Below are positions 1 to 64,000 of a DNA stretch of 64,000 bases, in pieces. The stretch spans positions 114,576-178,575 of the forward strand of contig JAFDVO010000018.1 of NCBI GenBank assembly GCA_018268955.1, read 5' to 3'. Position numbers and translations under genes: made by a program. The notes under the pieces are model-generated. The model saw only the letters and a program-made list of their open reading frames with translations, was not told where the DNA came from and made no database searches. This stretch comes from Acidobacteriota bacterium (GTDB lineage: Bacteria; Acidobacteriota; Vicinamibacteria; Vicinamibacterales; CAVVIG01). Each line of letters opens with the position of its first letter. Position 1 is the first letter of the stretch.

Positions 1-394
1 TGGTCATCTCGATCTGGTCGCGCAGCGAGGAGAACTCGGGCTTCTCAACCAGCTTCTCCTTGATGTGCTCAGCGGCCGTTTCGAGCCGCTTCTTCTCGGC
101 TTCGGCCGCGGCCTCCTCCGGCGGTGCCGCCGTCGGCGTGCCGCTCGGATCCACGCCGGTCTTCGCGCCAGGAAGGATGCCCTCCCCCTGGGCATTGAAG
201 ACGCTCGGGTCGCGGAAGTAACCGCCGACCGCCGCGCGCACTTCCTGCTTCTGCGAGACGAGCCACATCACCAGGAAGAACGCCATCATGGCGGTGACGA
301 AGTCGGCATACGCCACCTTCCAGGCGCCGCCGTGGTGTCCCCCGTGGCCGTGCCCGCCCTTCTTGATGATGATGACCGGTTGATCCTTCTTCAT
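1..394 (-). CDS. motB: Flagellar stator protein MotB, N-terminal part (gene runs off the left edge)
   Basis: Ion-channel and cell-wall-anchoring half of the MotA/MotB stator. The 131 visible residues comprise a short cytoplasmic N-terminus, one membrane span (about residues 26-47) and the start of the periplasmic linker; the OmpA-like peptidoglycan-binding domain must lie beyond base 1. The channel aspartate is D31 in YADFVTAMM, the classic MotB signature. Residues 13-23 (GGHGHGGHHGG) are unusually histidine-rich. ATG at 394; the motA stop is 14 bases upstream, so this is the last visible gene of the operon starting near 2594. The assignment is firm; whether it uses protons or sodium cannot be decided here. 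Confidence 0.93.
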   Translation of the reverse strand, partial: MKKDQPVIIIKKGGHGHGGHHGGAWKVAYADFVTAMMAFFLVMWLVSQKQEVRAAVGGYFRDPSVFNAQGEGILPGAKTGVDPSGTPTAAPPEEAAAEAEKKRLETAAEHIKEKLVEKPEFSSLRDQIEMT

Positions 395-408
395 GCTGCT
401 GCCTCGCG

Positions 409-1284
409 TCAGGCGGCTGCCGCTTCAGGTCCGCTCTTGGCGGCGCGGCAGAGTTTCTCGGTCTCGTCGAAGCTCGGGCGGACTTCGGACGGCAGCACGC
501 GGCGGGCAAACTCAATGGCGATCGCGGGCGGCAGCCCCTTGTAGACCGCCATGATGCCGGCCCGCATGCACTCTTCGTACTTCCCGTCGGCCGCCACGCG
601 CGCCTCCATGGCGCCGGCGAGCGGCTGGATGAACCCGTAGGACATCAGGATGCCGAGGAAGGTGCCGACGAGCGCCGCGCCCACGTGCTCACCGATTTCC
701 GAGGGCGGCCCGTCGATGGCGCCCATCGTGATGACGATGCCGAGCACGGCGGCCACGATGCCGAGGCCAGGCATCGCGTCGCCGACCTTCGTCAGCATCG
801 CCGCGGGCTTGCCCTCCACGTCGTGGTGGACCTTCAGGTCCTCCTCCATCAGCGCGTCGAGGTCGTGCGCGTTGATCCCGCCGACGATGATCACTTTCAT
901 GGAGTCGGCGAGGAAGTCCAGTGAGTGGTGCCGGCCCAGGAACTTCGCATGCTTCCCGAAGATCGCGCTCTCAGCCGGCTTCTCGAGGTGCGACTCGATC
1001 GACATCACGCCGCCCTGCTGGATCTGGCGGAACAGCTTGTAGAGCATCACCAGCAGATCAGCGAAGTCGTCCTTCGTGAGCCCGGTGCCGAGGAGGCCGC
1101 CCAGCTGGCCGCCCAGCGCCTTCAGCACCGTCGGCGTGGTGGCGATCAGCATGCTGCCGACCGCCGCGCCGCCGATGATGATCAGTTCCGCGGGCTGGAT
1201 GAGGACGAGAAGGTTGCCGCCCTCGAAGAGGTACCCTCCGAGCACGGACAGAATGACGACGACGGCGCCGACGATGACGAGCAT
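409..1284 (-). CDS. motA: Flagellar stator protein MotA
   Basis: Inner-membrane stator subunit that with MotB turns ion flow into torque. 291 residues, the usual length of E. coli-type MotA. Two N-terminal membrane spans (about 1-20 and 32-50), a large cytoplasmic loop (about 70-165) and two further spans (about 168-190 and 200-222) give the four-helix MotA/ExbB fold; the GLGIVAAVLGIV helix is the typical third span. The ATG directly abuts the stop codon of the upstream HD-domain gene (TAGATG), implying coupled translation, and motB follows. A second, divergent MotA lies at 15524-16321. Confidence 0.95.
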   Translation of the reverse strand: MLVIVGAVVVILSVLGGYLFEGGNLLVLIQPAELIIIGGAAVGSMLIATTPTVLKALGGQLGGLLGTGLTKDDFADLLVMLYKLFRQIQQGGVMSIESHLEKPAESAIFGKHAKFLGRHHSLDFLADSMKVIIVGGINAHDLDALMEEDLKVHHDVEGKPAAMLTKVGDAMPGLGIVAAVLGIVITMGAIDGPPSEIGEHVGAALVGTFLGILMSYGFIQPLAGAMEARVAADGKYEECMRAGIMAVYKGLPPAIAIEFARRVLPSEVRPSFDETEKLCRAAKSGPEAAAA

Positions 1285-1947
1285 CTAGGATCCCTGCGCC
1301 GCAGATCTCGGCGCGTCGAGGGCACGCAGACAGGCAGCCACGACCGCCGGGTCGAACCGCGAGCCCGAGTTACGGAGGAGTTCGGCCGGCACCGCATCCT
1401 GCGCGACACCGAGCGAGGCACAGACCGACGAGAGGGCGTCGAAGGTATCCGCAACGTGCAAGACCCTGGCGCCAAGAGGAATCTCGCCGCCGCGAAGGCC
1501 GCGGGGATATCCCGAGCCGTCGAGGCACTCACGCGAGGCGCGGACGAGCGCCGCCGCTGGCAGGAGCGCCGGCACGGTCTCGATCACCTGCACGGCGATG
1601 TCGACCTGGCGTGACCAGCGGGCGGTGGAGACTTCGATGGCGTGATGGTCAGGGTCGCCGGACACGACGTCGATGTCCGGTGCAATGAACCGGCCGAGGT
1701 CGTGCAGCCAGGCCGCACGCTCGAGGTGCTCGAGATCGCGTGGCGTGAACCGGAGTTCCTGGCCGATGCTCGTGGAAACCGCGGCGACGCGCTGTGCGTG
1801 GCCGAGGGCGTCGGGTGTGTGCCGGTAGAGTGCCGACATCACCGCGATGAGGGTGGCCGTCGAGGCGATGGCGTTCTCGGCGAACGTCATTTCGACCCGT
1901 GTCCGGCGTTCTGTCCACTCGTAATCTGCAGGTATCGGAGGCCGCAT
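1285..1947 (-). CDS. Degenerate HD-GYP domain protein
   Basis: 220 residues dominated by an HD-GYP-like domain, the family that hydrolyses cyclic di-GMP. Visible are H50, the H82-D83 pair (WLHDLGRF), the GYP loop at 146-148 inside CLDGSGYPRGLRGGEIPLGAR and the following VADTFDAL helix. The conserved HHE triad normally just before the GYP loop is replaced by S138-R139-E140, so metal binding and catalysis are doubtful; it may be a binding or signalling relic. The stop codon abuts the motA start, so it is likely co-expressed with the stators and might adjust motor output. ATG at 1947 follows a GGGGGA stretch; ATG 1890 is an alternative start. Confidence 0.8.
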   Translation of the reverse strand: MRPPIPADYEWTERRTRVEMTFAENAIASTATLIAVMSALYRHTPDALGHAQRVAAVSTSIGQELRFTPRDLEHLERAAWLHDLGRFIAPDIDVVSGDPDHHAIEVSTARWSRQVDIAVQVIETVPALLPAAALVRASRECLDGSGYPRGLRGGEIPLGARVLHVADTFDALSSVCASLGVAQDAVPAELLRNSGSRFDPAVVAACLRALDAPRSAAQGS

Positions 1948-2003
1948 GGCTGCTGTGCGTCCCCCGGGAAATCGGCACCCGGCAGCCTTCCTTGAGCTGT
2001 CGG

Positions 2004-2594
2004 TCAGTCGCGCGTGGCGTGCTCGAGCAGGCTCCGGTGCAACCCGGCCAGCACTCCGCGCCAGGCATCGAGCGTTTCCACCAGCTCGCCGTCGAGCAGG
2101 TCGGCCAGCGTGACCCAGTCCCCGTCGTCACGCGCGCCAACCATGCGGTCGACATGCGCGCTGACGTCGCTCAGGCTGCCCGTGTCGAGCCCCGTCACGG
2201 CGGTGATGACGCCGGTCAGTTCGACGAGCGTCGCCAGATTGCGCGCGAAGGGCGCCAGCTCACGGATGCCGCGATCGATGTCGTACTGCCGGAACGCCGA
2301 CGCCAGATCGTGCGCCGCGCTCCTGAGTGGGTCGACCGCTCGCAGGGCCTCGCCGACAGCGGAGAGGATGAGGTCCGCCTGCCTCGCCGTGTCCACATTG
2401 ATCTGGAGCCGCTCGACGTGGTGCAGCGCCAGGTCAGGATCCCGGAACGACGGCTGGGCGACACCATCGAACGCCACATCGGTCACGACCACGCCCTGAC
2501 CGGCACACTCATGGTCGAGCAATGCCAGCAGTTCTCCCCAATTCTGCACGGCACGGACCGGTGTTGCCTCGATGCCGTTGACGACCACCTTCAT
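2004..2594 (-). CDS. Unknown soluble protein, first gene of the motAB operon
   Basis: 196 residues I do not recognise. There is no signal peptide or membrane span. The first ~65 residues look beta-rich; the rest is probably alpha-helical, with many leucines and alanines and an acidic DDGDWVTLADLLDGELVETL segment. ATG at 2594 follows AAGGA at good spacing, and a sigma-54 promoter match sits about 17 bases further upstream, so start and promoter support each other. Position at the head of the HD-GYP/motA/motB operon suggests a motility role, but nothing in the sequence shows which. Confidence 0.75.
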   Translation of the reverse strand: MKVVVNGIEATPVRAVQNWGELLALLDHECAGQGVVVTDVAFDGVAQPSFRDPDLALHHVERLQINVDTARQADLILSAVGEALRAVDPLRSAAHDLASAFRQYDIDRGIRELAPFARNLATLVELTGVITAVTGLDTGSLSDVSAHVDRMVGARDDGDWVTLADLLDGELVETLDAWRGVLAGLHRSLLEHATRD

Positions 2595-2621
2595 GGCTGC
2601 ATCCTTTCAGGCAAGCGACTA

Positions 2622-2637
2622 TGCTAGGGCCTTGCCA
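2622..2637 (-). promoter_or_regulatory. Sigma-54 promoter candidate for the unknown-HD-motAB operon
   Basis: On the minus strand TGGCAA-GGCCC-TAGCA gives the exact GG-N10-GC spacing of sigma-54 promoters (consensus TGGCAC-N5-TTGCA, two mismatches). The predicted start at about 2611 leaves a 17-base leader containing the AAGGA ribosome site before ATG 2594. Confidence 0.6.
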
Positions 2638-2666
2638 GCGTGAACCGACGCACCCGACCCGCGACG

Positions 2667-3839
2667 ATGACCGACCAGATCACCATCATGATCGCTGCCC
2701 GCAACGCATCCGCCACGATCGAACGGGCGGTGCGGTCCTGTGCAGGCGAGACGCACGTGCCGATCCTGCTGGTCGACGATCACTGCACGGACGACACGGT
2801 CGACCGCGCCCGCGCCGCCGCGGGTGGCGCGCTGCGGGTCATCGCCGCCCCGGACCCTGGTGGCATTCCGCTGGCCCGTCAGGCAGGACTGGACGCGGTC
2901 GATACCCCGTTCGCGACATGGCTCGACGCGGACGATGAGTGGGTGCCTGGCCGCATGCCCGGGATGCTCGCAGCCCTCGAGGCCGGCGCCGATGTCGCCG
3001 TGGATGCGTTCGACCTGCACGATGGGGTCACCGGCACCTGGCTGCGCACGCTGACGGCGCCAGCATTCCTGGCGCGTGATGGGGGTGCCGTGCGCCTCTT
3101 CGAGCGCAACTGGTTGCCTGGCGACTCCCCCGTTGGCTTCAACGTCTCGACGTTCCGGCAGGCGGGCGGCTACGACCCGGCGGTGTATGGCCCGGAGAGC
3201 TACGACCTGCTCCTGCGCGCCATCGCCAGAGGCGCGCGATTCCACTGGCGTGATCGGGTCGGCTACCGGATCTACGCCTATCCAGGAAGCGTGTCGCGTC
3301 ACATCGCGAGGCAGCGCGCGGCGGTCGCGGCAGCCCTGCGGAAGCATGCGTACGAGGCGATTCGGACCCTGTATCTGCACGCCGGCTACGATGCGCGGGT
3401 CGCGGCGTGGGCGCTGGTCTCCGTGGCCCTCTTCAGAGGCGAACCGGACGCCGCACTCCGATTCCTGGAGGACGCATCGCCCGCGAATGCGGACCCGGAC
3501 GCCATCCTCGAACCAGATGGACCGTGGCCGTTTGCGGAAGGCTGGCGCCGTGCGTTCACGCGAGGTGTCGCGCTCCTGCTCACTGGAGGTCGAGACGACG
3601 AGGCACTCGCGGCGCTGGAACTCGCGGAGCGGGTGGCGCCGACGGCCGAAGGCGCGAACAATCGAGGCGTTGCCCTCGCGCGGCTCGGTCGGATGGACGA
3701 GGCGCGCATCGCCTGGACACTCGCTGAAGAACGATTCCCCGGCTATGCCGACCCACGCACCAACGCCGCATCACCCGAGGCGTTCGCGATCACCACACAC
3801 CCGCTGCGGCGCCTGAACAGCCGCAATGACTATCGGTAG
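2667..3839 (+). CDS. Family 2 glycosyltransferase with C-terminal TPR-like region
   Basis: 390 residues. The N-terminal ~220 form a GT-A glycosyltransferase of family 2: ITIMIAARNASATIERAV opens the fold, VDDHCTDDT is the first acidic motif and WLDADDEWV the DxD-type nucleotide-sugar/metal site. The C-terminal ~130 residues are helical with a TPR-like unit (NNRGVALARLGRMDEA). Likely adds a sugar to a surface glycan or flagellin; acceptor unknown. It is the only plus-strand gene of the glycosylation block and converges on the Maf gene. ATG 2667 is chosen because the fold starts right after it; GTG 2640 in frame is possible but lies against the divergent promoter at 2622-2637. Confidence 0.85.
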   Translation: MTDQITIMIAARNASATIERAVRSCAGETHVPILLVDDHCTDDTVDRARAAAGGALRVIAAPDPGGIPLARQAGLDAVDTPFATWLDADDEWVPGRMPGMLAALEAGADVAVDAFDLHDGVTGTWLRTLTAPAFLARDGGAVRLFERNWLPGDSPVGFNVSTFRQAGGYDPAVYGPESYDLLLRAIARGARFHWRDRVGYRIYAYPGSVSRHIARQRAAVAAALRKHAYEAIRTLYLHAGYDARVAAWALVSVALFRGEPDAALRFLEDASPANADPDAILEPDGPWPFAEGWRRAFTRGVALLLTGGRDDEALAALELAERVAPTAEGANNRGVALARLGRMDEARIAWTLAEERFPGYADPRTNAASPEAFAITTHPLRRLNSRNDYR

Positions 3840-3840
3840 G

Positions 3841-3896
3841 CGTTTCAGCGTTTCAGCGTTCTTGCGTTGTTGCGTTGTTGCGTTGTTGCGTCGCAG
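3841..3896 (+). repeat. Tandem 8-mer repeat (7 units) between convergent genes
   Basis: Seven consecutive 8-base units, each starting CGT: CGTTTCAG twice, CGTTCTTG, CGTTGTTG three times, CGTCGCAG. It begins one base after the glycosyltransferase stop (3837-3839) and ends 7 bases before the convergent Maf stop, filling the intergenic gap exactly. No hairpin plus U-tract is seen. Confidence 0.9.
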
Positions 3897-3903
3897 CCTG
3901 CTG

Positions 3904-5877
3904 CTACTGCACCTCGAGCATCAGCTGGCCGAACAGGAAGAAGTATCCGGGCTCGAGCGGGAAGGGCTCCTCGTTGCCGCGGTGGATGACCACGAAGTCG
4001 TGGCCGGGGTGGACGGTGGCGTAGCCCATCTCCTTGATCGACTGCGAGCCGATCCACACGCCATTCGCGGTGCCGCGAGCGACGCGGAACTCGCCCGGCA
4101 GACGGAGAAAGAGCTGGCGTGCCGGCGAGCCGGCGAGCGTGCTGTGGTTGATCTTGAATGACAGGAACAGCGTCTTGCCGTCGAGGCGGTACGTATAGGT
4201 GACGCCACCCTCCTCGCGCACCTGCCATTCCATTGGGGCCGTCGCCGTGAACAGTGCGGCGTCGAACGGAACATCAATCCACTCGGATGCTGTGGCGCTC
4301 ATCGAATCCTCTCCACGCCGCGCGACAAGGCGCCGGCGGTTGTGTTCCAGCACGCGCTGCACGTGCGAACGATCCACCCCAGGGACCCGTTCGGTCCATC
4401 CGGTCCATGGTTGCTCCGCTGACGCGAGCGCATCTCCGGTCGCGCGACACAGGGCATCACGCCGATCGCAGGTGGCCCGGTGCGCAGCGCGGACCAACCG
4501 CTCCTCGGGTCGCGTCGCGAGCGGCCGAACCCCGTCCAGCCACGCGTCGAGCGAGGTCTGCACGATCCGGTCCCCGTGGAGGATCCCCGCATTCGTGACG
4601 TTCGCAAAGGTCATCCCGGTGGTCTCGGTGACGAGACCGCGCACCCAGTTCCGGAAGGCCACGAGGTGGCTGGCGGTCCGCGTCGCCCTCCCATGCACGT
4701 CGGCCTCGTCAACGGTGTGCCCGCGCAGGCGCGCTTCCCACACCGCCTCCACCGTGGGCAGCCCCTCCGCGCACCGCTGCTCCTCCCAGTCCTGCTCGAA
4801 CGCGGTGCCGCGGCAGTAGGTCTGCCCGTCCGTGTAGGCCAGGTCCACTGCGGCAAACGCCACAGCCGACGGGCGCATGTGCACCACGAGATCGCACGCC
4901 GTGGTCAGCACCGAGCCCCACGCGCGAACCTTCGTCGGCGCCAGCCCAGCCTCCTCGAGCCACGGCCAGGGATCAGAGCGGTTCACCCGGCACACGAACA
5001 CACGGCCCTCGAACGCACGCAGGGCCGGTGGGTACAGGCTCGGCTCCGCGACGACCCACGGTCGCTGACGGCTGGTGATGTCGAGCAGATGACGACCGTT
5101 CAGGGGCGTCGGGTCGATCGAGACCACCAGGTCTGGCACGACACCGGCGCTGATGAGGGGACGCACGGCCGTGTCGAGCGCCACCAGCCACGCTCGCTCG
5201 CGCAGTTGCCGGAGGGCCGGCAGCAGTCGATCGAGCGATGGCCCCGCGCCGCACAGGATCACCCGTTCGCCGGCCGCGATCCCCTCGAGGGCACTGACGT
5301 CCGGTGCCGACGCGATCGTCGGCAGGTTCCGCAGCACGTGGTCGAAGTACATCGGGGCGAGACGCTGGCGCGCCTCCTCATTGGCTCGGCGCTCGAACAG
5401 GAACTGCTGCAGTGCCTTCCTGGCGAGTTCGACCTTGTCCGGCCAGTGATGCGCGATCGCGGGATGCACGACGATGGGCGGGTCGCTGGCGATGGCCGCC
5501 GCTGGCCATGCCGCCTTCGGCAGCTCGTAGGCGGGCGCCACGCCGACCACGACCTGGCCCGACGCGATCAGTCCGCCACACGCGGTCCGCGCCTGCCAGT
5601 GCTCGACAAGGTCCGGCAGCACCTCGAGCGCAACGATCCGGACATCCGGACGTCTCGCCAGGAGTTCGTCGATGACGAAGCCCTGGCCGACACCGATGAC
5701 GGCAACCACCGGAGGAACGGTCGCGTCGCCAAGGGTGCGTTCAAGCAGGCCGCGCGCCTCACGCTCTGGATCGTTGGCGCTGTGCAGCCGGATCCAGGCG
5801 CCACCCGGCGTGCAGACCCGCAGGTCCTGGCGCCCGTCAGGCAGCATCTCGACGCGGACCCGCGACGGGGTGGACAC
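3904..5877 (-). CDS. Maf-type motility accessory factor, flagellin glycosyltransferase (DUF115)
   Basis: 657 residues. The centre (about 200-400) is the Maf/DUF115 domain: VILCGAGPSLDRLLP at 206-220, then LDTAVRPLISAGVVPDLVVSIDP and later GSVLTTACDLV. In Campylobacter, Helicobacter and Aeromonas Maf proteins transfer nonulosonic acids to flagellin, matching the neighbouring NeuB/PseI and PseG genes. Residues 1-130 resemble the Rossmann-like N-terminal Maf region (VVAVIGVGQGFVIDELLAR). The last ~125 residues look like an extra beta-rich domain not usual in this family. GTG start at 5877, 13 bases after the upstream glycosyltransferase stop; last gene of the block. Confidence 0.88.
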   Translation of the reverse strand: MSTPSRVRVEMLPDGRQDLRVCTPGGAWIRLHSANDPEREARGLLERTLGDATVPPVVAVIGVGQGFVIDELLARRPDVRIVALEVLPDLVEHWQARTACGGLIASGQVVVGVAPAYELPKAAWPAAAIASDPPIVVHPAIAHHWPDKVELARKALQQFLFERRANEEARQRLAPMYFDHVLRNLPTIASAPDVSALEGIAAGERVILCGAGPSLDRLLPALRQLRERAWLVALDTAVRPLISAGVVPDLVVSIDPTPLNGRHLLDITSRQRPWVVAEPSLYPPALRAFEGRVFVCRVNRSDPWPWLEEAGLAPTKVRAWGSVLTTACDLVVHMRPSAVAFAAVDLAYTDGQTYCRGTAFEQDWEEQRCAEGLPTVEAVWEARLRGHTVDEADVHGRATRTASHLVAFRNWVRGLVTETTGMTFANVTNAGILHGDRIVQTSLDAWLDGVRPLATRPEERLVRAAHRATCDRRDALCRATGDALASAEQPWTGWTERVPGVDRSHVQRVLEHNRRRLVARRGEDSMSATASEWIDVPFDAALFTATAPMEWQVREEGGVTYTYRLDGKTLFLSFKINHSTLAGSPARQLFLRLPGEFRVARGTANGVWIGSQSIKEMGYATVHPGHDFVVIHRGNEEPFPLEPGYFFLFGQLMLEVQ

Positions 5878-5890
5878 GGCCGTGACCTGG

Positions 5891-7846
5891 TTACGCCGGC
5901 ACGAGCACGGACCAGGCAGGCGCCTTGAGGTCGTGGAGCGGCACGATGGTCATCCGCGGCTCGAGCGGCTTCAGCTGCTCGTAGATGGCGGGGCCGGAAT
6001 AGGCGGCCGCGATAATGAGCAGGTCAGGAGCAATGTCTGGCAGGTCGAAGGCGCTGTAGACCGGCACGCCGGCCACGCGACGGCCAGCCATCGCCCGGTC
6101 GACCAGGCCAACGAGCTCTACGTCCTCATGGCGCCGCACCTCGGCGAACGCCGCCTCCGCCATCTCCCCGCGCGCGCCGTAGAGCGCAACCCGCTGCCGA
6201 AGCACTGCGGCCTGTCGCAGCACGCGCCGCATCGGCCCCATCCAGGTCGGCACGGGCGTCCCGTCCTCGTTCGCATCAGGCGCTGGGGGCAGCGCGACCC
6301 TGATCTCGTTGAACACCAGTCCCGTTTCGACTGCGGCCAGGCTGTCCACCGCGTCCGGAGTGCCGCTCAGGAAGGCATCAATCAGGGGAAGCACCGCCTC
6401 GGGCCTGGCGATGTAGTTCATCAGCACGCGAGCCCGATCCTCGTCGAACACCGCGGGCATCGCCGACAGCAGCGCGTGTCGATGCCAGGCGGGAACACGG
6501 ATCAGTTCCACCGCTTCGGTCAGGAACCCGCCGCTCATCTCGCTCCGCTGGGGCTGCAGCGGATTGCGGGCCACAACGTCGGCCTGATAGAAGGTGCGCC
6601 CGGCGAACACCGCCGCCTCAGCCCGCCACCAGTCGCGCAGGCCCGAGTACTGGGAGGACACCGTGGAGCCGACGCAGCCGGTGATGTGCACCGCATCGGT
6701 GGCCGTGAGGTCCACGTCGCCCGACTCGATCTCCTCGCGCAGGTGCCGGAGTTCCTCGAGCGTTGCGGCATGAAGGGTCCGCACCCGAGGTGCGGGACGC
6801 CGGCTGACGGCCGATCGCTCAGGTGCGAACAGGCGCGTGACCTGCGTGAAGAGGCTGCAGACGCGCCTGTCGAGCGTGTGATCGGCGTGCGCGCGTGCGT
6901 AGCCGCGCTGCGCGATCGCGCGGCGTTCCTCCTCGTTCCTCAGGTAGTCGCCGATCCGTTCGCAGAGCTCCGCGTTGTCGCGATAGAACACGATCTCCCG
7001 ATCCGCTTCGAACAGCTCCGCGAGCTCCGGGTTCTCGTTCGTCATCTGGAAGGCGCCGCACCCGGGGACCTCGAAGTGCCGGAGTTTCGTCTGCGGCACC
7101 GGCTCACCCTCGTCTGCGGTCCACCCAGGGTTCAACACGATCTTTGATCGGTGGTACGCCTGGATCATCTCGGCGTGCGACAGCACCCCGCCCGCGAATC
7201 GCGCGAGCGTGGGATGCCGCTCCCATCCGTGGCCGAACAGGGAGAAGCGCCAGCCGTTCCGCTCGCAGAGCGACGCCACGGACTGCAGCGCCTCGTCGCG
7301 CCGCTGCCCGTCTTCCCGGAAGAGCGTCGAGTCGTTCTCGTGAACCTTGTACTTCCCGATGAAGATCACGTCGTGGACCGGCTCCACCGGTCCAGCCGCA
7401 CGGTCGAAGAACCTCGGGTTGAATCCCCACGGCACGTAGATCGCGCGGGTCGGCCGCCCCTCGCTTACCCGCCGCGCAACGCCCCGCTTCGCGTGTGAGG
7501 CGACGACGTCGTAGCGCGGATCGAACGGCATGTTGCGCCGATACCAGACCTCCGGCTCATCGTCCGGGTGATAGGCGATCGTGCGGACGCCTGCGCTGCG
7601 GACGTGCGCGAAGAACTCCTCGGGGAAGTCGGAGAAGATGTAGTCGTGGTACAGGAAGAGGTAGTCGTACGTGCCTGTGGCCAGGAGCCGGTAGATGGCC
7701 TTCATGTGCGCCTCTGGCGGCGCACAGGCAAGCCACGACGAGACGTTCACCTGCGTCACGTCCTCCTTCAGGACATGACGCAGGGCGTCCGACCAGTTGT
7801 CGCGGATGTACGGCACATCGAGTGCGCCGAGCGCCAGGACACGCAT
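5891..7846 (-). CDS. CgeB-like glycosyltransferase with C-terminal nucleotide-binding-like domain
   Basis: 651 residues. The first ~330 match the GT-B layout of CgeB/YkvP-type glycosyltransferases: VLALGALDVPYIRDNW at the start, ARGVRT-type middle, then HAEMIQAYHRSKIVLNPGW and KLRHFEVPGCGAFQMTNENPE, the family's nucleotide-sugar-binding end. The C-terminal ~110 residues (RVALYGARGEMAEAAFAEV ... DLPDIAPDLLIIAAAYS) look like a Rossmann-type domain, as fused to several polysaccharide enzymes. ATG 7846 is preferred over an upstream in-frame codon at 7885 because GAGGAGGG precedes it at 8-9 bases and the radical SAM stop lies just upstream. Acceptor unknown; context suggests flagellin or a surface glycan. 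Confidence 0.82.
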   Translation of the reverse strand: MRVLALGALDVPYIRDNWSDALRHVLKEDVTQVNVSSWLACAPPEAHMKAIYRLLATGTYDYLFLYHDYIFSDFPEEFFAHVRSAGVRTIAYHPDDEPEVWYRRNMPFDPRYDVVASHAKRGVARRVSEGRPTRAIYVPWGFNPRFFDRAAGPVEPVHDVIFIGKYKVHENDSTLFREDGQRRDEALQSVASLCERNGWRFSLFGHGWERHPTLARFAGGVLSHAEMIQAYHRSKIVLNPGWTADEGEPVPQTKLRHFEVPGCGAFQMTNENPELAELFEADREIVFYRDNAELCERIGDYLRNEEERRAIAQRGYARAHADHTLDRRVCSLFTQVTRLFAPERSAVSRRPAPRVRTLHAATLEELRHLREEIESGDVDLTATDAVHITGCVGSTVSSQYSGLRDWWRAEAAVFAGRTFYQADVVARNPLQPQRSEMSGGFLTEAVELIRVPAWHRHALLSAMPAVFDEDRARVLMNYIARPEAVLPLIDAFLSGTPDAVDSLAAVETGLVFNEIRVALPPAPDANEDGTPVPTWMGPMRRVLRQAAVLRQRVALYGARGEMAEAAFAEVRRHEDVELVGLVDRAMAGRRVAGVPVYSAFDLPDIAPDLLIIAAAYSGPAIYEQLKPLEPRMTIVPLHDLKAPAWSVLVPA

Positions 7847-7862
7847 CGCCGCCGTTCCCTCC

Positions 7863-9899
7863 TCACGCCACCGCGTAGGCGGCACGTCGGGCGGTCGCGT
7901 GCCCCGAGCCAGGACGCAGCACGTCCCCGTTCACGGTCACGCCGACGATGGGTCCTGCCGTCACCGCGGCCGCGACCGCATGCACCTGGTCGTAATTCGC
8001 CCCGGTGGCGTTGTGGTACGGCACGACGACGGCGGCGAACTCGTGCTGCTCGATGAGGCGCCCGGTCGTCGGCGCCATGGCGCTGACGTCGAAGTTGAAC
8101 GATTCGCTGAACGGGTGGATCTGCTCTGCCGTGAAGTCGCTCTGGAACGACGGCACGAAGCGGTCGTGCGTCAGGACGTGCGGCTCGTAGCCGAGCGATG
8201 CCAGCGAGTGCAGCACGACCCGCGTGAGGCCCGGCCGCGCAGACTGCGTGACGAGTACCTTGGTCGGCCGGCCTGATGTCACCGAGGGCAACGCGGCGCT
8301 CAGGCGCGCCTCGAACTCAGGCGTCCGCAGGCGTCGGAGGGCCTGCTCTTCCCAGAAGCGCGAGTAGGCTTCCTTCACCGCATGCTCGAGCTGCTCGGCG
8401 GTGAAGTTCGCCGTGCGGGCCACGGCGCGGTGCGAGCCGAGGTACTCCTCCCAGTTCTCGTTGAGGAGCCAGCCGTTCTTCTTGTAGAGCCGGTACATCT
8501 CCGTCCCTGGATAGGGCGTGGTGATCGAGAACTGCACCGTGTCCACCGGCAGGCGGCACGCCAGCTGGATGGTGCGCTCGATGGTCTCGGGCGTATCGCT
8601 CGGCAAACCGAACGTGAACGTCAGGTGCACCTTGATGCCGAACTTCTTCGTCATCTCGACGCCTTTGATCACGTCGTCGATCTTGATGTTCTTCTTGATC
8701 TCGTTCAGCAGGTTCTGGTCTGCCGTCTCGACGCCGTACTTGATGCTGAACAGACCTGCGTCCTTGAGGGCCGCGAGCATCTCCTCGTCCATCAGGTCCG
8801 CACGGCCCATCGTGCCCCAGGGGATCGTGTGCAGCCCGGCATCCTTGATCGCCTTGGCGAGATCCAGGATGTACTGCTTCCGGATGTTCACCGTGTCGTC
8901 GTCGATGTAGAAGCTCTTGTACGGAACCTTCTCCAGGTTGGCCTTGATCTCGGCGACGACATCCTGGACGGTGCGGACGCGGTACTTGGGTCCGCGATAG
9001 ATCATCTGCGGCCAGCCGCAGAAGATGCAGCCATACGGGCAGCCGCGGGTCGCCATCAGCTGGAGCTGCGGCCGTTCGAGGCCGCACACGCCGTCGTAGT
9101 AGTTCTCCATGGGCAGCCCATCGCGTTCGGCCCACGGCAACTGCTCCATCGGCACGAGCTTCTTGAAGTCGTTCCTGACGACCGGCGCGCTTGCCACCGC
9201 GTCATCCTTCTTGAGGAGACGAAGCGTCTTCGGCGCCGACTGGTCCTCGGCGCTGGAGGATCCGCAGCCACCACCCTCGCTCGCGTGCGCGTGGCTCTCC
9301 TCTACCGATGCGTCGATCGCCGCCTTCACCGCGGTCCCGTTGGCGCGATAGATCAGCCCTTCGATGCCCGCGAAGTCGTGCTCGCCGCGATCGAGACGGT
9401 CGATAACCTGCACGGTCGAGAACTCGTACTCGCCGTAGACGGTGAAGTCCACCTGCGGGTAGCGTTCGAGGAACGAGGCCTCTTCGAGCTCGAAGTGCAT
9501 GCCGCTGAAGATCACCGTCACGTCCGGCACCCGCCTGCGGATCTCCTCGACCACGCCGATGTCATGGCGGAGAGTTGGCGTGGACGTCTCGATCACCACC
9601 ACCTGCGGCGCGAACGCCTGCACGTGGTCGTAGTAGTGCTCGTAGGTCTCACCGGACGCGACCGAGTCGCGCATCTCGGTCTCGTGGCCGTGCTTCTTCG
9701 CGAGGGCCGCCGCCGTGGCGAGGAACACCGGGAACGGGATGTAGCCACCCACGAGTTCCGGGATGTGGCCGTTCACGGGACCGGCCGACCGGTACTCGAA
9801 CTGGTGCGGCCACCGCGATCCCGCGCGCACGCCGCGCAGGCTCGTACGATCAGGACCTTCCGACGTGTACCACGGTGGATTCGAGAACAACACGCGCAT
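7863..9899 (-). CDS. B12-binding-type radical SAM protein
   Basis: 678 residues. A cobalamin-binding-like N-terminal domain (about 40-190) is followed by a radical SAM core with the CxxxCxxC cluster in TRGCPYGCIFCGW, which ligates the 4Fe-4S cluster that cleaves S-adenosylmethionine. FYIDDDTVNIRK and IKYGVETADQNLLNEIKK are typical core segments. A Ser/Gly-rich linker with one isolated Cys sits near 210-230, and ~130 C-terminal residues form an extra alpha/beta domain. Such enzymes often methylate or rearrange sugars or lipids; substrate unknown. ATG 9899 follows GGAGA; TTG 9905 is the alternative. The position among sugar genes suggests nonstandard sugar modification. Confidence 0.85.
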   Translation of the reverse strand: MRVLFSNPPWYTSEGPDRTSLRGVRAGSRWPHQFEYRSAGPVNGHIPELVGGYIPFPVFLATAAALAKKHGHETEMRDSVASGETYEHYYDHVQAFAPQVVVIETSTPTLRHDIGVVEEIRRRVPDVTVIFSGMHFELEEASFLERYPQVDFTVYGEYEFSTVQVIDRLDRGEHDFAGIEGLIYRANGTAVKAAIDASVEESHAHASEGGGCGSSSAEDQSAPKTLRLLKKDDAVASAPVVRNDFKKLVPMEQLPWAERDGLPMENYYDGVCGLERPQLQLMATRGCPYGCIFCGWPQMIYRGPKYRVRTVQDVVAEIKANLEKVPYKSFYIDDDTVNIRKQYILDLAKAIKDAGLHTIPWGTMGRADLMDEEMLAALKDAGLFSIKYGVETADQNLLNEIKKNIKIDDVIKGVEMTKKFGIKVHLTFTFGLPSDTPETIERTIQLACRLPVDTVQFSITTPYPGTEMYRLYKKNGWLLNENWEEYLGSHRAVARTANFTAEQLEHAVKEAYSRFWEEQALRRLRTPEFEARLSAALPSVTSGRPTKVLVTQSARPGLTRVVLHSLASLGYEPHVLTHDRFVPSFQSDFTAEQIHPFSESFNFDVSAMAPTTGRLIEQHEFAAVVVPYHNATGANYDQVHAVAAAVTAGPIVGVTVNGDVLRPGSGHATARRAAYAVA

Positions 9900-9948
9900 C
9901 AGCAAATCTCCATTCGAAGGCTGCCAGGCAACGGCACGGGGACACCGG

Positions 9949-10311
9949 TCACGCCGCCACCGGGACGATGTCAGGTGCGGCTTCGTCGAACTTCTTCGAC
10001 AGCGCGTTGATCCACGCGCAGGGGGTCAGGGTCTCGAACCAGTGCGCCTCGCCCGGTTCGACGATGAAGATGGAGCCGGGACCGACGACCGTCTCGCGGA
10101 CGTCTCCCCCACCCTCGGGACGGATGCGGACGCGAATGCTGCCGCTGATGATGAGGAACAGCTCGCGCGTATCACGATGGAAGTGTCCGCCCCGCACGCA
10201 GGAGGCCGCGGTCTCGATGTAGTTGATCTCCTCCCATTGACCGTCGTTGATCACCCCGAGCATGCGGCCCCGGGAATCGGAGAACTGACGATACGGGCTG
10301 AGCATCTGCAT
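9949..10311 (-). CDS. Cupin-fold sugar-modifying protein (CapF C-terminal/WxcM-like)
   Basis: 120 residues forming one cupin barrel: GGHFHRDTRELFLIISG supplies the metal-binding histidines and the GSIFIVEPGEAHWFETL strand pair closes the barrel. Closest in style to the C-terminal epimerase domain of CapF and to sugar 3,4-ketoisomerases. ATG 10311 is chosen because AAGGAG lies 6 bases upstream; codon 10344 is an upstream alternative. The gene starts inside the out-of-frame end of the SDR gene (140-base overlap), so SDR and cupin look like a split or frameshifted version of a CapF-like two-domain enzyme. Exact substrate unknown. Confidence 0.75.
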   Translation of the reverse strand: MQMLSPYRQFSDSRGRMLGVINDGQWEEINYIETAASCVRGGHFHRDTRELFLIISGSIRVRIRPEGGGDVRETVVGPGSIFIVEPGEAHWFETLTPCAWINALSKKFDEAAPDIVPVAA

Positions 10312-11158
10312 GGAGCACTCCTTGAGCAAGACGACGTAGCGCACGGTGGTGAGGCGTCGGCTGGAAGCCGTACAGCGATTCAGCGCGCGGCGTGGCGAGG
10401 GACAGATCCGGCATCAGCGTCGTTGCGGCCGAATGCAGGCGCGCGGGTCGGACGAGATCCGCGTCGTACCCACACGCGTCCGCGAACTGCCGCGCGAACT
10501 GGTAGCGGCTGATCCGCTCGCCGGCGACATGGACGATGTCTGGCGCATCGGTGGCGGTGAGCATCGCCAACAGCGCATCGGCGAAGTCGTCGATGCTGGT
10601 TGGCGAGTAGAACGCGTCGACGAAGCACTCGACAGGGCGTCCTTCACGCAGTTCGCCGTGCAGGAAGCGCACGAAGGTGGCCTCCGCGTCATACAGCGCG
10701 CTCACGCGGACGCTCGTGAAGCGGCCTGGCGCGATCAGCTGCCCGGTCACCTCGGCGCACAGCTTCGACTTGCCGTAGACGGTCGAGGGGGCGACAGGCG
10801 AGCGCTCCTCATACGAGCCGCTCGTGCCGGCAAAGACGTAGTCCGTGGAGATGTAGAACATCGGGACGTCTGGCCAGGCGCGCAGGACGTTCATCGCCGT
10901 CCGGACGTTGGCGTCGTACGCGAGCCTCGGCGTCTTCTCGCAGGCGCCGATGTTCTTGTTGCCGGCTGCGTGGATGATCCAGCGAGGGGCGATAGTGCGC
11001 GCGACCTCGTCGAGGGCGCCTTCGTCCATGAGCTCGCATGCGAGGCCGGCCGTGCCCCGGCGGCCAAGCCCGATCACCGTGACCTCGCGGCTGAGCCGCT
11101 CGGCGAGGCGCTGCCCCACGTATCCTTCGGCTCCGGTCAACAGCAACGCGTCACTCAT
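10172..11158 (-). CDS. SDR-family nucleotide-sugar reductase (RmlD/CapF-like)
   Basis: 328 residues. The NAD(P)-binding motif GAEGYVGQ is near residue 9, ISTDYVF and YGKSK provide the catalytic Tyr/Lys, and ADALLAM and RISRYQFAR helices follow as in dTDP-4-dehydrorhamnose reductase. The recognisable domain ends near GFQPTPHHRALRRLAQ; the last ~45 residues are read out of frame through the following cupin gene and look like random arginine-rich sequence. That suggests a lost stop or a frameshift near the 3' end. Likely reduces a keto sugar nucleotide. The 199 bases upstream (11159-11357) hold a near-miss sigma-54 site and no gene. Confidence 0.78.
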   Translation of the reverse strand: MSDALLLTGAEGYVGQRLAERLSREVTVIGLGRRGTAGLACELMDEGALDEVARTIAPRWIIHAAGNKNIGACEKTPRLAYDANVRTAMNVLRAWPDVPMFYISTDYVFAGTSGSYEERSPVAPSTVYGKSKLCAEVTGQLIAPGRFTSVRVSALYDAEATFVRFLHGELREGRPVECFVDAFYSPTSIDDFADALLAMLTATDAPDIVHVAGERISRYQFARQFADACGYDADLVRPARLHSAATTLMPDLSLATPRAESLYGFQPTPHHRALRRLAQGVLHADAQPVSSVLRFPGPHARGDQRRSMGGDQLHRDRGLLRAGRTLPS

Positions 11159-11357
11159 CGGTTGGATCGGCCTCCTGCGCGGCGATGCACGTCGCGGTGT
11201 GATGCGCTAGTGCAAGAGCTGATGCCGACGTCGTCGACTCAGCGCCGGGCGCCGAAATGCCTGTTTTTCCGAATGATTTCGCGTTGCAGGCGGCAAGTGC
11301 CGACGGCTGCCCGGCCGTGCACCCGACAGCGGTGTCGGCGTGGCGTCACGGGCGCGG

Positions 11358-13670
11358 TCAGGAGGCCTTCTTCATCGCAATGGCGTCGCTCACACGGGTG
11401 AGAGCCGCGCGCGGGGCTTCCCATGACGGGCGAAGCGCAAGCACGTGCTCGAACACAAGCCGTGCGTCGTCGAAGCGGTGCAGCCGCTCCAGCGCCTCGC
11501 CCCTGACGAAGTGGAGCCCGGCCCACTGTGGAAACCGCTCGAGCACCTCGCGGCAGAGCCGTTCCGCTGCCGTGAGGTCGCCGGCGGCGATGAGGCGTTC
11601 GGCCAGGGCCTTGAGCGGCTCCATCGGCTCGGGCCTCAGCGCCAGCGCGCGGAGCGCCGCCTGCCGCGCGGCCTCACCCGCTCCGGCGCGGGCATTCATG
11701 TACGCGACGGCCAGCCAGGATGCCACCGAGTCTTCCCCGAGCGCCGCGAGTTGCTGCGCGACGCCGTCAGCGTCGGCCGCCGCGCCAATCCGGAGGGCCA
11801 GGGCGAACGCCTCGGTCCAGGGCGCCGCCCATTCTGGACGCAGGCGGCCGGCGATGAGGAAGTGCCGCAGGGCCTCCGCTTCGTCTCCACCAGCCGCGCG
11901 CATGCGCGCGAGATCGAAATGCGCTTCGGGCGACTCCGGAGCAACGGCAACCGCGAGCTGGATGACCGGCGTCGCAGCGGTGGCGCCCTCGTGCCGCTCG
12001 GTTGCCAGCGCCAGCAGGTGCGCCACGCCGTCGTGGACCGCTCCGCGATCGAGCGCCTGGCGGAGCGCATCGATCGCCGTCGGGTAGTCCCCGGTGTCGA
12101 AGGCACAGCGGCCAAAGGCCACCAGCGCCGGTGTCCAGTCCGGCGCCAGCTCCATCGCACGGCCGAACCAGCGAAGGGCCTCGCCGTGCCGCTGCTCTGC
12201 GAGTGCCACGTGTCCGAGCTCGAACGGGGTTGCGGCCCATCCTGGCTCGAGCTCCATGGCGGCGTGGAGGATGCGGCGTGCCTCGTCGAGGGCGCCGCGC
12301 TCACGAAGGACCCGTCCGAGCTGCTGCGGTGGCATGGCCCATGTCGGACAGCGACGCATCGCTTCGCGCAGCAGGTCCTCCGCGTCGGACCATCGCGCCC
12401 TGTCGGCCAGTTCTGCGCCGAGGTTGAACGCTGCCCGCCCGCACAGCTCCGACGCAGCCTCCCACGCAGGCTCCATGGCGGACGCGCGGGTCATCAACGC
12501 GTATGCGTCGACGAGCCGCCTGCGCTTCTCGAGGATCAGCGCACGCTCCACCAGCGGCGCCGCCCATTCCGGCGCGAGCGCTTCCGCGCGCAACAACACG
12601 GCCTCCGCCTCCTCGTCCGCGCCCAGTTCGCGAAGCACGCGTCCGGACTGCTGCAGTGCCGGGGCCCACTCTGGCGCAAGGTCCACGGCCCGGCGCAGGA
12701 ACGGCTCCGCATGCATCCACCGTCCCTGATCCGCGTAGTAGGCGCCGATGGCCAGGTGCGCCTCAGGGTCGTCGGGACGCTCCTCCGCCGCTTGCCGCAA
12801 CTCGTCGCACTCGCGGCCGCTGTCCCCCTCAGCGGCCCACGTGCCCGCCATGCCGATGTGTCGGTACTTCCAGCCTGCCGCCAGCCGCTCCTCGAGCGCA
12901 GGCCCTGGCACCTCGTCAGTCGCGCCAAGTGCGGCGTGTAGTTCCGGCAGGTCGATCGTGTCGTCACTGAAGGCGTCGATGATGGTGCGGGCCTCTGGCG
13001 CGATCGTCGCCGGGAACACGAGGCCAGGTCCCGACGGGCACCGCGTCAGGATCCGGCGCTCGCGGGCGACGCCGAATGGCGCGGAGCTGAAGGCGGCGAG
13101 CATGTGCCAGCTGAGAACGTCGTGCAGGAAGAAGATGCACTCGGGGGACGCGAACGGCAGCACACCGTCGATGTCGCGGCGCAACTGCTCGTTGACGTGG
13201 AGCCCGTCGATCAGGACGAAATCGACCGGCTGCCCTTCGAATGCCTCGTGGACGACAGCCGCGGTATCGCGTGGCGACATCGCCTCGACGACACGGACCG
13301 AGAGCCCTTCCTCGGCTGCGATCGTGTGCGTCAATGCCGTCCCTCGTCGCGTGGCCTCGCCCTCGAACCCAGCCTCCATCGCGACGACGGTTGCGCCAGG
13401 CGCGCTGAGTCCGACCGCAATGGAACTCCACCCGAACGCATTCCCGATGACCAGCGCGCGGGCAGGCGGCTTCACGGCGAGCAGCGCCTCCAGCAGGTGA
13501 ATCTCCTGCGGTGCCAACCCGGCGCCGACTGACACCGGCCGCTTGGCGGCGTCGAACAGCCGGGCGAACGGTGCGTCGGCATCGCCGAAGTACAGCGGGT
13601 TGAGACCCGTACGCACCTTGAAGCCGTGTCGCTTGTACGCCGCAAGGAGGCGGATGAAGACATCAGCCAT
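11358..13670 (-). CDS. Class I methyltransferase fused to a long TPR array
   Basis: 770 residues. Residues ~1-230 are a SAM-dependent methyltransferase of the Methyltransf_24 kind: ALVIGNAFGWSSIAVGL is motif I, VVAMEAG the acidic strand-2 end and VDFVLIDGLH motif IV. The remaining ~520 residues are about ten 34-36-residue TPR units, many carrying P-x-W at the turn (APEWAPAL, EPGWAATP, APDWTPAL, RPEWAAPW). TPR-bearing enzymes in flagellar glycosylation loci often dock on protein substrates, so this may methylate a glycan or flagellin (inference). ATG 13670 lies 4 bases after the dehydratase stop; the longer frame upstream is arginine-rich overlap and is discarded. Confidence 0.82.
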   Translation of the reverse strand: MADVFIRLLAAYKRHGFKVRTGLNPLYFGDADAPFARLFDAAKRPVSVGAGLAPQEIHLLEALLAVKPPARALVIGNAFGWSSIAVGLSAPGATVVAMEAGFEGEATRRGTALTHTIAAEEGLSVRVVEAMSPRDTAAVVHEAFEGQPVDFVLIDGLHVNEQLRRDIDGVLPFASPECIFFLHDVLSWHMLAAFSSAPFGVARERRILTRCPSGPGLVFPATIAPEARTIIDAFSDDTIDLPELHAALGATDEVPGPALEERLAAGWKYRHIGMAGTWAAEGDSGRECDELRQAAEERPDDPEAHLAIGAYYADQGRWMHAEPFLRRAVDLAPEWAPALQQSGRVLRELGADEEAEAVLLRAEALAPEWAAPLVERALILEKRRRLVDAYALMTRASAMEPAWEAASELCGRAAFNLGAELADRARWSDAEDLLREAMRRCPTWAMPPQQLGRVLRERGALDEARRILHAAMELEPGWAATPFELGHVALAEQRHGEALRWFGRAMELAPDWTPALVAFGRCAFDTGDYPTAIDALRQALDRGAVHDGVAHLLALATERHEGATAATPVIQLAVAVAPESPEAHFDLARMRAAGGDEAEALRHFLIAGRLRPEWAAPWTEAFALALRIGAAADADGVAQQLAALGEDSVASWLAVAYMNARAGAGEAARQAALRALALRPEPMEPLKALAERLIAAGDLTAAERLCREVLERFPQWAGLHFVRGEALERLHRFDDARLVFEHVLALRPSWEAPRAALTRVSDAIAMKKAS

Positions 13671-13674
13671 GGCG

Positions 13675-14829
13675 CTACACCGCACGCGCGAGTGGATGCC
13701 CGCCGGCAGCCACGACCGCGTCGGCAGAGTCCCGCTGCCCGCTCTGCAACGCCTCCGGGCAGGGCGCGAAGTCGGGTACTGCCGCGATGAGCGCCGCGAG
13801 CGACGCCGGGCTGTCCGCCCGAGCCAGCGCTCGTCGCAGGGCGCGGAGGGCGGTGTCGACCCGTCGACCATCGACGTCGGGCTGCCGGGCGACCCAGATG
13901 CGCGGGTGCCTGGTTGCCGTCATCGAGATCCCCTGTTCGACGAGGCGCTCCTGCCGCTTCTCACCGGGACGCAGTCCGATGACCTGCGTGGGCACGCGCG
14001 CGAACCCGTTTTCCGCCTCGAGCCCGAGCATGCGCTCGACGAGATCGCCGATGCGGATCGGCTCGCCCATGTCGAGCCAGTACGTCTCTCCCCCCTGCCC
14101 GGCCAGATCCACCTTCATCACGAGTGACACCGCCTCACCCGCTGTCATGAAGTACCTCGTCGCATCAGGATCGGTGACCGGCACCGGCTGCCCAGCCCGA
14201 ATGCAGTCGCGGAGAATGGTGAGCAGGCTGCCGCTGCTGCCGAGGACGTTCCCGAACCGTACGACGGCCGGGCGGAAGGTTACCGACGCCTCGCGCAGCA
14301 CGACGAGCTCCGCCAGCCGCTTCGTGGCGCCCATGACACTCGTCGGAGCGGCTGCCTTATCCGACGAAATCAGGATGAAGCGTGCACCGCACTCACGGGC
14401 CGCCGTCACCACGTGGACCGTTCCGAGCACGTTGGCGTTCGAGGCGGCACAGACCGCTCGCTCGGACATGGTGACGTGCTTGTACGCGGCGGCGTGATAG
14501 ACGACGTGCGGACGTGAGTGACGGAATGCCTGACGGACGAACGCCGACCGCGTGACATCGGCAAGAACGGGGTCCAGCACCCGGTCCGGGAGCATCGGGG
14601 CGATCTCCCGTTCGATCTGGAAGAGCGCGTGTTCCGAGTGGTCGACGAGCGTCAGCCGTTCCGGGCCGCAGGCGGCCACCTGCCGGGCCAGCTCGGACCC
14701 GATGGATCCGCCGGCTCCGGTGATCAGCACGCGCCGCCCTGCGAAGGCCCGACGGTCCTGGGGGGACAGGACCTGCCGCACCGGCCGTCCGAGCAGGTGG
14801 GCGAGCTCGCGTTCCGTAAACGTGGTCAC
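13675..14829 (-). CDS. CapD/WbpM-type UDP-HexNAc 4,6-dehydratase, soluble form
   Basis: 384 residues of the polysaccharide-biosynthesis CapD family, which makes 4-keto-6-deoxy UDP-HexNAc. RVLITGAGGSIGSEL binds NAD, VYHAAAYKHV is the family signature and SSDKAAAPTSVMGATK carries the active-site segment. That segment has Met rather than Tyr four residues before the Lys, as in WbpM-type dehydratases rather than PseB. The N-terminal membrane domain of WbpM is absent. Start GTG 14829 overlaps the upstream motB-like stop (GTGA) after AAAGGA; the longer in-frame extension overlaps that gene and is rejected. It probably opens the nonulosonate-sugar route. Confidence 0.85.
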   Translation of the reverse strand: MTTFTERELAHLLGRPVRQVLSPQDRRAFAGRRVLITGAGGSIGSELARQVAACGPERLTLVDHSEHALFQIEREIAPMLPDRVLDPVLADVTRSAFVRQAFRHSRPHVVYHAAAYKHVTMSERAVCAASNANVLGTVHVVTAARECGARFILISSDKAAAPTSVMGATKRLAELVVLREASVTFRPAVVRFGNVLGSSGSLLTILRDCIRAGQPVPVTDPDATRYFMTAGEAVSLVMKVDLAGQGGETYWLDMGEPIRIGDLVERMLGLEAENGFARVPTQVIGLRPGEKRQERLVEQGISMTATRHPRIWVARQPDVDGRRVDTALRALRRALARADSPASLAALIAAVPDFAPCPEALQSGQRDSADAVVAAGGHPLARAV

Positions 14830-15527
14830 GACTGCGGTCCTTTCAGAATCACGACATCGACGCGGCGATTCCTGGCGCGCGCCTGCGCCGACTCGTTGGC
14901 GACGCGCGGTCGATACTCGCCGTACCCGGCGGCCGACAGACGCGCGGGCTCGATTCCGCCTCGCTCCACGAGCCACTGCACCACCGCCGTTGCGCGGGCG
15001 GTCGACAGCTCCCAGTTCGAGGCGAACCGTGGGGTATGAATCGGCACGTCGTCCGTGTGCCCTTCGATCAGGACGGAATTGCCCATTTTCGCGAGTGACG
15101 CGGCCAGCCTCGCGACCGCCTGCTGCGCGGTGTCCGACAGATCGGCGCTGCCGGTTCCGAACGCACTCGCTTCGGGGATCGACAGCACCAGGCCTCGGCC
15201 GTCCTCGAGCAGCTCCATGCGGCCGCTGCGCAGGTCCTCCGCCATGTCCTTTTCGAGGATCACGCGCGCGTTCAGCTGCTCCTGGCTGAGCATCGCAGTA
15301 CCGCTCGACGCGGGAATCCGGCCAGGCGCGTTCGGCAACGCATCGGGTGAGTCGAGCGCCTGATGCAGTCCCATCGCCACTTTCGAGAGCTTGGCCTGGT
15401 CCACCGTGGAGATCGCGTACATCGTCGTGAAGAAGGCGAAGAGCAGCGTGATGAAATCCGCGTACGAGAGCAGCCAGCGGTCTCGCGACACCCCGTGACC
15501 GCTGTTGCGACGGTGCCGCGGTCTCAT
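14826..15527 (-). CDS. Second MotB-type stator protein
   Basis: 233 residues: one membrane span (about 19-42) with the channel aspartate D24 in SYADFITLLFAFF, a periplasmic linker, and a complete OmpA-like peptidoglycan-binding domain (about 110-228) with SVLIEGHTDDVPIHTP and STARATAVVQWLV. It pairs with the MotA-like protein at 15524-16321 (ATGA overlap). Motif spacing is MotB rather than TolR. Unusually it sits between the cytidylyltransferase/MotA side and the dehydratase of the sugar operon, and overlaps the dehydratase start by 3 bases. It may form an alternative stator set (MotD-like). Confidence 0.9.
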   Translation of the reverse strand: MRPRHRRNSGHGVSRDRWLLSYADFITLLFAFFTTMYAISTVDQAKLSKVAMGLHQALDSPDALPNAPGRIPASSGTAMLSQEQLNARVILEKDMAEDLRSGRMELLEDGRGLVLSIPEASAFGTGSADLSDTAQQAVARLAASLAKMGNSVLIEGHTDDVPIHTPRFASNWELSTARATAVVQWLVERGGIEPARLSAAGYGEYRPRVANESAQARARNRRVDVVILKGPQS

Positions 15528-16321
15528 GCCGCCACCCTGCCCCGCTGCAGTTCCCGGCGCGCGCGGAGGAAGGCGCTCAGGTGCTGCTCGACCAGGCGGG
15601 GATGCGTGTTCAGCTGGATGGCCGAGATCGCCTCGATGACCACTTCGCGGCTCACGGCTTCAGCCCGGGCCCTGGCGCGGACCTTCGTGGCCAGCGGCAG
15701 CAGGAGCAGGTTCGCCGAGCCGACGCCGTACACCGTCGCGACGAAGGCGACGGCGATGCCCGCCCCGAGCCGGCCGGGACTCGCCAGGTTCTCCATCACG
15801 TGAATGAGACCGAGCACCGCCCCGAGGATGCCCAGTGTGGGGGCGTAGCCCGCTGCCGCCTCGAGCACGTCGGCCGGCTCCTCATCATGCAGCTCGCGGG
15901 TCTCGCTGTCGGTCTCGAGCAGGCGCCGGACCTCGGGTCCGCGAAATCCATCCACCACCAGTTCCAGCGCGCGCTTCAGAAAGGGATCGTGCAGCACGTC
16001 GATCTCTGCCTCCAGCGCACCCACCCCCTGCCGTCGCGCACGGCTCGCGTACTCCGTCAACCGTTTCACCAGCTGCTCGTCCGGCTCGGCTGGCGCATCG
16101 AACGCGCGAAGGGCGGCGCGAACCGCCCCACCCACAGCACCAACCGGGTACGACACGAGGAGCGCCGCGAACGTGCCGCCGAACACCACCAGCGCGGCGG
16201 TGGGCTGCAGCAACGTCCGAATCGCGCCACCCTCGAGCAACTGCGCGCCGAGGACCACCGCCACGGTGAGAGGCACACCAATCACCGAGGCGATGTCCCG
16301 CCGGCGCGGGGCGGACTTCAT
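15524..16321 (-). CDS. Second MotA-type stator protein
   Basis: 265 residues of the MotA/TolQ/ExbB family: spans at about 9-28 and 35-55, a cytoplasmic domain of ~110 residues, then APTLGILGAVLGLIHVME and GIAVAFVATVYGVGSANLLLLPLATK as spans three and four. It is shorter and clearly different from the MotA at 409-1284, so the cell has two stator systems (MotC/MotD-like). ATG 16321 overlaps the cytidylyltransferase stop (ATGA) and has GAGGGG upstream, so stator translation is coupled to sugar-activating enzyme translation. Confidence 0.9.
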   Translation of the reverse strand: MKSAPRRRDIASVIGVPLTVAVVLGAQLLEGGAIRTLLQPTAALVVFGGTFAALLVSYPVGAVGGAVRAALRAFDAPAEPDEQLVKRLTEYASRARRQGVGALEAEIDVLHDPFLKRALELVVDGFRGPEVRRLLETDSETRELHDEEPADVLEAAAGYAPTLGILGAVLGLIHVMENLASPGRLGAGIAVAFVATVYGVGSANLLLLPLATKVRARARAEAVSREVVIEAISAIQLNTHPRLVEQHLSAFLRARRELQRGRVAA

Positions 16322-17034
16322 CTCATGCCCCTCTTCGTCGTCCCGCCGTTCGCCACCCACGTCAGCCGATCGGCGACGTCGATGAAGGCGGACAGCGGCG
16401 CCGGGAACGTGTCCGGTCCGATCGCCTCGAGGAGCTTCTGCATGAACGCGAGGTCCTCATCGGTGTCCACGGTCAGGCGCAGACCCGGCCGGCGCAGGTG
16501 GCCCGGCGCCAGCGCCGCCAGCGCGAAGAAGTCATGCGAGCTCCGCAGGAACGGCGTGACGTGCTCGCGGTCGTACGGGTCGGTGGCCGCCGCTGCCGCC
16601 TTCAGCAGCGCGTCGCCGCGTACCGCTTCCACGGCCGCGCCGTACGGGAGCCCGTGCTCGACCACGTGGTCGGCGCCGGTGCGGTCCAGGAGGATCAACG
16701 TGCGGGCAACCGCATCGGTGTCGACCGCCGGGTTGTCAGCCGTCGCCCGTATGACCCGGTGCAGCTCGAAGTACCGCGTGGCCTGTGCGTACCGATCGAG
16801 CACGTCGAGCTCGGAGCCCCGGAAGGTGTGCGCCCCGAGCGCTTCGGCGGTCGCGACCAGGCAGTCGTCCTCGGGTTTGGTTGTCGTCGTGAGGACGACG
16901 GGATATCCGCTCGCCTGGAGCCGGACGATGGCGTGCGCCACCAGGGTGTGGCCGCCGAGTACGCGCATCGACTTTCCGGGCAACCGGCTCGACCCCATGC
17001 GCGCCTGCAGCAGAATGGCGGTGCCGCGCATCAT
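16318..17034 (-). CDS. SpsF/NeuA-type cytidylyltransferase
   Basis: 238 residues of the acylneuraminate cytidylyltransferase-like family (SpsF branch). AILLQARMGSSRLPGKSM is the nucleotide-binding signature, HTFRGSELDVLDRY follows and RATADNPAVDTD holds the metal-binding acidic residues. It probably couples CMP to the nonulosonic acid made by the NeuB/PseI enzyme, the PseF/LegF step; SpsF-type proteins are more distant from NeuA, so donor sugar and nucleotide are inferred from the neighbours. ATG 17034 overlaps the ATP-grasp stop (ATGA). Confidence 0.83.
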   Translation of the reverse strand: MMRGTAILLQARMGSSRLPGKSMRVLGGHTLVAHAIVRLQASGYPVVLTTTTKPEDDCLVATAEALGAHTFRGSELDVLDRYAQATRYFELHRVIRATADNPAVDTDAVARTLILLDRTGADHVVEHGLPYGAAVEAVRGDALLKAAAAATDPYDREHVTPFLRSSHDFFALAALAPGHLRRPGLRLTVDTDEDLAFMQKLLEAIGPDTFPAPLSAFIDVADRLTWVANGGTTKRGMR

Positions 17035-18044
17035 GCCACCCCCCGCTCGGCCTGTGCGTCTGCGCCCAGCGGTTCGAGCCGCACGCGCGACGCGTCGAGG
17101 AAGACGGACGCCTCGTAGTTGGTCATCCAGAGCTGGTCACGGAACCGGCCGATCGAGGGCGCCACACGGCGCCCGGCATGAAGCTGCAGCAGCATGGCTG
17201 GGAAATCGGCGCCCGCCTCGATGGTGAGCGGGATGCCGCCTGAGAACCTCGGGTTGATTTCGAAGACAGTGGGCCGCCCCTCGTGCACGCGGCACTGGAT
17301 GTTGAGAGGACCGGCGAACCGAAGGGCGGAGACGCAGGCCCGCGCCAGATCGATCAGCGCGGCGTCGTTCACGGTGCGGCCACGATCGATCACCCCTGCG
17401 CGGACGACGACGCGCTCGCGGGGCACGATCGACAACGGCCGCCCGGCGAAGTCGCACAGCACGTCGATTGTGAACTCCGGCCCATCCAGGTAGCGCTGGA
17501 CGATCGGCGCCTCGACGTAGTCGCGGAAGAAGGCCAGCTCGCGAGGCGTGCGGACCGTGACGGCGCCCACGCCGCCGCGTCCGGATCGCGGCTTGATGAA
17601 GAGCGGCAGTTCGATGTCGGCTGGCAGGTCCTCGGGAAGGAACGACTCGACCGCCGACACCCCGCGCTCGCGGAGCACGCGACAGGTCTCGTACTTGTCG
17701 TTGCAGAGCGTCGTGGTGACCTCGGGCGAGACGACCACGCGCACGCCCCGTTCCGCGAAGCGCGGCACAGCCGCGCTGAAGATCGGCAGTTCATCGTCGA
17801 TTGTGGGAATGAGCATGCCGATGCGCTCCGCCTCGCAGATCGCCAGCACCTCGTCGAGGTATCCGGCGTCGGAGGTCAGCGGCACGCGGTACGCGCGGTG
17901 CCCCGCGTAGACCGCCGGCGACAGCGCATTCACATCAGTGACGATCACCTGTCCACCGCCCCAGCGCGCCTGCGCGGCCCTGAAGGCATTGACCAGTGGG
18001 ACGCGGCGCGACGCCGCCGTCACGAGCACGTTGATCGGCTTCAT
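17031..18044 (-). CDS. ATP-grasp family ligase
   Basis: 337 residues of the carbamoyl-phosphate-synthase-like ATP-grasp family, which joins a carboxylate to an amine or similar nucleophile through an acyl phosphate. INVLVTAASRRVPLVNAF starts the N-terminal domain, LPLFIKPRSGRGGVGAVTV is the ATP-binding glycine loop, and FEINPRFSGGIPLTIEAGADFP carries the Mg-binding Glu-x-Asn. Such genes recur in nonulosonic-acid loci, where they may add an amino-acid or acyl group; substrate unknown. ATG 18044 overlaps the NeuB-type stop (ATGA). The longer frame upstream overlaps that gene and is not credible. Confidence 0.82.
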   Translation of the reverse strand: MKPINVLVTAASRRVPLVNAFRAAQARWGGGQVIVTDVNALSPAVYAGHRAYRVPLTSDAGYLDEVLAICEAERIGMLIPTIDDELPIFSAAVPRFAERGVRVVVSPEVTTTLCNDKYETCRVLRERGVSAVESFLPEDLPADIELPLFIKPRSGRGGVGAVTVRTPRELAFFRDYVEAPIVQRYLDGPEFTIDVLCDFAGRPLSIVPRERVVVRAGVIDRGRTVNDAALIDLARACVSALRFAGPLNIQCRVHEGRPTVFEINPRFSGGIPLTIEAGADFPAMLLQLHAGRRVAPSIGRFRDQLWMTNYEASVFLDASRVRLEPLGADAQAERGVA

Positions 18045-19111
18045 GCGATCCGCCTTTCCATCGTCGACTCGAGATCCTCGTACCGCAGTGCCGTGCCGGC
18101 CGGGAGGTCGGTCGACAGCCGCCGGCCGACGACATCGCCGATGCGATTGGCGGGGATGCCGCTGCCGGGACGCAGCGCCACGAGGTCGGCGGCCGACAGC
18201 ACCGCTCCGCGTTCGAGGGGTACTCGCGCATACAACGCGCGGCGGCTGGGGATCACGTTTGGCGCCTCGGCCGCCTCGCACCGCTTCTCGCCCGTTCCCA
18301 GCGCCGCGGCCGCACGGGCGGCGGCATCAACCAGCGCGGTGAACTGCGCGGGGGTGCTCGACACCGGCGCGTCAATGGCGTCGTGATCGCCGTCGAGCAT
18401 GAAGTGCCGTTCGTAGAGCGACGCGCCGAGCGCCACGGCGATGGGCAGCGCGAACCCGTCCGGACCATGATCGGACAGGCCTACGGGCGTATCGAATGCG
18501 CGCGCAAGCGTGTCGATGGCACGGAGGTTCTCCGAGCCTGCCGGTGTCGGGTAGGCCGAGACGCAGTGCAGGAGCGCGATCTGCGTGGCGCCGGCAAGGC
18601 GCGCGGTGGCCAGCGCGTGTGACACCTCGGCGAGCGTGGCCATGCCGGTGGAGATGATCATCGGCTTGCCGGTGCGAGCGACCCGAGTGATGAGCGCGTC
18701 CCACGTCACGTCGCCGCTGGCGATCTTGAACGCGTCGACCCCGACACGCTCGAGCAGGTCGACGCTGTCGAGCGAGAACGGTGTCGAGACGAAGGCGAGC
18801 CCGTGCGCGCGGGCTCGCGCCGCCACCGCGCGATGCGCGGCTTCGTCCAGCTCGAAGGTCGAGAAGAACTCGGTGAGCGACGCCGCCTCGACGTGCGCCG
18901 GCGCGGGGCACGCGGCGGCGACCAGCGACGTGGCCTGCAGGGTCTGCAGCTTCACGGCTGCGGCGCCCGACGCGGCCGCGGCGTCCACCATGGCGAGGGC
19001 GCGGTCCAGCGAGCCGCTGTGATTGAGGCCGATCTCCGCAATCGTGAAGAGGGGACGGCCCGCGCCCGCCTCACGGCCGGCGATACGGATCCACGCGTCA
19101 TTACGCCGCAT
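18041..19111 (-). CDS. NeuB/PseI-family nonulosonic acid synthase
   Basis: 356 residues. Condenses a 6-deoxy- or N-acetyl-hexosamine with phosphoenolpyruvate to a nine-carbon sialic-type acid. The N-terminal TIM barrel shows FTIAEIGLNHSGSLDRAL, AVKLQTLQATSL, FVSTPFSLDSVDLL, FKIASGD and ISTGMATLAEV, all family hallmarks; the HCVSAYPTP strand and YERHFMLD follow. The C-terminal SAF (antifreeze-like) domain at about 285-350 includes ARVPLERGAVLSAADL and PGSGIPAN. Together with the PseG-like gene this favours a pseudaminic-type product, but NeuB, PseI and LegI cannot be separated by eye. The ATG overlaps the HAD stop by 11 bases. Confidence 0.9.
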   Translation of the reverse strand: MRRNDAWIRIAGREAGAGRPLFTIAEIGLNHSGSLDRALAMVDAAAASGAAAVKLQTLQATSLVAAACPAPAHVEAASLTEFFSTFELDEAAHRAVAARARAHGLAFVSTPFSLDSVDLLERVGVDAFKIASGDVTWDALITRVARTGKPMIISTGMATLAEVSHALATARLAGATQIALLHCVSAYPTPAGSENLRAIDTLARAFDTPVGLSDHGPDGFALPIAVALGASLYERHFMLDGDHDAIDAPVSSTPAQFTALVDAAARAAAALGTGEKRCEAAEAPNVIPSRRALYARVPLERGAVLSAADLVALRPGSGIPANRIGDVVGRRLSTDLPAGTALRYEDLESTMERRIA

Positions 19112-19802
19112 ACTCGGTCAGCCTTTCAGGAAGGATGCACCCGGCAATCACAGGCACATCGGACATGCGCGAGACCACGGCGTCCGCGCAGAGGGACACC
19201 ACGCCGAAGGGTCCACGCCGCCATTCACGGGTCTGGATCGTGCGCAGACCGCAGCGCGCCGCTCCGAAGATGTCGCTGAACTCGTCATCGCCCACAGCAA
19301 TCGCACGCGCGGGCTCGACCGCGAGCGCCTCGAGCGCCGCCAGGAACGGTTCGCGCTCAGGCTTCCCTTCGCCAGTCCCGTGCTCGCTGGCATAGACGAC
19401 GGTGTCGACGAGGGGCTCGACGCCCAACGCCTCCACCTTCGCCCGCTGAATCGCGGGAATGCCGTTCGTCACGATCGCCAGCTTCCAGGAGCGGCCGAGC
19501 GTCCGCAGCGTGGCGGCCGTCGGGCCGGGCAGCTGCAGTGTGGGGGTGTGCCGCCGGATGACCCGCACGAGGGTCGCGACAGGCACGTCAAGCCCGAGCC
19601 GCTCGGTCAGCACGTTCAGTTCGCGCCCCCGGGTGGGGCCGCTCGCCGCGCCGAGCAGGATCCGGTAGGCGCGTGCTTCGTCCACGCCGTGGTGCGCCGC
19701 CACGTGGCGCGCCACGGCCGCGAACCCGCTGAGCCTGAAGTGCCGAAGCGGGTACAGGGTGTCGTCCAGATCGAACAGGATGGCGCGATCGTTACGCAGC
19801 AT
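19101..19802 (-). CDS. HAD-family phosphatase
   Basis: 233 residues. D11-x-D13-x-T15 in ILFDLDDTLYPL is the catalytic aspartate motif, followed by a helical cap, LAIVTNGIPAIQRAKV (motif II), the Lys of KPEREPFLAAL (motif III) and AVGDDEFSDIFGA (motif IV). It probably removes phosphate from a sugar intermediate, for example the 9-phosphate of a sialic-type acid as NanP does, but the NeuB/PseI class used here usually makes an unphosphorylated acid, so the substrate is open. ATG 19802 overlaps the PseG-like stop by 11 bases. Confidence 0.82.
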   Translation of the reverse strand: MLRNDRAILFDLDDTLYPLRHFRLSGFAAVARHVAAHHGVDEARAYRILLGAASGPTRGRELNVLTERLGLDVPVATLVRVIRRHTPTLQLPGPTAATLRTLGRSWKLAIVTNGIPAIQRAKVEALGVEPLVDTVVYASEHGTGEGKPEREPFLAALEALAVEPARAIAVGDDEFSDIFGAARCGLRTIQTREWRRGPFGVVSLCADAVVSRMSDVPVIAGCILPERLTEYAA

Positions 19803-20766
19803 GGGATTCGTCCTCGGCCCGACGGGCCAGTTGGCGGATCGCGTCGGCCACGCGGAACACCCCACGGCCGTCGACCAGGTGTGCAGCGGTTGCGCCCAAT
19901 CGCGCGGCACGGACCGGATGCTCGAGCAGATCGGCGACTGCGTCCGCCGCGTGGGCGAACGCCGCCGGGTCGGAGAAGATGCCGGCGTCGACGGCCGCAC
20001 CCCGACGGGCGAAGCCACGGATGGTCGGCTGCTGCGCGGAGACCACGGCGACACCGACCGCCGGCGTGGCGAGCGCCGCCGCTTCGTAGAGCGTGACGCC
20101 GCCGCCGACCACCGCGACCGCGGCCGCAGCGAGTTCCCCGGCAAGACCATCAGGGGCTGACACCCACGTGATGCGCGGATCGGCACTGGTCCGGGCCTCG
20201 CGACTGAAGCCCTGCGCGATCCGAATGGTGGCGTCAGGTCGGCGGCTGCGAATGGCGCGCGCCAGCATCTCGCCCCACTGGTGCACATGGTCGCCGCCCC
20301 CGAGCGCCAGCAGCACCGCGCGGCGTTCTCCGAGTGGCTGTGTCCGCATCTGCGCAACAGCTGGATCGAGGACGGCGTAGAGCGGGCCTGCCAGGGTGAA
20401 GGGTTCACGGCGGTCGCCCTGCTCGATGCTGCCGTCGATGGCGAGGTCCGATTCGACGAATCCCAGTCCGAGGTCGTGCAGGGTCGCCACCGGGATGCGG
20501 GTCGCCCGCGCGCGCTCGACCCAGCGCGCGGCTTCAGCCTCGAGAGGGTCGTCGACGACCAGCACTCGCGGGCGGTTCGCGCGCAGGATGCCCAGGCCGC
20601 CCCGTTCGACCTGGAACCCACGGGCGGTCGCCGTCGCCACGGCTGTGCGGTCGCCACGGATGCAGACCGTGGGGGTGACGCCCAGTGCCCGCGCGATCGA
20701 GCGTGCGCGCATCAGGTGCCCGAATCCGAGGCGAGGCCCTGCCGCGACGCGGAAGAGCACGCGCAT
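19792..20766 (-). CDS. PseG-like UDP-sugar hydrolase
   Basis: 324 residues. PseG removes UDP from 2,4-diacetamido-2,4,6-trideoxy-altrose to supply the sugar for PseI. Visible: VAAGPRLGFGHLMRARSIA, in which H17 matches the catalytic histidine of PseG; RPRVLVVDDP; VLLALGGGDH at the domain boundary; and the GT-B-type donor motif VVGGGVTLYEAAAL. ATG 20766 has GGAGGG 7 bases upstream and overlaps the NHL gene's stop by one base (TGATG). An upstream in-frame codon at 20781 is less likely. Confidence 0.87.
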   Translation of the reverse strand: MRVLFRVAAGPRLGFGHLMRARSIARALGVTPTVCIRGDRTAVATATARGFQVERGGLGILRANRPRVLVVDDPLEAEAARWVERARATRIPVATLHDLGLGFVESDLAIDGSIEQGDRREPFTLAGPLYAVLDPAVAQMRTQPLGERRAVLLALGGGDHVHQWGEMLARAIRSRRPDATIRIAQGFSREARTSADPRITWVSAPDGLAGELAAAAVAVVGGGVTLYEAAALATPAVGVAVVSAQQPTIRGFARRGAAVDAGIFSDPAAFAHAADAVADLLEHPVRAARLGATAAHLVDGRGVFRVADAIRQLARRAEDESHAA

Positions 20767-21380
20767 CAGCACACCCTCCACACGCGATGCGGGTCGCGAT
20801 GGGCCTGTCGTTCGTGCCGATCGTCGGTGCGCCCCGTGGTTGCCAGGAGAGCCGCCGCGACATGCAGCCGGATCGTGCGGCCGTCGAGCGTGGTCACGTC
20901 AAGCGTGGGTCCACGCCAGGTGAGATGACACGGGGGCTGGTCCGGGTCCAGTTCGGACTCCCCTATCCAGACGCCGTCGGATTCGAAGTACTGCACGCGG
21001 TGGTTCCCGTAATCGGCGACGGCGAGCCACGGCGCCAGCAACGCCTGTGCATCCGCGCGCACGATCGGTTCACCGCTGAACTCGGGATGCATCGGTACCA
21101 CCGCGATGGGCGTGTCGAACTGCCCGCACCGGTGGCCGTACTCGCCAAACGCGAACGCGATGCGGCCATCGCCGTAGCGGGCCACGACGCGGTGGGCGGC
21201 AGGATCGACCTCGTACGTGAGTTGCGAGGTTGACGGCTGGACGACACCCGTCGCTCGGCTGGCCGTCACCTGATCGGTGCCCGGCGCCGGGGAGGATGCG
21301 CCAGATGAGGGGCGTTCCTCACGGTTTTCAGGCGCGAAACCGTGGGGGTGTCGTGGGTCTGCGGGTCGGATGGTCGCCAT
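20766..21380 (-). CDS. NHL-repeat-like protein, first gene of the glycosylation operon
   Basis: 204 residues. The middle holds one or two NHL/beta-propeller-like units: FAFGEYGHRCGQFDTPIAV and LAVADYGNHRVQYFESDG are the typical GxxGxxxGQFxxP and VADxxNHRVQ motifs. There is no signal peptide or membrane span. The C-terminal half (TWRGPTLDVTTLDGRTIRL) resembles a short beta domain. Too small for a whole propeller, so it may oligomerise or be a remnant. ATG 21380 is placed 16 bases after the predicted start of a sigma-54 promoter. Function in glycosylation unknown; transcribed divergently from fliC. Confidence 0.68.
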   Translation of the reverse strand: MATIRPADPRHPHGFAPENREERPSSGASSPAPGTDQVTASRATGVVQPSTSQLTYEVDPAAHRVVARYGDGRIAFAFGEYGHRCGQFDTPIAVVPMHPEFSGEPIVRADAQALLAPWLAVADYGNHRVQYFESDGVWIGESELDPDQPPCHLTWRGPTLDVTTLDGRTIRLHVAAALLATTGRTDDRHERQAHRDPHRVWRVC

Positions 21381-21406
21381 GCGCGTTCTGCCTGCCGATG
21401 CACATA

Positions 21407-21422
21407 GGCGAGAACGCTGCCA
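21407..21422 (-). promoter_or_regulatory. Sigma-54 promoter candidate for the glycosylation operon
   Basis: Minus strand TGGCAG-CGTTC-TCGCC with exact GG-N10-GC spacing. It shares TGGCAG-N5-TCGC with the fliD promoter at 22461-22476. The predicted start near 21396 lies 16 bases before ATG 21380, giving a short leader with AGG. Confidence 0.62.
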
Positions 21423-21463
21423 CCTGCCCAGCTCACATGCCGGACCACCGGTCGAGGTGCGGT

Positions 21464-21490
21464 TAAAGCTTCCAGACCCGTTCCCGATTA
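21464..21490 (+). promoter_or_regulatory. Sigma-28 (FliA) promoter of fliC
   Basis: TAAAGCTT-N11-CCCGATTA matches the enteric sigma-28 consensus TAAAGTTT-N11-GCCGATAA at 13 of 16 positions with exact spacing. Transcription would start near 21497, giving a leader of about 70 bases before the flagellin ATG. FliA is encoded at 37466-38203 and its anti-sigma factor FlgM at 29280-29576. Confidence 0.85.
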
Positions 21491-21523
21491 CCTCCCCGAC
21501 AACAACGCGCGGCACACGCCGCA

Positions 21524-21546
21524 CCCGGACGCAAGGATGCGCCGGG
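21524..21546 (+). promoter_or_regulatory. Probable CsrA-binding hairpin in the fliC leader
   Basis: CCCGG-a-CGC pairs with GCG-CCGGG (8 pairs, one bulged A) around the hexaloop AAGGAT, placing GGA in a loop exactly as CsrA prefers. A second GGA lies in the ribosome-binding site at 21554-21562. csrA and fliW are at 25929 and 26217, so FliW-CsrA control of flagellin translation as in Bacillus hag is the likely role. Confidence 0.65.
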
Positions 21547-21553
21547 GGTCTTC

Positions 21554-21562
21554 AGGGAGGAA
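21554..21562 (+). promoter_or_regulatory. fliC ribosome-binding site with embedded GGA
   Basis: AGGGAGGAA lies 6 bases before ATG 21569. It is both a strong Shine-Dalgarno sequence and a second potential CsrA contact site; occupancy together with the upstream hairpin would block ribosome entry. Confidence 0.75.
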
Positions 21563-21568
21563 CACGCA

Positions 21569-22375
21569 ATGGCTTCGTTCTCAGTCGTCTCCAACATCTC
21601 CGCCGCCAACGCCCAGTCGAACCTGATTGGCACCAACATGAACATGCAGAAGGCCATCGCTCGCCTGTCGAGCGGCTTCCGCATCAATCAGTCGGGCGAT
21701 GACGCCGCGGGCCTGGCCCTCGCGAACAGCTACCGCAACACGCAGGCGGTGCTGAACCAGGGCATCCGGAACGCCAACGACGGTCTGTCCACGCTGCAGA
21801 TCAAGGACGGTGCGCTTTCCAACATCAGCACCCTGCTCGATCGTCTCTCCACCCTCGCGACGCAGTCCGCGAACGCGGCCTCGAGCGTCGACCGCACCGC
21901 CCTGAACAACGAGTTCACGGACGTCCTCGGTGAAATCGACCGCGAGGCGAGCGTCGGCGGGCTGACCGCATCGGCCGGCTTCTCGGTCTACGTGAGCAAC
22001 GACGGTGCGAACGGCTGGGTGCACGGCACGATCGGCGCCGCGAACACGACCGCCCTCGGCCTGACCGGCGGCTCGTTCAACGTGAGCAGCGCGGCCAACG
22101 CGGCGAGCGCCCTCAGCACGATCTCCACCGCGGTCGGCACGCTGGGGTCCACGTCGGCAACCATCGGCACCCTGCAGAACCGCCTGACGTTCGCCGTCGG
22201 CCTCGCGCAGTCGCAGGTCGTCTCGAACAAGGCCGCTGAATCCCGCATCCGCGACGCGAACGTCGCAGAGGAATCGGCAAACCTGACCCGCTACAGCATC
22301 CTGACGCAGTCGGGCATCTCGGCCCTCGCGCAGGCGAACCAGCAGAGCTCCGCGGTCCTGAAGCTCCTCGGCTGA
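21569..22375 (+). CDS. fliC: Flagellin
   Basis: Filament subunit, 268 residues, near the short end for flagellins. The N-terminal D0/D1 helices (NLIGTNMNMQKAIARLSSGF, ADDAAGLA-type segment, LSTLQIKDGALSNISTLLDRL) and the C-terminal D1/D0 helices (TLQNRLTFAV, SRIRDANVAEESANLTR, ending in LKLLG) are complete. Only ~70 residues (about 125-195) remain for the exposed domain, rich in Ser/Thr/Asn/Gly and a plausible target for the Maf glycosyltransferase. Driven by a sigma-28 promoter; the leader carries a CsrA-type hairpin. A strong hairpin follows the stop. fliD is next on the same strand. Confidence 0.97.
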   Translation: MASFSVVSNISAANAQSNLIGTNMNMQKAIARLSSGFRINQSGDDAAGLALANSYRNTQAVLNQGIRNANDGLSTLQIKDGALSNISTLLDRLSTLATQSANAASSVDRTALNNEFTDVLGEIDREASVGGLTASAGFSVYVSNDGANGWVHGTIGAANTTALGLTGGSFNVSSAANAASALSTISTAVGTLGSTSATIGTLQNRLTFAVGLAQSQVVSNKAAESRIRDANVAEESANLTRYSILTQSGISALAQANQQSSAVLKLLG

Positions 22376-22391
22376 TACCTGACCTGACGAC

Positions 22392-22431
22392 GGCGGGCCT
22401 GCCCCTCGGTATGCGAGGGTCCGGGCCCGCC
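22392..22431 (+). terminator. Hairpin after fliC
   Basis: GGCGGGCC pairs with GGGCCCGCC and, inside, CCCTCG pairs with CGAGGG around a GTATG loop: a very stable stem starting 17 bases after the fliC stop. No U-run follows, so it may act as a 3' stabiliser or an inefficient or factor-assisted terminator separating fliC from the fliD unit. Confidence 0.6.
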
Positions 22432-22460
22432 CCGTCCCCGTCCGCTCCCCTCCCAAGCTC

Positions 22461-22476
22461 TGGCAGGCTTCTCGCA
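22461..22476 (+). promoter_or_regulatory. Sigma-54 promoter candidate for fliD-fliS-fliT
   Basis: TGGCAG-GCTTC-TCGCA with exact GG-N10-GC spacing (consensus TGGCAC-N5-TTGCA, two mismatches). The predicted start near 22487 lies 29 bases before GTG 22516. Thus the cap and chaperones would be made before flagellin. Confidence 0.62.
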
Positions 22477-22515
22477 TAGCACTTCGGCAACGCGTTCTTC
22501 CAGAGGGAGCTCCCC

Positions 22516-23904
22516 GTGTCGTCCGGCATCACCTTCAGCGGCTTCAACAACATCGACTTCAACGTCGTCGTCAACGCGCTGATGGCGCAAGCGTCACAGC
22601 CGCTGACCGCACTGCAGACCAAGCAGACGGCGCTCAAGTCGCAGCTCTCCTCCTTCTCGCAGCTCGGTTCCAAGCTCACGGCCATCCAGAGCGCGGCGGA
22701 CGGACTGTCCTCCACGTCCTCGCTCGCGAGCTACGCGACGAGCGTGTCGGACACGTCGGCCTTCACGGCGAGTGCGGGCTCGAGTGCCACGCCTGGTCAC
22801 TACGACATCGTCGTGCAGGAACTTGCACGGGCGCAGGTCACGGCCTCGGCCAGCACCGCCCCGGATGCGAACACGACGACCGTGGCCGACGGTGGGTCGC
22901 TGACGATCAACGGCAAGGCGGTCACGCTGACCGGCGCGGTCACGCTGCAGGGGCTCGCCAAGGCAATCAACGACACGAGCGGCATTCAGGCCCAGGCCAG
23001 CGTCGTCCAGACCGGCGCCAATGCCTACCGGCTCGTGCTCACCGGAACGGCCACCGGCGCGTCGAATGCGTTCACGATCCAGAACAGCCTGACGGGTGGC
23101 AGCGGGATCAGCTTCACCGATACCGACAACGACGGCCTCTCCGGGAACTCCGCGGCGGACAACGCCGTGCAGGCGACCGACGCCTCGCTCCTGGTGAACA
23201 ACATCCAGGTCTCGAGCGCCAGCAATACGGTCAGCACCGCGGTGCCGGGGACCACGCTGAACCTGCTGAAGAAGGCGCCGGGCACGACGGTCAGCCTCGA
23301 CGTCACCTCCGACGACACGGCGCTGCAGAACAAGGTCGAAGCGTTCGTCTCGGCCTACAACGCCCTGCAGAAATTCGTCACCGACCAGGGCACGGCGGCG
23401 ACGGCAGGCAATGGGTCGAGCATCGCGCGGGATCCGTTGCTCCGCACGTTGCGCAACGAGCTCCGCAGCGCGCTGAATTCGCAGTATGGCAGCGAGGACA
23501 TCTCGTATCTGGGCCAGATCGGCGTGGAGTTCACGCGCACGGGCACGCTGCAGCTGAACGCCACGAAGTTCAAGGCGGCCCTCGCCAACGGCCGCGGACC
23601 GCTCGAGCGGCTCCTGAACGGCACCGGCAACAACGACGGTGCCTTTGGCTCGATCTCGTCGCTAGTACAGCGGTACACCGAGGCGTCAGGGTTCATCACC
23701 CAGGCCCAGGATCGGCTGAACAAGCAGATCTCAGGGCTCGATACCCAGATGCAGGCCATGCAGAGCCGCCTCGACCTGCAGCGTGCGTCGCTTGTCCGGG
23801 AATACGCGGCCGCCGACCAGGCGATGACGCAACTGAAGAACCAGAGCGGCGCCCTCGGCTCATTTGGCGCCTCCACGTCATCCTCGTCTTCGTCTTCGAA
23901 CTAG
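22516..23904 (+). CDS. fliD: Flagellar filament cap / hook-associated protein 2 (FliD)
   Basis: 462 residues. The pentameric cap that folds exported flagellin at the filament tip. The N-terminal FliD_N domain (ITFSGFNNIDFNVVVNALM ... LTALQTKQTALKSQL) and C-terminal FliD_C helices (KVEAFVSAYNALQKFV, LGQIGVEFTRTGTLQL, NKQISGLDTQMQAMQSRL) are clear; the middle is Ser/Thr/Ala-rich. It ends in a Ser-rich tail. GTG start at 22516 with GGGAG upstream; no good ATG lies nearby. fliS follows after 12 bases. Confidence 0.95.
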   Translation: MSSGITFSGFNNIDFNVVVNALMAQASQPLTALQTKQTALKSQLSSFSQLGSKLTAIQSAADGLSSTSSLASYATSVSDTSAFTASAGSSATPGHYDIVVQELARAQVTASASTAPDANTTTVADGGSLTINGKAVTLTGAVTLQGLAKAINDTSGIQAQASVVQTGANAYRLVLTGTATGASNAFTIQNSLTGGSGISFTDTDNDGLSGNSAADNAVQATDASLLVNNIQVSSASNTVSTAVPGTTLNLLKKAPGTTVSLDVTSDDTALQNKVEAFVSAYNALQKFVTDQGTAATAGNGSSIARDPLLRTLRNELRSALNSQYGSEDISYLGQIGVEFTRTGTLQLNATKFKAALANGRGPLERLLNGTGNNDGAFGSISSLVQRYTEASGFITQAQDRLNKQISGLDTQMQAMQSRLDLQRASLVREYAAADQAMTQLKNQSGALGSFGASTSSSSSSSN

Positions 23905-23916
23905 CCAAGGTAGCCC

Positions 23917-24321
23917 ATGACCTTTGCCACCGCTCGCGGACTCGCCTCCTACCGTCAGGTCGAAGTCCAATCGCGTACGCCGCTCGAACTGGTCACGATG
24001 CTGTATGACGGCGCGATCCGATTCCTCGGCACCGCCCGCGACGCCATGAACCGGCACGACATCCCGGCCAGGCGCGAGGCCCTGAACAAGACGCTCGCGA
24101 TCATCGCGGAGCTGCAGAACACGCTGAACATGGATCAGGGCGGCGAGGTGGCGGTCGAACTCGATCGGCTCTACGAGTACATCAACATGCGGCTCCTCGA
24201 TGCGGCCATGCGGAACGACGTGGCGCCCCTCGACGAGGTGACGCGAATCCTCGGCATCCTCCGCGAAGGCTGGGCGACGATCGCCGCGAACGAGAAGGTG
24301 CCGGTCGAGGCCGGACGGTGA
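23917..24321 (+). CDS. fliS: Flagellin export chaperone FliS
   Basis: 134 residues, all-helical. FliS clamps the C-terminal helices of flagellin in the cytosol until export. The YRQVEVQSRTPLELVTMLYDGAIRFL segment corresponds to the family's YxxxxVxTAxPxxLVxMLYDGAIxxL signature (given here by its core only), followed by LNKTLAIIAELQNTLNMDQGG and LYEYINMRL, all typical. It overlaps the next gene by 4 bases (GTGA). Also possibly a partner in FliW/CsrA/flagellin homeostasis. Confidence 0.95.
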   Translation: MTFATARGLASYRQVEVQSRTPLELVTMLYDGAIRFLGTARDAMNRHDIPARREALNKTLAIIAELQNTLNMDQGGEVAVELDRLYEYINMRLLDAAMRNDVAPLDEVTRILGILREGWATIAANEKVPVEAGR

Positions 24322-24791
24322 CACGCGACGAGCTCGAGCTGACGCTCGAGGAATTCCGCAAGGGGCTCGAGACCGAGCTCGCGCTCCTGCGCCAGTTGCA
24401 GGTCGTCGCGGCCCAGCAGCGTGAGGTGAGTGAGGCGAGGGACTTCGACCGCTTCAAGATCGTCAGCGACGAACGCGACCGGCTCACGCGCAGCCTGCTG
24501 GCCGTCGAACAGGGGCTCGCCGAGACACGCGAGCTGCTCTCGACCATGCGGGACCAGGCTGCCTCGATCCCGACCTACGGCACCGTGCTCGCGCTCCGCC
24601 AGGCGTCCACGGACCTCGTGAACGACATCCTCTCCTGCGACCGCGCTGCCATGAAGGCGCTCGCCGATGCCGAGCTCGCCAGGCGCGCTGCGCTCGCCAG
24701 CCTCGAACGCGGGGAGAACACCCTCGCTGCCTACCGCCGTGTCCTCGCGCCGCCCATCGCCAACGCCGGTCTCGTCGATCGCCGAGGCTGA
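24318..24791 (+). CDS. FliT/FlgN-like helical protein
   Basis: 157 residues, predicted almost wholly alpha-helical with long charged heptad-like stretches (LELTLEEFRKGLETELALL, LTRSLLAVEQGLAETRELL). No motif is diagnostic, but the position right after fliS is the usual slot of fliT, the FliD chaperone. GTG 24318 overlaps the fliS stop (GTGA). Last gene of the fliD unit; the opposite-strand GNAT gene converges on it. Confidence 0.7.
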   Translation: MTRDELELTLEEFRKGLETELALLRQLQVVAAQQREVSEARDFDRFKIVSDERDRLTRSLLAVEQGLAETRELLSTMRDQAASIPTYGTVLALRQASTDLVNDILSCDRAAMKALADAELARRAALASLERGENTLAAYRRVLAPPIANAGLVDRRG

Positions 24792-24792
24792 A

Positions 24793-24862
24793 GCGTTCCG
24801 AACTGAGAACTTCAGGCGTTCCGAAGTCAGAACTTTGAAGTCAGAAGTCAGAGCGTCAGAGT
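24793..24862 (+). repeat. GAAGTCAGA-type short-repeat cluster (left arm)
   Basis: Two imperfect units beginning GCGTTCCGAA then AGTCAGAACTT/ACTGAGAACTT, then GAAGTCAGAAGTCAGAG. The reverse complement of the same word set recurs at 25021-25056, so the convergent end between the fliT-like and GNAT genes is bounded by an inverted pair. The rest of the gap (24863-24982) contains a CTCCGTGG-phrase cluster and no gene. Confidence 0.75.
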
Positions 24863-24977
24863 GCGTGCCAAGACCCGTACACGCCAGGGCGGAGTGCGCG
24901 GAGGTCACCGAGCGTCGATTGGGAACCGTGAAGCTCCGTGGTCCTGCGTGGCCTCCGTGGTGGGGAGTTTTGCAGCC

Positions 24978-24990
24978 AGCCCTTAGGGCT
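24978..24990. terminator. Small palindrome at the convergent gene end
   Basis: AGCCC-TTA-GGGCT, a 5-bp stem, contains the GNAT stop codon (24983-24985, minus strand). It lies between the two convergent operons and may serve both as a weak bidirectional terminator; no U-run is seen. Confidence 0.35.
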
Positions 24991-25951
24991 CGGACACAAG
25001 CGCCGGTGCTGTGGTCTGGCCAGTTCTGACTTCTGAATTCCGACTTCTGCCTTCGGAGCCCGCTCGTCCTGCCGCCGTGAAGCTCGCTGTTTCGTGGAAG
25101 CCGAGGTGGTCGTAGAGCCGGCGTGCCGACAGGTTGCGCTCGCTGACCAGCAGCGACAGCCGTTCGACCTTCCGGGCGTGCGCGCGAGCGCAGACCGCCT
25201 GCAGCATCGACGTCGCCATGCCCCCTCCCCGCCTCCCGGGGTCGACGGCCACCTGAGCGATGTGCGCCGTGTCATGCCGGATCATCGTCGTCACCACCGC
25301 GGCCTCGAGGCGACCGTCCGGGGCAAATGAGGCTGCCGAGAGCGCCGGTTCGAACCACCCACACGCGGTCGAGCCGAGCAACTGCGCGGCGTACTCGCGC
25401 CACTCCGTCATCAGCCCGTGACGGGCAAACGGGCGCGCTGGCGACGGCTCACCGTATGCGGCGGCCAGCAGAACGGGCAGTTGTGCGGCCGCGTCGATGT
25501 TCCACTCGAGCGCGGTGTGGACCTCGCGTGCAGAGGCGAGATCGCGCACAAGGTACAGATATGGTTCGATGTCGAATCCGCGAGCGGCGAGGGCGGGCGC
25601 CAGGCCTGGCGCCCCGCTGAATGCGAAGAGCATCGCACCAGACGGCGCGACGTGGGGATCGACCATGTGCAGGACGCCGTCCAGCAGCGTGCGCGTGGCG
25701 GCGGACGACTCCGCCTCGAACCCGCCGATCTGGAGTGTGTCCTGGTGAACGAGGAAGAAGCACCACCCGGTGACACGGCGGCCTTCCACGAGGGCGAGCC
25801 CGGGCAGCCGCCCTGACGCGCGTTCCTGCTCCACCTGTGTCCAGTTCGGACGGGAATCCCAGCAGAGGCGCTCGGACCAGCGGGCTTCCTGCTCCGCCCA
25901 GACCTCGTTCAGCAGGTCCGGGTCGAGATCACGCCAGTCGAACAGCGGCAT
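24983..25951 (-). CDS. GNAT-family acetyltransferase
   Basis: 322 residues. The C-terminal ~120 residues form a GNAT domain: AHIAQVAVDPGRRGGGMATSM is the acetyl-CoA pyrophosphate loop (Q/RxxGxG/A variant) and LLVSERNLSARRLYDHLGF the following helix-strand. The N-terminal ~170 residues look like a second, degenerate GNAT fold. Substrate unknown; lying after csrA does not prove a flagellar role. The last ~25 residues (after FTAAGRAGSEG) are encoded by the intergenic repeat at 25021-25056 and look like a recent read-through extension. ATG 25951 overlaps csrA by 23 bases. Confidence 0.75.
   Translation of the reverse strand: MPLFDWRDLDPDLLNEVWAEQEARWSERLCWDSRPNWTQVEQERASGRLPGLALVEGRRVTGWCFFLVHQDTLQIGGFEAESSAATRTLLDGVLHMVDPHVAPSGAMLFAFSGAPGLAPALAARGFDIEPYLYLVRDLASAREVHTALEWNIDAAAQLPVLLAAAYGEPSPARPFARHGLMTEWREYAAQLLGSTACGWFEPALSAASFAPDGRLEAAVVTTMIRHDTAHIAQVAVDPGRRGGGMATSMLQAVCARAHARKVERLSLLVSERNLSARRLYDHLGFHETASFTAAGRAGSEGRSRNSEVRTGQTTAPALVSEP
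25021..25056 (-). repeat. GAAGTCAGA-type repeat (right arm), inside the GNAT gene end
   Basis: On the minus strand: CCGAAGGCAGAAGTCGG then AATTCAGAAGTCAGAACTG, the same word family as 24793-24862 in inverted orientation. It is translated as the C-terminal tail of the GNAT protein. Confidence 0.75.
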
Positions 25952-26213
25952 CGCTGGCCTCGACCTCGGTCTCGCGACGCGCCACGCGGCTCCGCAGGGT
26001 GGAGGCGAGGGCCGAGACGGAGGCGGGAGCGCTGCGTGCCGCGCTCCGGTTTGCGGCAACGACCAGGTCGTACACCTCACGCCGATGCACCGGCACGTCG
26101 CGCGGCGCCGTGACGCCGATGCGGACCCCCTGGCGGCCGACACTGACCACCTGGATCTCGATGCCGTCGCCGACCACGATGGATTCCCCGCGCTTGCGGG
26201 TGACAACCAGCAC
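25929..26213 (-). CDS. csrA: Carbon storage regulator CsrA (extended)
   Basis: RNA-binding translational regulator. Residues 1-55 are canonical CsrA: MLVVTRKRGESIVVGD, the VRIGVTAPRDVPVHRREVY strand, and the RNA-contacting residues R6 and R44 are both present. At 94 residues it carries an extra ~35-residue Ala/Arg/Ser-rich tail beyond the usual 60-75. The adjacent fliW (3 bases between) and GGA sites in the fliC leader indicate flagellin as a target. Confidence 0.93.
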   Translation of the reverse strand: MLVVTRKRGESIVVGDGIEIQVVSVGRQGVRIGVTAPRDVPVHRREVYDLVVAANRSAARSAPASVSALASTLRSRVARRETEVEASDAAVRLA

Positions 26214-26216
26214 AGA

Positions 26217-26666
26217 TCACCCCAGCCGATGGTTCGTATCGTACTGGTCGTGCCCGGCGAGCAACTGCAGCGCGCGCATACGCTCCGGGTTGACGACGAG
26301 GGGCGCCCGAAGGTTCACGGTCGCGTCGCCCTGCTCGGCCACGCGGACGATCGCGAGCCAGAGCAACGCGCTGTCGCTGCTCGCGCCGAGGCGACGGCGC
26401 TGCAGGTCGTCGAGCTGGCAACGGTACTCCGGGTCCACCAGGCGCGGATCGATGGCCAGGAACGCGGGCTTGGCATCGTCCAGCCCTTGCAGGCAGACGA
26501 GCGGCTCGAGCGAGGGTGATGAGAGCAGGAGGAAGCGCCGGCACTCCTCGAATCCCGGCAGCCCTTCGACGAGCGTCACGACGTCGCGCGAGTTGCCCTC
26601 GAAGCTGCCGAACCGCGTCTCGATGGACTCGATGGGGTCATGCATCAGCGGATGCGCACCACTCAT
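26217..26666 (-). CDS. fliW: Flagellar assembly factor FliW
   Basis: 149 residues. FliW binds either flagellin or CsrA; free flagellin releases FliW to inhibit CsrA. Hallmarks: ETRFGSFEGNSRDVVTLVEGLPGFEECRRFLLL core (family F-x-E-GLPGFE), SPSLEPLVCLQGLDDAKPAFLAIDP and NLRAPLVVN. ATG 26666 overlaps the flgL stop (ATGA); ATG 26645 is an alternative. csrA follows after 3 bases, the classical pairing. Confidence 0.93.
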   Translation of the reverse strand: MSGAHPLMHDPIESIETRFGSFEGNSRDVVTLVEGLPGFEECRRFLLLSSPSLEPLVCLQGLDDAKPAFLAIDPRLVDPEYRCQLDDLQRRRLGASSDSALLWLAIVRVAEQGDATVNLRAPLVVNPERMRALQLLAGHDQYDTNHRLG

Positions 26667-27550
26667 TTGATGTAATCCAGGAGCGACACCTTCGACGCCG
26701 CCGCGACGGCGCCGAGGGCCGATTGATAGGTCGTCTGGGCACGGCTCATGCGCGTCAGGGCGTCGGCCATGTTGGCGTCCCGGTCCGACGACAGCCGGGC
26801 CTGGGCCGCGAGGCGCAACGTCGTTGTCCGCTCGTTGGTGTCGTCGATGGTCGTCTCGTCATTGCCGACGAGGCTCTGGGCCCGAGTCGCCCGGGTGAAC
26901 GCGTTGTTCAACAGCGCGATGCCCGCGTGCAGCGTGGTCGTGTCGTTGGTGCGTGCGGCGGCCGCCAGCGAGTCGAGCGTGCTCAGAACGTCGGCGGCGT
27001 CGCTCCCCTGCATGATCGACTGCCCATCCATCGCGATCGTCACGCTTCGATTCTCGGACACGTCGACCGTCATGCCGGTGTTCGTGCCCTGATACGTCCA
27101 CGTGCCACCGGACTTCACGTAGGGCGCAACGCTGGAGTTCGTCCCCGAGAACAGGCGCGTGCCACCGAAGGTCGTGTTGATGTCAGCGGCAAGGGCGTCC
27201 CGGATCCCTTCCATCGTGAGGGCCGCCTGATCGCGGACTTCCTTGGTGGCGGTGCTCCCGAGTGAACTCTGGAGCGCGACGAGCGCTTCCGAGATCTTGT
27301 CGATGATGTTGCTCAGCGCCGAGTCCATCGCCGTGACGCGCGAGCTGGCCGAGTCGCTGACGCCCTTGTACGCATCGAGCCGGTCGATGCTCGCCTGGTC
27401 CATGACCGCGCGCTGCGCGGCGACAGGGTCGTCGCTCGGGACCCGAACACGCATGCCGGTCGACACCTGCCACTGGGCTTCCGCGAACTGCTCCGACGCG
27501 GTGTTGATGGCGTCGAGTCCGTCACGGACCTGATTGAAGGTCACTCTCAT
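26663..27550 (-). CDS. flgL: Hook-filament junction protein FlgL
   Basis: 295 residues, flagellin-like HAP3 joining hook to filament. N-terminal helix RDGLDAINTASEQFAEAQW, then VSTGMRVRVPSDDPVAAQRAVM corresponds to the flagellin/FlgL D1 signature, and FGGTRLFSGTNSSVAPYV to the beta domain. The C-terminus (RMSRAQTTYQSALGAVAAAS) ends like FlgL. Overlaps flgK (ATGA) and fliW (ATGA). Confidence 0.94.
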   Translation of the reverse strand: MRVTFNQVRDGLDAINTASEQFAEAQWQVSTGMRVRVPSDDPVAAQRAVMDQASIDRLDAYKGVSDSASSRVTAMDSALSNIIDKISEALVALQSSLGSTATKEVRDQAALTMEGIRDALAADINTTFGGTRLFSGTNSSVAPYVKSGGTWTYQGTNTGMTVDVSENRSVTIAMDGQSIMQGSDAADVLSTLDSLAAAARTNDTTTLHAGIALLNNAFTRATRAQSLVGNDETTIDDTNERTTTLRLAAQARLSSDRDANMADALTRMSRAQTTYQSALGAVAAASKVSLLDYIK

Positions 27551-28923
27551 CGCGGCACTCCGAAGGTCGACATGAGAACGGACAGCGAGCTGTCGATGGC
27601 CGCGAAGTAGCGGGCATTCGCCTCGTACGCCCGCTGGAACTGCAGCAGCCGTCCGGCTTCCTCGTCGAGAGAGACGCCGGACACCGAGTCACGCAGTTTC
27701 TGGATGGCCGAGACCACGTCCTCGCGTGTCTTGAGGCTGGTCCGCGCATCGGCACTGTCGGTGCCGACCTTGTTGACCAGCTGGCTCCACGCCTCGGTGA
27801 AGGTCGCGGAGTTCCCGCTCGCCACTTTCTGGTCACGGAGCGACGCGAGCGCTTTGGCCGTGCCGTTGTCGCCCGGTGCTCCGGTGCCTGAGGCGGCAAT
27901 GAGCGAGTTGTTTGCGGCCAGCGCCGGATTGAACTTCAGCGACGCGGCGGCGCCGTCCACGGTGGCGAGCGGCAGGTACAGCAGCGGACCCGTGTTGCCG
28001 TTCAGGTCGTAGCCGCCCGTGTGCACGGCGTTGAGCTGCGTGCCGACGTCGTACGCGAGCTGATCGAGTTGGTGCTGATAGCCAGGCAGCACCGAGTCGC
28101 GGACCGCAAGATGACCGCCGAGGGTGCCGCCCGTGAGCTGCGCGGTGATGTCCACGCCGCCAGCACGCACTTCGGCAAGGCCGGTCGTCGGCGCATTCGT
28201 GACGGCGAGCGGATGGCTGTCGCGGCCGATGACGAGTGCACGGCCGCCGCCCAGCGCGACGTCCATGGTGCCGTTCGGGTGCGAGATGACGTTGACGTCC
28301 GTCAGCTTCGCGAGGTTCTGGAGGGACAGGTCGAGCTGATCCTTCAGCGGCTCGATGTCCGCCCCGGTCGGTGCGTCGCCGATCTGCTGGTTCAGCTTGG
28401 CGATCGTGCCTGCCAGCGTGTTGATCTGGTCGACCGCGCTCCGGACGTCACGGTCCGCCTGGGTCCGGGATTGGTCCAGGCGCGACGACATGTCGTTGAA
28501 CGCCGTGGCCAGCCGGGTGCCCTGCAGGACGACGCCGTCGCGCGCGACCGCCGACTGCGGGTCGACACTAAGCGCCGAGAACGACGAGAACAGCGCGCTC
28601 AGCGCACCATCGATTGACTTGCCGGTGCTTCCCAGCGACGTCTCGATGACCGACAGTGCCGATGCCATCGCGCTGTCGTGGGACTGCGCGGGCAGTTCGC
28701 TGCGCAGCCGATGATCGACGAAGGCGTCCCGGCTGGCGCGGACTCCGACGACCTGCACGCCGCCGACACCGTCGATCGGCTGCCGTTCGGCGAGTTCGAG
28801 GCGGCGCCGGACGTAGCCCTCCGTGTTGAGGTTCGCGATGTTCTGGCCGGTGACGTCCAAGCCGTAGCGCTGCGCGTCGAGCGACTGGGCTGCGTTGGAG
28901 AGTGACGTGAAGAGGCCGCCCAT
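27547..28923 (-). CDS. flgK: Hook-associated protein FlgK
   Basis: 458 residues, HAP1 at the hook-filament junction. The N-terminus holds the rod/hook signature LDVTGQNIANLNTEGYVRR; the long LxxxVDQINTLAGTIAKLNQQI helix and HQLDQLAYDVGTQLNAVH are typical of FlgK. The C-terminus LDEEAGRLLQFQRAYEANAR is the FlgBCEFGK C-terminal motif. Somewhat shorter than enteric FlgK (about 545). It starts with a one-base overlap on the flgN-like stop (TGATG). Confidence 0.95.
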   Translation of the reverse strand: MGGLFTSLSNAAQSLDAQRYGLDVTGQNIANLNTEGYVRRRLELAERQPIDGVGGVQVVGVRASRDAFVDHRLRSELPAQSHDSAMASALSVIETSLGSTGKSIDGALSALFSSFSALSVDPQSAVARDGVVLQGTRLATAFNDMSSRLDQSRTQADRDVRSAVDQINTLAGTIAKLNQQIGDAPTGADIEPLKDQLDLSLQNLAKLTDVNVISHPNGTMDVALGGGRALVIGRDSHPLAVTNAPTTGLAEVRAGGVDITAQLTGGTLGGHLAVRDSVLPGYQHQLDQLAYDVGTQLNAVHTGGYDLNGNTGPLLYLPLATVDGAAASLKFNPALAANNSLIAASGTGAPGDNGTAKALASLRDQKVASGNSATFTEAWSQLVNKVGTDSADARTSLKTREDVVSAIQKLRDSVSGVSLDEEAGRLLQFQRAYEANARYFAAIDSSLSVLMSTFGVPR

Positions 28924-29276
28924 CAGACTCTGACCTCCAGGCGGCCGTGCCGGGGTGCGGACGCGCCTATGCCCGCCGGCCGATAACCGGGAGCCATCCC
29001 TTGTGCGGCGAGTGAAAGCGTGACCAGGTCGGTCGTCGCGCGCCCAAGCGCGCGGCAGCGGAAGAGGGCTTCATGGATCCGCCGCAAGGCAGACCGGACC
29101 GCGTCCGCATCCGCCCCGGCGAGGTCGACTGCTGAGGGTACGTGCGTCAACGTCGCTTCGAGCGACGCTTCGCAGGAAGCCAGCGCGTCGGGATTCGCGC
29201 CTGCGGTCGCATCCGCCACCCGTTCGAGGACGGCTGCGAGCGCGTGGAGGCGCGCAACGGCTGGATCAGCGGACAT
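28923..29276 (-). CDS. FlgN-like export chaperone (by position)
   Basis: 117 residues, probably helical (Ala/Leu-rich), no membrane span. Sequence motifs are not diagnostic; the slot between flgM and flgK is where flgN, the FlgK/FlgL chaperone, usually lies. It overlaps flgK by one base and starts 4 bases after the flgM stop. The C-terminal ~25 residues are Gly/Pro/Arg-rich and may be disordered. Confidence 0.6.
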   Translation of the reverse strand: MSADPAVARLHALAAVLERVADATAGANPDALASCEASLEATLTHVPSAVDLAGADADAVRSALRRIHEALFRCRALGRATTDLVTLSLAAQGMAPGYRPAGIGASAPRHGRLEVRV

Positions 29277-29279
29277 GCC

Positions 29280-29576
29280 TCACACCTCGTTGTTCAGCAT
29301 GCGCTGGATGAGCGTGTCGGCGAGGGCCTGCGCGTCGCTGCCCAGCTTGCCGCTTTCGAGCAGCGCTCGCCCGCGCGCGACCGCGTCGGGGCGCACGGAA
29401 ATCGGCTGGCTGGCCTCATCGATGGCCTTGTTCGCCAGCGCGAGTTCGGGCGAAACCGTGAAGGCGTCCCCGCCGGCTCGCTTCGACTGCTCCTTCGACT
29501 GGTTGGCGCTGATACGCGCGGTATCCTGCGCCGCGAGCGAGGCATCAATGTTTGGTCGGTTGCCTTCAATCTTCAT
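29280..29576 (-). CDS. flgM: Anti-sigma-28 factor FlgM
   Basis: 98 residues, the usual size. FlgM holds FliA inactive until the hook is done, then is exported. The disordered N-terminal half precedes the sigma-binding helices: VSPELALANKAIDEA, IRxDxVxxGRxLLESG-like (VRPDAVARGRALLESGKL) and ALADTLIQRML. ATG 29576 overlaps flgJ's stop (ATGA) and has AGGAG 6 bases upstream. A sigma-28-type promoter within the flgJ end gives it independent FliA control. Confidence 0.9.
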   Translation of the reverse strand: MKIEGNRPNIDASLAAQDTARISANQSKEQSKRAGGDAFTVSPELALANKAIDEASQPISVRPDAVARGRALLESGKLGSDAQALADTLIQRMLNNEV

Positions 29577-30520
29577 GGCCGCTCCTGATTGGACCCGTCA
29601 GCGAATGAATCGGCGGAAGTCCCCGAACTCTTTAATACCGCAGCCATATCGACGGCTTTCCCGTGCATTCTGGCCTCGAGGTGGAGGTGCGGTCCGGTGG
29701 ACCGGCCACTGTTCCCAGACCGGGCGACCACCTGCCCGGCCTCAACCGTATCCCCTTCGCGCACCGTTGCCCCGGAGAGGTGCGCATACCGGGTCTCGAG
29801 ACCGTTCCCGTGGTCGATCACCACCGTAAGACCGTACCCCTGGCGGTCCTTCACGGACTGCACCCGACCCGACGCGACAGCCTGCACCTCCTGCCCATAG
29901 GCCATGCGCACGTCGGTGCCTGCGTGGAACTTCGCCTGACCGGTGAAGGGATCTGCCCTCCACCCGAATGGTGACGTCACCGGCCCGGGCTGGGTGGCTG
30001 CGAGCGACACGGGCGCTGCCGCCGCGCTCGAGATCGGACTGGCAGGCGGAGTGGCCACAAGCTGCGCCGGAGCCGCTGGCGGCGCGGGCTGCAGGAGTTC
30101 GTCGGGATGCGGCAGCTGTGGTACCGCTGCGGGCGCCGATCCGCTGGACTTTCCGGGCATGTCGGTTGCGGCAGGGGTCGACGCATAGGCGGTCAGCGCC
30201 GTGGTCGGAGTCAGCCCACCTGCGGGGCCGCCCATGCCCTGCCTGGCAAGCGCCTCGAGCATCAGGTTGGCGAGCCCGAACCCGCCCGACCGGCTGAGCG
30301 ACAGGCCGAGTTCGCTGTCGAATGTATCGGTCATCGTCGCGTTGCCGAGCCCCTGCTGCTCCTCGTCGGTCAGCATGGAGTGGCGCATGCCGCGGAGCAT
30401 TTCCGAGAGGAACATCGCCTCGAACTCGTGGGCGAGCCTCGCCAGCTGCGCGCGCTGCGCCTCGACCTGGGCCGCGTCCGCGGTGCCGACCTTGCCCGGG
30501 CCGGCGGGCTTGACCTCCAT
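29573..30520 (-). CDS. flgJ: FlgJ-type rod-binding protein fused to an M23 peptidase
   Basis: 315 residues. Residues ~20-95 are the rod-binding domain (HEFEAMFLSEMLRGMR ... GFGLANLMLEALARQ), which caps the growing rod. A Pro/Ala/Ser-rich linker (about 100-180) leads to a LytM/M23 metallopeptidase: SPFGWRADPFTGQAKFHAGTDVR with H199 and D203, and GPHLHLE with H278 and H280, all zinc ligands/catalytic residues present. It thus cuts peptide cross-links rather than glycan strands as enteric FlgJ does. ATG 30520 lies just after the flgI stop. There is no signal peptide, consistent with export by the flagellar system. Confidence 0.88.
   Translation of the reverse strand: MEVKPAGPGKVGTADAAQVEAQRAQLARLAHEFEAMFLSEMLRGMRHSMLTDEEQQGLGNATMTDTFDSELGLSLSRSGGFGLANLMLEALARQGMGGPAGGLTPTTALTAYASTPAATDMPGKSSGSAPAAVPQLPHPDELLQPAPPAAPAQLVATPPASPISSAAAAPVSLAATQPGPVTSPFGWRADPFTGQAKFHAGTDVRMAYGQEVQAVASGRVQSVKDRQGYGLTVVIDHGNGLETRYAHLSGATVREGDTVEAGQVVARSGNSGRSTGPHLHLEARMHGKAVDMAAVLKSSGTSADSFADGSNQERP
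29607..29634 (-). promoter_or_regulatory. Sigma-28 promoter candidate for flgM-flgN-flgK-flgL
   Basis: Minus strand TAAAGAGT-N12-GCCGATTC; -35 TAAA and -10 CCGAT are intact, spacing one base longer than the enteric norm but within the sigma-28/sigma-D range. It lies inside the 3' end of flgJ, with a predicted start near 29600 and a 24-base leader to flgM carrying AGGAG. Confidence 0.65.
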
Positions 30521-30521
30521 C

Positions 30522-31649
30522 TCAGAGCACCACGACTTCGGCGCGCAGGGCGCCAGCGGCCTTGAGCGCCTGCATGATGGCAATGATGTCGCGCGGCGTG
30601 GCGCCGAGCGCGTTCAGCGCGCGAACGACCGATTCGAGGGTGGTGCCTTCCTCGAGCGCCACGAGCTTGGCCTCGGCCTCCTGCACGTCCACCTGTGTGT
30701 TCGGCACGACCACCGTGTCCCCGCTCTTCGACAGCGGGTTGGGTTGTGACACTTCGTATTTCGTGCTGATCCGGACTGACAGGTTGCCGTGCGCGACAGC
30801 GGCCGGCCCGATCCGCACCTGCCCGCCCACGACGACCGTTCCCGTCCGCTCGTTGATCACCACGCGAGCGTTGACATCGGTCTGCACCGGCAGCACCTCG
30901 AGTCGCGCCATCAGTGAAGGCACGCTGTTGCGGTACTGCGCCGGCACCTTGATCGTGATGCTCCCGGGGTCGACGACCGAGGCCTGATCGGGTCCGAGTT
31001 CCCCGTTGACGGCGTCGACGATGCGAGCGGCACTGACGAAGTCCGGTTCACGGAGGGCGAGGGTAATGGTATCGCCGCTCGGCAGGGTCGAGTTGGCCGC
31101 GAGCTGTACGAACGCGCCGCCCGCGACCCGGCCGACCGTCAGGTGGTTCACCTGCACGGAGCTGCCACCGCCGCCGCCACCGAAGCCCCCGATCGACAGC
31201 GGGCCCTGCGCGAGCGCGTAGACCTGCCCGTCGCCGCCGCGCAGCGGCGTCGCGAGCAGCGTGCCCCCCTGCAGGCTGCGGGCATCGCCGATCGAGGAGG
31301 CCGTGATGTCGATGCGCGCCCCGGGCCGCGCGTACGCCGGCAGCTCCGCCGTGACCAGCACGGCCGCGACGTTCTCGATCTTGATCTGCTGCCCCGGCAC
31401 CGACAGCCCGAACCGTTCGAGCATGTTCGCGATCGTCTGTGCCGTGAAGATCGTCTGTCGCTTGTCCCCGGTCTTGTTCAGGCCCACGACCAGCCCGTAG
31501 CCAATCAGCGGGGTCGATGCGACCCCCTGGATGGCGGCGACGTCCTTCAACCGGGTCGACGTGTCAGCCGCGATCGCGGGTCTGGCCCCGATGGCAAGGG
31601 CGATGACGATCACAGCGGCGACGGGACGGAGATGACCGAAGCGGCACAT
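30522..31649 (-). CDS. flgI: Flagellar P-ring protein FlgI
   Basis: 375 residues with a Sec signal peptide (cleavage likely near ARPAIA-AD). Forms the periplasmic P-ring bushing. RLKDVAAIQGVASTPLIGYG and LVVGLNKTGDK are the family signature, IENVAAVLVTAELPAYARPG follows and the C-terminus TPRDIIAIMQALKAAGAL is canonical. A Gly-rich insert (GGFGGGGGGSS) sits near 165. ATG 31649 has TGAGG 6 bases upstream; the in-frame codon at 31691 overlaps flgH and is not used. Confidence 0.95.
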   Translation of the reverse strand: MCRFGHLRPVAAVIVIALAIGARPAIAADTSTRLKDVAAIQGVASTPLIGYGLVVGLNKTGDKRQTIFTAQTIANMLERFGLSVPGQQIKIENVAAVLVTAELPAYARPGARIDITASSIGDARSLQGGTLLATPLRGGDGQVYALAQGPLSIGGFGGGGGGSSVQVNHLTVGRVAGGAFVQLAANSTLPSGDTITLALREPDFVSAARIVDAVNGELGPDQASVVDPGSITIKVPAQYRNSVPSLMARLEVLPVQTDVNARVVINERTGTVVVGGQVRIGPAAVAHGNLSVRISTKYEVSQPNPLSKSGDTVVVPNTQVDVQEAEAKLVALEEGTTLESVVRALNALGATPRDIIAIMQALKAAGALRAEVVVL

Positions 31650-31657
31650 GGTAAGCC

Positions 31658-32368
31658 TCAGAAGATCTTGTTCAGGATGCGGACGAGCCATCCGGGTGAG
31701 AGGTTGTCCTTCATCAAGCCGCGACCGAAGTACCGGATCTGCAGCTCGCCGAGGGACGTCGAGAGCACGACGTTGCCGGGGCTGATGTCCGTCACCCGCG
31801 CAACGCCCGTCAGCACGACCACCTGCCGATCGTCGTTGATGGTGATCTCCCGCACGCTCTCGATGAACAGGTCGCCGTTCGGCAGGACCTCGGCCACGCG
31901 TCCCGTCACCACGGCAGACAGATCGCCAGCCCGCGTCGTCGAGCCTGCGCCCTTGAAAGACGTGTCGCTCTTCGCGCTCGCGAGGCTCGTCGGGTCGATG
32001 ATGGAGGGCAGCTTCGACTCGGCCCCGAACAGTTTCGGCACGCCGGCGGTGCCGCTGCTCGCCTTCGACAGGTTCGAGTCCGCGGTGCCGCTAGCCGTGA
32101 TGCTCTCGACGACCTTGATCGTCACGAGATCGTTCAGGCGACGCGCACGACGGTCGCCCATCAACCCGTTCATCCAGTCGTTCGACGGCGCAGCGGCCGC
32201 ACCACCGCCGCCGGCCTGCTGGCGCGCTGACTCCAGGTAGCGCGACAGCTGCTCGTCGTATTTGTCGCTGGCGGTCTCCGGCTTCGCGTGCTTCTGCGCC
32301 GACGCAGGCACCGCACCGACCAGCAGCGCCAGCACCGCAAAGGTCGCAGGCAGGCTCCGGCTACTCAT
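31658..32368 (-). CDS. flgH: Flagellar L-ring protein FlgH, without lipobox
   Basis: 236 residues. Forms the outer-membrane L-ring. The core has NDLVTIKVVESITASGTADS and FKGAGSTTRAGDLSAVVTGRV, the family's outer-ring signature, and ends ISPGNVVLSTSLGELQIRYF...VRILNKIF. The signal sequence (LLVGAVPASA-Q) predicts signal peptidase I cleavage; the lipobox cysteine of canonical FlgH lipoproteins is absent and the mature N-terminus has no Cys. Overlaps flgA by 8 bases. Confidence 0.93.
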   Translation of the reverse strand: MSSRSLPATFAVLALLVGAVPASAQKHAKPETASDKYDEQLSRYLESARQQAGGGGAAAAPSNDWMNGLMGDRRARRLNDLVTIKVVESITASGTADSNLSKASSGTAGVPKLFGAESKLPSIIDPTSLASAKSDTSFKGAGSTTRAGDLSAVVTGRVAEVLPNGDLFIESVREITINDDRQVVVLTGVARVTDISPGNVVLSTSLGELQIRYFGRGLMKDNLSPGWLVRILNKIF

Positions 32369-33059
32369 GGATCACCTCGACCACGCCGGTCGCCAGGACC
32401 CGTGCGCGGAGTTCGCGTTTCGATTCGCGGTTGACCACGCGCACGATCGCGCCCTCGACACCGTTGTCGAGCGCCACGAGCTCCGCCGTGATCTGCACGG
32501 TGCCAACCGCCGCAATGGCCTTCACTGGGTCGCCGACGCGTACCGCGGGCGGTTGTGTCGCCGACTGGTGGGTGACGATGGCACCGGCCACGATGTCCTG
32601 ACGGGTCGTGCCGCCGACGAGGTCGCGCGACAGCGGTAGCCGGCGGAGTGGCATCGGACCCGGGTTGCCCACCACGTCGACGAGATCGGCCGCGGTGAGC
32701 AGGTGGCCACGGGGCAGCGTGCGCGCGGCCGTGGCATAGGGCACTGTCACGACGGCGTGGGCCGTGCCTCGGCCGACCTGGACGGGGCGCCCCTGCGGGC
32801 CAGCACCCACCACGACGAAGGGAATGAGCCCCAGTGTCGCGTGCGGGGCCGGCACCACGGCCATCGACCCGGTCGCACGCTCGCGGACGGTCACCTGGAC
32901 CTGCTCGATCGACACCACCGCCCCCGGGCCGAGCCGCGTGCCGATCTCCACGCGCAGGGCGGCCGCAACCTTCTCTTCGAGGGTCACCGACGCCGGCTCC
33001 GCAGACACAGTGACGGCAGCCAGCACGAGGAGGAGGACGAGAGGCACCAGCGGATGCAT
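32361..33059 (-). CDS. flgA: P-ring assembly chaperone FlgA
   Basis: 232 residues with signal peptide (LVPLVLLLVLAAVTVSA). Periplasmic chaperone for FlgI. The C-terminal ~130 residues show the SAF/ChapFlgA layout: ARTLPRGHLLTAADLV, GGTTRQDIVAGAIVTHQSA, RVGDPVKAIAAVGTVQIT and the closing REL-RARVLATGVVEV strand. ATG 33059 overlaps the flgG stop by one base (TGATG). Larger frames that include flgG are shadows. Confidence 0.9.
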   Translation of the reverse strand: MHPLVPLVLLLVLAAVTVSAEPASVTLEEKVAAALRVEIGTRLGPGAVVSIEQVQVTVRERATGSMAVVPAPHATLGLIPFVVVGAGPQGRPVQVGRGTAHAVVTVPYATAARTLPRGHLLTAADLVDVVGNPGPMPLRRLPLSRDLVGGTTRQDIVAGAIVTHQSATQPPAVRVGDPVKAIAAVGTVQITAELVALDNGVEGAIVRVVNRESKRELRARVLATGVVEVIHE

Positions 33060-33847
33060 CACCGCACCATGTTGTTGACCTGCGAGAGCATCTCGTCCGC
33101 CGCCTTGACGACGCGCGAGTTGGCCTCGTAGGCGCGCTGGCCGAGGATCATGTTGACCATTTCCTCGACCACGCTCACGTTCGAATCTTCGATGAACCCC
33201 TGCTGGACGACGCCGCGGCCGTCGAGCCCCGGCGCTCCGGTCTGCGCGTCGCCCGATGCGGAAGTCACCTCGAACAGGTTGCCGCCAAGCGGACGCAGCC
33301 CCGCGGGATTCTGGAACGTGGCGAGTTCGATGGTGCCGAGCTGCTGCGTGCCCTGCTGGCCGGCGATCTGCGCCGACACGACGCCGTCCTTCGAGATCGT
33401 GACCGTGGTGGCGTTCGCGGGAATGTTGATCTGCGGCTCGAGACCGTAGCCATCGGCCGTCACCAGGTTGCCCTGTGCGTCCCGATGAAACGCGCCGGTG
33501 CGCGTGTAGGCCGTCGTCCCCTGCGGGGTCGTGATCTGGAAGAACCCGTCGCCCTCGATCGCCATGTCGAGCTGCGCGCCAGTGGATCGCAGGTTGCCCG
33601 AGCTGAAGTTGCGGGAGGTGCCGACCGGACGCGTCCCCAGCCCCACCTCGAGCCCGATGGGTGCCTCGCCCACCGACGATGTCGCGGCACCGGGCGTCCG
33701 GATCTCCTGGTAGACCAGGTCCTCGAACTCCACGTGGCTCTTCTTGAATCCGGCCGTGTTCACGTTGGCGAGGTTGTGCGCGACCGTGTCGATGTTGGCC
33801 TGCTGGGCGTTCATGCCGCTGGCAGCCGTGTAGAGCGCGCGGATCAT
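33059..33847 (-). CDS. flgG: Distal rod protein FlgG
   Basis: 262 residues, the standard FlgG length. MIRALYTAASGMNAQQANID begins the rod helix; ANVNTAGFKKSHVEFEDLVYQ is the FlgG-specific signature, the D1 domain follows and the C-terminus SNVSVVEEMVNMILGQRAYEANSR is canonical. The ATG overlaps the flgF stop (ATGA). It forms the shaft passing the P- and L-rings encoded directly downstream. Confidence 0.96.
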   Translation of the reverse strand: MIRALYTAASGMNAQQANIDTVAHNLANVNTAGFKKSHVEFEDLVYQEIRTPGAATSSVGEAPIGLEVGLGTRPVGTSRNFSSGNLRSTGAQLDMAIEGDGFFQITTPQGTTAYTRTGAFHRDAQGNLVTADGYGLEPQINIPANATTVTISKDGVVSAQIAGQQGTQQLGTIELATFQNPAGLRPLGGNLFEVTSASGDAQTGAPGLDGRGVVQQGFIEDSNVSVVEEMVNMILGQRAYEANSRVVKAADEMLSQVNNMVR

Positions 33848-34566
33848 CGGATTCTCCCAAGTTGGTCGATGGCGCGGCCATCGATGTCGTTCATCATCAG
33901 CGAGAGCGCTTTCTGCAACGCCTCGAAGCTGCGGGTCACGCCTGTGAGCTCGGCGACGCGGCTGACGAGCGAGACGTTCGACTGCTCGAGTGAGCCGCCG
34001 CGCACCGAGGGCGCCTTCACGTCGGTCGGCGTGAGGTTGTCGGCGCGGAGCTTGGCGCCGCTCTCCGGCACGAGCACCGATGGGTTGTCGAAGGTCACGA
34101 CCTTGAGGCGGCCCGCCGGGGCACCGCCGACCTTCACCGTCCCGTCCTGCTCCACCGAGACCTCACCCTGGCCGATCTTCAGGGGGCCGTTCGTCCCCTG
34201 CACTGCGGACCCATCGTCGGTGACGAGCGTCCCGTCGGCGCCGCGTGAGAAGTGACCGTTGCGCGTGTAGCGCGGCCCGGCGGGTGTGTCGACGACGAAG
34301 AAGCCGGCGCCTTCGATGGCCATGTCGAGATCCCGACCCGTCGTGGCCAGCGTGCCAGGGGTGACGTCGAGCCGGCGGTCGCCTGACGTCACGTCGATCG
34401 CGGACTGCAGGACATTGCTGAACTGCGGTCGCCCAGCCTCGGCATCGGCCGCCCGCTCCGTCTTGTAGCCGGCGGTGCCGACGTTCGCGATGTCCGCAGC
34501 GAGTCGATCGAGCTGATCGAGCCGCGTGCGCATGCCGCTCAGTGCAATGTACTGGCTGCCTGCCAT
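33844..34566 (-). CDS. flgF: Proximal rod protein FlgF
   Basis: 240 residues. YIALSGMRTRLDQLDRLAAD and ANVGTAGYKTERAAD are the rod-protein N-terminal motifs, AGFFVVDTPAGPRYTRNGHF the D1 strand and SNVSLVSRVAELTGVTRSFEA the C-terminal helix, closest to FlgF. ATG 34566 is supported by GAGGAGG 6 bases upstream; it lies within the end of the MshEN gene (28-base overlap). Confidence 0.92.
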   Translation of the reverse strand: MAGSQYIALSGMRTRLDQLDRLAADIANVGTAGYKTERAADAEAGRPQFSNVLQSAIDVTSGDRRLDVTPGTLATTGRDLDMAIEGAGFFVVDTPAGPRYTRNGHFSRGADGTLVTDDGSAVQGTNGPLKIGQGEVSVEQDGTVKVGGAPAGRLKVVTFDNPSVLVPESGAKLRADNLTPTDVKAPSVRGGSLEQSNVSLVSRVAELTGVTRSFEALQKALSLMMNDIDGRAIDQLGRIR

Positions 34567-35378
34567 GACGCCTCCTCGAGGATCGGTCGGGTCCACAGCA
34601 CGTCCTGGACCGTCTCGCCGGCCTGCACGCGGACCCATGTGTATGGCGCCCAGTGCGCCTCCGCCAGTCGCGCCTGCTTCCCGCTGATCGCCATGCGCGT
34701 GATCGCCTGCACGGCCTCGTGCTCGTCGTGGACGATCAGCACACCGGCGCTGCGCGCGTCCGGTGTCTCCATGGAGGCCGCGCCGTACTGGTCCAGCAGG
34801 TCATGCCAGGTCTGGTCGTCCACGAGATAGGGCTCGGCGCTCCATCCGGTGAGCCGGCGAAGCGCGTTCACCGCATCCCACCGGAGCGGCGCCATGGATG
34901 CGACACGCACGACGCGGTCGCGGTCCGGCTGGGAGAACGGGACGAGCCCCAGCGCCTTGATCGCTTCGCGCGGCAGCCCGCCGGGTGCGCCATGCACGAG
35001 TGACGGGTCGAGCGTCGTCAGGTAGCGGGAGCCAGACTGCGCCGCCAGTGCACGCAGCACGAGGGCGGGATCCACCCCGAACAGCTCGCGCGCCTGGGCG
35101 CCGAGCCGCAGTCCGCTGGAGCGTTGACGGTCGAGCGCTTCGTGCAGCTGGTCGGCGGACAGCGCACCGTGATGCCGCAGCAGGACGCCGAGCCGCAGGT
35201 GCGGCGCCGCACGACCGGTCACTTGCGCGGCCGGCGCGCTGTCGCTCAGCAGATCCCTGACCATTCGCGCCACGCAGTCGGGCGAGCAGAACCACCGGCC
35301 GTCGATGCTCACGCCCGACATGCCGGTCAGCAGGTCCGGCCGCCAGCGGCCGCAGGATTCAGAGGCGCACCGCGCCAT
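34539..35378 (-). CDS. Stand-alone MshEN (GspE N-terminal) domain protein with Cys4 motif
   Basis: 279 residues. Residues 4-35 contain C4-x4-C9 ... C31-x3-C35, a possible zinc ribbon. Next are two RLG-led helical units, RLGVLLRHHGALSADQLHEAL (62-82) and RLGAQARELFGVDPALVLRAL (91-111), followed by YLTTLDP: the layout of MshEN domains that bind cyclic di-GMP at the N-terminus of type II secretion/pilus ATPases. No ATPase domain follows; the C-terminal ~110 residues are unassigned. ATG 35378 has GGAGGGG upstream. Its place between the switch genes and the rod genes suggests c-di-GMP control of flagella (inference). Confidence 0.72.
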   Translation of the reverse strand: MARCASESCGRWRPDLLTGMSGVSIDGRWFCSPDCVARMVRDLLSDSAPAAQVTGRAAPHLRLGVLLRHHGALSADQLHEALDRQRSSGLRLGAQARELFGVDPALVLRALAAQSGSRYLTTLDPSLVHGAPGGLPREAIKALGLVPFSQPDRDRVVRVASMAPLRWDAVNALRRLTGWSAEPYLVDDQTWHDLLDQYGAASMETPDARSAGVLIVHDEHEAVQAITRMAISGKQARLAEAHWAPYTWVRVQAGETVQDVLWTRPILEEASWQAASTLH

Positions 35379-35751
35379 GGTTCCCCTCCGCCAGCATGAC
35401 CGCTGCCCCGCCGAGCTCGAGGTGCAGCCGGATTTCGCTCTCCGACAGTGCCTCCTCGGCGGCGATCGTGGAAACGGCACGTCCCTTCTTCGCCGCGGTC
35501 ACGATCCGCCTGGTCGTCGCACGGGTCGTGCTCCGGGTCGCGGTCTTCTGTCCGAATGCGGTCAGGCCGGCCGCCACGTTGGCGAGCCCCTGCTCGGTCG
35601 TGTCCGTCAGCAGCGTGAGTGCCTCCGCGAAGTGCGAGAGCCGTTCGTGGACCCGCTCGGCGCTCGTGATGCGACGGCCCAGCTTGATGAGCAGCACCAG
35701 TTGCAGCGCGTTGATCACGGCCATCGCCGCGAGAAGGATGTAGGTCAGCAT
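35359..35751 (-). CDS. Small membrane-anchored protein with C-terminal helical (DUF2802-like) motif
   Basis: 130 residues: an N-terminal membrane span (TYILLAAMAVINALQLVLLI), a coiled-coil-like segment (SAERVHERLSHFAEALTLL), a Thr/Arg/Lys-rich linker and a C-terminal helix-turn-helix-like unit (VSTIAAEEALSESEIRLHLEL). Similar small proteins are common beside fliN/flhF genes in several phyla. Its start overlaps the fliN/Y stop by one base, and its end overlaps the MshEN gene by 20 bases. Function unknown. Confidence 0.65.
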   Translation of the reverse strand: MLTYILLAAMAVINALQLVLLIKLGRRITSAERVHERLSHFAEALTLLTDTTEQGLANVAAGLTAFGQKTATRSTTRATTRRIVTAAKKGRAVSTIAAEEALSESEIRLHLELGGAAVMLAEGNHGAVRL

Positions 35752-36488
35752 CAGTGCGTCTCCAGTGCGCGAATCCGGTCGGACCGGCTCACGAGGTCGG
35801 TAATGCGCAGCCCATAGCTCCCATCGACGATCACGACCTCGCCGTAGGCAATCACCTTGTCGCTCACGAGCAGCTCGACCGGGTCGTCCGGTGACCGCCC
35901 CATGTCGACGATCGAGCCAGGGCCAAGCCCTGACAGCGCCTTGAGCGACAGCGTCGTGCGACCGAACCGGACGACGAGCGGCAGCTCGACGTCCAGCACC
36001 AGGTCGAGATTGCCGTTGATCCGCGGGCTCTCCCGCTCCTCGGGCTCGGCGAGCGTCGCGGTGACGGCCAGCGTGGCTTCAGCCGCGTCGGGCAGCGCCA
36101 TCTGGAACGCGCTCGCGCCGGTCGGTGCAGGGCCGGGCGTGACCGCAGACACCGTGAACCGCAGGGCGCTGAACTCCGGCGCCAGCGCGACAAGCGCGCA
36201 CGCGTGTGTGGTGGTGTCCTTCAGGAGCGTCGTCACGGCGTCGAGCGCCGGCTGCCCCTCCCTGCTGCTCGCGGTCCGTGCCGCGGCATCGCCCAGGACC
36301 GCGTCGACCCACGCGACGATCACGCCCGTGTGGCCACCGGCGACGCGCGCCGAGATCAGGTAGCCGGCTCCGGCCGGCTGCGTGGCCAGCGGTTGCGGCG
36401 TGGCGGTCGTACCCAGGGCGGCGGCCAGCGCCGTCCCGAGTTCCTGCGCCACGCGCGTGGCGAGCTTGTTCTGCAGCAGATCGCCCAT
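35751..36488 (-). CDS. FliN/FliY-type switch protein with long N-terminal domain
   Basis: 245 residues. The last ~85 residues are a SpoA (FliMN_C) domain: LDLVLDVELPLVVRFGRTTLSL, LGPGSIVDMGRSPDDPVELLV and GEVVIVDGSYGLRITDL. The N-terminal ~150 residues are reminiscent of the CheC-like part of FliY but lack clear E-x-x-N phosphatase motifs. Translated right after fliM (TAGATG). A separate short FliN is encoded at 45330-45659, so the C-ring may contain two SpoA proteins. Confidence 0.87.
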   Translation of the reverse strand: MGDLLQNKLATRVAQELGTALAAALGTTATPQPLATQPAGAGYLISARVAGGHTGVIVAWVDAVLGDAAARTASSREGQPALDAVTTLLKDTTTHACALVALAPEFSALRFTVSAVTPGPAPTGASAFQMALPDAAEATLAVTATLAEPEERESPRINGNLDLVLDVELPLVVRFGRTTLSLKALSGLGPGSIVDMGRSPDDPVELLVSDKVIAYGEVVIVDGSYGLRITDLVSRSDRIRALETH

Positions 36489-37469
36489 CTAGGCCTCCAC
36501 GCCACCCGGATCCGCGCGCCGGTCGATGCGGACGCCGACGCGACCGCCATGCCGCGTCAGGTGTCCTGAGAACTTCCGCGAGTCGCCGACCCGCAGTTCG
36601 ATTGGGGCGTCGGCACGCAGGCCAAGCGAGAGCACGTCCCCGGGCACCAGCGCCATGAGGTCGGCCGTGCGCAGGCGCGTCTCGAGCAGCGCGGTCAGCG
36701 ACATCGGTACGCGCGAGAGGTTGTCGCGGATCCAGCCGCGCTCGAGGTCGTTGGGGTCGCGTCGCTGCTTGTGCCACGCCTGCCCGAAGTGCACACCGAC
36801 TGCCTCGATGAGGCTGGCGGGCAGGCACAGATTCATCATTCCGCGGGCGCTGCCGATTCTCATGTCGAACGCGATCATGACGACCACCTCGTTCGGACCG
36901 GACACCTGCAGCATCTGCGGCCGCGTCTCCCGCGCCTTGACGGCGAAGGTGAGGGGCGTCAGGGCGCGCCAGGTCTCGGACAGGGCGTCGAGAATGAGCT
37001 TGACGACGGAATCGATGACGTTCTGCTCGATCTCGCTGAGCGCGCGATTCGGCGCCGTGCCAGTGCCGTTGCCGCCCAGCATGCGGTCGACGATCGAGAA
37101 CGCGATGGCCGGATTCACTTCGAGAGCCCCGAGATCCTCGAATGGCGCAATCGACAGGGCGTAGAACGCCGTGGGATCGGACAGCGACATCAGGAACTCG
37201 GAGTACGAGAACTGCTCGACCGACACGACCGACAGCTCCGTGATCGTACGGAGGTACGCGGAGAGCGAGGTCGCGAGGTTGCGCGCGTACCGGTCGTGCA
37301 CCAGCTGGAGCGAGTGGATCTGCTCCTTGGAGACCCGGTCCGGGCGCCGGAAGTTGTACCGGGTGGCCGTTTCACGGATGGCCGTCGTGCGAGCCGACGG
37401 TTCCGCAAGCCCCTCATCCGCGGCGGCCAGGAGGGCATCGATCTCTTCCTGCGAGAGGATCTTGCTCAT
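36489..37469 (-). CDS. fliM: Flagellar motor switch protein FliM
   Basis: 326 residues. The N-terminal LSQEEIDALLAA peptide binds phospho-CheY. The middle domain includes RPDRVSKEQIHSLQLVHDRYARN, LSVYLRT-like LSAYLRTITEL and IVDRMLGGNGTG (GGxG), and the C-terminal SpoA domain binds FliN. Ends overlap fliA (ATGA). Complete and typical. Confidence 0.96.
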   Translation of the reverse strand: MSKILSQEEIDALLAAADEGLAEPSARTTAIRETATRYNFRRPDRVSKEQIHSLQLVHDRYARNLATSLSAYLRTITELSVVSVEQFSYSEFLMSLSDPTAFYALSIAPFEDLGALEVNPAIAFSIVDRMLGGNGTGTAPNRALSEIEQNVIDSVVKLILDALSETWRALTPLTFAVKARETRPQMLQVSGPNEVVVMIAFDMRIGSARGMMNLCLPASLIEAVGVHFGQAWHKQRRDPNDLERGWIRDNLSRVPMSLTALLETRLRTADLMALVPGDVLSLGLRADAPIELRVGDSRKFSGHLTRHGGRVGVRIDRRADPGGVEA

Positions 37470-38203
37470 GCGCGGGCTCCGTTCGGGAGGCGCATGCGAT
37501 CCGCGAGGCGCGACCGGAGGCGGCCGATCGCCTGCGTGCGCAGCTGCGACACGCGTGACTCACCGACGCCGATGACCTGACCGATCTCCGCAAGGGTCAG
37601 CTCCTCCTGGTAGTAGAGCGCCAGGATCTGCCGTTCGCGATCGGGCAGTTCGGTGATGGCTTCCGCGAGCAACTGCCGCAGCTCCTCGCGTTCGAGCCGC
37701 GCATACGGGCCCTCGCCGGGGTCGACGGCGACCTCGAGCGAGCTGGTGCCATCCTCGTTCGTGGACTGGCGGATCGTCGCCAGCTCCGCGGTCTTCAGCT
37801 GGTCCAGGATGCGGCCGTACTCCGTCTCGGAGACGTTCAGCGCGCCCGCGATCTCCTTCTCTTCCGGCTCACGCCCGAGCTCATGGCGCAGGCGCGCCAC
37901 GGTCCCGTCCATCGTCCGACCGAGCTTCCGCACGGAACGCGGGGCCCAATCGAGTTCACGGAGCGCATCGAGCATCGCACCGTGGATGCGGCGACGGGCA
38001 AACGCGTCGAAGGGGACGCCAAGCGTCGGCTTGAACCGGCTCGCCGCATCGATCAGCCCCAGCACGCCGACGCTAATCAGCTCGGAGACCTCGACCTGCG
38101 CCGGGACCCGGTGCGCCAGGCGCCCTGCGAGCGCACGCACGAGCCCCACGTGCTCCATGACCAGCCGGTCACGGGTTTCGAAATCGGGTTCAGGCATTGT
38201 CAT
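37466..38203 (-). CDS. fliA: Flagellar sigma factor FliA (sigma-28)
   Basis: 245 residues with regions 2 (ISVGVLGLIDAASRFKPTLG and FDAFARRRIHGAMLDALRELDW), 3 (MDGTVARLRHELGREPEEKEIA) and 4 (LPDRERQILALYYQEELTLAEI, then GVGESRVSQLRTQAIGRL). Directs late flagellar genes such as fliC, with matching promoters at 21464, 29607 and 59684. ATG 38203 overlaps the flhG stop (ATGA); GTG 38209 would be a slightly longer alternative. Confidence 0.95.
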   Translation of the reverse strand: MTMPEPDFETRDRLVMEHVGLVRALAGRLAHRVPAQVEVSELISVGVLGLIDAASRFKPTLGVPFDAFARRRIHGAMLDALRELDWAPRSVRKLGRTMDGTVARLRHELGREPEEKEIAGALNVSETEYGRILDQLKTAELATIRQSTNEDGTSSLEVAVDPGEGPYARLEREELRQLLAEAITELPDRERQILALYYQEELTLAEIGQVIGVGESRVSQLRTQAIGRLRSRLADRMRLPNGARA

Positions 38204-39060
38204 GCGCACGATCGCGCCTCCGTTCGGGCGAACTCCTCCGCGGACATCATGCCGACCGGCATCGGGGCCGCGACCTCACGGGCGGCTGGCGGCATCCACG
38301 GTGCGATGCGCCGCGCGAGCCGGTCGTATGCGCGCGCAGCCGGGCACTCGGTCCCGAGCGACATGAGCGGGCGCTGTGCCTCGACCGACTCGGCCACGCG
38401 CGCGTCACGCTCGACGTGCCCGTAGTAGCGGATCGATGCGCCCAGGAACTGCTGGACCGCCAGCGCGAGCTGACGCGCCACGTGCCGGCCCTGCTCCGCG
38501 TCACGCGCCATGTTCACGACCAGCCCGACCTCACGCTGCGGTGCCCGCGTGAGCAGCAGCTTGGTCATCGCATACGCATCGACGAGCGCGGTCGGCTCGC
38601 AGGTGGTGACGACGAGTGCACGGTCGGTGGCCCGGGCGACGCGCAGGGCCGTGTCGCCGATGCCGGGGCCCGTGTCGACCAGCAGGTAGTCCAGCGTGGT
38701 GCTCAGGTCCTCGATTCCGGACTGCAGCCGTGCCCACGGCCCCCCCGGCACCGAGGTCAGCGCCCGTACGCCGTTGCCGGCTGGAAACACGCGGACGCCG
38801 CATACCGTCGTCGCGCCGATTTCACCGATGGCCTTCTCACCGGACAGCACGCTGCCGATGTGCGAGAGCGGCGTGAGACCGCACATGACGTCGACGTTGC
38901 CGAGCCCGAAGTCGGCGTCGAGGATGCCGACGCGAAGGTCCATCTGCGCGAGGGCGATCGCCAGGTTCACGGTGAGGGCGGTCTTGCCGACACCACCCTT
39001 GCCGCTCGTGACGGCAATCGTGACGCCCCGGCGTCCATTCAGGGGAGATGTGCTGCTCAT
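38200..39060 (-). CDS. flhG: Flagellar number regulator FlhG (MinD-like ATPase)
   Basis: 286 residues. ParA/MinD-family ATPase that limits flagellar number and stimulates FlhF. SGKGGVGKTALTVNLAIALA is the deviant Walker A, ILDADFGLGNVDVMCGL the switch I region and LDYLLVDTGPGIGD the Walker B. The N-terminal DQAxxLR FlhF-activating helix typical of many FlhG proteins is not seen. It lies between flhF and fliA, the classical order, with ATGA overlaps at both ends. Confidence 0.93.
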   Translation of the reverse strand: MSSTSPLNGRRGVTIAVTSGKGGVGKTALTVNLAIALAQMDLRVGILDADFGLGNVDVMCGLTPLSHIGSVLSGEKAIGEIGATTVCGVRVFPAGNGVRALTSVPGGPWARLQSGIEDLSTTLDYLLVDTGPGIGDTALRVARATDRALVVTTCEPTALVDAYAMTKLLLTRAPQREVGLVVNMARDAEQGRHVARQLALAVQQFLGASIRYYGHVERDARVAESVEAQRPLMSLGTECPAARAYDRLARRIAPWMPPAAREVAAPMPVGMMSAEEFARTEARSCA

Positions 39061-40052
39061 GGCAGGCTCACAGCGGTCTCGAACGGCTCCCGCAGGATGG
39101 CGCTCGCCAGCAACTCCGGCGTTGCGCGTTCGAGGTCCTCCGGCACTCGCTGGCCGGTGGTGATGTACGAGACAGGGATGCCACGCTCACGCAGCAGGCC
39201 GCCGAGCGGCGCGAGCGAGTCGGTTTCGTCGAGCTTGGTGATGACCACGCGACCTGGCTTCACGTCTGCGTAGGCATCGAAGATCCGGCGCGCCGTGGCG
39301 ACGCTGGTGTCGGCTGCGATCACCAGGTGCGTCCGGACGTTGCGCCGCTTCGAGAGCGCGTCGAGATGCTCCCGCACCGCGCTATCTCGCGGTGAGCGCC
39401 CGGCCGTGTCGACCAGCACCGTGTTGCGCGCGTGGACCAGGGCCTGGTTCAGTTCGTCGGCCGTGCGGGCCACGCGGAAGGTCGAGCCGATGATGTCGGC
39501 GTAGATCCGCAGCTGTTCGACCGCACCGGCCCTGAAGCCGTCCGCGGCGATCATGCCGAGGGCGCGGCCACGTCCCGCGCGTTCGCGCGCGGCGATCTTC
39601 GCAATCGTGGTGGTCTTGCCGACGCCGGGAGGGCCCACGAACACCTCGGCTCGCGCGAAGTCATCGTCCGAGGCGGCGAGTGAGGAGAGCTCACCCGCGA
39701 GTGCACGGAAGATCGCGTGAGCGGATGCGCCGCGACGCTGTTGCTCGGGAATGCCGCGAATCACCGCGGCGGCCACCGGCGCGTCGAGCCCGCAGGCGAC
39801 CAGTCGTGCCACCAGGGCATCGCACTCGGGATCCGTGACGGAGGGCCGACGCTCCTCTGCCGATGGTCGGGTGGCCGACACCTCGTCCTCGACCCCGACC
39901 GTCACCTGCACCTGTCGCGCGCCGAGCAGCCCGCGCACGCCCGGGACCGCCACCATCTCCGTAGAGACGACCCAGGCGTCCGGTCCCAGCGCCTCGCGTG
40001 CCTCGCGAAGCGCTTCCCGGACAGTAGGTTGAACGAATTTCCTCAGCTGCAT
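39057..40052 (-). CDS. flhF: Flagellar placement GTPase FlhF
   Basis: 331 residues. SRP-type GTPase: FVGPPGVGKTTTIAKIAA is G1, VLVDTAGRSPRDS G3 and VITKLDETDSLAPLG G4. Directs polar placement of the flagellum together with FlhG. The N-terminal B domain is short (about 80 residues). Starts 3 bases after the flhA stop. Confidence 0.93.
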   Translation of the reverse strand: MQLRKFVQPTVREALREAREALGPDAWVVSTEMVAVPGVRGLLGARQVQVTVGVEDEVSATRPSAEERRPSVTDPECDALVARLVACGLDAPVAAAVIRGIPEQQRRGASAHAIFRALAGELSSLAASDDDFARAEVFVGPPGVGKTTTIAKIAARERAGRGRALGMIAADGFRAGAVEQLRIYADIIGSTFRVARTADELNQALVHARNTVLVDTAGRSPRDSAVREHLDALSKRRNVRTHLVIAADTSVATARRIFDAYADVKPGRVVITKLDETDSLAPLGGLLRERGIPVSYITTGQRVPEDLERATPELLASAILREPFETAVSLP

Positions 40053-40055
40053 ACG

Positions 40056-42116
40056 TCAGTCGAGCGTGGCCAGGGCCGCAATCGCAATCTGCGGCGGAAT
40101 CTCGTTATGGGAGAGGACGCCCAGGTGCGGCAGCACCCGGGAGAACAGTCGCCAGAGGTGAGGCCGCAACGCTGGTGTGCAAAGGAGCACAGGCTGTGCC
40201 ACGGCACTCGCGAACACGTCGGCGATGCGCGAGGCGAGGCGCTGCGCCTGTGTGGGGTCAATCGCAAGCACGGCACCCTGATCGGTCCGCACGACCGCCT
40301 GCAGCAGGCGCTCCTCGAGCGAGGGTGAGAGTGCAATGACGGGCACCTCGCCCTTGTCATTCTGGAAGGGACGGCAGATGGCGCGGCCGAGGGCCGTGCG
40401 CACGGCCTCCGTCTGTGCGTCCGGATCCTTCGTGACCGTCGCGACGTCGGCGAACGCCTCGAGGATGGTCGTGAGGTCGCGGACCGAGACACGCTCCCGC
40501 AGCAACTGCCGGAGGATCCGCTGGACGTCGCCAATCGTCGCCAGCTTCGGAATCAGCTCCTCGACAAGCTTCGGCGAGGTCTGCGCAACGCGATCGATCA
40601 GCTCCTTCGTCTGCTGCCGGTTGAGGAGATCCGGCAGGAACGCCCGGATCGTCTCCGACAGGTGGGTCGACAGCGCGGTCGTCGGGTCGACCACTGTGAA
40701 CCCGGCCTGCGTGGCCCTGTCGCGCTGCTCCTGTGGAATCCACGTCGCCGGCAGGCCGAACGCCGGCTCCTTGGTCTGCACACCCTCGAGCGCCATGCCG
40801 ACACCGCCGGGGTTGATGGCCAGCAGACGATCGGCGTACAGCTCCCCACGCGCCACCTCGACGCCCTTGACCAGGATGGCGTAGGCGCGCGGCGGCAGCT
40901 GGAGGTTGTCAGCCACGTGCACTGAGGGCACGACGATGCCGGTCTCGTTCGCCACCTGCCGACGGATGGCGCGAATGCGGTTCAGCAGCGTGCCGCCCTG
41001 CTTCTCGTCCACGATCGACACGAGCGCGTAGCCGACCTCGACCGAGAGCGCATCAACGGCAGCCGCTGCGTCGAGCGCATCCGGCGAAGGCCCGCCACCA
41101 GCCGCGGTCTGCGCCGATGGCTCTGCCTCACCGCTCGCGCCTTCAACGGCGGAGCGATTGGCGTAGGCGGCCGCGCCCAGCATGCCGGCGACGAGCAGGA
41201 ACGCGAGCTTGGGCAGACCGGGAATCAGCGCCAACCCCACGAGCACGGCGCTCGCGACGGCCAGCGGCCGGGCCCGCGCGAGCAGCTGCACGGCAACTTC
41301 GTCACCGAGGTGGGACTCGGCGGCGGCGCGCGTCGTGATGAGACCGCCCGACATCGAGACCAGCAGCGCGGGGATCGCGGTCACGAGCCCCTCGCCCACC
41401 GTCAGGATCGTGTAGGTCTGGGCGGCAGTGCCGACGTCGAGGTCGTGCTGGACGACGCCGATGATGAGCCCGGCGACGATGTTGACGCCGGTGATCAGGA
41501 CGGCGGCAAGCGCGTCCCGCTGGGTGAAGCGGATCGCGCCATCCATCGAACCGTAGAAGTCCGCCTCGCGCCGCACCCGCTCCCGGCGGAAGCGCGCTTC
41601 CTTCTCGTCGATGATCCCGGCGTTCAGGTCGGCGTCGATCGCCATCTGTCGACCGGGCATCGCGTCGAGGGTGAACCTGGCGGTCACTTCCGAGATGCGG
41701 ACCGCGCCGTGGTTGATCACGAGGAACTGGATCGCGATCAGCACGATGAACACGACGATGCCGACGACGAAGTTGCCGCCGACGACGAACTGGCCGAAGG
41801 CCATGATGACGTGCCCGGCGGCCTCGACGCCGTCCTGCCCGTTCATCAGGATCAGTCGCGTGGATGCGACGTTCAGCGACAGCCGCACCAGCGTGAGCAG
41901 CAGGAGCAGCGAGGGGAACACCGAGAACTCCACCGGCTGCTTGATGTAGATGACGGTCAGCAGGAGCACGACCGCGAGCCCGATGTCGATCGAGAGCAGG
42001 AGATCGAGCACGAGCGGCGGCAGCGGCACGATCATCAGCAGCACGACCGCCATGACGGCGATCGGCGCGAGGAGTTGCGCGCCGGAACGTGGAGTGGGCC
42101 TGGTTTCCGTGCTCAT
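40056..42116 (-). CDS. flhA: Flagellar export-gate protein FlhA
   Basis: 686 residues. The N-terminal ~320 carry eight membrane helices with the FHIPEP signature region (ARFTLDAMPGRQMAIDADLNAG and the following ARFRRERVRREADFYGSMDGA). The C-terminal cytoplasmic domain (about 350-686) forms the nonameric ring that docks chaperone-substrate complexes. Length and layout are standard. Starts 9 bases after the flhB stop. Confidence 0.97.
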   Translation of the reverse strand: MSTETRPTPRSGAQLLAPIAVMAVVLLMIVPLPPLVLDLLLSIDIGLAVVLLLTVIYIKQPVEFSVFPSLLLLLTLVRLSLNVASTRLILMNGQDGVEAAGHVIMAFGQFVVGGNFVVGIVVFIVLIAIQFLVINHGAVRISEVTARFTLDAMPGRQMAIDADLNAGIIDEKEARFRRERVRREADFYGSMDGAIRFTQRDALAAVLITGVNIVAGLIIGVVQHDLDVGTAAQTYTILTVGEGLVTAIPALLVSMSGGLITTRAAAESHLGDEVAVQLLARARPLAVASAVLVGLALIPGLPKLAFLLVAGMLGAAAYANRSAVEGASGEAEPSAQTAAGGGPSPDALDAAAAVDALSVEVGYALVSIVDEKQGGTLLNRIRAIRRQVANETGIVVPSVHVADNLQLPPRAYAILVKGVEVARGELYADRLLAINPGGVGMALEGVQTKEPAFGLPATWIPQEQRDRATQAGFTVVDPTTALSTHLSETIRAFLPDLLNRQQTKELIDRVAQTSPKLVEELIPKLATIGDVQRILRQLLRERVSVRDLTTILEAFADVATVTKDPDAQTEAVRTALGRAICRPFQNDKGEVPVIALSPSLEERLLQAVVRTDQGAVLAIDPTQAQRLASRIADVFASAVAQPVLLCTPALRPHLWRLFSRVLPHLGVLSHNEIPPQIAIAALATLD

Positions 42117-42125
42117 CGCAATGAC

Positions 42126-43196
42126 CTACAGCACCAGCTGTCGGATCCGCACGAGGTACGCGAGCACCTCGGCGACGGCGCCGAACAGGGCGCCAGGGAT
42201 GACATCGCCCACCTCGGCGCCCTTGTAGAGCGCCTGAGCAAGCGGGACGTTCTCGACCATCGGGACACCAGCGTCGCGGGCAATGGCCTTGATCCGTTGC
42301 GCCATGTGGTCGGCGCCCTTCGCGACCACCACCGGAGCCGCCATCGAGGCGCGGTCGTAGTGGAGGGCCACGGCGAAGTGGGTGGGGTTGGTCACGACCA
42401 CCGTGGCGGTCTTCACCGCCTTGAGCATCCGGCGACGAACCATCTGCCGCTGGATCAGGCGCACGCGGGCCTTGATCTCGGGCGAGCCTTCGGAGGCGCG
42501 TGCCTCGTCCTTGACCTCCTGTCGCGTCATCTTGAGCGACTCGGTCGTGCGCCAGCGCTGGAGCAGGTAGTCGCCGACGCCCAGCGCCATCATCGCCAGC
42601 GCGCCCTGCCACAGCAGGCGCCGGATCGACTCCCACCCGTAGCGCGCGGCATCAGCTGGAGCCATGCGCGCGACGAGGCCGCCGTCGTGCAGCTGTCCGT
42701 CGACGATCTTCCAGGTGATGGCGCAGAGCGCCGAGACCGCCAGGAAGGCCTTCAGGAACTCGATGCCGCCCTGCGAGGGTTTCAGGCGTTGCACCCCCTG
42801 CGCGGGGCTCAGCTTCTCCCAGTTCAGCTTCAGCGATTCGGTCGCGAACACCCAGCCGGTCTGGCCGATGGTCCCGAGCACGCCGACGAGCGCCGCAATG
42901 AACAGCAGCGGTCCGACGCTGAGGAGCGCAGCCCGGCCGTCGGCGAGGATCGCCTGGGTGAGCTCTCCCGTGCTGATCGGCTGGAGCGGATGGTCGCCGA
43001 TGCGGTTGATGCCGGCGATGAGGCGCGTCGCCATCTGGCCGGCGATGCCAGGTCCGAGGTTCACGAGCGCGAGCGTGAGCGCCAGCGACGAAATGGCCAC
43101 GCTCAGGTCCTGGCTGCGGGCGACCTGGCCGCGGTCCCGTGCTTCCTTCAGCCGCTTGGCTGTGGGTTGTTCTGTGCGCTCGCCCGTATCGGCCAT
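42126..43196 (-). CDS. flhB: Flagellar export substrate-specificity switch FlhB
   Basis: 356 residues. Four membrane spans (about 30-210) and a cytoplasmic domain with the autocleavage NPTH in VVVTNPTHFAVALHYD, required for the change from hook to filament export. ERTEQPTAKRLKEARDRGQV is the family N-terminus. It interacts with FliK (46847) for the switch. Confidence 0.96.
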   Translation of the reverse strand: MADTGERTEQPTAKRLKEARDRGQVARSQDLSVAISSLALTLALVNLGPGIAGQMATRLIAGINRIGDHPLQPISTGELTQAILADGRAALLSVGPLLFIAALVGVLGTIGQTGWVFATESLKLNWEKLSPAQGVQRLKPSQGGIEFLKAFLAVSALCAITWKIVDGQLHDGGLVARMAPADAARYGWESIRRLLWQGALAMMALGVGDYLLQRWRTTESLKMTRQEVKDEARASEGSPEIKARVRLIQRQMVRRRMLKAVKTATVVVTNPTHFAVALHYDRASMAAPVVVAKGADHMAQRIKAIARDAGVPMVENVPLAQALYKGAEVGDVIPGALFGAVAEVLAYLVRIRQLVL

Positions 43197-43205
43197 CGGT
43201 CGTCC

Positions 43206-43964
43206 TCAGCGGAACGCCAGCGCGCCACGCATGCCGACCTCGAGTGCCGGTACCACGTAACGCGCGACCAGGGTGGGCACGATCGCGATGAGCGTGGCGA
43301 TCACGAGGAGCCCGATGATGATCCGGATCGGCTGCGCCACCGCCAGCAGGTTGATCGCCGGGGCCGCGCGGGTGATCAGGCCGAGCGCAACCTCCACCAC
43401 CATCAACACGAGGATCAGCGGCATCGCGAGGCGCACGCCGAGGACGAACACGATGCCGAGCATCGCCGTCACGGCCTGCACGAGCGACCCGTCGACGTGA
43501 CCGATGCCGATGGGCAGCTGCGAATAGGACGCCGCCATGGCCCGAAGCAACTGGTGGTGGCCGTTGATCGTGAAGAAGGTGATCAGGGCGAGGTTGGAAT
43601 ACAGCGCGGCGAACATGCCGTTGCGCACGCCGCTCTGCGGGTCGACGATGGACCCGTAGGAGAACCCGAGCTGGTAGCCGCTCAGGGATCCCGCGAGTTC
43701 GGCGCCGGCAATCAGCGCCCGAATGCCAAGCGCCATGGCGAGCCCGATGGCCATCTCTCGCGCCACGACGACGACGAGATCGAGCAGCCCGAGCACGGCC
43801 GGAGCGGACACGACCGGCATCAGCGCGAGGGTGAACAGCAACGTCAGGCCGAGCCGGACCGGCATTGGCGCGTACGGTGCGCCGAACGGCGGCGCGGCAA
43901 TGACCAACGTGCCCGGTCGGACCAGCAGCAGCGCGAAGCGCAGGAACGGCTCGAAGCTGATCAC
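43206..43964 (-). CDS. fliR: Flagellar export protein FliR
   Basis: 252 residues, highly hydrophobic with about six spans, part of the FliPQR export gate. LDLVVVVAREMAIGLAMALG and VIDPQSG-type SYGSIVDPQSGVRNGMFA are typical. GTG 43964 overlaps the fliQ stop (GTGA); the longer frame upstream overlaps fliQ and is not credible. Confidence 0.94.
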   Translation of the reverse strand: MISFEPFLRFALLLVRPGTLVIAAPPFGAPYAPMPVRLGLTLLFTLALMPVVSAPAVLGLLDLVVVVAREMAIGLAMALGIRALIAGAELAGSLSGYQLGFSYGSIVDPQSGVRNGMFAALYSNLALITFFTINGHHQLLRAMAASYSQLPIGIGHVDGSLVQAVTAMLGIVFVLGVRLAMPLILVLMVVEVALGLITRAAPAINLLAVAQPIRIIIGLLVIATLIAIVPTLVARYVVPALEVGMRGALAFR

Positions 43965-44230
43965 CGCACGAGCTCCGGCAGCCGGTTGATCAGGCCGATC
44001 GAGAACCCGGTGACCACGCGGAGGATCCACGGGAAGGTCAGCGCGAAGACCGCGAAGATCGCTGCCGCGCGTGGGATGAACGCGAGGACGTTGTCCTGGA
44101 TCGACGTGACGGTCTGGAAGATGCTGACGAGGATGCCGGCGGCGAGTCCGGCGGCCAGCATCGGCAGCGTGACCATCACGGCCGTCTCGATGGCCTGGCG
44201 TACGATTCCGACGACGAGCGCTTCCGGCAT
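43961..44230 (-). CDS. fliQ: Flagellar export protein FliQ
   Basis: 89 residues with two membrane spans (about 15-38 and 50-72), typical of FliQ: AIETAVMVTLPMLAAGLAAG and the ILVSIFQTVTSIQDNVLAFIPR segment with TQIxExTLxFIPK-like residues. Gate subunit between FliP and FliR; starts 8 bases after the fliP stop. Confidence 0.95.
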   Translation of the reverse strand: MPEALVVGIVRQAIETAVMVTLPMLAAGLAAGILVSIFQTVTSIQDNVLAFIPRAAAIFAVFALTFPWILRVVTGFSIGLINRLPELVR

Positions 44231-44238
44231 GAGACGCC

Positions 44239-44985
44239 TCAGGAGAAGCTGCGGACCACCGAACCGACGATCAGGTTCCAGCCGTCGATCATCACGAACA
44301 GCAGGACCTTGAACGGCAGCGAGATCATCGCGGGCGGCAGCTGCAGCATGCCCATCGACAGCAGCGTCGTGGAGACGATGAGGTCGATGAGCAGGAACGG
44401 GACGAAGAGGAAGAAGCCCATCTGGAAGCCGGTCTTCAGCTCGGAGATGGCGTAGGCCGGAATCACGACCCGCATGGGCAGGTCGGACGCGGTGTTCGGC
44501 TTCGGCAGCCGCGCGAGATCCACGAACAGCGCGAGGTCGGCCTGCCGCGTCTGGCGCAGCATGAACTCACGCAGGGGCGGAGACCCGGCTTCGAGCGCCT
44601 GCATCACGTCCATCTTGCCGGCGATGGCCGGCTGGACGGCGAGCGTGTTGATGCGGTCGGCGACGGGCGCCATGATGAACGCGGTGAGGAACAGGGTGAG
44701 GCCGACGACCATCTGGTTCGATGGCATCTCCTGCGTGCCGATTGCCTGCCTCAAGAAATGGAAGACGATGGCGATTCTGGTGAAGGACGTCATCATGACG
44801 AGCGCCGCCGGCACGAACGACAGCAACGTCAGGACGAGCACGATCTGGAGCGGCGCCGACACAGTGCCGACCCCGTCGATCTTGAGGTTCAGCTCCTGCG
44901 CCTGTGGCTGCGCGTACACCGCTGCCGAGGACGCCAGCAGCAGGACGGCGAGCACGAGAAGCGTGCGGCGGGGACGGCGAATCAT
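44239..44985 (-). CDS. fliP: Flagellar export protein FliP
   Basis: 248 residues: signal peptide (cleavage near VYA-QP) and about four spans. VLTLLSFVPAALVMMTSFTR and IVFHFLRQAIGTQEMPSNQM are the FliP signatures; FLFVPFLLIDLIVSTTLLSM is the C-terminal one. Core of the FliPQR gate; starts 6 bases after the fliO stop. Confidence 0.96.
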   Translation of the reverse strand: MIRRPRRTLLVLAVLLLASSAAVYAQPQAQELNLKIDGVGTVSAPLQIVLVLTLLSFVPAALVMMTSFTRIAIVFHFLRQAIGTQEMPSNQMVVGLTLFLTAFIMAPVADRINTLAVQPAIAGKMDVMQALEAGSPPLREFMLRQTRQADLALFVDLARLPKPNTASDLPMRVVIPAYAISELKTGFQMGFFLFVPFLLIDLIVSTTLLSMGMLQLPPAMISLPFKVLLFVMIDGWNLIVGSVVRSFS

Positions 44986-44991
44986 GATGAC

Positions 44992-45333
44992 CTATGGTTC
45001 GGAGAGCTTCGCGTCGAGCGCCTGGCCGAACTCCCGCGAATCTGCCTTCAATTCGGTGACGAGCGTGACGCTCTGCGGCGTGAGCCCCAGCAGGAGCCGA
45101 CGTCCCTCGACCGAGACGACGACGAGCGATCGCCGCTCGCCGAGAGGGACAGCAGTCTCCACGGCAATTGGCAGTCGCGACTTCCTGAAGGACGTGGTCC
45201 GCCGGAGCGCCCAGGCAGCACCGCCGAGCAGGGCGATCACGACGAGGACCGAGACGAACGCCTGAACGGAAATCGACGGGCCACCGCCCGCGAGGCTGTC
45301 CGCCTGACTCAGCGCCAGAAGCAGCGGGCTCAT
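44992..45333 (-). CDS. fliO: Flagellar biosynthesis protein FliO
   Basis: 113 residues with one membrane span (about 22-42, SVQAFVSVLVVIALLGGAAW) and a cytoplasmic beta-rich tail (AVETAVPLGERRSLVVVSVEGRRLLLG corresponds to the FliO core). Assists assembly of FliP rings. ATG 45333 overlaps the fliN stop (ATGA); a longer frame upstream lies within fliN and is not used. Confidence 0.88.
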   Translation of the reverse strand: MSPLLLALSQADSLAGGGPSISVQAFVSVLVVIALLGGAAWALRRTTSFRKSRLPIAVETAVPLGERRSLVVVSVEGRRLLLGLTPQSVTLVTELKADSREFGQALDAKLSEP

Positions 45334-45659
45334 GGGGCGTCGGTCCCTGCCGGTGGCACGACGCGCGTCACGCGCAGCGCGGCCGCGTTGTCGACCACGA
45401 CCACTTCCCCGCTGCCAACCGTCACGCCGTGCACGCGGATCGACAGGTCGCCACCGGCCGGTTCGATCAGCTTCACCACGTGCTGACGGTCCAGGGACAG
45501 GCACTCGCGCAGGGTCAGCACGCCGGTCCCGATTACCACGTCGACGTCACAGTGCACGTCGTACAGCGGCGCGAGAGGGTCAGCCAGGGCGAGGGTTGCA
45601 CCTGGCCGATCCACCTGCGGGCGCTCAGTACTGGATGACGAAGTCGGAGAAGAGGACAT
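45330..45659 (-). CDS. fliN: Flagellar motor switch protein FliN (short form)
   Basis: 109 residues. A Ser/Thr-rich N-terminus leads into one SpoA domain: VHCDVDVVIGTGVLTLREC, LDRQHVVKLIEPAGGDLSIRV and GEVVVVDNAAALRVTRV. Forms the base of the C-ring with FliM. ATG 45659 is chosen for the GAGG eight bases upstream, though it overlaps fliL by 35 bases; GTG 45614, just after the fliL stop, is the other plausible start. It is a second SpoA protein in addition to 35751-36488. Confidence 0.83.
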   Translation of the reverse strand: MSSSPTSSSSTERPQVDRPGATLALADPLAPLYDVHCDVDVVIGTGVLTLRECLSLDRQHVVKLIEPAGGDLSIRVHGVTVGSGEVVVVDNAAALRVTRVVPPAGTDAP

Positions 45660-46098
45660 CGACCACCTCAATCTCTTTGAGCGACTTGGAGACCTTCTCT
45701 TTCATCTCCTCGCGAAGCTTGGCCTTGCCCTCGGGCGTGGCCAGGTGCTCCGAGGTCTGCTCCGTCAGCAGGTCGACGATCGCGGACCGCGCGCCCATCG
45801 AGAGCACCGGCTTCTCCTCGAACTCGGCGGCTTCCTTCGGCGTGTCGACGACGAGTTGGATGGAGGCCTTGAGGAACCGCTGGTTCCCCTCGTCGGCGAG
45901 GTTGACGATGAACGGCTCGAACTTGACCAGTCCGTGCTCGCTCAGCTTCTTCTCGGGGACGACCGCGGGTCCCTTCTTCGCGAGGAAGAAGTACGCGCCA
46001 CCGCCGGCAGCCGCGGCCGCGACGACGGCCACGATGGCGATGAGCATGATGGGCGATTTCTTCGCTGCCTTGTCCTTGGCGGGTGCTGGGTCGCTCAT
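45625..46098 (-). CDS. fliL: Flagellar basal-body-associated protein FliL
   Basis: 157 residues: a Lys-rich cytoplasmic N-terminus, one span (SPIMLIAIVAVVAAAAAGGG...YFFLA) and a periplasmic FliL domain ending in VLFSDFVIQY, the conserved C-terminus. FliL rings surround and support the stator. First gene of the fliL-to-csrA run; a sigma-54 promoter match lies 47 bases upstream. The ribosome site is weak. Confidence 0.93.
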   Translation of the reverse strand: MSDPAPAKDKAAKKSPIMLIAIVAVVAAAAAGGGAYFFLAKKGPAVVPEKKLSEHGLVKFEPFIVNLADEGNQRFLKASIQLVVDTPKEAAEFEEKPVLSMGARSAIVDLLTEQTSEHLATPEGKAKLREEMKEKVSKSLKEIEVVDVLFSDFVIQY

Positions 46099-46116
46099 GT
46101 CGATGTGTGAAAAGGA

Positions 46117-46132
46117 ACGCCACCAGTGGCGT
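46117..46132. promoter_or_regulatory. Perfect 16-base palindrome in the fliL leader
   Basis: ACGCCAC-CA-GTGGCGT: 7-bp perfect arms with a two-base centre. It lies at or just after the predicted sigma-54 start (about 46134) and 19 bases before the fliL ATG. Could be an operator or an RNA hairpin; no regulator is identified. Confidence 0.5.
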
Positions 46133-46144
46133 CACCCCGGATTG

Positions 46145-46160
46145 AGCAAGCGGGGTACCC
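46145..46160 (-). promoter_or_regulatory. Sigma-54 promoter candidate for fliL and the export/switch operon
   Basis: Minus strand GGTAC-CCCGC-TTGCT with exact GG-N10-GC spacing and an intact -12 TTGCT; the -24 box is less good (GGGTAC for TGGCAC). The predicted start near 46134 lies 36 bases before ATG 46098. It would drive a ~21-kb run to csrA. Confidence 0.52.
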
Positions 46161-46187
46161 GCAAGTTTTTCTGAAAACGGCCGATTT
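46161..46187 (+). promoter_or_regulatory. Sigma-28-like motif facing away from fliL
   Basis: GCAAGTTT-N11-GCCGATTT matches TAAAGTTT-N11-GCCGATAA at 12 of 16 positions with exact spacing, on the strand opposite all nearby genes. No ORF follows in that direction before the EF-hand gene, so it would yield an antisense or non-coding transcript if active. Low confidence. Confidence 0.3.
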
Positions 46188-46255
46188 TGAGGGGTTGTGC
46201 GGCGCGCGGGGGTCGGGAGGCCGGACGGAGTGACGGCGGAACGACACGTCGTCCC

Positions 46256-46318
46256 GAACTCAGAACTCAGAAGTGGACGCCTCTGTCTGTCTACTTCTGA
46301 ATCCTGAATTCCGAGTTC
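46256..46318. repeat. Inverted repeat of GAACTCAGA words (possible terminator of the flgB operon)
   Basis: GAACTCAGAACTCAGAAGT (46256-46274) pairs imperfectly with ACTTCTGAATCC...GAGTTC (46293-46318). It lies 10 bases beyond the EF-hand stop and shares the word family seen at 24793-24862 and 25021-25056. Probably a dispersed intergenic element that may also end transcription. 46188-46255 holds no recognisable feature. Confidence 0.6.
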
Positions 46319-46327
46319 CAGCGTCCG

Positions 46328-46831
46328 CTATGCGGTCGGGCACCACTGCCAGCGCGCATCGCTGCCGCCGACCGAGAAGATGACGTCGACGACGCCGATG
46401 TCGCCACCGAAGTCGATGGTGTCGTCACCCTTGACGGTCGCCGACTTGCCGGTGGCCTTGTTGTATTGGTCGACCACTGACTGGAGGTTGCCGGTCGTTG
46501 GGGTCCCGAGCAATCCGAGGTCCTGCACCGCGCGGGCGAACATGTACTTCGGCGTCGTGTGCGTCGGGTCGTTCAGCTTCCCGCTGTCGAAGCCCGGGAT
46601 CGGCTGGTAGCCGCCGCTGAGCGCGAGTGACGTCAGCGAGGTCGGGGCCACGACCGAGCGGCTCGCAGCCGCTGCCGGGGTCGCCTGTGACACGCCGTCG
46701 AGCAGTGAGGTCAGGAACGACCCGAACTCTTCCTTCGACAGCTGCCCGTCGTTGTTGGTGTCCACCCGATTCATCAGGCGTGACGCGAGTTGGCTGATGT
46801 CGGTCGAGGTGCCGAGTGCGTTGACTGCCAT
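46328..46831 (-). CDS. EF-hand protein next to fliK
   Basis: 167 residues. One canonical EF-hand loop: D24-x-N26-x-D28-G29-Q30-L31-x3-E35 inside a helix-loop-helix (DISQLASRLMNRV and EEFGSFLTSLL). The rest is Ser/Thr/Gly-rich, with a second acidic stretch (KGDDTIDFGGDIGVVDVIF) resembling a loose calcium loop. There is no signal peptide, so if it leaves the cell it may use the flagellar exporter. Last gene of the flgB operon, 15 bases after fliK. Function unknown; calcium-dependent hook or filament control is a guess. Confidence 0.72.
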   Translation of the reverse strand: MAVNALGTSTDISQLASRLMNRVDTNNDGQLSKEEFGSFLTSLLDGVSQATPAAAASRSVVAPTSLTSLALSGGYQPIPGFDSGKLNDPTHTTPKYMFARAVQDLGLLGTPTTGNLQSVVDQYNKATGKSATVKGDDTIDFGGDIGVVDVIFSVGGSDARWQWCPTA

Positions 46832-46846
46832 GCTGTCCCTTCGTTT

Positions 46847-48646
46847 CTAGAGCACGATCTCGAACGTGCTGTCGTTCTCGAGGCGGCGCGGCCGCCGTGG
46901 TTGTTGCTGCTCCTGCTGTTGACGCGTGTCCGATCCGCCATCCTCGCGTCCGGCGTTCGGCGCGTCTTCGTCGACGATGACCAGGCGCTGCAGGTTGAGC
47001 CCCTGGTCGGCGAGCGACTGCCGGAGGACCTGCTCATTGCGCTGCATCCACTCGCGCACCTCGGCGTTGCTGGCGTGCAGTGATGCGACCACGTTGGTGC
47101 CGTCGACCTGCACGCCCACAGTCACCCCGCCGAGGAAGGTCGGGTTGAGCCGGAGCTGTGCCGCTCCCCCGCCGCTGTCGGCCTGCACGCGGATCCCGTG
47201 GACCAGCTGGGTCGGCAGTTCGCGATCCAGGATCGCGGCCGGGGTCCCTGCCGCCTGCACGAGCGAGTTGAGGCCCGTTCCGACGGGCTGCAGTGCTGCG
47301 GCATTGGCGACCGCCTGGAACGCGGCGATCGCATGCGCCACACGGGTAGACGGCCGCGGTGCTGGCGACATCACCGCTTCGAATGTCGAGAGCTGCCGTC
47401 CGCGGGCGCCAGGCCCTCCCGACCCGGCCTCGCGGGCTTCGGCAGGCACAGCCGTGACCGTGGGCGGCGCCGGCGGCGGAACGCCTCGAACCCGCTCTGC
47501 CTCCGCACCACGCGTCGGCGCATCGACACCCTGGCTGTTCGCCGGAGACACAGACTCCGCAGTGGCAGACGTCAACGCGGACGGTGGCGTCGCTGCCACC
47601 GAGGACTCATCGATCGACGGCGTGGTGGTGCTGCCCCTGAGCGTCGCTGGTTGCGCGAGAGGGGTGTGTGGTGCCGCTGCCGTTCGCGCGCCCACGCTGG
47701 GCGGGACGGTGACGGCGGACGCGTTCGCCGCCACCGGCGGCTGTGGTGCCGCTGGCGACGACACGTCAGGCGTCGTGGGCTGCGCGTCGGAGCCGGCAGA
47801 CTCCCTGGTCAGCGCGGCCCGCAGTTCCTGCATCGCGAGCACGCGTTCGTCTGGCGGCTGGGCCGACGCAGCGTTTGCCGTGGCGGCGGAAGCGCGCTCG
47901 GGGCCAGCAGCGGATGCGGGCGCCTGTGGACGCATCTGCGCCGCAACGTCGCCCGACTGCGCCGGCGGCTGCAGCGGCATGATGCCAGCCAGCGGGTCGA
48001 CACGCTCGTTCGCTGCAGAATCAAGAGCGTCCATCGCACGAGGACCTTCAGTCTGGACGAGACCCGCGGCAGATGCGCTCGCCGCATCGTCCACACCAGG
48101 CATGGCGTCGATGCCTTCCGAGCCCGCTGTGCTCAGGCCGGTCGGGGCCTGGTGCCTGTCGAGGATGCTGCCGTCGAGGGCGGCCGTCGGCTGCCCGACG
48201 GTGTCTCCATCGGACGGCGGAGCCGTCACGTCGTGTGAAGGCGTAGACGTCACCGGGTTCGCCTGCAATAGCGCGACGAGCCTGGGATCGACCGCGACGG
48301 CGCTCGATGGCTCCTCCACGTCCTGACCGGTCCGGTCATCGTCAGGGTGTGCCGGTCGGGCCTGGAGCCGTGTCGTCCGGGGGGTATCCGGCGAGTCGAC
48401 GGGCGAGGACGGCGTCGGCGTGGCTGACCCAGGCGTGCCGTTCGCCACGGTGCCACTGCGGCGCGCCTGGCGTTGGCCGCCATCGGCCATCCGACGACCG
48501 CCCGTCGTCGCTCGATCGAACATCTCCCCGAAGTCCGCACCTCGGTCGCGCGCACCGCGCGCGGAGCGCCGCGACGCGCCGCCTGGCCCGGAGTCCTGCA
48601 GTGGTCCTGGCGCCGTTGGCGCGGCGCCCATGTCAGTGGACAACAT
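46847..48646 (-). CDS. fliK: Flagellar hook-length control protein FliK
   Basis: 599 residues. The first ~480 are low-complexity Ala/Pro/Ser/Thr-rich, as expected for the molecular ruler. The C-terminal Flg_hook domain (about 480-585) has GAAQLRLNPTFLGGVTVGVQ (the LRLxPxxLGxVxV signature) and ASNAEVREWMQRNEQVLRQSL, which acts on FlhB. Longer than enteric FliK (about 400), which may imply a longer hook. Ends with a Gln/Arg-rich tail. Confidence 0.9.
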   Translation of the reverse strand: MLSTDMGAAPTAPGPLQDSGPGGASRRSARGARDRGADFGEMFDRATTGGRRMADGGQRQARRSGTVANGTPGSATPTPSSPVDSPDTPRTTRLQARPAHPDDDRTGQDVEEPSSAVAVDPRLVALLQANPVTSTPSHDVTAPPSDGDTVGQPTAALDGSILDRHQAPTGLSTAGSEGIDAMPGVDDAASASAAGLVQTEGPRAMDALDSAANERVDPLAGIMPLQPPAQSGDVAAQMRPQAPASAAGPERASAATANAASAQPPDERVLAMQELRAALTRESAGSDAQPTTPDVSSPAAPQPPVAANASAVTVPPSVGARTAAAPHTPLAQPATLRGSTTTPSIDESSVAATPPSALTSATAESVSPANSQGVDAPTRGAEAERVRGVPPPAPPTVTAVPAEAREAGSGGPGARGRQLSTFEAVMSPAPRPSTRVAHAIAAFQAVANAAALQPVGTGLNSLVQAAGTPAAILDRELPTQLVHGIRVQADSGGGAAQLRLNPTFLGGVTVGVQVDGTNVVASLHASNAEVREWMQRNEQVLRQSLADQGLNLQRLVIVDEDAPNAGREDGGSDTRQQQEQQQPRRPRRLENDSTFEIVL

Positions 48647-48664
48647 CGGTATGTCCGTTCAGCA

Positions 48665-49930
48665 TCAGCGCTTCAGCGCCAGCGTGTCCTGGAGCACCTC
48701 GTCGGCCACCGTGATGCTCTTCGAGTTCGCCTGGTAGCCACGCTGCGCGAGGATCATCTGCGTGAACTCCTGCGCGATGTCGACGTTCGACTGCTCGAGC
48801 GTGTTGCCCACGACAGTCCCTCGCCCGCCGGTGCCGGCGCCGCCGATGTTCGGCTGGCCCGCCGCGTCACTGGCGCCGAAGCGGTTCGCCCCGAGCTTCA
48901 CGAGCCCGAGCTGGTTGTTGAACGTGGCGATGGCGATCTTCGCGACGACCATCGACTTGCCCGCACCGAAGCTGGCGACCAGGTCGCCCTTGCTGTTGAT
49001 CGAAATCTGGTCGATGGTGCCGGCCGTCGTGCCGGTGGCGCTGACCGACGTGGTCGCCGACGGGCTGTCGAAGCCGCTCAGCGCCATGTTCCCGTTTTCC
49101 ATCACCACGTCCCACTTCACCGTGCCGGCGGTCGCGCCGTTCTTCCACGCGGGCATCGTCAGGGTGACGTCCGCTGGCGGGGTGGTTCCGTTGATCGCCG
49201 TCAGCACGCCCGCGCCGTTGAAGGTCAGGGTGCCGGGAGCGGCCAGAATCGACTTTGGCGTGCCGGCCGTGCCACCGGTCACTTCCTCCCCGGGAACCGT
49301 GATGTCGTAGCTCCACGCGCCGACGCCCGTATTGGTGTAGGTGATCGTTGCGACGTGGGTCGTGCCGAGGGAGTCGACCAGCTGCACCGACGAGGTGAAC
49401 GTGTCGCCGACCTTTGCGGACGCGTCGAGGTTCGAGACCGTCTGGAACGACGTCGACGCGATCGGATTCAGCAGCGAGCCCGGCGGGATGACGATGTTGC
49501 TGAGTGCCCCGCCGGTGATCACCTCGCCCGTGGTCGGGTCGAGCTGCGTGTATCCCTGTACGGGAACGCCGTCTGCGGTCACGAGCATGCCGCTCGCATT
49601 GAACGCGAAGTTGCCGGCCCTGGTGTACGACTGGTCGTTGCCGTTGCCCACCACGAAGAAACCGGCGCCCTGGATGGCCACGTTCGTGGCAATGCCCGTG
49701 TTGTCGAAGCCGCCTTGCGTGAAGATCGGCGAGATCGCGCCGGTCGTGACGCCGAGGCCGACCTGCATCGGGTTGACGCTGGAGCCGCCGACCGACTGGC
49801 TCACCAGGTCCGAGAACTGGACGGCGCTGGCCTTGAAGCCGACGGTGTTGATGTTCGCCAGGTTGTTGCCGATGACGTTCAACTTCTGCTGGCTGGCGGC
49901 GAGCCCGGAGAGACTTGCTGAAAAGGACAT
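48665..49930 (-). CDS. flgE: Flagellar hook protein FlgE
   Basis: 421 residues. Standard hook subunit: ASLSGLAASQQKLNVIGNNL and ANINTVGFKASAVQFSDL at the N-terminus, GAGFFVVGNGNDQSYTRAGNF for D1, variable D2, and SNVDIAQEFTQMILAQRGYQAN at the C-terminus. Starts one base upstream of the flgD stop; fliK follows. Confidence 0.96.
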   Translation of the reverse strand: MSFSASLSGLAASQQKLNVIGNNLANINTVGFKASAVQFSDLVSQSVGGSSVNPMQVGLGVTTGAISPIFTQGGFDNTGIATNVAIQGAGFFVVGNGNDQSYTRAGNFAFNASGMLVTADGVPVQGYTQLDPTTGEVITGGALSNIVIPPGSLLNPIASTSFQTVSNLDASAKVGDTFTSSVQLVDSLGTTHVATITYTNTGVGAWSYDITVPGEEVTGGTAGTPKSILAAPGTLTFNGAGVLTAINGTTPPADVTLTMPAWKNGATAGTVKWDVVMENGNMALSGFDSPSATTSVSATGTTAGTIDQISINSKGDLVASFGAGKSMVVAKIAIATFNNQLGLVKLGANRFGASDAAGQPNIGGAGTGGRGTVVGNTLEQSNVDIAQEFTQMILAQRGYQANSKSITVADEVLQDTLALKR

Positions 49931-50266
49931 CTAAGCCTTCCCTTCGTTCGTGGCGGTGCTGGTGGATCCGGACGCCGCGCCGGCCGCCGAGCCGGTACCG
50001 AGCGCCGTGTAGAACTGCGAGATGGTCGTGAGTGACTGGTTCATCTGCTGAAGCTGCTCGAGCGAGCTGAACTGCGCGAGCTGCGCGAGGAACGCCGTGT
50101 CGTCCATCGGCTTGGTCGGATCCTGGTGCTGCAGCTGCGTGACCAGCAGGTTCAGGAACGCGTCCTTGCCGAGTGCGTTGTTGTTCTTCTTGGTGGTGCT
50201 GGTGCTGTCGGTCGCTCCAGCCGCGGCTCCGGCCGCACTGGTCCCTGTCGTTGCATCAATCGGCAC
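49931..50266 (-). CDS. flgD: Hook-capping protein FlgD, short form
   Basis: 111 residues. Contains the conserved FlgD N-terminal region: [41 protein letters not shown]. The Tudor/FnIII-like capping half of full-length FlgD (about 220-230 residues) is missing; only a Gly/Ser/Thr tail follows. GTG 50266 has GGAGG 6 bases upstream and overlaps fliJ by 11 bases. As flgE follows, the short form may still work as scaffold or need a partner. Confidence 0.9.
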
Positions 50267-50723
50267 GGGTGCCTCCTTCGTCGGCGAGCTGGGCGACGAA
50301 GCGCAGCGTCGCCAGGTCATTCATGTCGCGCACGTGCTGCTCGTGCGCACGTCGCTGGTACCGCTTCCACGCACGATCGCGTAGCCGCTCGAGCACGCGG
50401 CGCTTCTTCATGGCCTCGCGCGCCGCCTGCGCGGCCGCGACGGCCTCCGCCGTCCGGTGCGCAAGTTCGTCCGCCCGAAGGGCGGCGTCGTGGCGCTGCC
50501 TGTCGATCCAGGCGCGGTGCCATTGGACCCGCCAGGACTCCGCCCCCTGCCGCTGCAGTTCACCGAGCCGCCGTCCTTCATCGGTCACGTGCGCCGCCGC
50601 CTCGCGTGCCTTGCGCGTGGCGGCGATCACGGCCGCTTCCGCCCTGGCGACCTCCAGCTTGGCGGCGTCCTCCTGCTTGCGGCGCATGTCCAGCGCGGCC
50701 GCGGCGCGAAACCTGAAGGTCAT
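50256..50723 (-). CDS. fliJ: Flagellar export chaperone FliJ
   Basis: 155 residues, a long antiparallel coiled coil rich in Arg/Ala/Glu ([40 protein letters not shown]). Located between fliI and flgD, its standard slot; FliJ acts as the central stalk of the FliI ATPase ring. Family identity rests on length, coiled-coil form and context. Confidence 0.87.
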
Positions 50724-50726
50724 GGC

Positions 50727-52037
50727 CTACAGCCGCTCCAGCTGTGTGACTGCATCGCCGAGGACAGTGGCCATGTCGGCCGGCTGTCGCAGGAATCCTT
50801 CGACCGCCTCGCGCTTCGACAGTGCCTCGTCGATCCGCGGATTGCTGCCGGCGACGTATGCGCCGACGCTGACCAGGTCCTCGCTGTCACGCAGCGTCGC
50901 GAGCCACTCGCGCACCTTGCCCGCCTTGGAGCGATGGCTCGCCGACGTGACGTCGGGCATCGTCCGGCTGACACTCTGGAGGATGTCGATCGCCGGGTAA
51001 TGATTCCTGGCCGCGAGGTCGCGTGAGAGGACGATGTGGCCGTCGAGGATGCCGCGTACGGCGTCGGCGATCGGCTCGTTGTTGTCGTCCCCCTCCACGA
51101 GCACCGAGTAGACGGCGGTGATGCTGCCTCCGCTCCGCAGGTTGCCAGCCCGCTCGAGCAGCCCAGGCAGGAGCGCGAACACCGAAGGCGGATAGCCCTT
51201 GGCCGTTGGCGGCTCGCCTGCCGCCAGCCCGACTTCACGCTGCGCCATCGCGAAGCGCGTCACTGAGTCCATCATCAGGAGGACGTTGCGGCCGGCCGCG
51301 CGGAAGTGCTCGGCGATGGCCGTCGCGCTGTACGCGGCACGCAGCCGGAGGAGCGGCGGGCTGTCGGATGTCGAGACCACGACAATCGATCGCTCGAGTC
51401 CCTGCGGGCCAAGGTCGTGCTCGAGGAAGGAGCGCACTTCGCGACCGCGTTCGCCGACCAGCGCCAGTACGACCACGTCCGCCTCGGTGCCACGGGCCAT
51501 CATGCCGAGGAGTGTGCTCTTCCCGACGCCTGACCCGCCGAAGAGTCCGATGCGCTGACCACGTCCGCAGGTGAGGATCGCGTCGAGCGCCCGCACGCCA
51601 GTGCCGATCGGTTCACTGATGGGGCTCCGCGCGAGCGGGTTGAGTGCAGCCGGCTTGAGCGGTGCCGATTCACTGACTTGGAGGGGTCCGAGTCCATCGA
51701 TCGGGCGGCCAAGACCATCGATGACACGCCCCATGAGGCGCACGCCCACGGGGATCGACAGCGTCCCGCCACGAGCGACGATGCGGTCTCCGGGACGGAT
51801 GCCGGCTGTATCGCCAAGCGGCACCGTCAGCAGGCGCCCATCGCGGAACCCCACGACCTCCACCGGGAGGGGCGCGGAACCGTCGCTCCCCCGCAGTTCG
51901 CAGACCTCGCCGACGCGCACACGCGGTCCGAGCGACTCCACCAGCAGCCCGGTGACGCGGATCACCTCACCCATGATGGGTGCCGGCTCCGCCTGCGCGA
52001 CCTTCTCCATGTACCGGTCGAGCACGAGCCCGCTCAT
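50727..52037 (-). CDS. fliI: Flagellum-specific ATPase FliI
   Basis: 436 residues. GLFGGSGVGKST (Walker A, residues 165-175), LALVGERGREVRSFL and VLLMMDSVTRFAMAQREVGLA (Walker B and the type III ATPase signature) are all present. The hexamer unfolds substrates for export with FliH and FliJ. ATGA overlap with fliH. Confidence 0.97.
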   Translation of the reverse strand: MSGLVLDRYMEKVAQAEPAPIMGEVIRVTGLLVESLGPRVRVGEVCELRGSDGSAPLPVEVVGFRDGRLLTVPLGDTAGIRPGDRIVARGGTLSIPVGVRLMGRVIDGLGRPIDGLGPLQVSESAPLKPAALNPLARSPISEPIGTGVRALDAILTCGRGQRIGLFGGSGVGKSTLLGMMARGTEADVVVLALVGERGREVRSFLEHDLGPQGLERSIVVVSTSDSPPLLRLRAAYSATAIAEHFRAAGRNVLLMMDSVTRFAMAQREVGLAAGEPPTAKGYPPSVFALLPGLLERAGNLRSGGSITAVYSVLVEGDDNNEPIADAVRGILDGHIVLSRDLAARNHYPAIDILQSVSRTMPDVTSASHRSKAGKVREWLATLRDSEDLVSVGAYVAGSNPRIDEALSKREAVEGFLRQPADMATVLGDAVTQLERL

Positions 52038-52780
52038 GCCGCCCCCCTGCCCGCACGCACGGCCGCGGCGGCTGGCGCCGGCGGTGCGGCCACACCGAGG
52101 GCCGCGGCCATCTCGCCGAGCTGCGCATCGATGCCCGCGTCGATCAGGCCGAAGTCCGACTGCACGAGGCAGCCGCCGGAGCTGACCAGCGGGTCCGCCA
52201 CGACCCGCACCAGGCTGCTGTCGCCGACCTGCGCCTGGGCGCCGATGAAGGTGTAGTCGTCGGGGTTCAAACGGATCGTGGCCGAGACGTTCTCGCCAAG
52301 CCGCTCGAGCGCGATGCGCGCCATCGCGACCAGCAGCTCCCGGTCGAGCGTGACTTCGCGACGGAGCACGCGGCCGGCAATGGCAAGCGCGAGTTCGACG
52401 ACCTGGCGCTCGGTCTTCTGGACCAGCTCGGTCCGCAGGCCTGCGAGCTCCTCGATCGTCTGCGCGAGTCGGCGCAGCGTCGCTTCACCGCGCTTCGCCG
52501 CGGCTTCCGCCCCGGAGCGCTCCCCCTGGGCGTAGCCCTTCATGAAGGCTTCGCGTTCGAGCTCCGCGAACGACGGGCGCGGCGGCTCGGCTGACGCAGC
52601 GTCGACAGTCGGCGGCGTCATCAGTGGTGCAGCGGTCGGAGCCGGTGCAGGCGGCGACAAGACCTGGTCGTATGGCGAGGCGATGTGCGTGGGCTCCGCC
52701 GTGATCGGCGTCTCGTCCCAGAAGCTGGCCACGCGCGAGCGGTCGCCTACACGAACGGCAGTGGCGGCTTCAGACCACAT
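52034..52780 (-). CDS. fliH: Flagellar assembly protein FliH
   Basis: 248 residues. Pro/Ala-rich N-terminus, a coiled-coil middle with GxxxG-like pattern (AFMKGYAQGERSGAEAAAKR) and a C-terminal V-ATPase subunit-E-like domain (RQVVELALAIAGRVLRREV, VRVVADPLVSSGGCLVQSD). Regulates FliI. ATG 52780 has GAGAGG upstream and overlaps fliG by 11 bases; codon 52795 is a weaker alternative. Confidence 0.91.
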   Translation of the reverse strand: MWSEAATAVRVGDRSRVASFWDETPITAEPTHIASPYDQVLSPPAPAPTAAPLMTPPTVDAASAEPPRPSFAELEREAFMKGYAQGERSGAEAAAKRGEATLRRLAQTIEELAGLRTELVQKTERQVVELALAIAGRVLRREVTLDRELLVAMARIALERLGENVSATIRLNPDDYTFIGAQAQVGDSSLVRVVADPLVSSGGCLVQSDFGLIDAGIDAQLGEMAAALGVAAPPAPAAAAVRAGRGAA

Positions 52781-53849
52781 AGGCCTCTCCCGCACCAGCG
52801 CCGGTGGTGATCACGCCTTCCTCTTCCAGCTTGCGCGCGATGGCGACGACCTCCTGCTGCGCCTTCTCCACCTCACGCAGCCGGACCGCGCCCATGATCT
52901 CCATCTCTTCCTTCAGGAGCTCGGCGGCGCGCTTGGACATGTTGGCGAAGAAGCGCGTGCGGATTTCCTCGGCGGCGCCCTTGAGCGCCACCGTGAGCGC
53001 CTTCTTGTCCGCGCGGTTGATGATTTCGCGGATGCCGTTCTCCTCGATGTTCTTCAGGTCGTCGAAGACGAACATCAGGTTGCGGATGGATACCGCCATG
53101 TCCGGCGACACCGCTTCGATGCGTTCGAGCGCGGGCTGGCTGATGTTGCGGTCCAGGCGGTTGAAGAGCTCCGCGACCGCGCGCACGCCGCCCCGCTGCT
53201 CGCGTGACGGACCACCGACACTCTTCAGCCGCTGCTCGATCACGTTCGAAATCCGGACGATCACGTCCGGGGAGATCTCTTCGATGCTCGCCATCCGGAG
53301 CAGCACGTCCGCGCGCAGCTGGTCCGGCAGCTGCGCCGCGAGCTGCGCGGCATGCATCGGGTTGAGGTGCGCGAGGATCAGCGCGATCGTCTGCGGATGC
53401 TCACCGAGGATGAACTTGGAGAGCTGCTGGGGATTCGTCTTTTCGAGCGTCGCGAACCCCTCGCTCGTCTTGAAGGACTTCACCACCCGCTCGAAGATCC
53501 GGCGCGAGGCGTCCGGCGCCAGCGAGGCGCCGAGCAGCCGCCGCGCCTGCTCGACACCGCCAACCTGGAGCACCGAGGTGGCGGAGGCGACGTGGCGGAA
53601 CTCGTCGAGCACCTGCTCGCCCATCTCAGAGGAGACGAAGCCGATCGACGCCACTTCCTTCGCGACCCGCTCGATCTCCTCCTCCTGGAGGAACTTGAAG
53701 ACCTTTGCGGACCGCTCCTCGCCGAGGGCGATCATCAGGATGGCGGCCTTGCGGGCACCGCTCAACTGCGCGTGTGCCGCCGCAGCGCCAGCAGCAGCGG
53801 GTGGTGTGGCCGGGGTCTGGGGCGCGGGGGACGCCGCCTTCTCACTCAT
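52770..53849 (-). CDS. fliG: Flagellar motor switch protein FliG
   Basis: 359 residues. FliG_N, M and C domains are complete: LSGARKAAILMIALGEERSA, the EHPQTIALILAHLNP motif in the middle domain, and LMFVFDDLKNIEENGIREII with the torque-helix charged residues in the C-terminal domain. A ~35-residue Ala/Pro-rich N-terminal extension precedes the fold. ATG 53849 overlaps fliF by 8 bases. Confidence 0.96.
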   Translation of the reverse strand: MSEKAASPAPQTPATPPAAAGAAAAHAQLSGARKAAILMIALGEERSAKVFKFLQEEEIERVAKEVASIGFVSSEMGEQVLDEFRHVASATSVLQVGGVEQARRLLGASLAPDASRRIFERVVKSFKTSEGFATLEKTNPQQLSKFILGEHPQTIALILAHLNPMHAAQLAAQLPDQLRADVLLRMASIEEISPDVIVRISNVIEQRLKSVGGPSREQRGGVRAVAELFNRLDRNISQPALERIEAVSPDMAVSIRNLMFVFDDLKNIEENGIREIINRADKKALTVALKGAAEEIRTRFFANMSKRAAELLKEEMEIMGAVRLREVEKAQQEVVAIARKLEEEGVITTGAGAGEAYVV

Positions 53850-55584
53850 GGTCCTGCATCCAGCTCCGCACGAGGCGGGCAACAGATTCGGGCTGTTCGT
53901 CGGCGAGCTTCGACACGTGGCGGGTCAGGGCAGGCAGCCGCCGCTTGTGCGGGCTCGGGGTCAGGTCGTCGAGTTCCTCCTCGAGTTCACCGACGGTCGG
54001 CGCGCTTCCGGGCACCCCGCCCGCGGCCGCGATGGCGGCCTGCGCGGCGGCGAGCGCGCTCGATGGTCCCCCCGCCGTCGCGGGCACGCCAGCCGTCGCG
54101 GGAATCGGGACGCTCGGCAGGCTGATCGTGTGCATGGGAGTCAGCGCCTTGTTCAGGACCGGCTTGAGGAACATGAAGAAGGCGAGTACCGCCAGCAGCA
54201 GGATGCCCACGGTCTTGCCCGCCTGGAGGGCGGTATCCGACTGCACCACGGTGGTGACCTTCTGCATCATGGTCTTCGGCGGCTCTGGCGCGACCGTCAC
54301 GGTGTCGTCGAACGAGATGTTCTCGACCGTCAGCTGGTCCCCACGATCGGCGTCGAACCCAACGGCGGCCGACACGAGCTTCTGGATCCGCTCGAGGTCC
54401 TGTGCCGCCCGCGGCTTGGGTTTGCCCGGCGCGCCGTTCGCGTCGGCCTCGATGGTGCGGTCATCGTCGACAAGCACCGCCACCGAGAGCCGCTCGATCT
54501 GCCCGGACGGTGTGATCGTGTGACGTACGACTTTGCTCACCTCATAGCTGGAGGTTTCCGAGGTCCGCTGTGACGGTGCACCGGGAATCGGGGTGACCGG
54601 CGGCGCTGGCGTACCTGCCGGAGGCGGCGTATTCGCGCGCGCGCCGGCAACCTGGCCGGTGCCCGGTGCGGCACCTGGCAGCGTGGCCGGCGTCGCGCCC
54701 ACTTCCTGCGACTTCTGCTGCTGGCGGACGACCGGCGTGTTGGGATCCCACTGCTCCGTCGTTTCCTCCTTCGAGTCGGCGGCCAGGCGCGCCGCGACAT
54801 TCACGCGCACACGCCCTTCGCCGACAACCGGCTCCAGCATCGCGACCACCTTCGCCGTCAGGTCACGCTCGTACTGCCGCTGCTTGTCCAGGTGCAGGCC
54901 GCTCGCATCGTCGTTCTCCTCCGACTTCGGCGTCAGCGAGCGACCGAATGTATCCATCACGGTGACGGCTTCAGGACGCAGGTCCTCCACGCTGTTCGCG
55001 ACGAGGTTGGCGATGCCGGAGGCGGTGAGCGGCGACAGGGGCTTGCGCCCCTTCAGCTTGAGGACGACCGACGCCTTGGCCTGTCTGGTGTCCGAGATGA
55101 AGAGGGACTTCTCCGCCATCGCGATGTGCACGCGGGCGTTCTCGACCTCGCCGATCGTGCCGATCGTCCGGGCGAGTTCCCCCTCGAGCGCGCGGCGGTA
55201 GTTGACGTGCTCGAGGAACTCGGTCGTGCCGAACGCCGTGCGGTCGAAGATCTCGAAGCCGATGCGGCCGCTCGACGGCATCCCGGTCGTCGAGAAGTCG
55301 AGGCGCAGTTCGTCCACGCGCTGGCTCGGCACCTTGACGGTCTTGCCGTTGTCATCGAGGACGTAGTCGATTTTCTCGGTCTTCAGGCGCTTGACGACGT
55401 CGCTCGCCGACTCGGCATCGAGGTCCGAGAAGAGCACCGTGTAGTTGGGCGTGTTGATGTAGTACGCCGTGCCCACCAGCACGCCGACGACGGCGACGAA
55501 CACGGCCGCCACCGTGGCGAGCTGCGTCCCCGAGAGCGACGCGGTAAGGCGCTTGAACTGCGCGAGGAGTTGGTCCGGGTTCAC
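53842..55584 (-). CDS. fliF: Flagellar MS-ring protein FliF
   Basis: 580 residues. N-terminal span (about 21-43), YscJ-like ring-building domains (YTVLFSDLDAESASDVVKRL and ARVHIAMAEKSLFISDTRQA, ASVVLKLKGRKPLSPLTASG), a Pro-rich periplasmic loop and a second span (VGILLLAVLAFFMFLKPVL) near 460. The C-terminus binds FliG. Starts 27 bases after the fliE stop. Confidence 0.96.
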   Translation of the reverse strand: MNPDQLLAQFKRLTASLSGTQLATVAAVFVAVVGVLVGTAYYINTPNYTVLFSDLDAESASDVVKRLKTEKIDYVLDDNGKTVKVPSQRVDELRLDFSTTGMPSSGRIGFEIFDRTAFGTTEFLEHVNYRRALEGELARTIGTIGEVENARVHIAMAEKSLFISDTRQAKASVVLKLKGRKPLSPLTASGIANLVANSVEDLRPEAVTVMDTFGRSLTPKSEENDDASGLHLDKQRQYERDLTAKVVAMLEPVVGEGRVRVNVAARLAADSKEETTEQWDPNTPVVRQQQKSQEVGATPATLPGAAPGTGQVAGARANTPPPAGTPAPPVTPIPGAPSQRTSETSSYEVSKVVRHTITPSGQIERLSVAVLVDDDRTIEADANGAPGKPKPRAAQDLERIQKLVSAAVGFDADRGDQLTVENISFDDTVTVAPEPPKTMMQKVTTVVQSDTALQAGKTVGILLLAVLAFFMFLKPVLNKALTPMHTISLPSVPIPATAGVPATAGGPSSALAAAQAAIAAAGGVPGSAPTVGELEEELDDLTPSPHKRRLPALTRHVSKLADEQPESVARLVRSWMQDHE

Positions 55585-55611
55585 GTGAGTCCGCCTCGGT
55601 CAGCGACCGCG

Positions 55612-55917
55612 CTAGATGGGCATCCGCATGACGTCCTGATACGCCTGCACCAGCTTGTTGCGCACCTGCACCGTCAGCTCGAGCATCGTCTCGGCACGCT
55701 GGAGCGCGATCATGGCGCTGTGCACGTCGCCGTTGCCGGTGACCATGCCGTTGACCGCCTGATTCGCGTCGCCCGCGCTCGACTCGACCGAGTCGATCAG
55801 CGCCTTGAGTGAGTCGGTGAAGCTGCCGGCGGCGCTCTTCGCCGCCGGGTCTGCCGCGCCTGCGGCGCCGGTCGCGCCGCTCGTGAGGGCGCGTGCGGCA
55901 ATCGGATCGATGGCCAT
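55612..55917 (-). CDS. fliE: Hook-basal body complex protein FliE
   Basis: 101 residues, typical FliE: FTDSLKALIDSVESSAGDAN, HSAMIALQRAETMLELTVQV and the C-terminal VRNKLVQAYQDVMRMPI. Links the MS-ring/export gate to the rod. 3 bases after the flgC stop. Confidence 0.95.
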   Translation of the reverse strand: MAIDPIAARALTSGATGAAGAADPAAKSAAGSFTDSLKALIDSVESSAGDANQAVNGMVTGNGDVHSAMIALQRAETMLELTVQVRNKLVQAYQDVMRMPI

Positions 55918-55920
55918 GGC

Positions 55921-56346
55921 TTACTTCCCGAGCTCGAGCGACTTCTGGACCGTGTCGCGGATGACGTTGATGGCGGTGATGTTGGCCTGGTAGGCGCGCG
56001 CGGCCCCGACCATGTCGACCATTTCCTCGGGGACGTCCACGTTCGGCACCTGCACGAACCCCTCGGCGTCGGCGTCGGGGTGGCCGGGCTCGTACCGCTT
56101 CCGGAACGGCGCCTGGTCCTCGACGATGTTGGTGACCTGGACGCCGATGGCCCCCGCCCGACCGAGCGCCGCGTCGAAGGTCTCCACCGTGTTCGGTGCG
56201 AGCACGACGTCGCGGCGGCGATAGGGATTGCCGTCGGCGCCACGGGTCGACTCGGCGTTGGCGATGTTCGACACCGCCACTTCGAGCCGGGCGCGTTCCG
56301 CATCGAGGGCCGATGCGCTCGCCTTGAGGGCTGCGGAGAGCGACAT
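55921..56346 (-). CDS. flgC: Proximal rod protein FlgC
   Basis: 141 residues, standard length. RARLEVAVSNIANAESTRGA and YRRRDVVLAP at the N-terminus; EGFVQVPNVDVPEEMVDMVG and RAYQANITAINVIRD at the C-terminus are FlgC signatures. Starts 2 bases after the flgB stop. Confidence 0.96.
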   Translation of the reverse strand: MSLSAALKASASALDAERARLEVAVSNIANAESTRGADGNPYRRRDVVLAPNTVETFDAALGRAGAIGVQVTNIVEDQAPFRKRYEPGHPDADAEGFVQVPNVDVPEEMVDMVGAARAYQANITAINVIRDTVQKSLELGK

Positions 56347-56348
56347 GG

Positions 56349-56702
56349 TCAGCGACCTTCGTTGATGGCGTAGCGCACGAGACGGAACTTCGCGGCAAGC
56401 GCGGTCTGCGCAGCGCTGAAGTCACCCGAGGCACGCGAGAGGTTCAGCAGCTCACGATCGAGCTGCACCGTGTTGCCGTCGCGGCGTGCAGGCACGCCGT
56501 CGGTGTCGGCGACGATCGGCGCGTCCGACCCAGACGCCTTCAGGGATGCGTCGAGCGTCTCGGCGAACTGCACTTCCTTCGCGCGGTAGCCCGGCGTGTC
56601 GACGTTCGCGAGGTTGCTGGCGGCCACCTGCTGGCGCGCGACCGCGCGATTCAGCTGACGACCCAGCGCGGCGACGATGGCGGAATCTGAAATGGTGTTC
56701 AC
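56349..56702 (-). CDS. flgB: Proximal rod protein FlgB
   Basis: 117 residues. LGRQLNRAVARQQVAASNLA and ANVDTPGYRAKEVQFAETL are FlgB signatures; the C-terminal LNLSRASGDFSAAQTALAAK and YAINEGR follow. GTG 56702 is used because a longer frame from 56729 would begin inside the -12 element of the sigma-54 promoter. First gene of the flgB-to-EF-hand operon. Confidence 0.92.
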   Translation of the reverse strand: MNTISDSAIVAALGRQLNRAVARQQVAASNLANVDTPGYRAKEVQFAETLDASLKASGSDAPIVADTDGVPARRDGNTVQLDRELLNLSRASGDFSAAQTALAAKFRLVRYAINEGR

Positions 56703-56724
56703 AGTGAGCGTCCGCCCACTGTTC

Positions 56725-56740
56725 AGCAAGGAGGGTGCCC
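56725..56740 (-). promoter_or_regulatory. Sigma-54 promoter candidate for the flgB operon
   Basis: Minus strand GGGCAC-CCTCC-TTGCT: exact GG-N10-GC spacing, only the first T of TGGCAC is replaced. The predicted start near 56715 leaves a ~12-base leader before GTG 56702. The best sigma-54 match in the window. Confidence 0.75.
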
Positions 56741-56830
56741 CGCATACGGCAGGGCGAGATGTCGCGCGTTTCCGTGCAATCCGGTACGCGGACCTGTCGG
56801 CACACCGACAGGCGATCGTCGGCGCGACGT

Positions 56831-57376
56831 CTATTTCGCGCGGGTCAGCGCGCGTTCGATGCGGGCGAGCGTCTGCTCGATCGCGGTGAGCCGCTGGTCG
56901 ACCTGTGCTTCCCAGCCACCGCCTCGTGCGGGGTAATCGGCAACGCCCCGCCCGGGCTGTAATCGCCTGTTCGTTTCCTGCAGTTTGATGCGGTCCTGTA
57001 TACGGTCGAGGATGATCTCGAGCTGGCTGAGGGAGAACGGCTTGGTCAGGTAGTCGTAGGCACCCACGCGCACGGCGCGGATAGCCGAGTCGAGCGACGC
57101 GTAGCCCGTACAGATGACGACGTAGGCGGCTGGGTTGGACTGGCGCGCCGCCTGCAGTACAGCAAAGCCATCAGCCCCCGGCAGGCTCAGGTCCGTGACG
57201 ACCAGGCCATAGCTCCCGTTCGAGCGCTGGAGCGTGGCAATGGCCGCCCGGCCGTCCTGTGCGCCGGTGACCGTGAAGCCGCGCGACTGGAAGAACTCGA
57301 GCAGGAGTTCGCGTGCGGCCGGCTCGTCGTCGACCACGAGCACTTCGAATGAATTCGCGAGGGTATCCGCCATCAT
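56831..57376 (-). CDS. Response regulator with receiver domain and helical tail
   Basis: 181 residues. Complete receiver: D16-D17, phospho-acceptor D62 in VVTDLSLPGADG, T91 and K113 in YLTKPF. It lacks a DNA-binding or enzymatic output domain; after ~125 residues comes a Gly-rich linker and a coiled-coil helix (VDQRLTAIEQTLARIERAL). Possibly a partner or phosphate sink for the kinase at 58980. Diverges from the sigma-54 activator gene; its stop lies 128 bases upstream of flgB. Confidence 0.85.
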   Translation of the reverse strand: MMADTLANSFEVLVVDDEPAARELLLEFFQSRGFTVTGAQDGRAAIATLQRSNGSYGLVVTDLSLPGADGFAVLQAARQSNPAAYVVICTGYASLDSAIRAVRVGAYDYLTKPFSLSQLEIILDRIQDRIKLQETNRRLQPGRGVADYPARGGGWEAQVDQRLTAIEQTLARIERALTRAK

Positions 57377-57545
57377 GTTGCCCGCCGTTGCATCGCGCAG
57401 TCAGCAGTCCCGCCAGCATGACCGCTTCCCTGATGAAGAGTCGGTCAACATGATCCATACTAATCGTCACACGCGGAAATTCTTTGAGGGCGCCGACGCG
57501 ACGCCAACGCCGCGTGCGGATCACCCCGGAGTATCCGGCACCGCC

Positions 57546-58943
<1,398 letters not shown>

Positions 58944-58979
58944 CAGAGGTGCGGGTGCGCCGCCCAGGCGCACGCCGCG

Positions 58980-59678
58980 TCAGGCGCGCAGCGTCAGCGC
59001 CGCCGTCGTCCCGTCAGGGGTCGCCCGCACGTGCAGCTCCCCGCCTTCACGCTGCGCCAGCCATCGACTCGCATCAAGCCCCAGTCCCAGCCGCGGCGCC
59101 TCGTCATCCTGTGGATGCAACGCGTACCGTCCGGGCACGTTGGTCGGGAACCCCGGCCCGTTGTCGGCGATCAGCAGTGACACGGCTGCGTCGTCGCGCG
59201 TGACCCGAACGGCGAGGCGAGGGCCGCTGACGTGACGGAGGGCGGCCTCGGCGTTCAGCATCAGGTTCAGGACGATCTGCATCGTCGGCCGCCAGCTGGC
59301 GCGCGCGAAGACCGGTTCGTGCAGACCGTCGACGACCACGCCCACCTGCGCCTTGTTGAGCGCGTGGCGGCGCACGTCGAGCACGGTGCGCATGAGCGCG
59401 GAGAGATCGGTCATCTCACCCTCGCGGCTCGGCGCGAATCGCGACAGCTCGCGAACGGAGCCGAGCAGCGCGGACACGCGGTGCGCGTGTTCAGCGATTG
59501 TCGCCGAACGCTTGAGCGCACTCTCCGGAAGGCTCGAGTTGAGCTGCATCATCTCCGCGGATCCGGCGATGACCTGAAGCAGGTTGTTGGCCTCGTGGAC
59601 CACGCTGGACAGCTGATGCGCGACGGTGGCGAGACAGTTCGCTGCCTCGACCCATTCGTCGGTCGGATGCTCGGCCAT
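58980..59678 (-). CDS. Soluble histidine kinase without sensor domain (FlrB/FleS-like)
   Basis: 232 residues. H28 in HQLSSVVHEANNLLQVIAGS is the phosphorylation site (H-E-x-N-N), followed by a HATPase domain with N-box-like LNLMLNAEAALRHV, G1 LLIADNGPGFP and G2-like LGLGLDASRWLA. No membrane span or PAS domain, so input must come from a bound partner, as with FlrB. Convergent with the sigma-54 activator gene and divergent from cheY. Probably phosphorylates the regulators at 57546 and 56831. Confidence 0.85.
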   Translation of the reverse strand: MAEHPTDEWVEAANCLATVAHQLSSVVHEANNLLQVIAGSAEMMQLNSSLPESALKRSATIAEHAHRVSALLGSVRELSRFAPSREGEMTDLSALMRTVLDVRRHALNKAQVGVVVDGLHEPVFARASWRPTMQIVLNLMLNAEAALRHVSGPRLAVRVTRDDAAVSLLIADNGPGFPTNVPGRYALHPQDDEAPRLGLGLDASRWLAQREGGELHVRATPDGTTAALTLRA

Positions 59679-59683
59679 GGCAT

Positions 59684-59710
59684 TCAACCGTAGCACGGTT
59701 CGGCCGATTA
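59684..59710 (+). promoter_or_regulatory. Sigma-28 promoter candidate for cheY-cheX
   Basis: TCAACCGT-N11-GCCGATTA: the -10 box differs from GCCGATAA at one base, the -35 box keeps T-x-A-A; spacing exact. Start near 59717, 25 bases before cheY ATG 59742, with GGAG in the leader. Confidence 0.5.
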
Positions 59711-59741
59711 GGAATTCGAGCGGTTTTCCTCTGGAGCAGCC

Positions 59742-60107
59742 ATGCGCATTCTCGTCGTCGACGACTCGAGCACGATGCGTCGCATCATCATCAATACATT
59801 GAACAAGATCGGCTACAGCGACTACGCCGAGGCCTCGAACGGACGTGAAGGGGTCGAGAAGCTCGCGTCCGACGCCATCGACATGATCATCACCGACTGG
59901 AACATGCCGGAGATGAGCGGCGTCGACTTCATCCGCGCCGTGCGCGCCAACGATCAGACCAAGCACCTGCCCGTCATCATGGTCACCACGAACGCGGCGC
60001 AGGAAGACATCGTGCAGGCGCTCGACGCCGGCGTGAACAACTACGTCGTCAAGCCCTTCACGCCCGATACCATTCGCGAACGCATCCAGGCCGCCATCCA
60101 CGGTTGA
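59742..60107 (+). CDS. cheY: Chemotaxis response regulator CheY
   Basis: 121 residues, a single receiver domain. D7/D8, phospho-acceptor D52 in ITDWNMPEMSG, T82-T83 and K104 in YVVKPF are all present. D-W-N-M-P is the CheY signature. Phosphorylated CheY binds the FliM N-terminal peptide (fliM 36489) to change motor direction. Followed after 30 bases by cheX. Confidence 0.95.
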   Translation: MRILVVDDSSTMRRIIINTLNKIGYSDYAEASNGREGVEKLASDAIDMIITDWNMPEMSGVDFIRAVRANDQTKHLPVIMVTTNAAQEDIVQALDAGVNNYVVKPFTPDTIRERIQAAIHG

Positions 60108-60137
60108 CGTTCGCCCGTTCCCATAGGTCGCAGCACA

Positions 60138-60611
60138 ATGGATATGCCCCCCATCCTCACCGAGAACCTCGTCTCGGCCGCCGGTGAGGTCTTCGAGATG
60201 ATGATCGGCCAGTCGATCGAGCCCCACCCCGAGCAGCCTCACCAACCCCCATCCGGATGGGGCACGCACGTCGCCGCGTCCGTGTCGTTCGCGGGCCACC
60301 GCAGCGGGCTGGTCTGCATCCACACGTCCCTCGACACCGCCAACACGATCGCAGGCGCGATGCTCGGCATCGAACCCGAGCACGTCAACGGCGAGATGCC
60401 GGACGCCATGGGCGAGGTGGCGAACCTCGTCGCTGGCTCGTTCCGGACCCGCCTGGCCCAGCATGAGCCGGCGTCGGCCATTGCCATCCCGACGGTGACC
60501 GTGGGTTCGGACTTCGCGACGAAGTACGCGGCTGACACCGCACGGGTGTTCTACCCCTTCCGCATGGGTGAGCAGTCGATTTACTTCGAACTGCTCCTGA
60601 TGCAGAGATAG
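60138..60611 (+). CDS. cheX: CheX/CheC-family CheY-P phosphatase
   Basis: 157 residues. MGEVANLVAGSFRTRL holds the E-x-x-N phosphatase motif once, as in CheX; the surrounding alpha/beta layout (VAASVSFAGHRSGLVCIHTS and the closing YFELLLMQR strand) fits. It should remove phosphate from the adjacent CheY. A Pro-rich loop lies near 30-42. Single-gene phosphatase, no CheZ here. Confidence 0.85.
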   Translation: MDMPPILTENLVSAAGEVFEMMIGQSIEPHPEQPHQPPSGWGTHVAASVSFAGHRSGLVCIHTSLDTANTIAGAMLGIEPEHVNGEMPDAMGEVANLVAGSFRTRLAQHEPASAIAIPTVTVGSDFATKYAADTARVFYPFRMGEQSIYFELLLMQR

Positions 60612-60723
60612 CCGCGTCAGATTCAGGACACCCTGCTCGCGCTCGATGCAGCGCGACCGTACAGCACTCCGGCGAACCACCGTACCGGAGCGCGCGCAAG
60701 CGCACTCGAACGACACGCGGCGC

Positions 60724-60739
60724 TGGCGCGGGCATTGCC
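60724..60739 (+). promoter_or_regulatory. Sigma-54-like motif before the membrane kinase gene
   Basis: TGGCGC-GGGCA-TTGCC with exact GG-N10-GC spacing. Predicted start near 60750, right at GTG 60752, so either the message is leaderless, the start codon is GTG 60764 or TTG 60767, or the match is chance. Confidence 0.35.
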
Positions 60740-60751
60740 CTGACAACGGTC

Positions 60752-62545
60752 GTGCTCGGCGTCGTGTTGCGAGGGGGTCTTCGGACCCGCCTCGTCCTGC
60801 TCCTGCTCGTCACGCTCGTGCCGGTCCTGACGGCGTCGACAATCGCCAACATCCGGCAGCGACAGATCGCGTTCGATCACTTCGTCGGCGAAGCGCAGGA
60901 CACGACCGCATCCATTGCGGCCGATCTGGACCGGATCGTCTCGAACGCGCACCAGCTGCTCACGGCACTCGAGTCCCTGCCGGAGGTACGGGACGCCACG
61001 CCGGCGTGCCCCGGGGTCCTCGCGGAATTCCTGCATGTCCTTCCATATCTGACGAACGTGGGCCGGGTGGACGCGCATGGGACTGTGCTCTGCAGTGCGA
61101 TCCCTGAGCCGTCAGGGATGCAGGACTCCCGCTGGCTCGCGCGGGCGCTCAGCGAACCCGAGTTCGTGGTGGCCGACAGCCGTCCCCAGGCCAACTCGTC
61201 ACAACGCGAGATCTTCCTCGCACATGCGTTCCGGCTGGACGATGGGGGTACGGCGGTGCTCTACGCGACCTTCGGGTTGGGGTGGCTCGACCGCCTGGTC
61301 GGCGCCGCCAGGATCGGCGATGGCGGCATTGCGAACGTCTTCGATGCCGATGGGCAGATCCTGTATCGGTCGGCTCAGCCCGAGCAGTTCGTCGGTACGC
61401 ACGTGCCTGATGAGGCCGCCCGGCGCATCCGGGAGTCTGCCACAAACGGTGGAAACGTCTCGGGACTCGACGGCGTCAGGCGGCGCTACGTCGTCGCGAC
61501 GTGGAGCACCGACGCCCGGAACCCCATGCTGCTGGCCATCGGCTTCTCGACGGCGGCCGTGTTGCGGCCGTTCAACCGGGTGCTGCTCAGCCAGTCGCTG
61601 TTGCTCCTGCTGGGCACGCTCGTGGCGACGATGGCCGTCAGCCAGGCAGCCCGATCCCTGGTGCTCGGCCCTGTGCGCACGCTGTCCGACGCTGTTGGTC
61701 GGGTGCGCGCGGGTGATCTGACCGCCCGCGCCACCCCAGCCGGCGTGCCCGAACTGAAGGAGCTGACAGAGACGCTCAACCTCGCCGTCGAGGGCCTGCA
61801 GCGTCACCGCGAGATGGAGGAACAGCTCCGGGACGCGCAGCGGCTTCAGGCGATTGGGCACCTGGCTGGCGGCGTCGCCCACGAGTTCAACAACATGCTG
61901 ACCGTGATCCTCGGGTACACCGAGGCGCTGCTGAACGAGGACCCGACCCGTCCGGAGTATCGAGCCATCACCGAGTCGGCGGAACGCGCGCGCGTCCTGA
62001 CGCACCAGCTGCTGGCGTTCAGCCGCAAGCAACTGCTGCAGCCGAAGCACGTGGGGCTGAATGCGATCGTGCGCGATGTCCTGGAGAGGACCTCCAGCGT
62101 GCTCGGCACCCGGATCGCGAAGGATCTGGAGCTCGCCCAGCCCGATCCGCTCGTCCTTGTGGATCCGGAGCAGTTCGCCGAGGTGGTGGCGAACATCGTC
62201 GTGAACGCGGCGGACGCGATGCCTGGCGCGGGACGGCTCGGGGTACGGACCGGGCACCGCCGCCTGAATGACGGCGACGTGAGCGGCCTCGACGCAGGCG
62301 ATTACGTCGAGCTGGTGGTGACCGATACCGGCCACGGCATGGACGCCGCGACGCTTGCCCACGCGCTCGAGCCCTTCTTCACGACCAAGCCGTTCGGCCG
62401 ACGGTCAGGACTCGGGCTCTCGACGGCGTACGGCATCGTCCGGCAGAGCGGCGGGCACCTGACGATCAGCAGCGGCCCTGGCGAGGGCACAACTGTCCGC
62501 ATCTACCTCCCGGTCGAACCGCTGGATCTGGCGCAACAGGCTTGA
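60752..62545 (+). CDS. Membrane sensor histidine kinase with periplasmic sensor and HAMP domain
   Basis: 597 residues. Span 1 (about 12-30), a periplasmic Cache-like sensor (about 35-260) with AFRLDDGGTAVLYATFGLGWL and NVFDADGQILYRS, span 2 (about 270-300), HAMP (VRTLSDAVGRVRAGDLTARA), then HisKA with the phospho-His in LAGGVAHEFNNMLTVILGY and HATPase (NIVVNAADAMPGAG, DTGHGMD, RSGLGLSTAYGIV). No cognate regulator follows. GTG start at 60752. Signal and targets unknown. Confidence 0.87.
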   Translation: MLGVVLRGGLRTRLVLLLLVTLVPVLTASTIANIRQRQIAFDHFVGEAQDTTASIAADLDRIVSNAHQLLTALESLPEVRDATPACPGVLAEFLHVLPYLTNVGRVDAHGTVLCSAIPEPSGMQDSRWLARALSEPEFVVADSRPQANSSQREIFLAHAFRLDDGGTAVLYATFGLGWLDRLVGAARIGDGGIANVFDADGQILYRSAQPEQFVGTHVPDEAARRIRESATNGGNVSGLDGVRRRYVVATWSTDARNPMLLAIGFSTAAVLRPFNRVLLSQSLLLLLGTLVATMAVSQAARSLVLGPVRTLSDAVGRVRAGDLTARATPAGVPELKELTETLNLAVEGLQRHREMEEQLRDAQRLQAIGHLAGGVAHEFNNMLTVILGYTEALLNEDPTRPEYRAITESAERARVLTHQLLAFSRKQLLQPKHVGLNAIVRDVLERTSSVLGTRIAKDLELAQPDPLVLVDPEQFAEVVANIVVNAADAMPGAGRLGVRTGHRRLNDGDVSGLDAGDYVELVVTDTGHGMDAATLAHALEPFFTTKPFGRRSGLGLSTAYGIVRQSGGHLTISSGPGEGTTVRIYLPVEPLDLAQQA

Positions 62546-62572
62546 CGCCTCTTCGGCGGGATCGGCGATAAT
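62542..62572 (+). promoter_or_regulatory. Possible sigma-70-type promoter for the FMN-binding gene
   Basis: TTGACG (62542-62547) and GATAAT (62567-62572) separated by 19 bases, slightly long. It overlaps the kinase stop. The start would be near 62579 with GGAGG (62582-62586) next in the leader. Confidence 0.3.
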
Positions 62573-62592
62573 CCCCCTTCCGGAGGCCCCGC

Positions 62593-63132
62593 TTGAAGAA
62601 AGTGCTCGCGCTCGTCGTCCTGCTCCTGGCTGGCGGTATTGCCGTCGGCGCGGCCGACCGTATCTTCACGAACCCCAAGCCCGAAGGGCATTTCAAGAAG
62701 CTGTTTCCGAACGCGGTGGCCTTTTCCGGGTTCGGTGGCACGCCACCGCATTACACGGCCTATGCGGCCGACCCGAAGAGCAACCCCAATGCGCCGGTGC
62801 TTGGGTACATCTTCTGGACGACGGACATGGTGCCGCAGGAGCATGGGTACCACGGTGCCATCCACATCCTCGTTGGCTTGAACCTGAACGGCACGATCAA
62901 CGGCGTCGTCGTCGACTACGATTCCGAGCCGTACGGCTACTTCTCGGTCGAGCCCCCCGAGTTCGCGGAACAGTTCAAGGGCAAGAGCATCTTCGACAAG
63001 TTCCAGGTCGGTGCCGACGTGGACGCCGTGTCCCGCGCCTCGCTCAGCGTCAACAGCGCCACGCGAGCCATTCGCGATTCGGTGCGGATGGTCGCCCGTG
63101 CCCTGCTCGACCCGAACGCGGTGAAGCGTTGA
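62593..63132 (+). CDS. Exported FMN-binding protein (NosR/RnfG-like)
   Basis: 179 residues with signal peptide (VLALVVLLLAGGIAVGAA). A FMN-binding domain: VLGYIFWTTDMVPQEHGYHG, VGLNLNGTINGVVVDYDSE, and VSRASLSVNSATRAIRDSV, whose S-A-T motif is the usual site for covalent FMN attachment to Thr. TTG start at 62593 with GGAGG 6 bases upstream. The next gene overlaps its stop and encodes an iron-sulfur membrane protein, so the two should form an extracytosolic electron-transfer unit. Confidence 0.85.
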   Translation: MKKVLALVVLLLAGGIAVGAADRIFTNPKPEGHFKKLFPNAVAFSGFGGTPPHYTAYAADPKSNPNAPVLGYIFWTTDMVPQEHGYHGAIHILVGLNLNGTINGVVVDYDSEPYGYFSVEPPEFAEQFKGKSIFDKFQVGADVDAVSRASLSVNSATRAIRDSVRMVARALLDPNAVKR

Positions 63133-64000
63133 ACCGGTGGATCCCGCGACGGGCGTCGCTGGCGCTGGCCGGCACGGTACTGGTCTGCGTGTCTCTGGGG
63201 GCGCAGGCTCCGGTCGCGCCCAACACATCTGAACGGTCCGGACAGGCGGCTGTCGCCCCGGCGACAGGCGAGCCGTCGTCCGCCGCCCCTGGCGCGGAGC
63301 CGCCGAAGGCGCCGCCACCCGCAGCCGGCGCAGACCCGTGGGCCGCCCTTGGCCTGCCGCCCGCCGGGTCGTCCGGCGGCAGTGCGGCGGCAGCAACCGG
63401 CGGCGACGACCCGTGGGGCTTCGCGGAGGAAACCCACGAGGAGACCTGGGCGGACATCCTGCGACCACAGGTCCAGGACCTCGCCATCACAACGGCCTTC
63501 TTCGTCTTCGCGCTGGTCAGCTTCTTCCGCAAGAGCAAGCCGCTCAAGTACGCGGCGCTCGCCATCTCGGTCGGCTATCTCGGGGTCACCAAGAGCACGC
63601 TCATCTCGGTGACCGACATCTTCCGGCTCGTCCACTTCGACTTTCCGCAGGTGAAGTACAGCCTGGCGTGGTACCTGATCGCAGGCTTCACGGTACTGAC
63701 CACGTTGCTGTTCGGGCGTCTCTACTGCGGACGCATCTGCGCGTTCGGTGCGCTGACGCAGCTGCTCGACGCCGTCGTGCCGACGCGCATCCGGTGGGAA
63801 CCGTCCGCAAAGGTGGAGCGGTATGCCGGCTACATCAAGTACGGCATGCTGTTCGGGGTGGTCGGCTACTACGCGGCCACCGACCACTTCACCATCTACC
63901 GCTACGTCGAGCCGTTCTGGATGTACACGCGGCAGGGCTCGGTCGTCCTGTGGACGATGCTGGGCACCCTGCTGCTGGCGACGCTCGTCGTGCGGAACCT
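63129..64000 (+). CDS. NosR/NapH-type iron-sulfur membrane protein, 5' part (runs off the right edge)
   Basis: About 290 residues visible. TTG 63129 overlaps the upstream stop (TTGA). Signal-like hydrophobic N-terminus, then a ~75-residue Pro/Ala/Gly-rich segment, followed by membrane spans (AITTAFFVFALVSFF, LAWYLIAGFTVLTTLLFG, YGMLFGVVGYYA, VVLWTMLGTLLLATLVV). GRLYCGRICAFGALTQLLD matches the cysteine-containing loop of NapH/NosR/RnfA-like polyferredoxin membrane proteins. The soluble 4Fe-4S clusters would be beyond base 64000. Likely passes electrons to the flavinylated partner. Confidence 0.82.
   Translation, partial: MNRWIPRRASLALAGTVLVCVSLGAQAPVAPNTSERSGQAAVAPATGEPSSAAPGAEPPKAPPPAAGADPWAALGLPPAGSSGGSAAAATGGDDPWGFAEETHEETWADILRPQVQDLAITTAFFVFALVSFFRKSKPLKYAALAISVGYLGVTKSTLISVTDIFRLVHFDFPQVKYSLAWYLIAGFTVLTTLLFGRLYCGRICAFGALTQLLDAVVPTRIRWEPSAKVERYAGYIKYGMLFGVVGYYAATDHFTIYRYVEPFWMYTRQGSVVLWTMLGTLLLATLVVRN

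Follow-up and report, generated by a model that had tools for sequence, protein, structure and literature searches.

A flagellar stator pair within a conserved nonulosonic-acid-type sugar operon beside fliC in Acidobacteriota

Why should the two genes of a flagellar stator stand inside a run of genes for sugar synthesis? The question is raised by a 64-kb stretch of DNA from an acidobacterium of the order Vicinamibacterales (hereafter ‘the window’, i.e. the whole 64,000 nucleotides analysed), where motA2 and motB2 lie within a nine-gene run on the minus strand, divergent from the flagellin gene fliC. A second motA gene is found further along the window. The features that matter here are the following, from fliC outward.

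21569..22375, plus strand: flagellin gene fliC, divergent from the operon (PF00669/PF00700)
21464..21490, plus strand: sigma-28-type promoter of fliC, TAAA-N15-CCCGATTA, conserved in relatives
21407..21422, minus strand: candidate sigma-54 promoter of the operon, TGGCAGCGTTCTCGCC (score 22/28), ending about 27 nt before the ATG at 21380
20766..21380, minus strand: first ORF of the operon, no assigned function, ATG at 21380
19792..20766, minus strand: PseG/SpsG-like sugar-nucleotide hydrolase (TIGR03590, E 3.8e-16, below the equivalog cut-off)
19101..19802, minus strand: HAD-family phosphatase (PF00702)
18041..19111, minus strand: NeuB/SpsE-type nonulosonate synthase (PF03102 and SAF; TIGR03569 285 bits, below the equivalog cut-off)
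17031..18044, minus strand: PylC-like ATP-grasp protein (PF15632, PF21360)
16318..17034, minus strand: SpsF-like cytidylyltransferase, CTP_transf_3 (PF02348, 81 bits)
15524..16321, minus strand: MotA2, TGI4/MotC-type stator A subunit (NF006583, 254 bits)
14826..15527, minus strand: MotB2, MotD-type stator B subunit (PF13677, PF00691; NF006541; PDB relatives)
13675..14829, minus strand: PseB/CapD-like NAD-dependent sugar dehydratase (PF02719, 285 bits)
409..1284, minus strand: MotA1, E. coli-type (TGI5) stator A subunit (TIGR03818, 342 bits, above the cut-off)

Genes overlap at all junctions of the operon, by 1 to 11 nt. The first ORF shares 1 nt with the gene that follows, the HAD gene overlaps both its neighbours by 11 nt, and the last five junctions overlap by exactly 4 nt, namely NeuB/ATP-grasp, ATP-grasp/SpsF, SpsF/MotA (ATGA), MotA/MotB (ATGA) and MotB/PseB (GTGA). 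The preliminary description, which placed the stator pair between a cytidylyltransferase and a dehydratase and joined it to both by ATGA/GTGA overlaps, is thus borne out in coordinates, gene identities and overlap lengths. Its names ‘CMP-sugar’ cytidylyltransferase and ‘UDP-HexNAc dehydratase’ hold at the level of the families (PF02348 and PF02719) and go beyond it in specificity, the dehydratase, an SDR protein, scoring 117 bits where the PseB equivalog model asks for 408. The first ORF gave no match in a Pfam search and is partly conserved, with 30–45% identity to ORFs at the equivalent place in relatives.

The product of the pathway can be named only as a nonulosonate-type sugar, since the window's enzymes all score below the curated cut-offs of the PseB, PseG and PseI equivalog models. 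No aminotransferase is encoded in the window's operon, and homologues occur at other places in the same genome; in two relatives (loci L062 and L120) a DegT aminotransferase sits within the operon, which there comprises a full PseB–PseC–PseG–NeuB-like set. The sugar is probably supplied for flagellin, a target suggested by gene position. Glycan genes also lie between the two stator pairs, among them one for a B12-binding radical SAM protein (7863–9899, minus strand).

Both subunits encoded in the operon resemble flagellar stator proteins. MotA2 scores 254 bits against NF006583, above the curated cut-off of 237, and when aligned to PDB chains it keeps Pro161, Pro209 and the loop charges, its closest PDB relatives being flagellar stators. 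MotB2 carries Asp24 and has MotB_plug (PF13677) and peptidoglycan-binding OmpA (PF00691) domains above the Pfam cut-offs; its best match is NF006541 (MotD) with 204 bits, short of the equivalog cut-off of 283. In the same alignment to PDB chains, the position of PomA Thr158 is Ala in MotA2 and Thr in sodium-type relatives, a difference taken as a marker of ion type, from which the pair is predicted to be proton-driven.

An E. coli-type pair lies about 14 kb beyond the sugar-operon pair, motB1 coming after motA1 and running off the window; the class names follow PMC12505986, with TGI4 (MotA2) and TGI5 (MotA1) assigned here from family scores. MotA1 is present in 32 of the 35 Vicinamibacterales genomes that bear MotA2 (the remaining three are 77–93% complete). 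It was not found in any of the six genomes searched in family f35 of the phylum, each of which has one MotA2 as the sole stator found. The suggestion that the sugar-operon pair is an alternative stator is not supported; since MotA2 is the sole stator found in f35 and MotA1, of E. coli type, comes in addition to it in the order, the pair in the operon is most readily seen as the lineage's older, core stator. Directly upstream of motA1 stands a gene for an HD_5 (HD-GYP-like) protein (1285–1947, minus strand), a vicinity that suggests a tie between c-di-GMP and the stator of E. coli type. Both genes are preceded by a conserved ORF without a Pfam match (2004–2594, minus strand), with a sigma-54-like element beside it (2637–2622); a relative of this ORF opens the sugar/motA2B2 operon in related genomes.

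How far the arrangement is conserved was surveyed in 162 Vicinamibacterales genomes, of which 35 contain MotA2; a search of genome contigs with MotA2 places its nearest relatives in this order and in other Acidobacteria. A strong cytidylyltransferase match lies directly upstream of motA2 on the same strand in 31 of the 35, an adjacency maintained at about 47–62% MotA identity. The order found in relatives is PseG–HAD–NeuB–ATP-grasp–SpsF–motA2–motB2 opposite fliC, often with the dehydratase next; further afield in the phylum, families f15 and f35 have NeuB–ATP-grasp–..–SpsF–flbD–motA–motB. The linkage of pair and cassette is therefore kept across the order and in two further families, and an isolated rearrangement or an assembly artefact is ruled out by its retention in many independent assemblies. 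At 58 related motA loci from outside the Acidobacteria (45 of them with at least 5 kb upstream), no sugar-gene match was found. The same operon occurs on a contig labelled Ilumatobacteraceae (Actinomycetota; locus L019), probably through a binning error. On the downstream side, the window's genes for a TPR-methyltransferase, RfbD and a cupin protein were unmatched in the fetched loci of relatives, so that within these loci the conserved block stops at the dehydratase.

Two of the four exceptions (G342 and G343) have contigs that end just past flbD. In genome G143 the cassette is present and SpsF is followed at once by the dehydratase; flbD–motA2–motB2 lies on another contig of this genome (loci L106 and L105). 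In G387 (L108), motA2 is directly opposite fliC without a close NeuB or sugar cassette; this assembly has 6% estimated contamination and is nested among linked relatives, and cassette loss or an assembly problem is possible. Family f17 likewise has flbD–motA–motB opposite fliC and lacks the NeuB cassette. The linkage of the pair to the cassette can thus break, as in G143 and G387, and neither module strictly needs the other to adjoin it, since G143 has the cassette without the adjacent pair, and G387 and f17 the pair without the cassette.

The overlap itself appears to be derived. In other lineages the SpsF–motA gap is roughly 220–300 nt and contains flbD (PF06289), a small flagellar gene that the window genome lacks, as do those sampled genomes where SpsF and motA touch. 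Among 17 distinct flbD-less loci (the window and 16 relatives), the SpsF/MotA overlap is exactly 4 nt in 13, with spacings of −1 to +1 nt in the other four; where the dehydratase directly follows motB (16 such loci), all 16 offer a start that gives an overlap of −4 or −8 nt. On a MotA+MotB tree (a quick search with several open forks and one long branch) a single change accounts for the loss of flbD among linked loci, while the linked versus unlinked state needs six, and the linkage in f15/f35 and that in Vicinamibacterales may go back to one ancestral event or to two. We infer that flbD first stood between the cytidylyltransferase gene and motA. Early in the phylum's history, an flbD–motA–motB module near fliC would have joined with the sugar cassette in a single gene run; a later single loss of flbD would have brought the motA start over the cytidylyltransferase stop.

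Transcription would start in the intergenic region shared with fliC. The window's candidate sigma-54 element is weak (P 0.11 per 140 nt, not significant alone). In 10 of 15 relatives the opening gene of the operon is preceded by an element scoring at least 24/28, as compared with 1.6% for random windows of 140 nt; the counts in relatives are not independent owing to shared ancestry. Such elements also occur upstream of fliD, well over background. The sigma-28-like site of fliC widely outscores every other position of the window, in a profile that includes the site itself, and is conserved. A sigma-28 promoter for the sugar/stator operon was considered and rejected, the profile built from fliC promoters giving no convincing site there. 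Genes for rpoN, fliA and an NtrC-type activator are present in the genome.

From gene order, overlaps, conservation and the position of the cassette beside fliC, the best explanation, which we hold to be likely, is that the run forms a late flagellar operon, conserved in Acidobacteriota, in which the core stator would be co-expressed with nonulosonic-acid-type enzymes. The operon would be transcribed from the putative sigma-54-type promoter beside fliC, and fliC from its sigma-28-type one. Translational coupling at the 4-nt overlaps would hold the stator and the enzymes of sugar synthesis to low, matching amounts and time both to filament growth. The dehydratase, hydrolase, NeuB-type synthase and cytidylyltransferase together would make the filament sugar. 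Most likely, as far as gene arrangement can tell, the organization keeps two late flagellar functions on together.

The same features can be read otherwise. Both modules might simply have lain near fliC in an old flagellar supercluster until flbD loss fused them, leaving a coupling that is unselected. The pair does adjoin fliC even where the cassette is absent, 4-nt overlaps are frequent in bacteria, especially in compact operons, and the loss of flbD is one event on the tree; however, the adjacency has lasted through the MotA divergence noted above while the genes just downstream turn over, and neutral persistence seems unlikely to us. Slightly less credit is given to a specific dependency, in which the stator would be adjusted to the glycosylated filament or checked against it, for example by being produced only if sugar synthesis has succeeded, and coupling would act as quality control beyond co-expression. 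Exact overlaps retained despite large divergence, and the placing of the pair amid the genes of the pathway, where the dehydratase follows it, speak for such a dependency; the pairs beside fliC without a NeuB cassette (f17, G387) and the cassette without an adjoining pair (G143) speak against it, and contact between stators and filament sugars is not known. Motor and sugar might conceivably interact directly. A checkpoint form of the dependency, which would limit stator translation to ribosomes completing the sugar enzyme, power motors only if filament glycosylation is possible and make the dehydratase stator-gated, is more doubtful still. Mirror-tree distances gave a MotA2–NeuB correlation no better than that of MotA2–FliC, so that no special co-evolution was seen.

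Agl/Exb-type motors elsewhere drive non-flagellar processes, and the pair could power something else, such as glycan export. Glycan genes all around the pair and the other roles that exist among ExbB/MotA relatives would agree with this. It is nevertheless very improbable, given a MotA2 above the flagellar equivalog cut-off with flagellar stators as nearest PDB relatives, the flbD–motA–motB context by fliC and the status of MotA2 as the sole MotA found in f35.

Compared with known systems, the components are familiar. The pair is closest to the Pseudomonas MotCD/TGI4 stators (NF006583, NF006541), MotA2 exceeding the family cut-off and MotB2 being nearest MotD. P. aeruginosa, which has dual stators (PMC11005332), resembles the window genome in having a second pair of another type (here E. 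coli-type) alongside the MotCD-type one; it differs in that the window's pair stands in a sugar operon by fliC and its MotB2 falls below the MotD equivalog cut-off. Elsewhere in the order and the phylum flbD directly precedes motA, whereas in the window's lineage flbD is missing and motA overlaps the cytidylyltransferase stop codon. Clusters for flagellin nonulosonates make pseudaminic or legionaminic acid in Campylobacter and Aeromonas, with spsEFG as the counterpart in Bacillus. The window's operon shares with them a dehydratase, a PseG-like protein, a NeuB-type synthase and a cytidylyltransferase (with an aminotransferase in its relatives); unlike theirs, its enzymes score below the Pse equivalog cut-offs. 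To our knowledge, motAB does not occur within these clusters. No description of this arrangement was found in the open-access literature; as far as that search reaches, the components are known and the arrangement is undescribed.

In this soil and sediment lineage of Acidobacteria, torque generation and filament-sugar synthesis, flagellar functions mostly encoded separately, are thus held in a conserved genomic tie. Natural experiments are provided by lineages in which flbD separates the genes, the pair has moved elsewhere or the cassette is absent, and the arrangement offers a testable case for selection, or none, on translational coupling.
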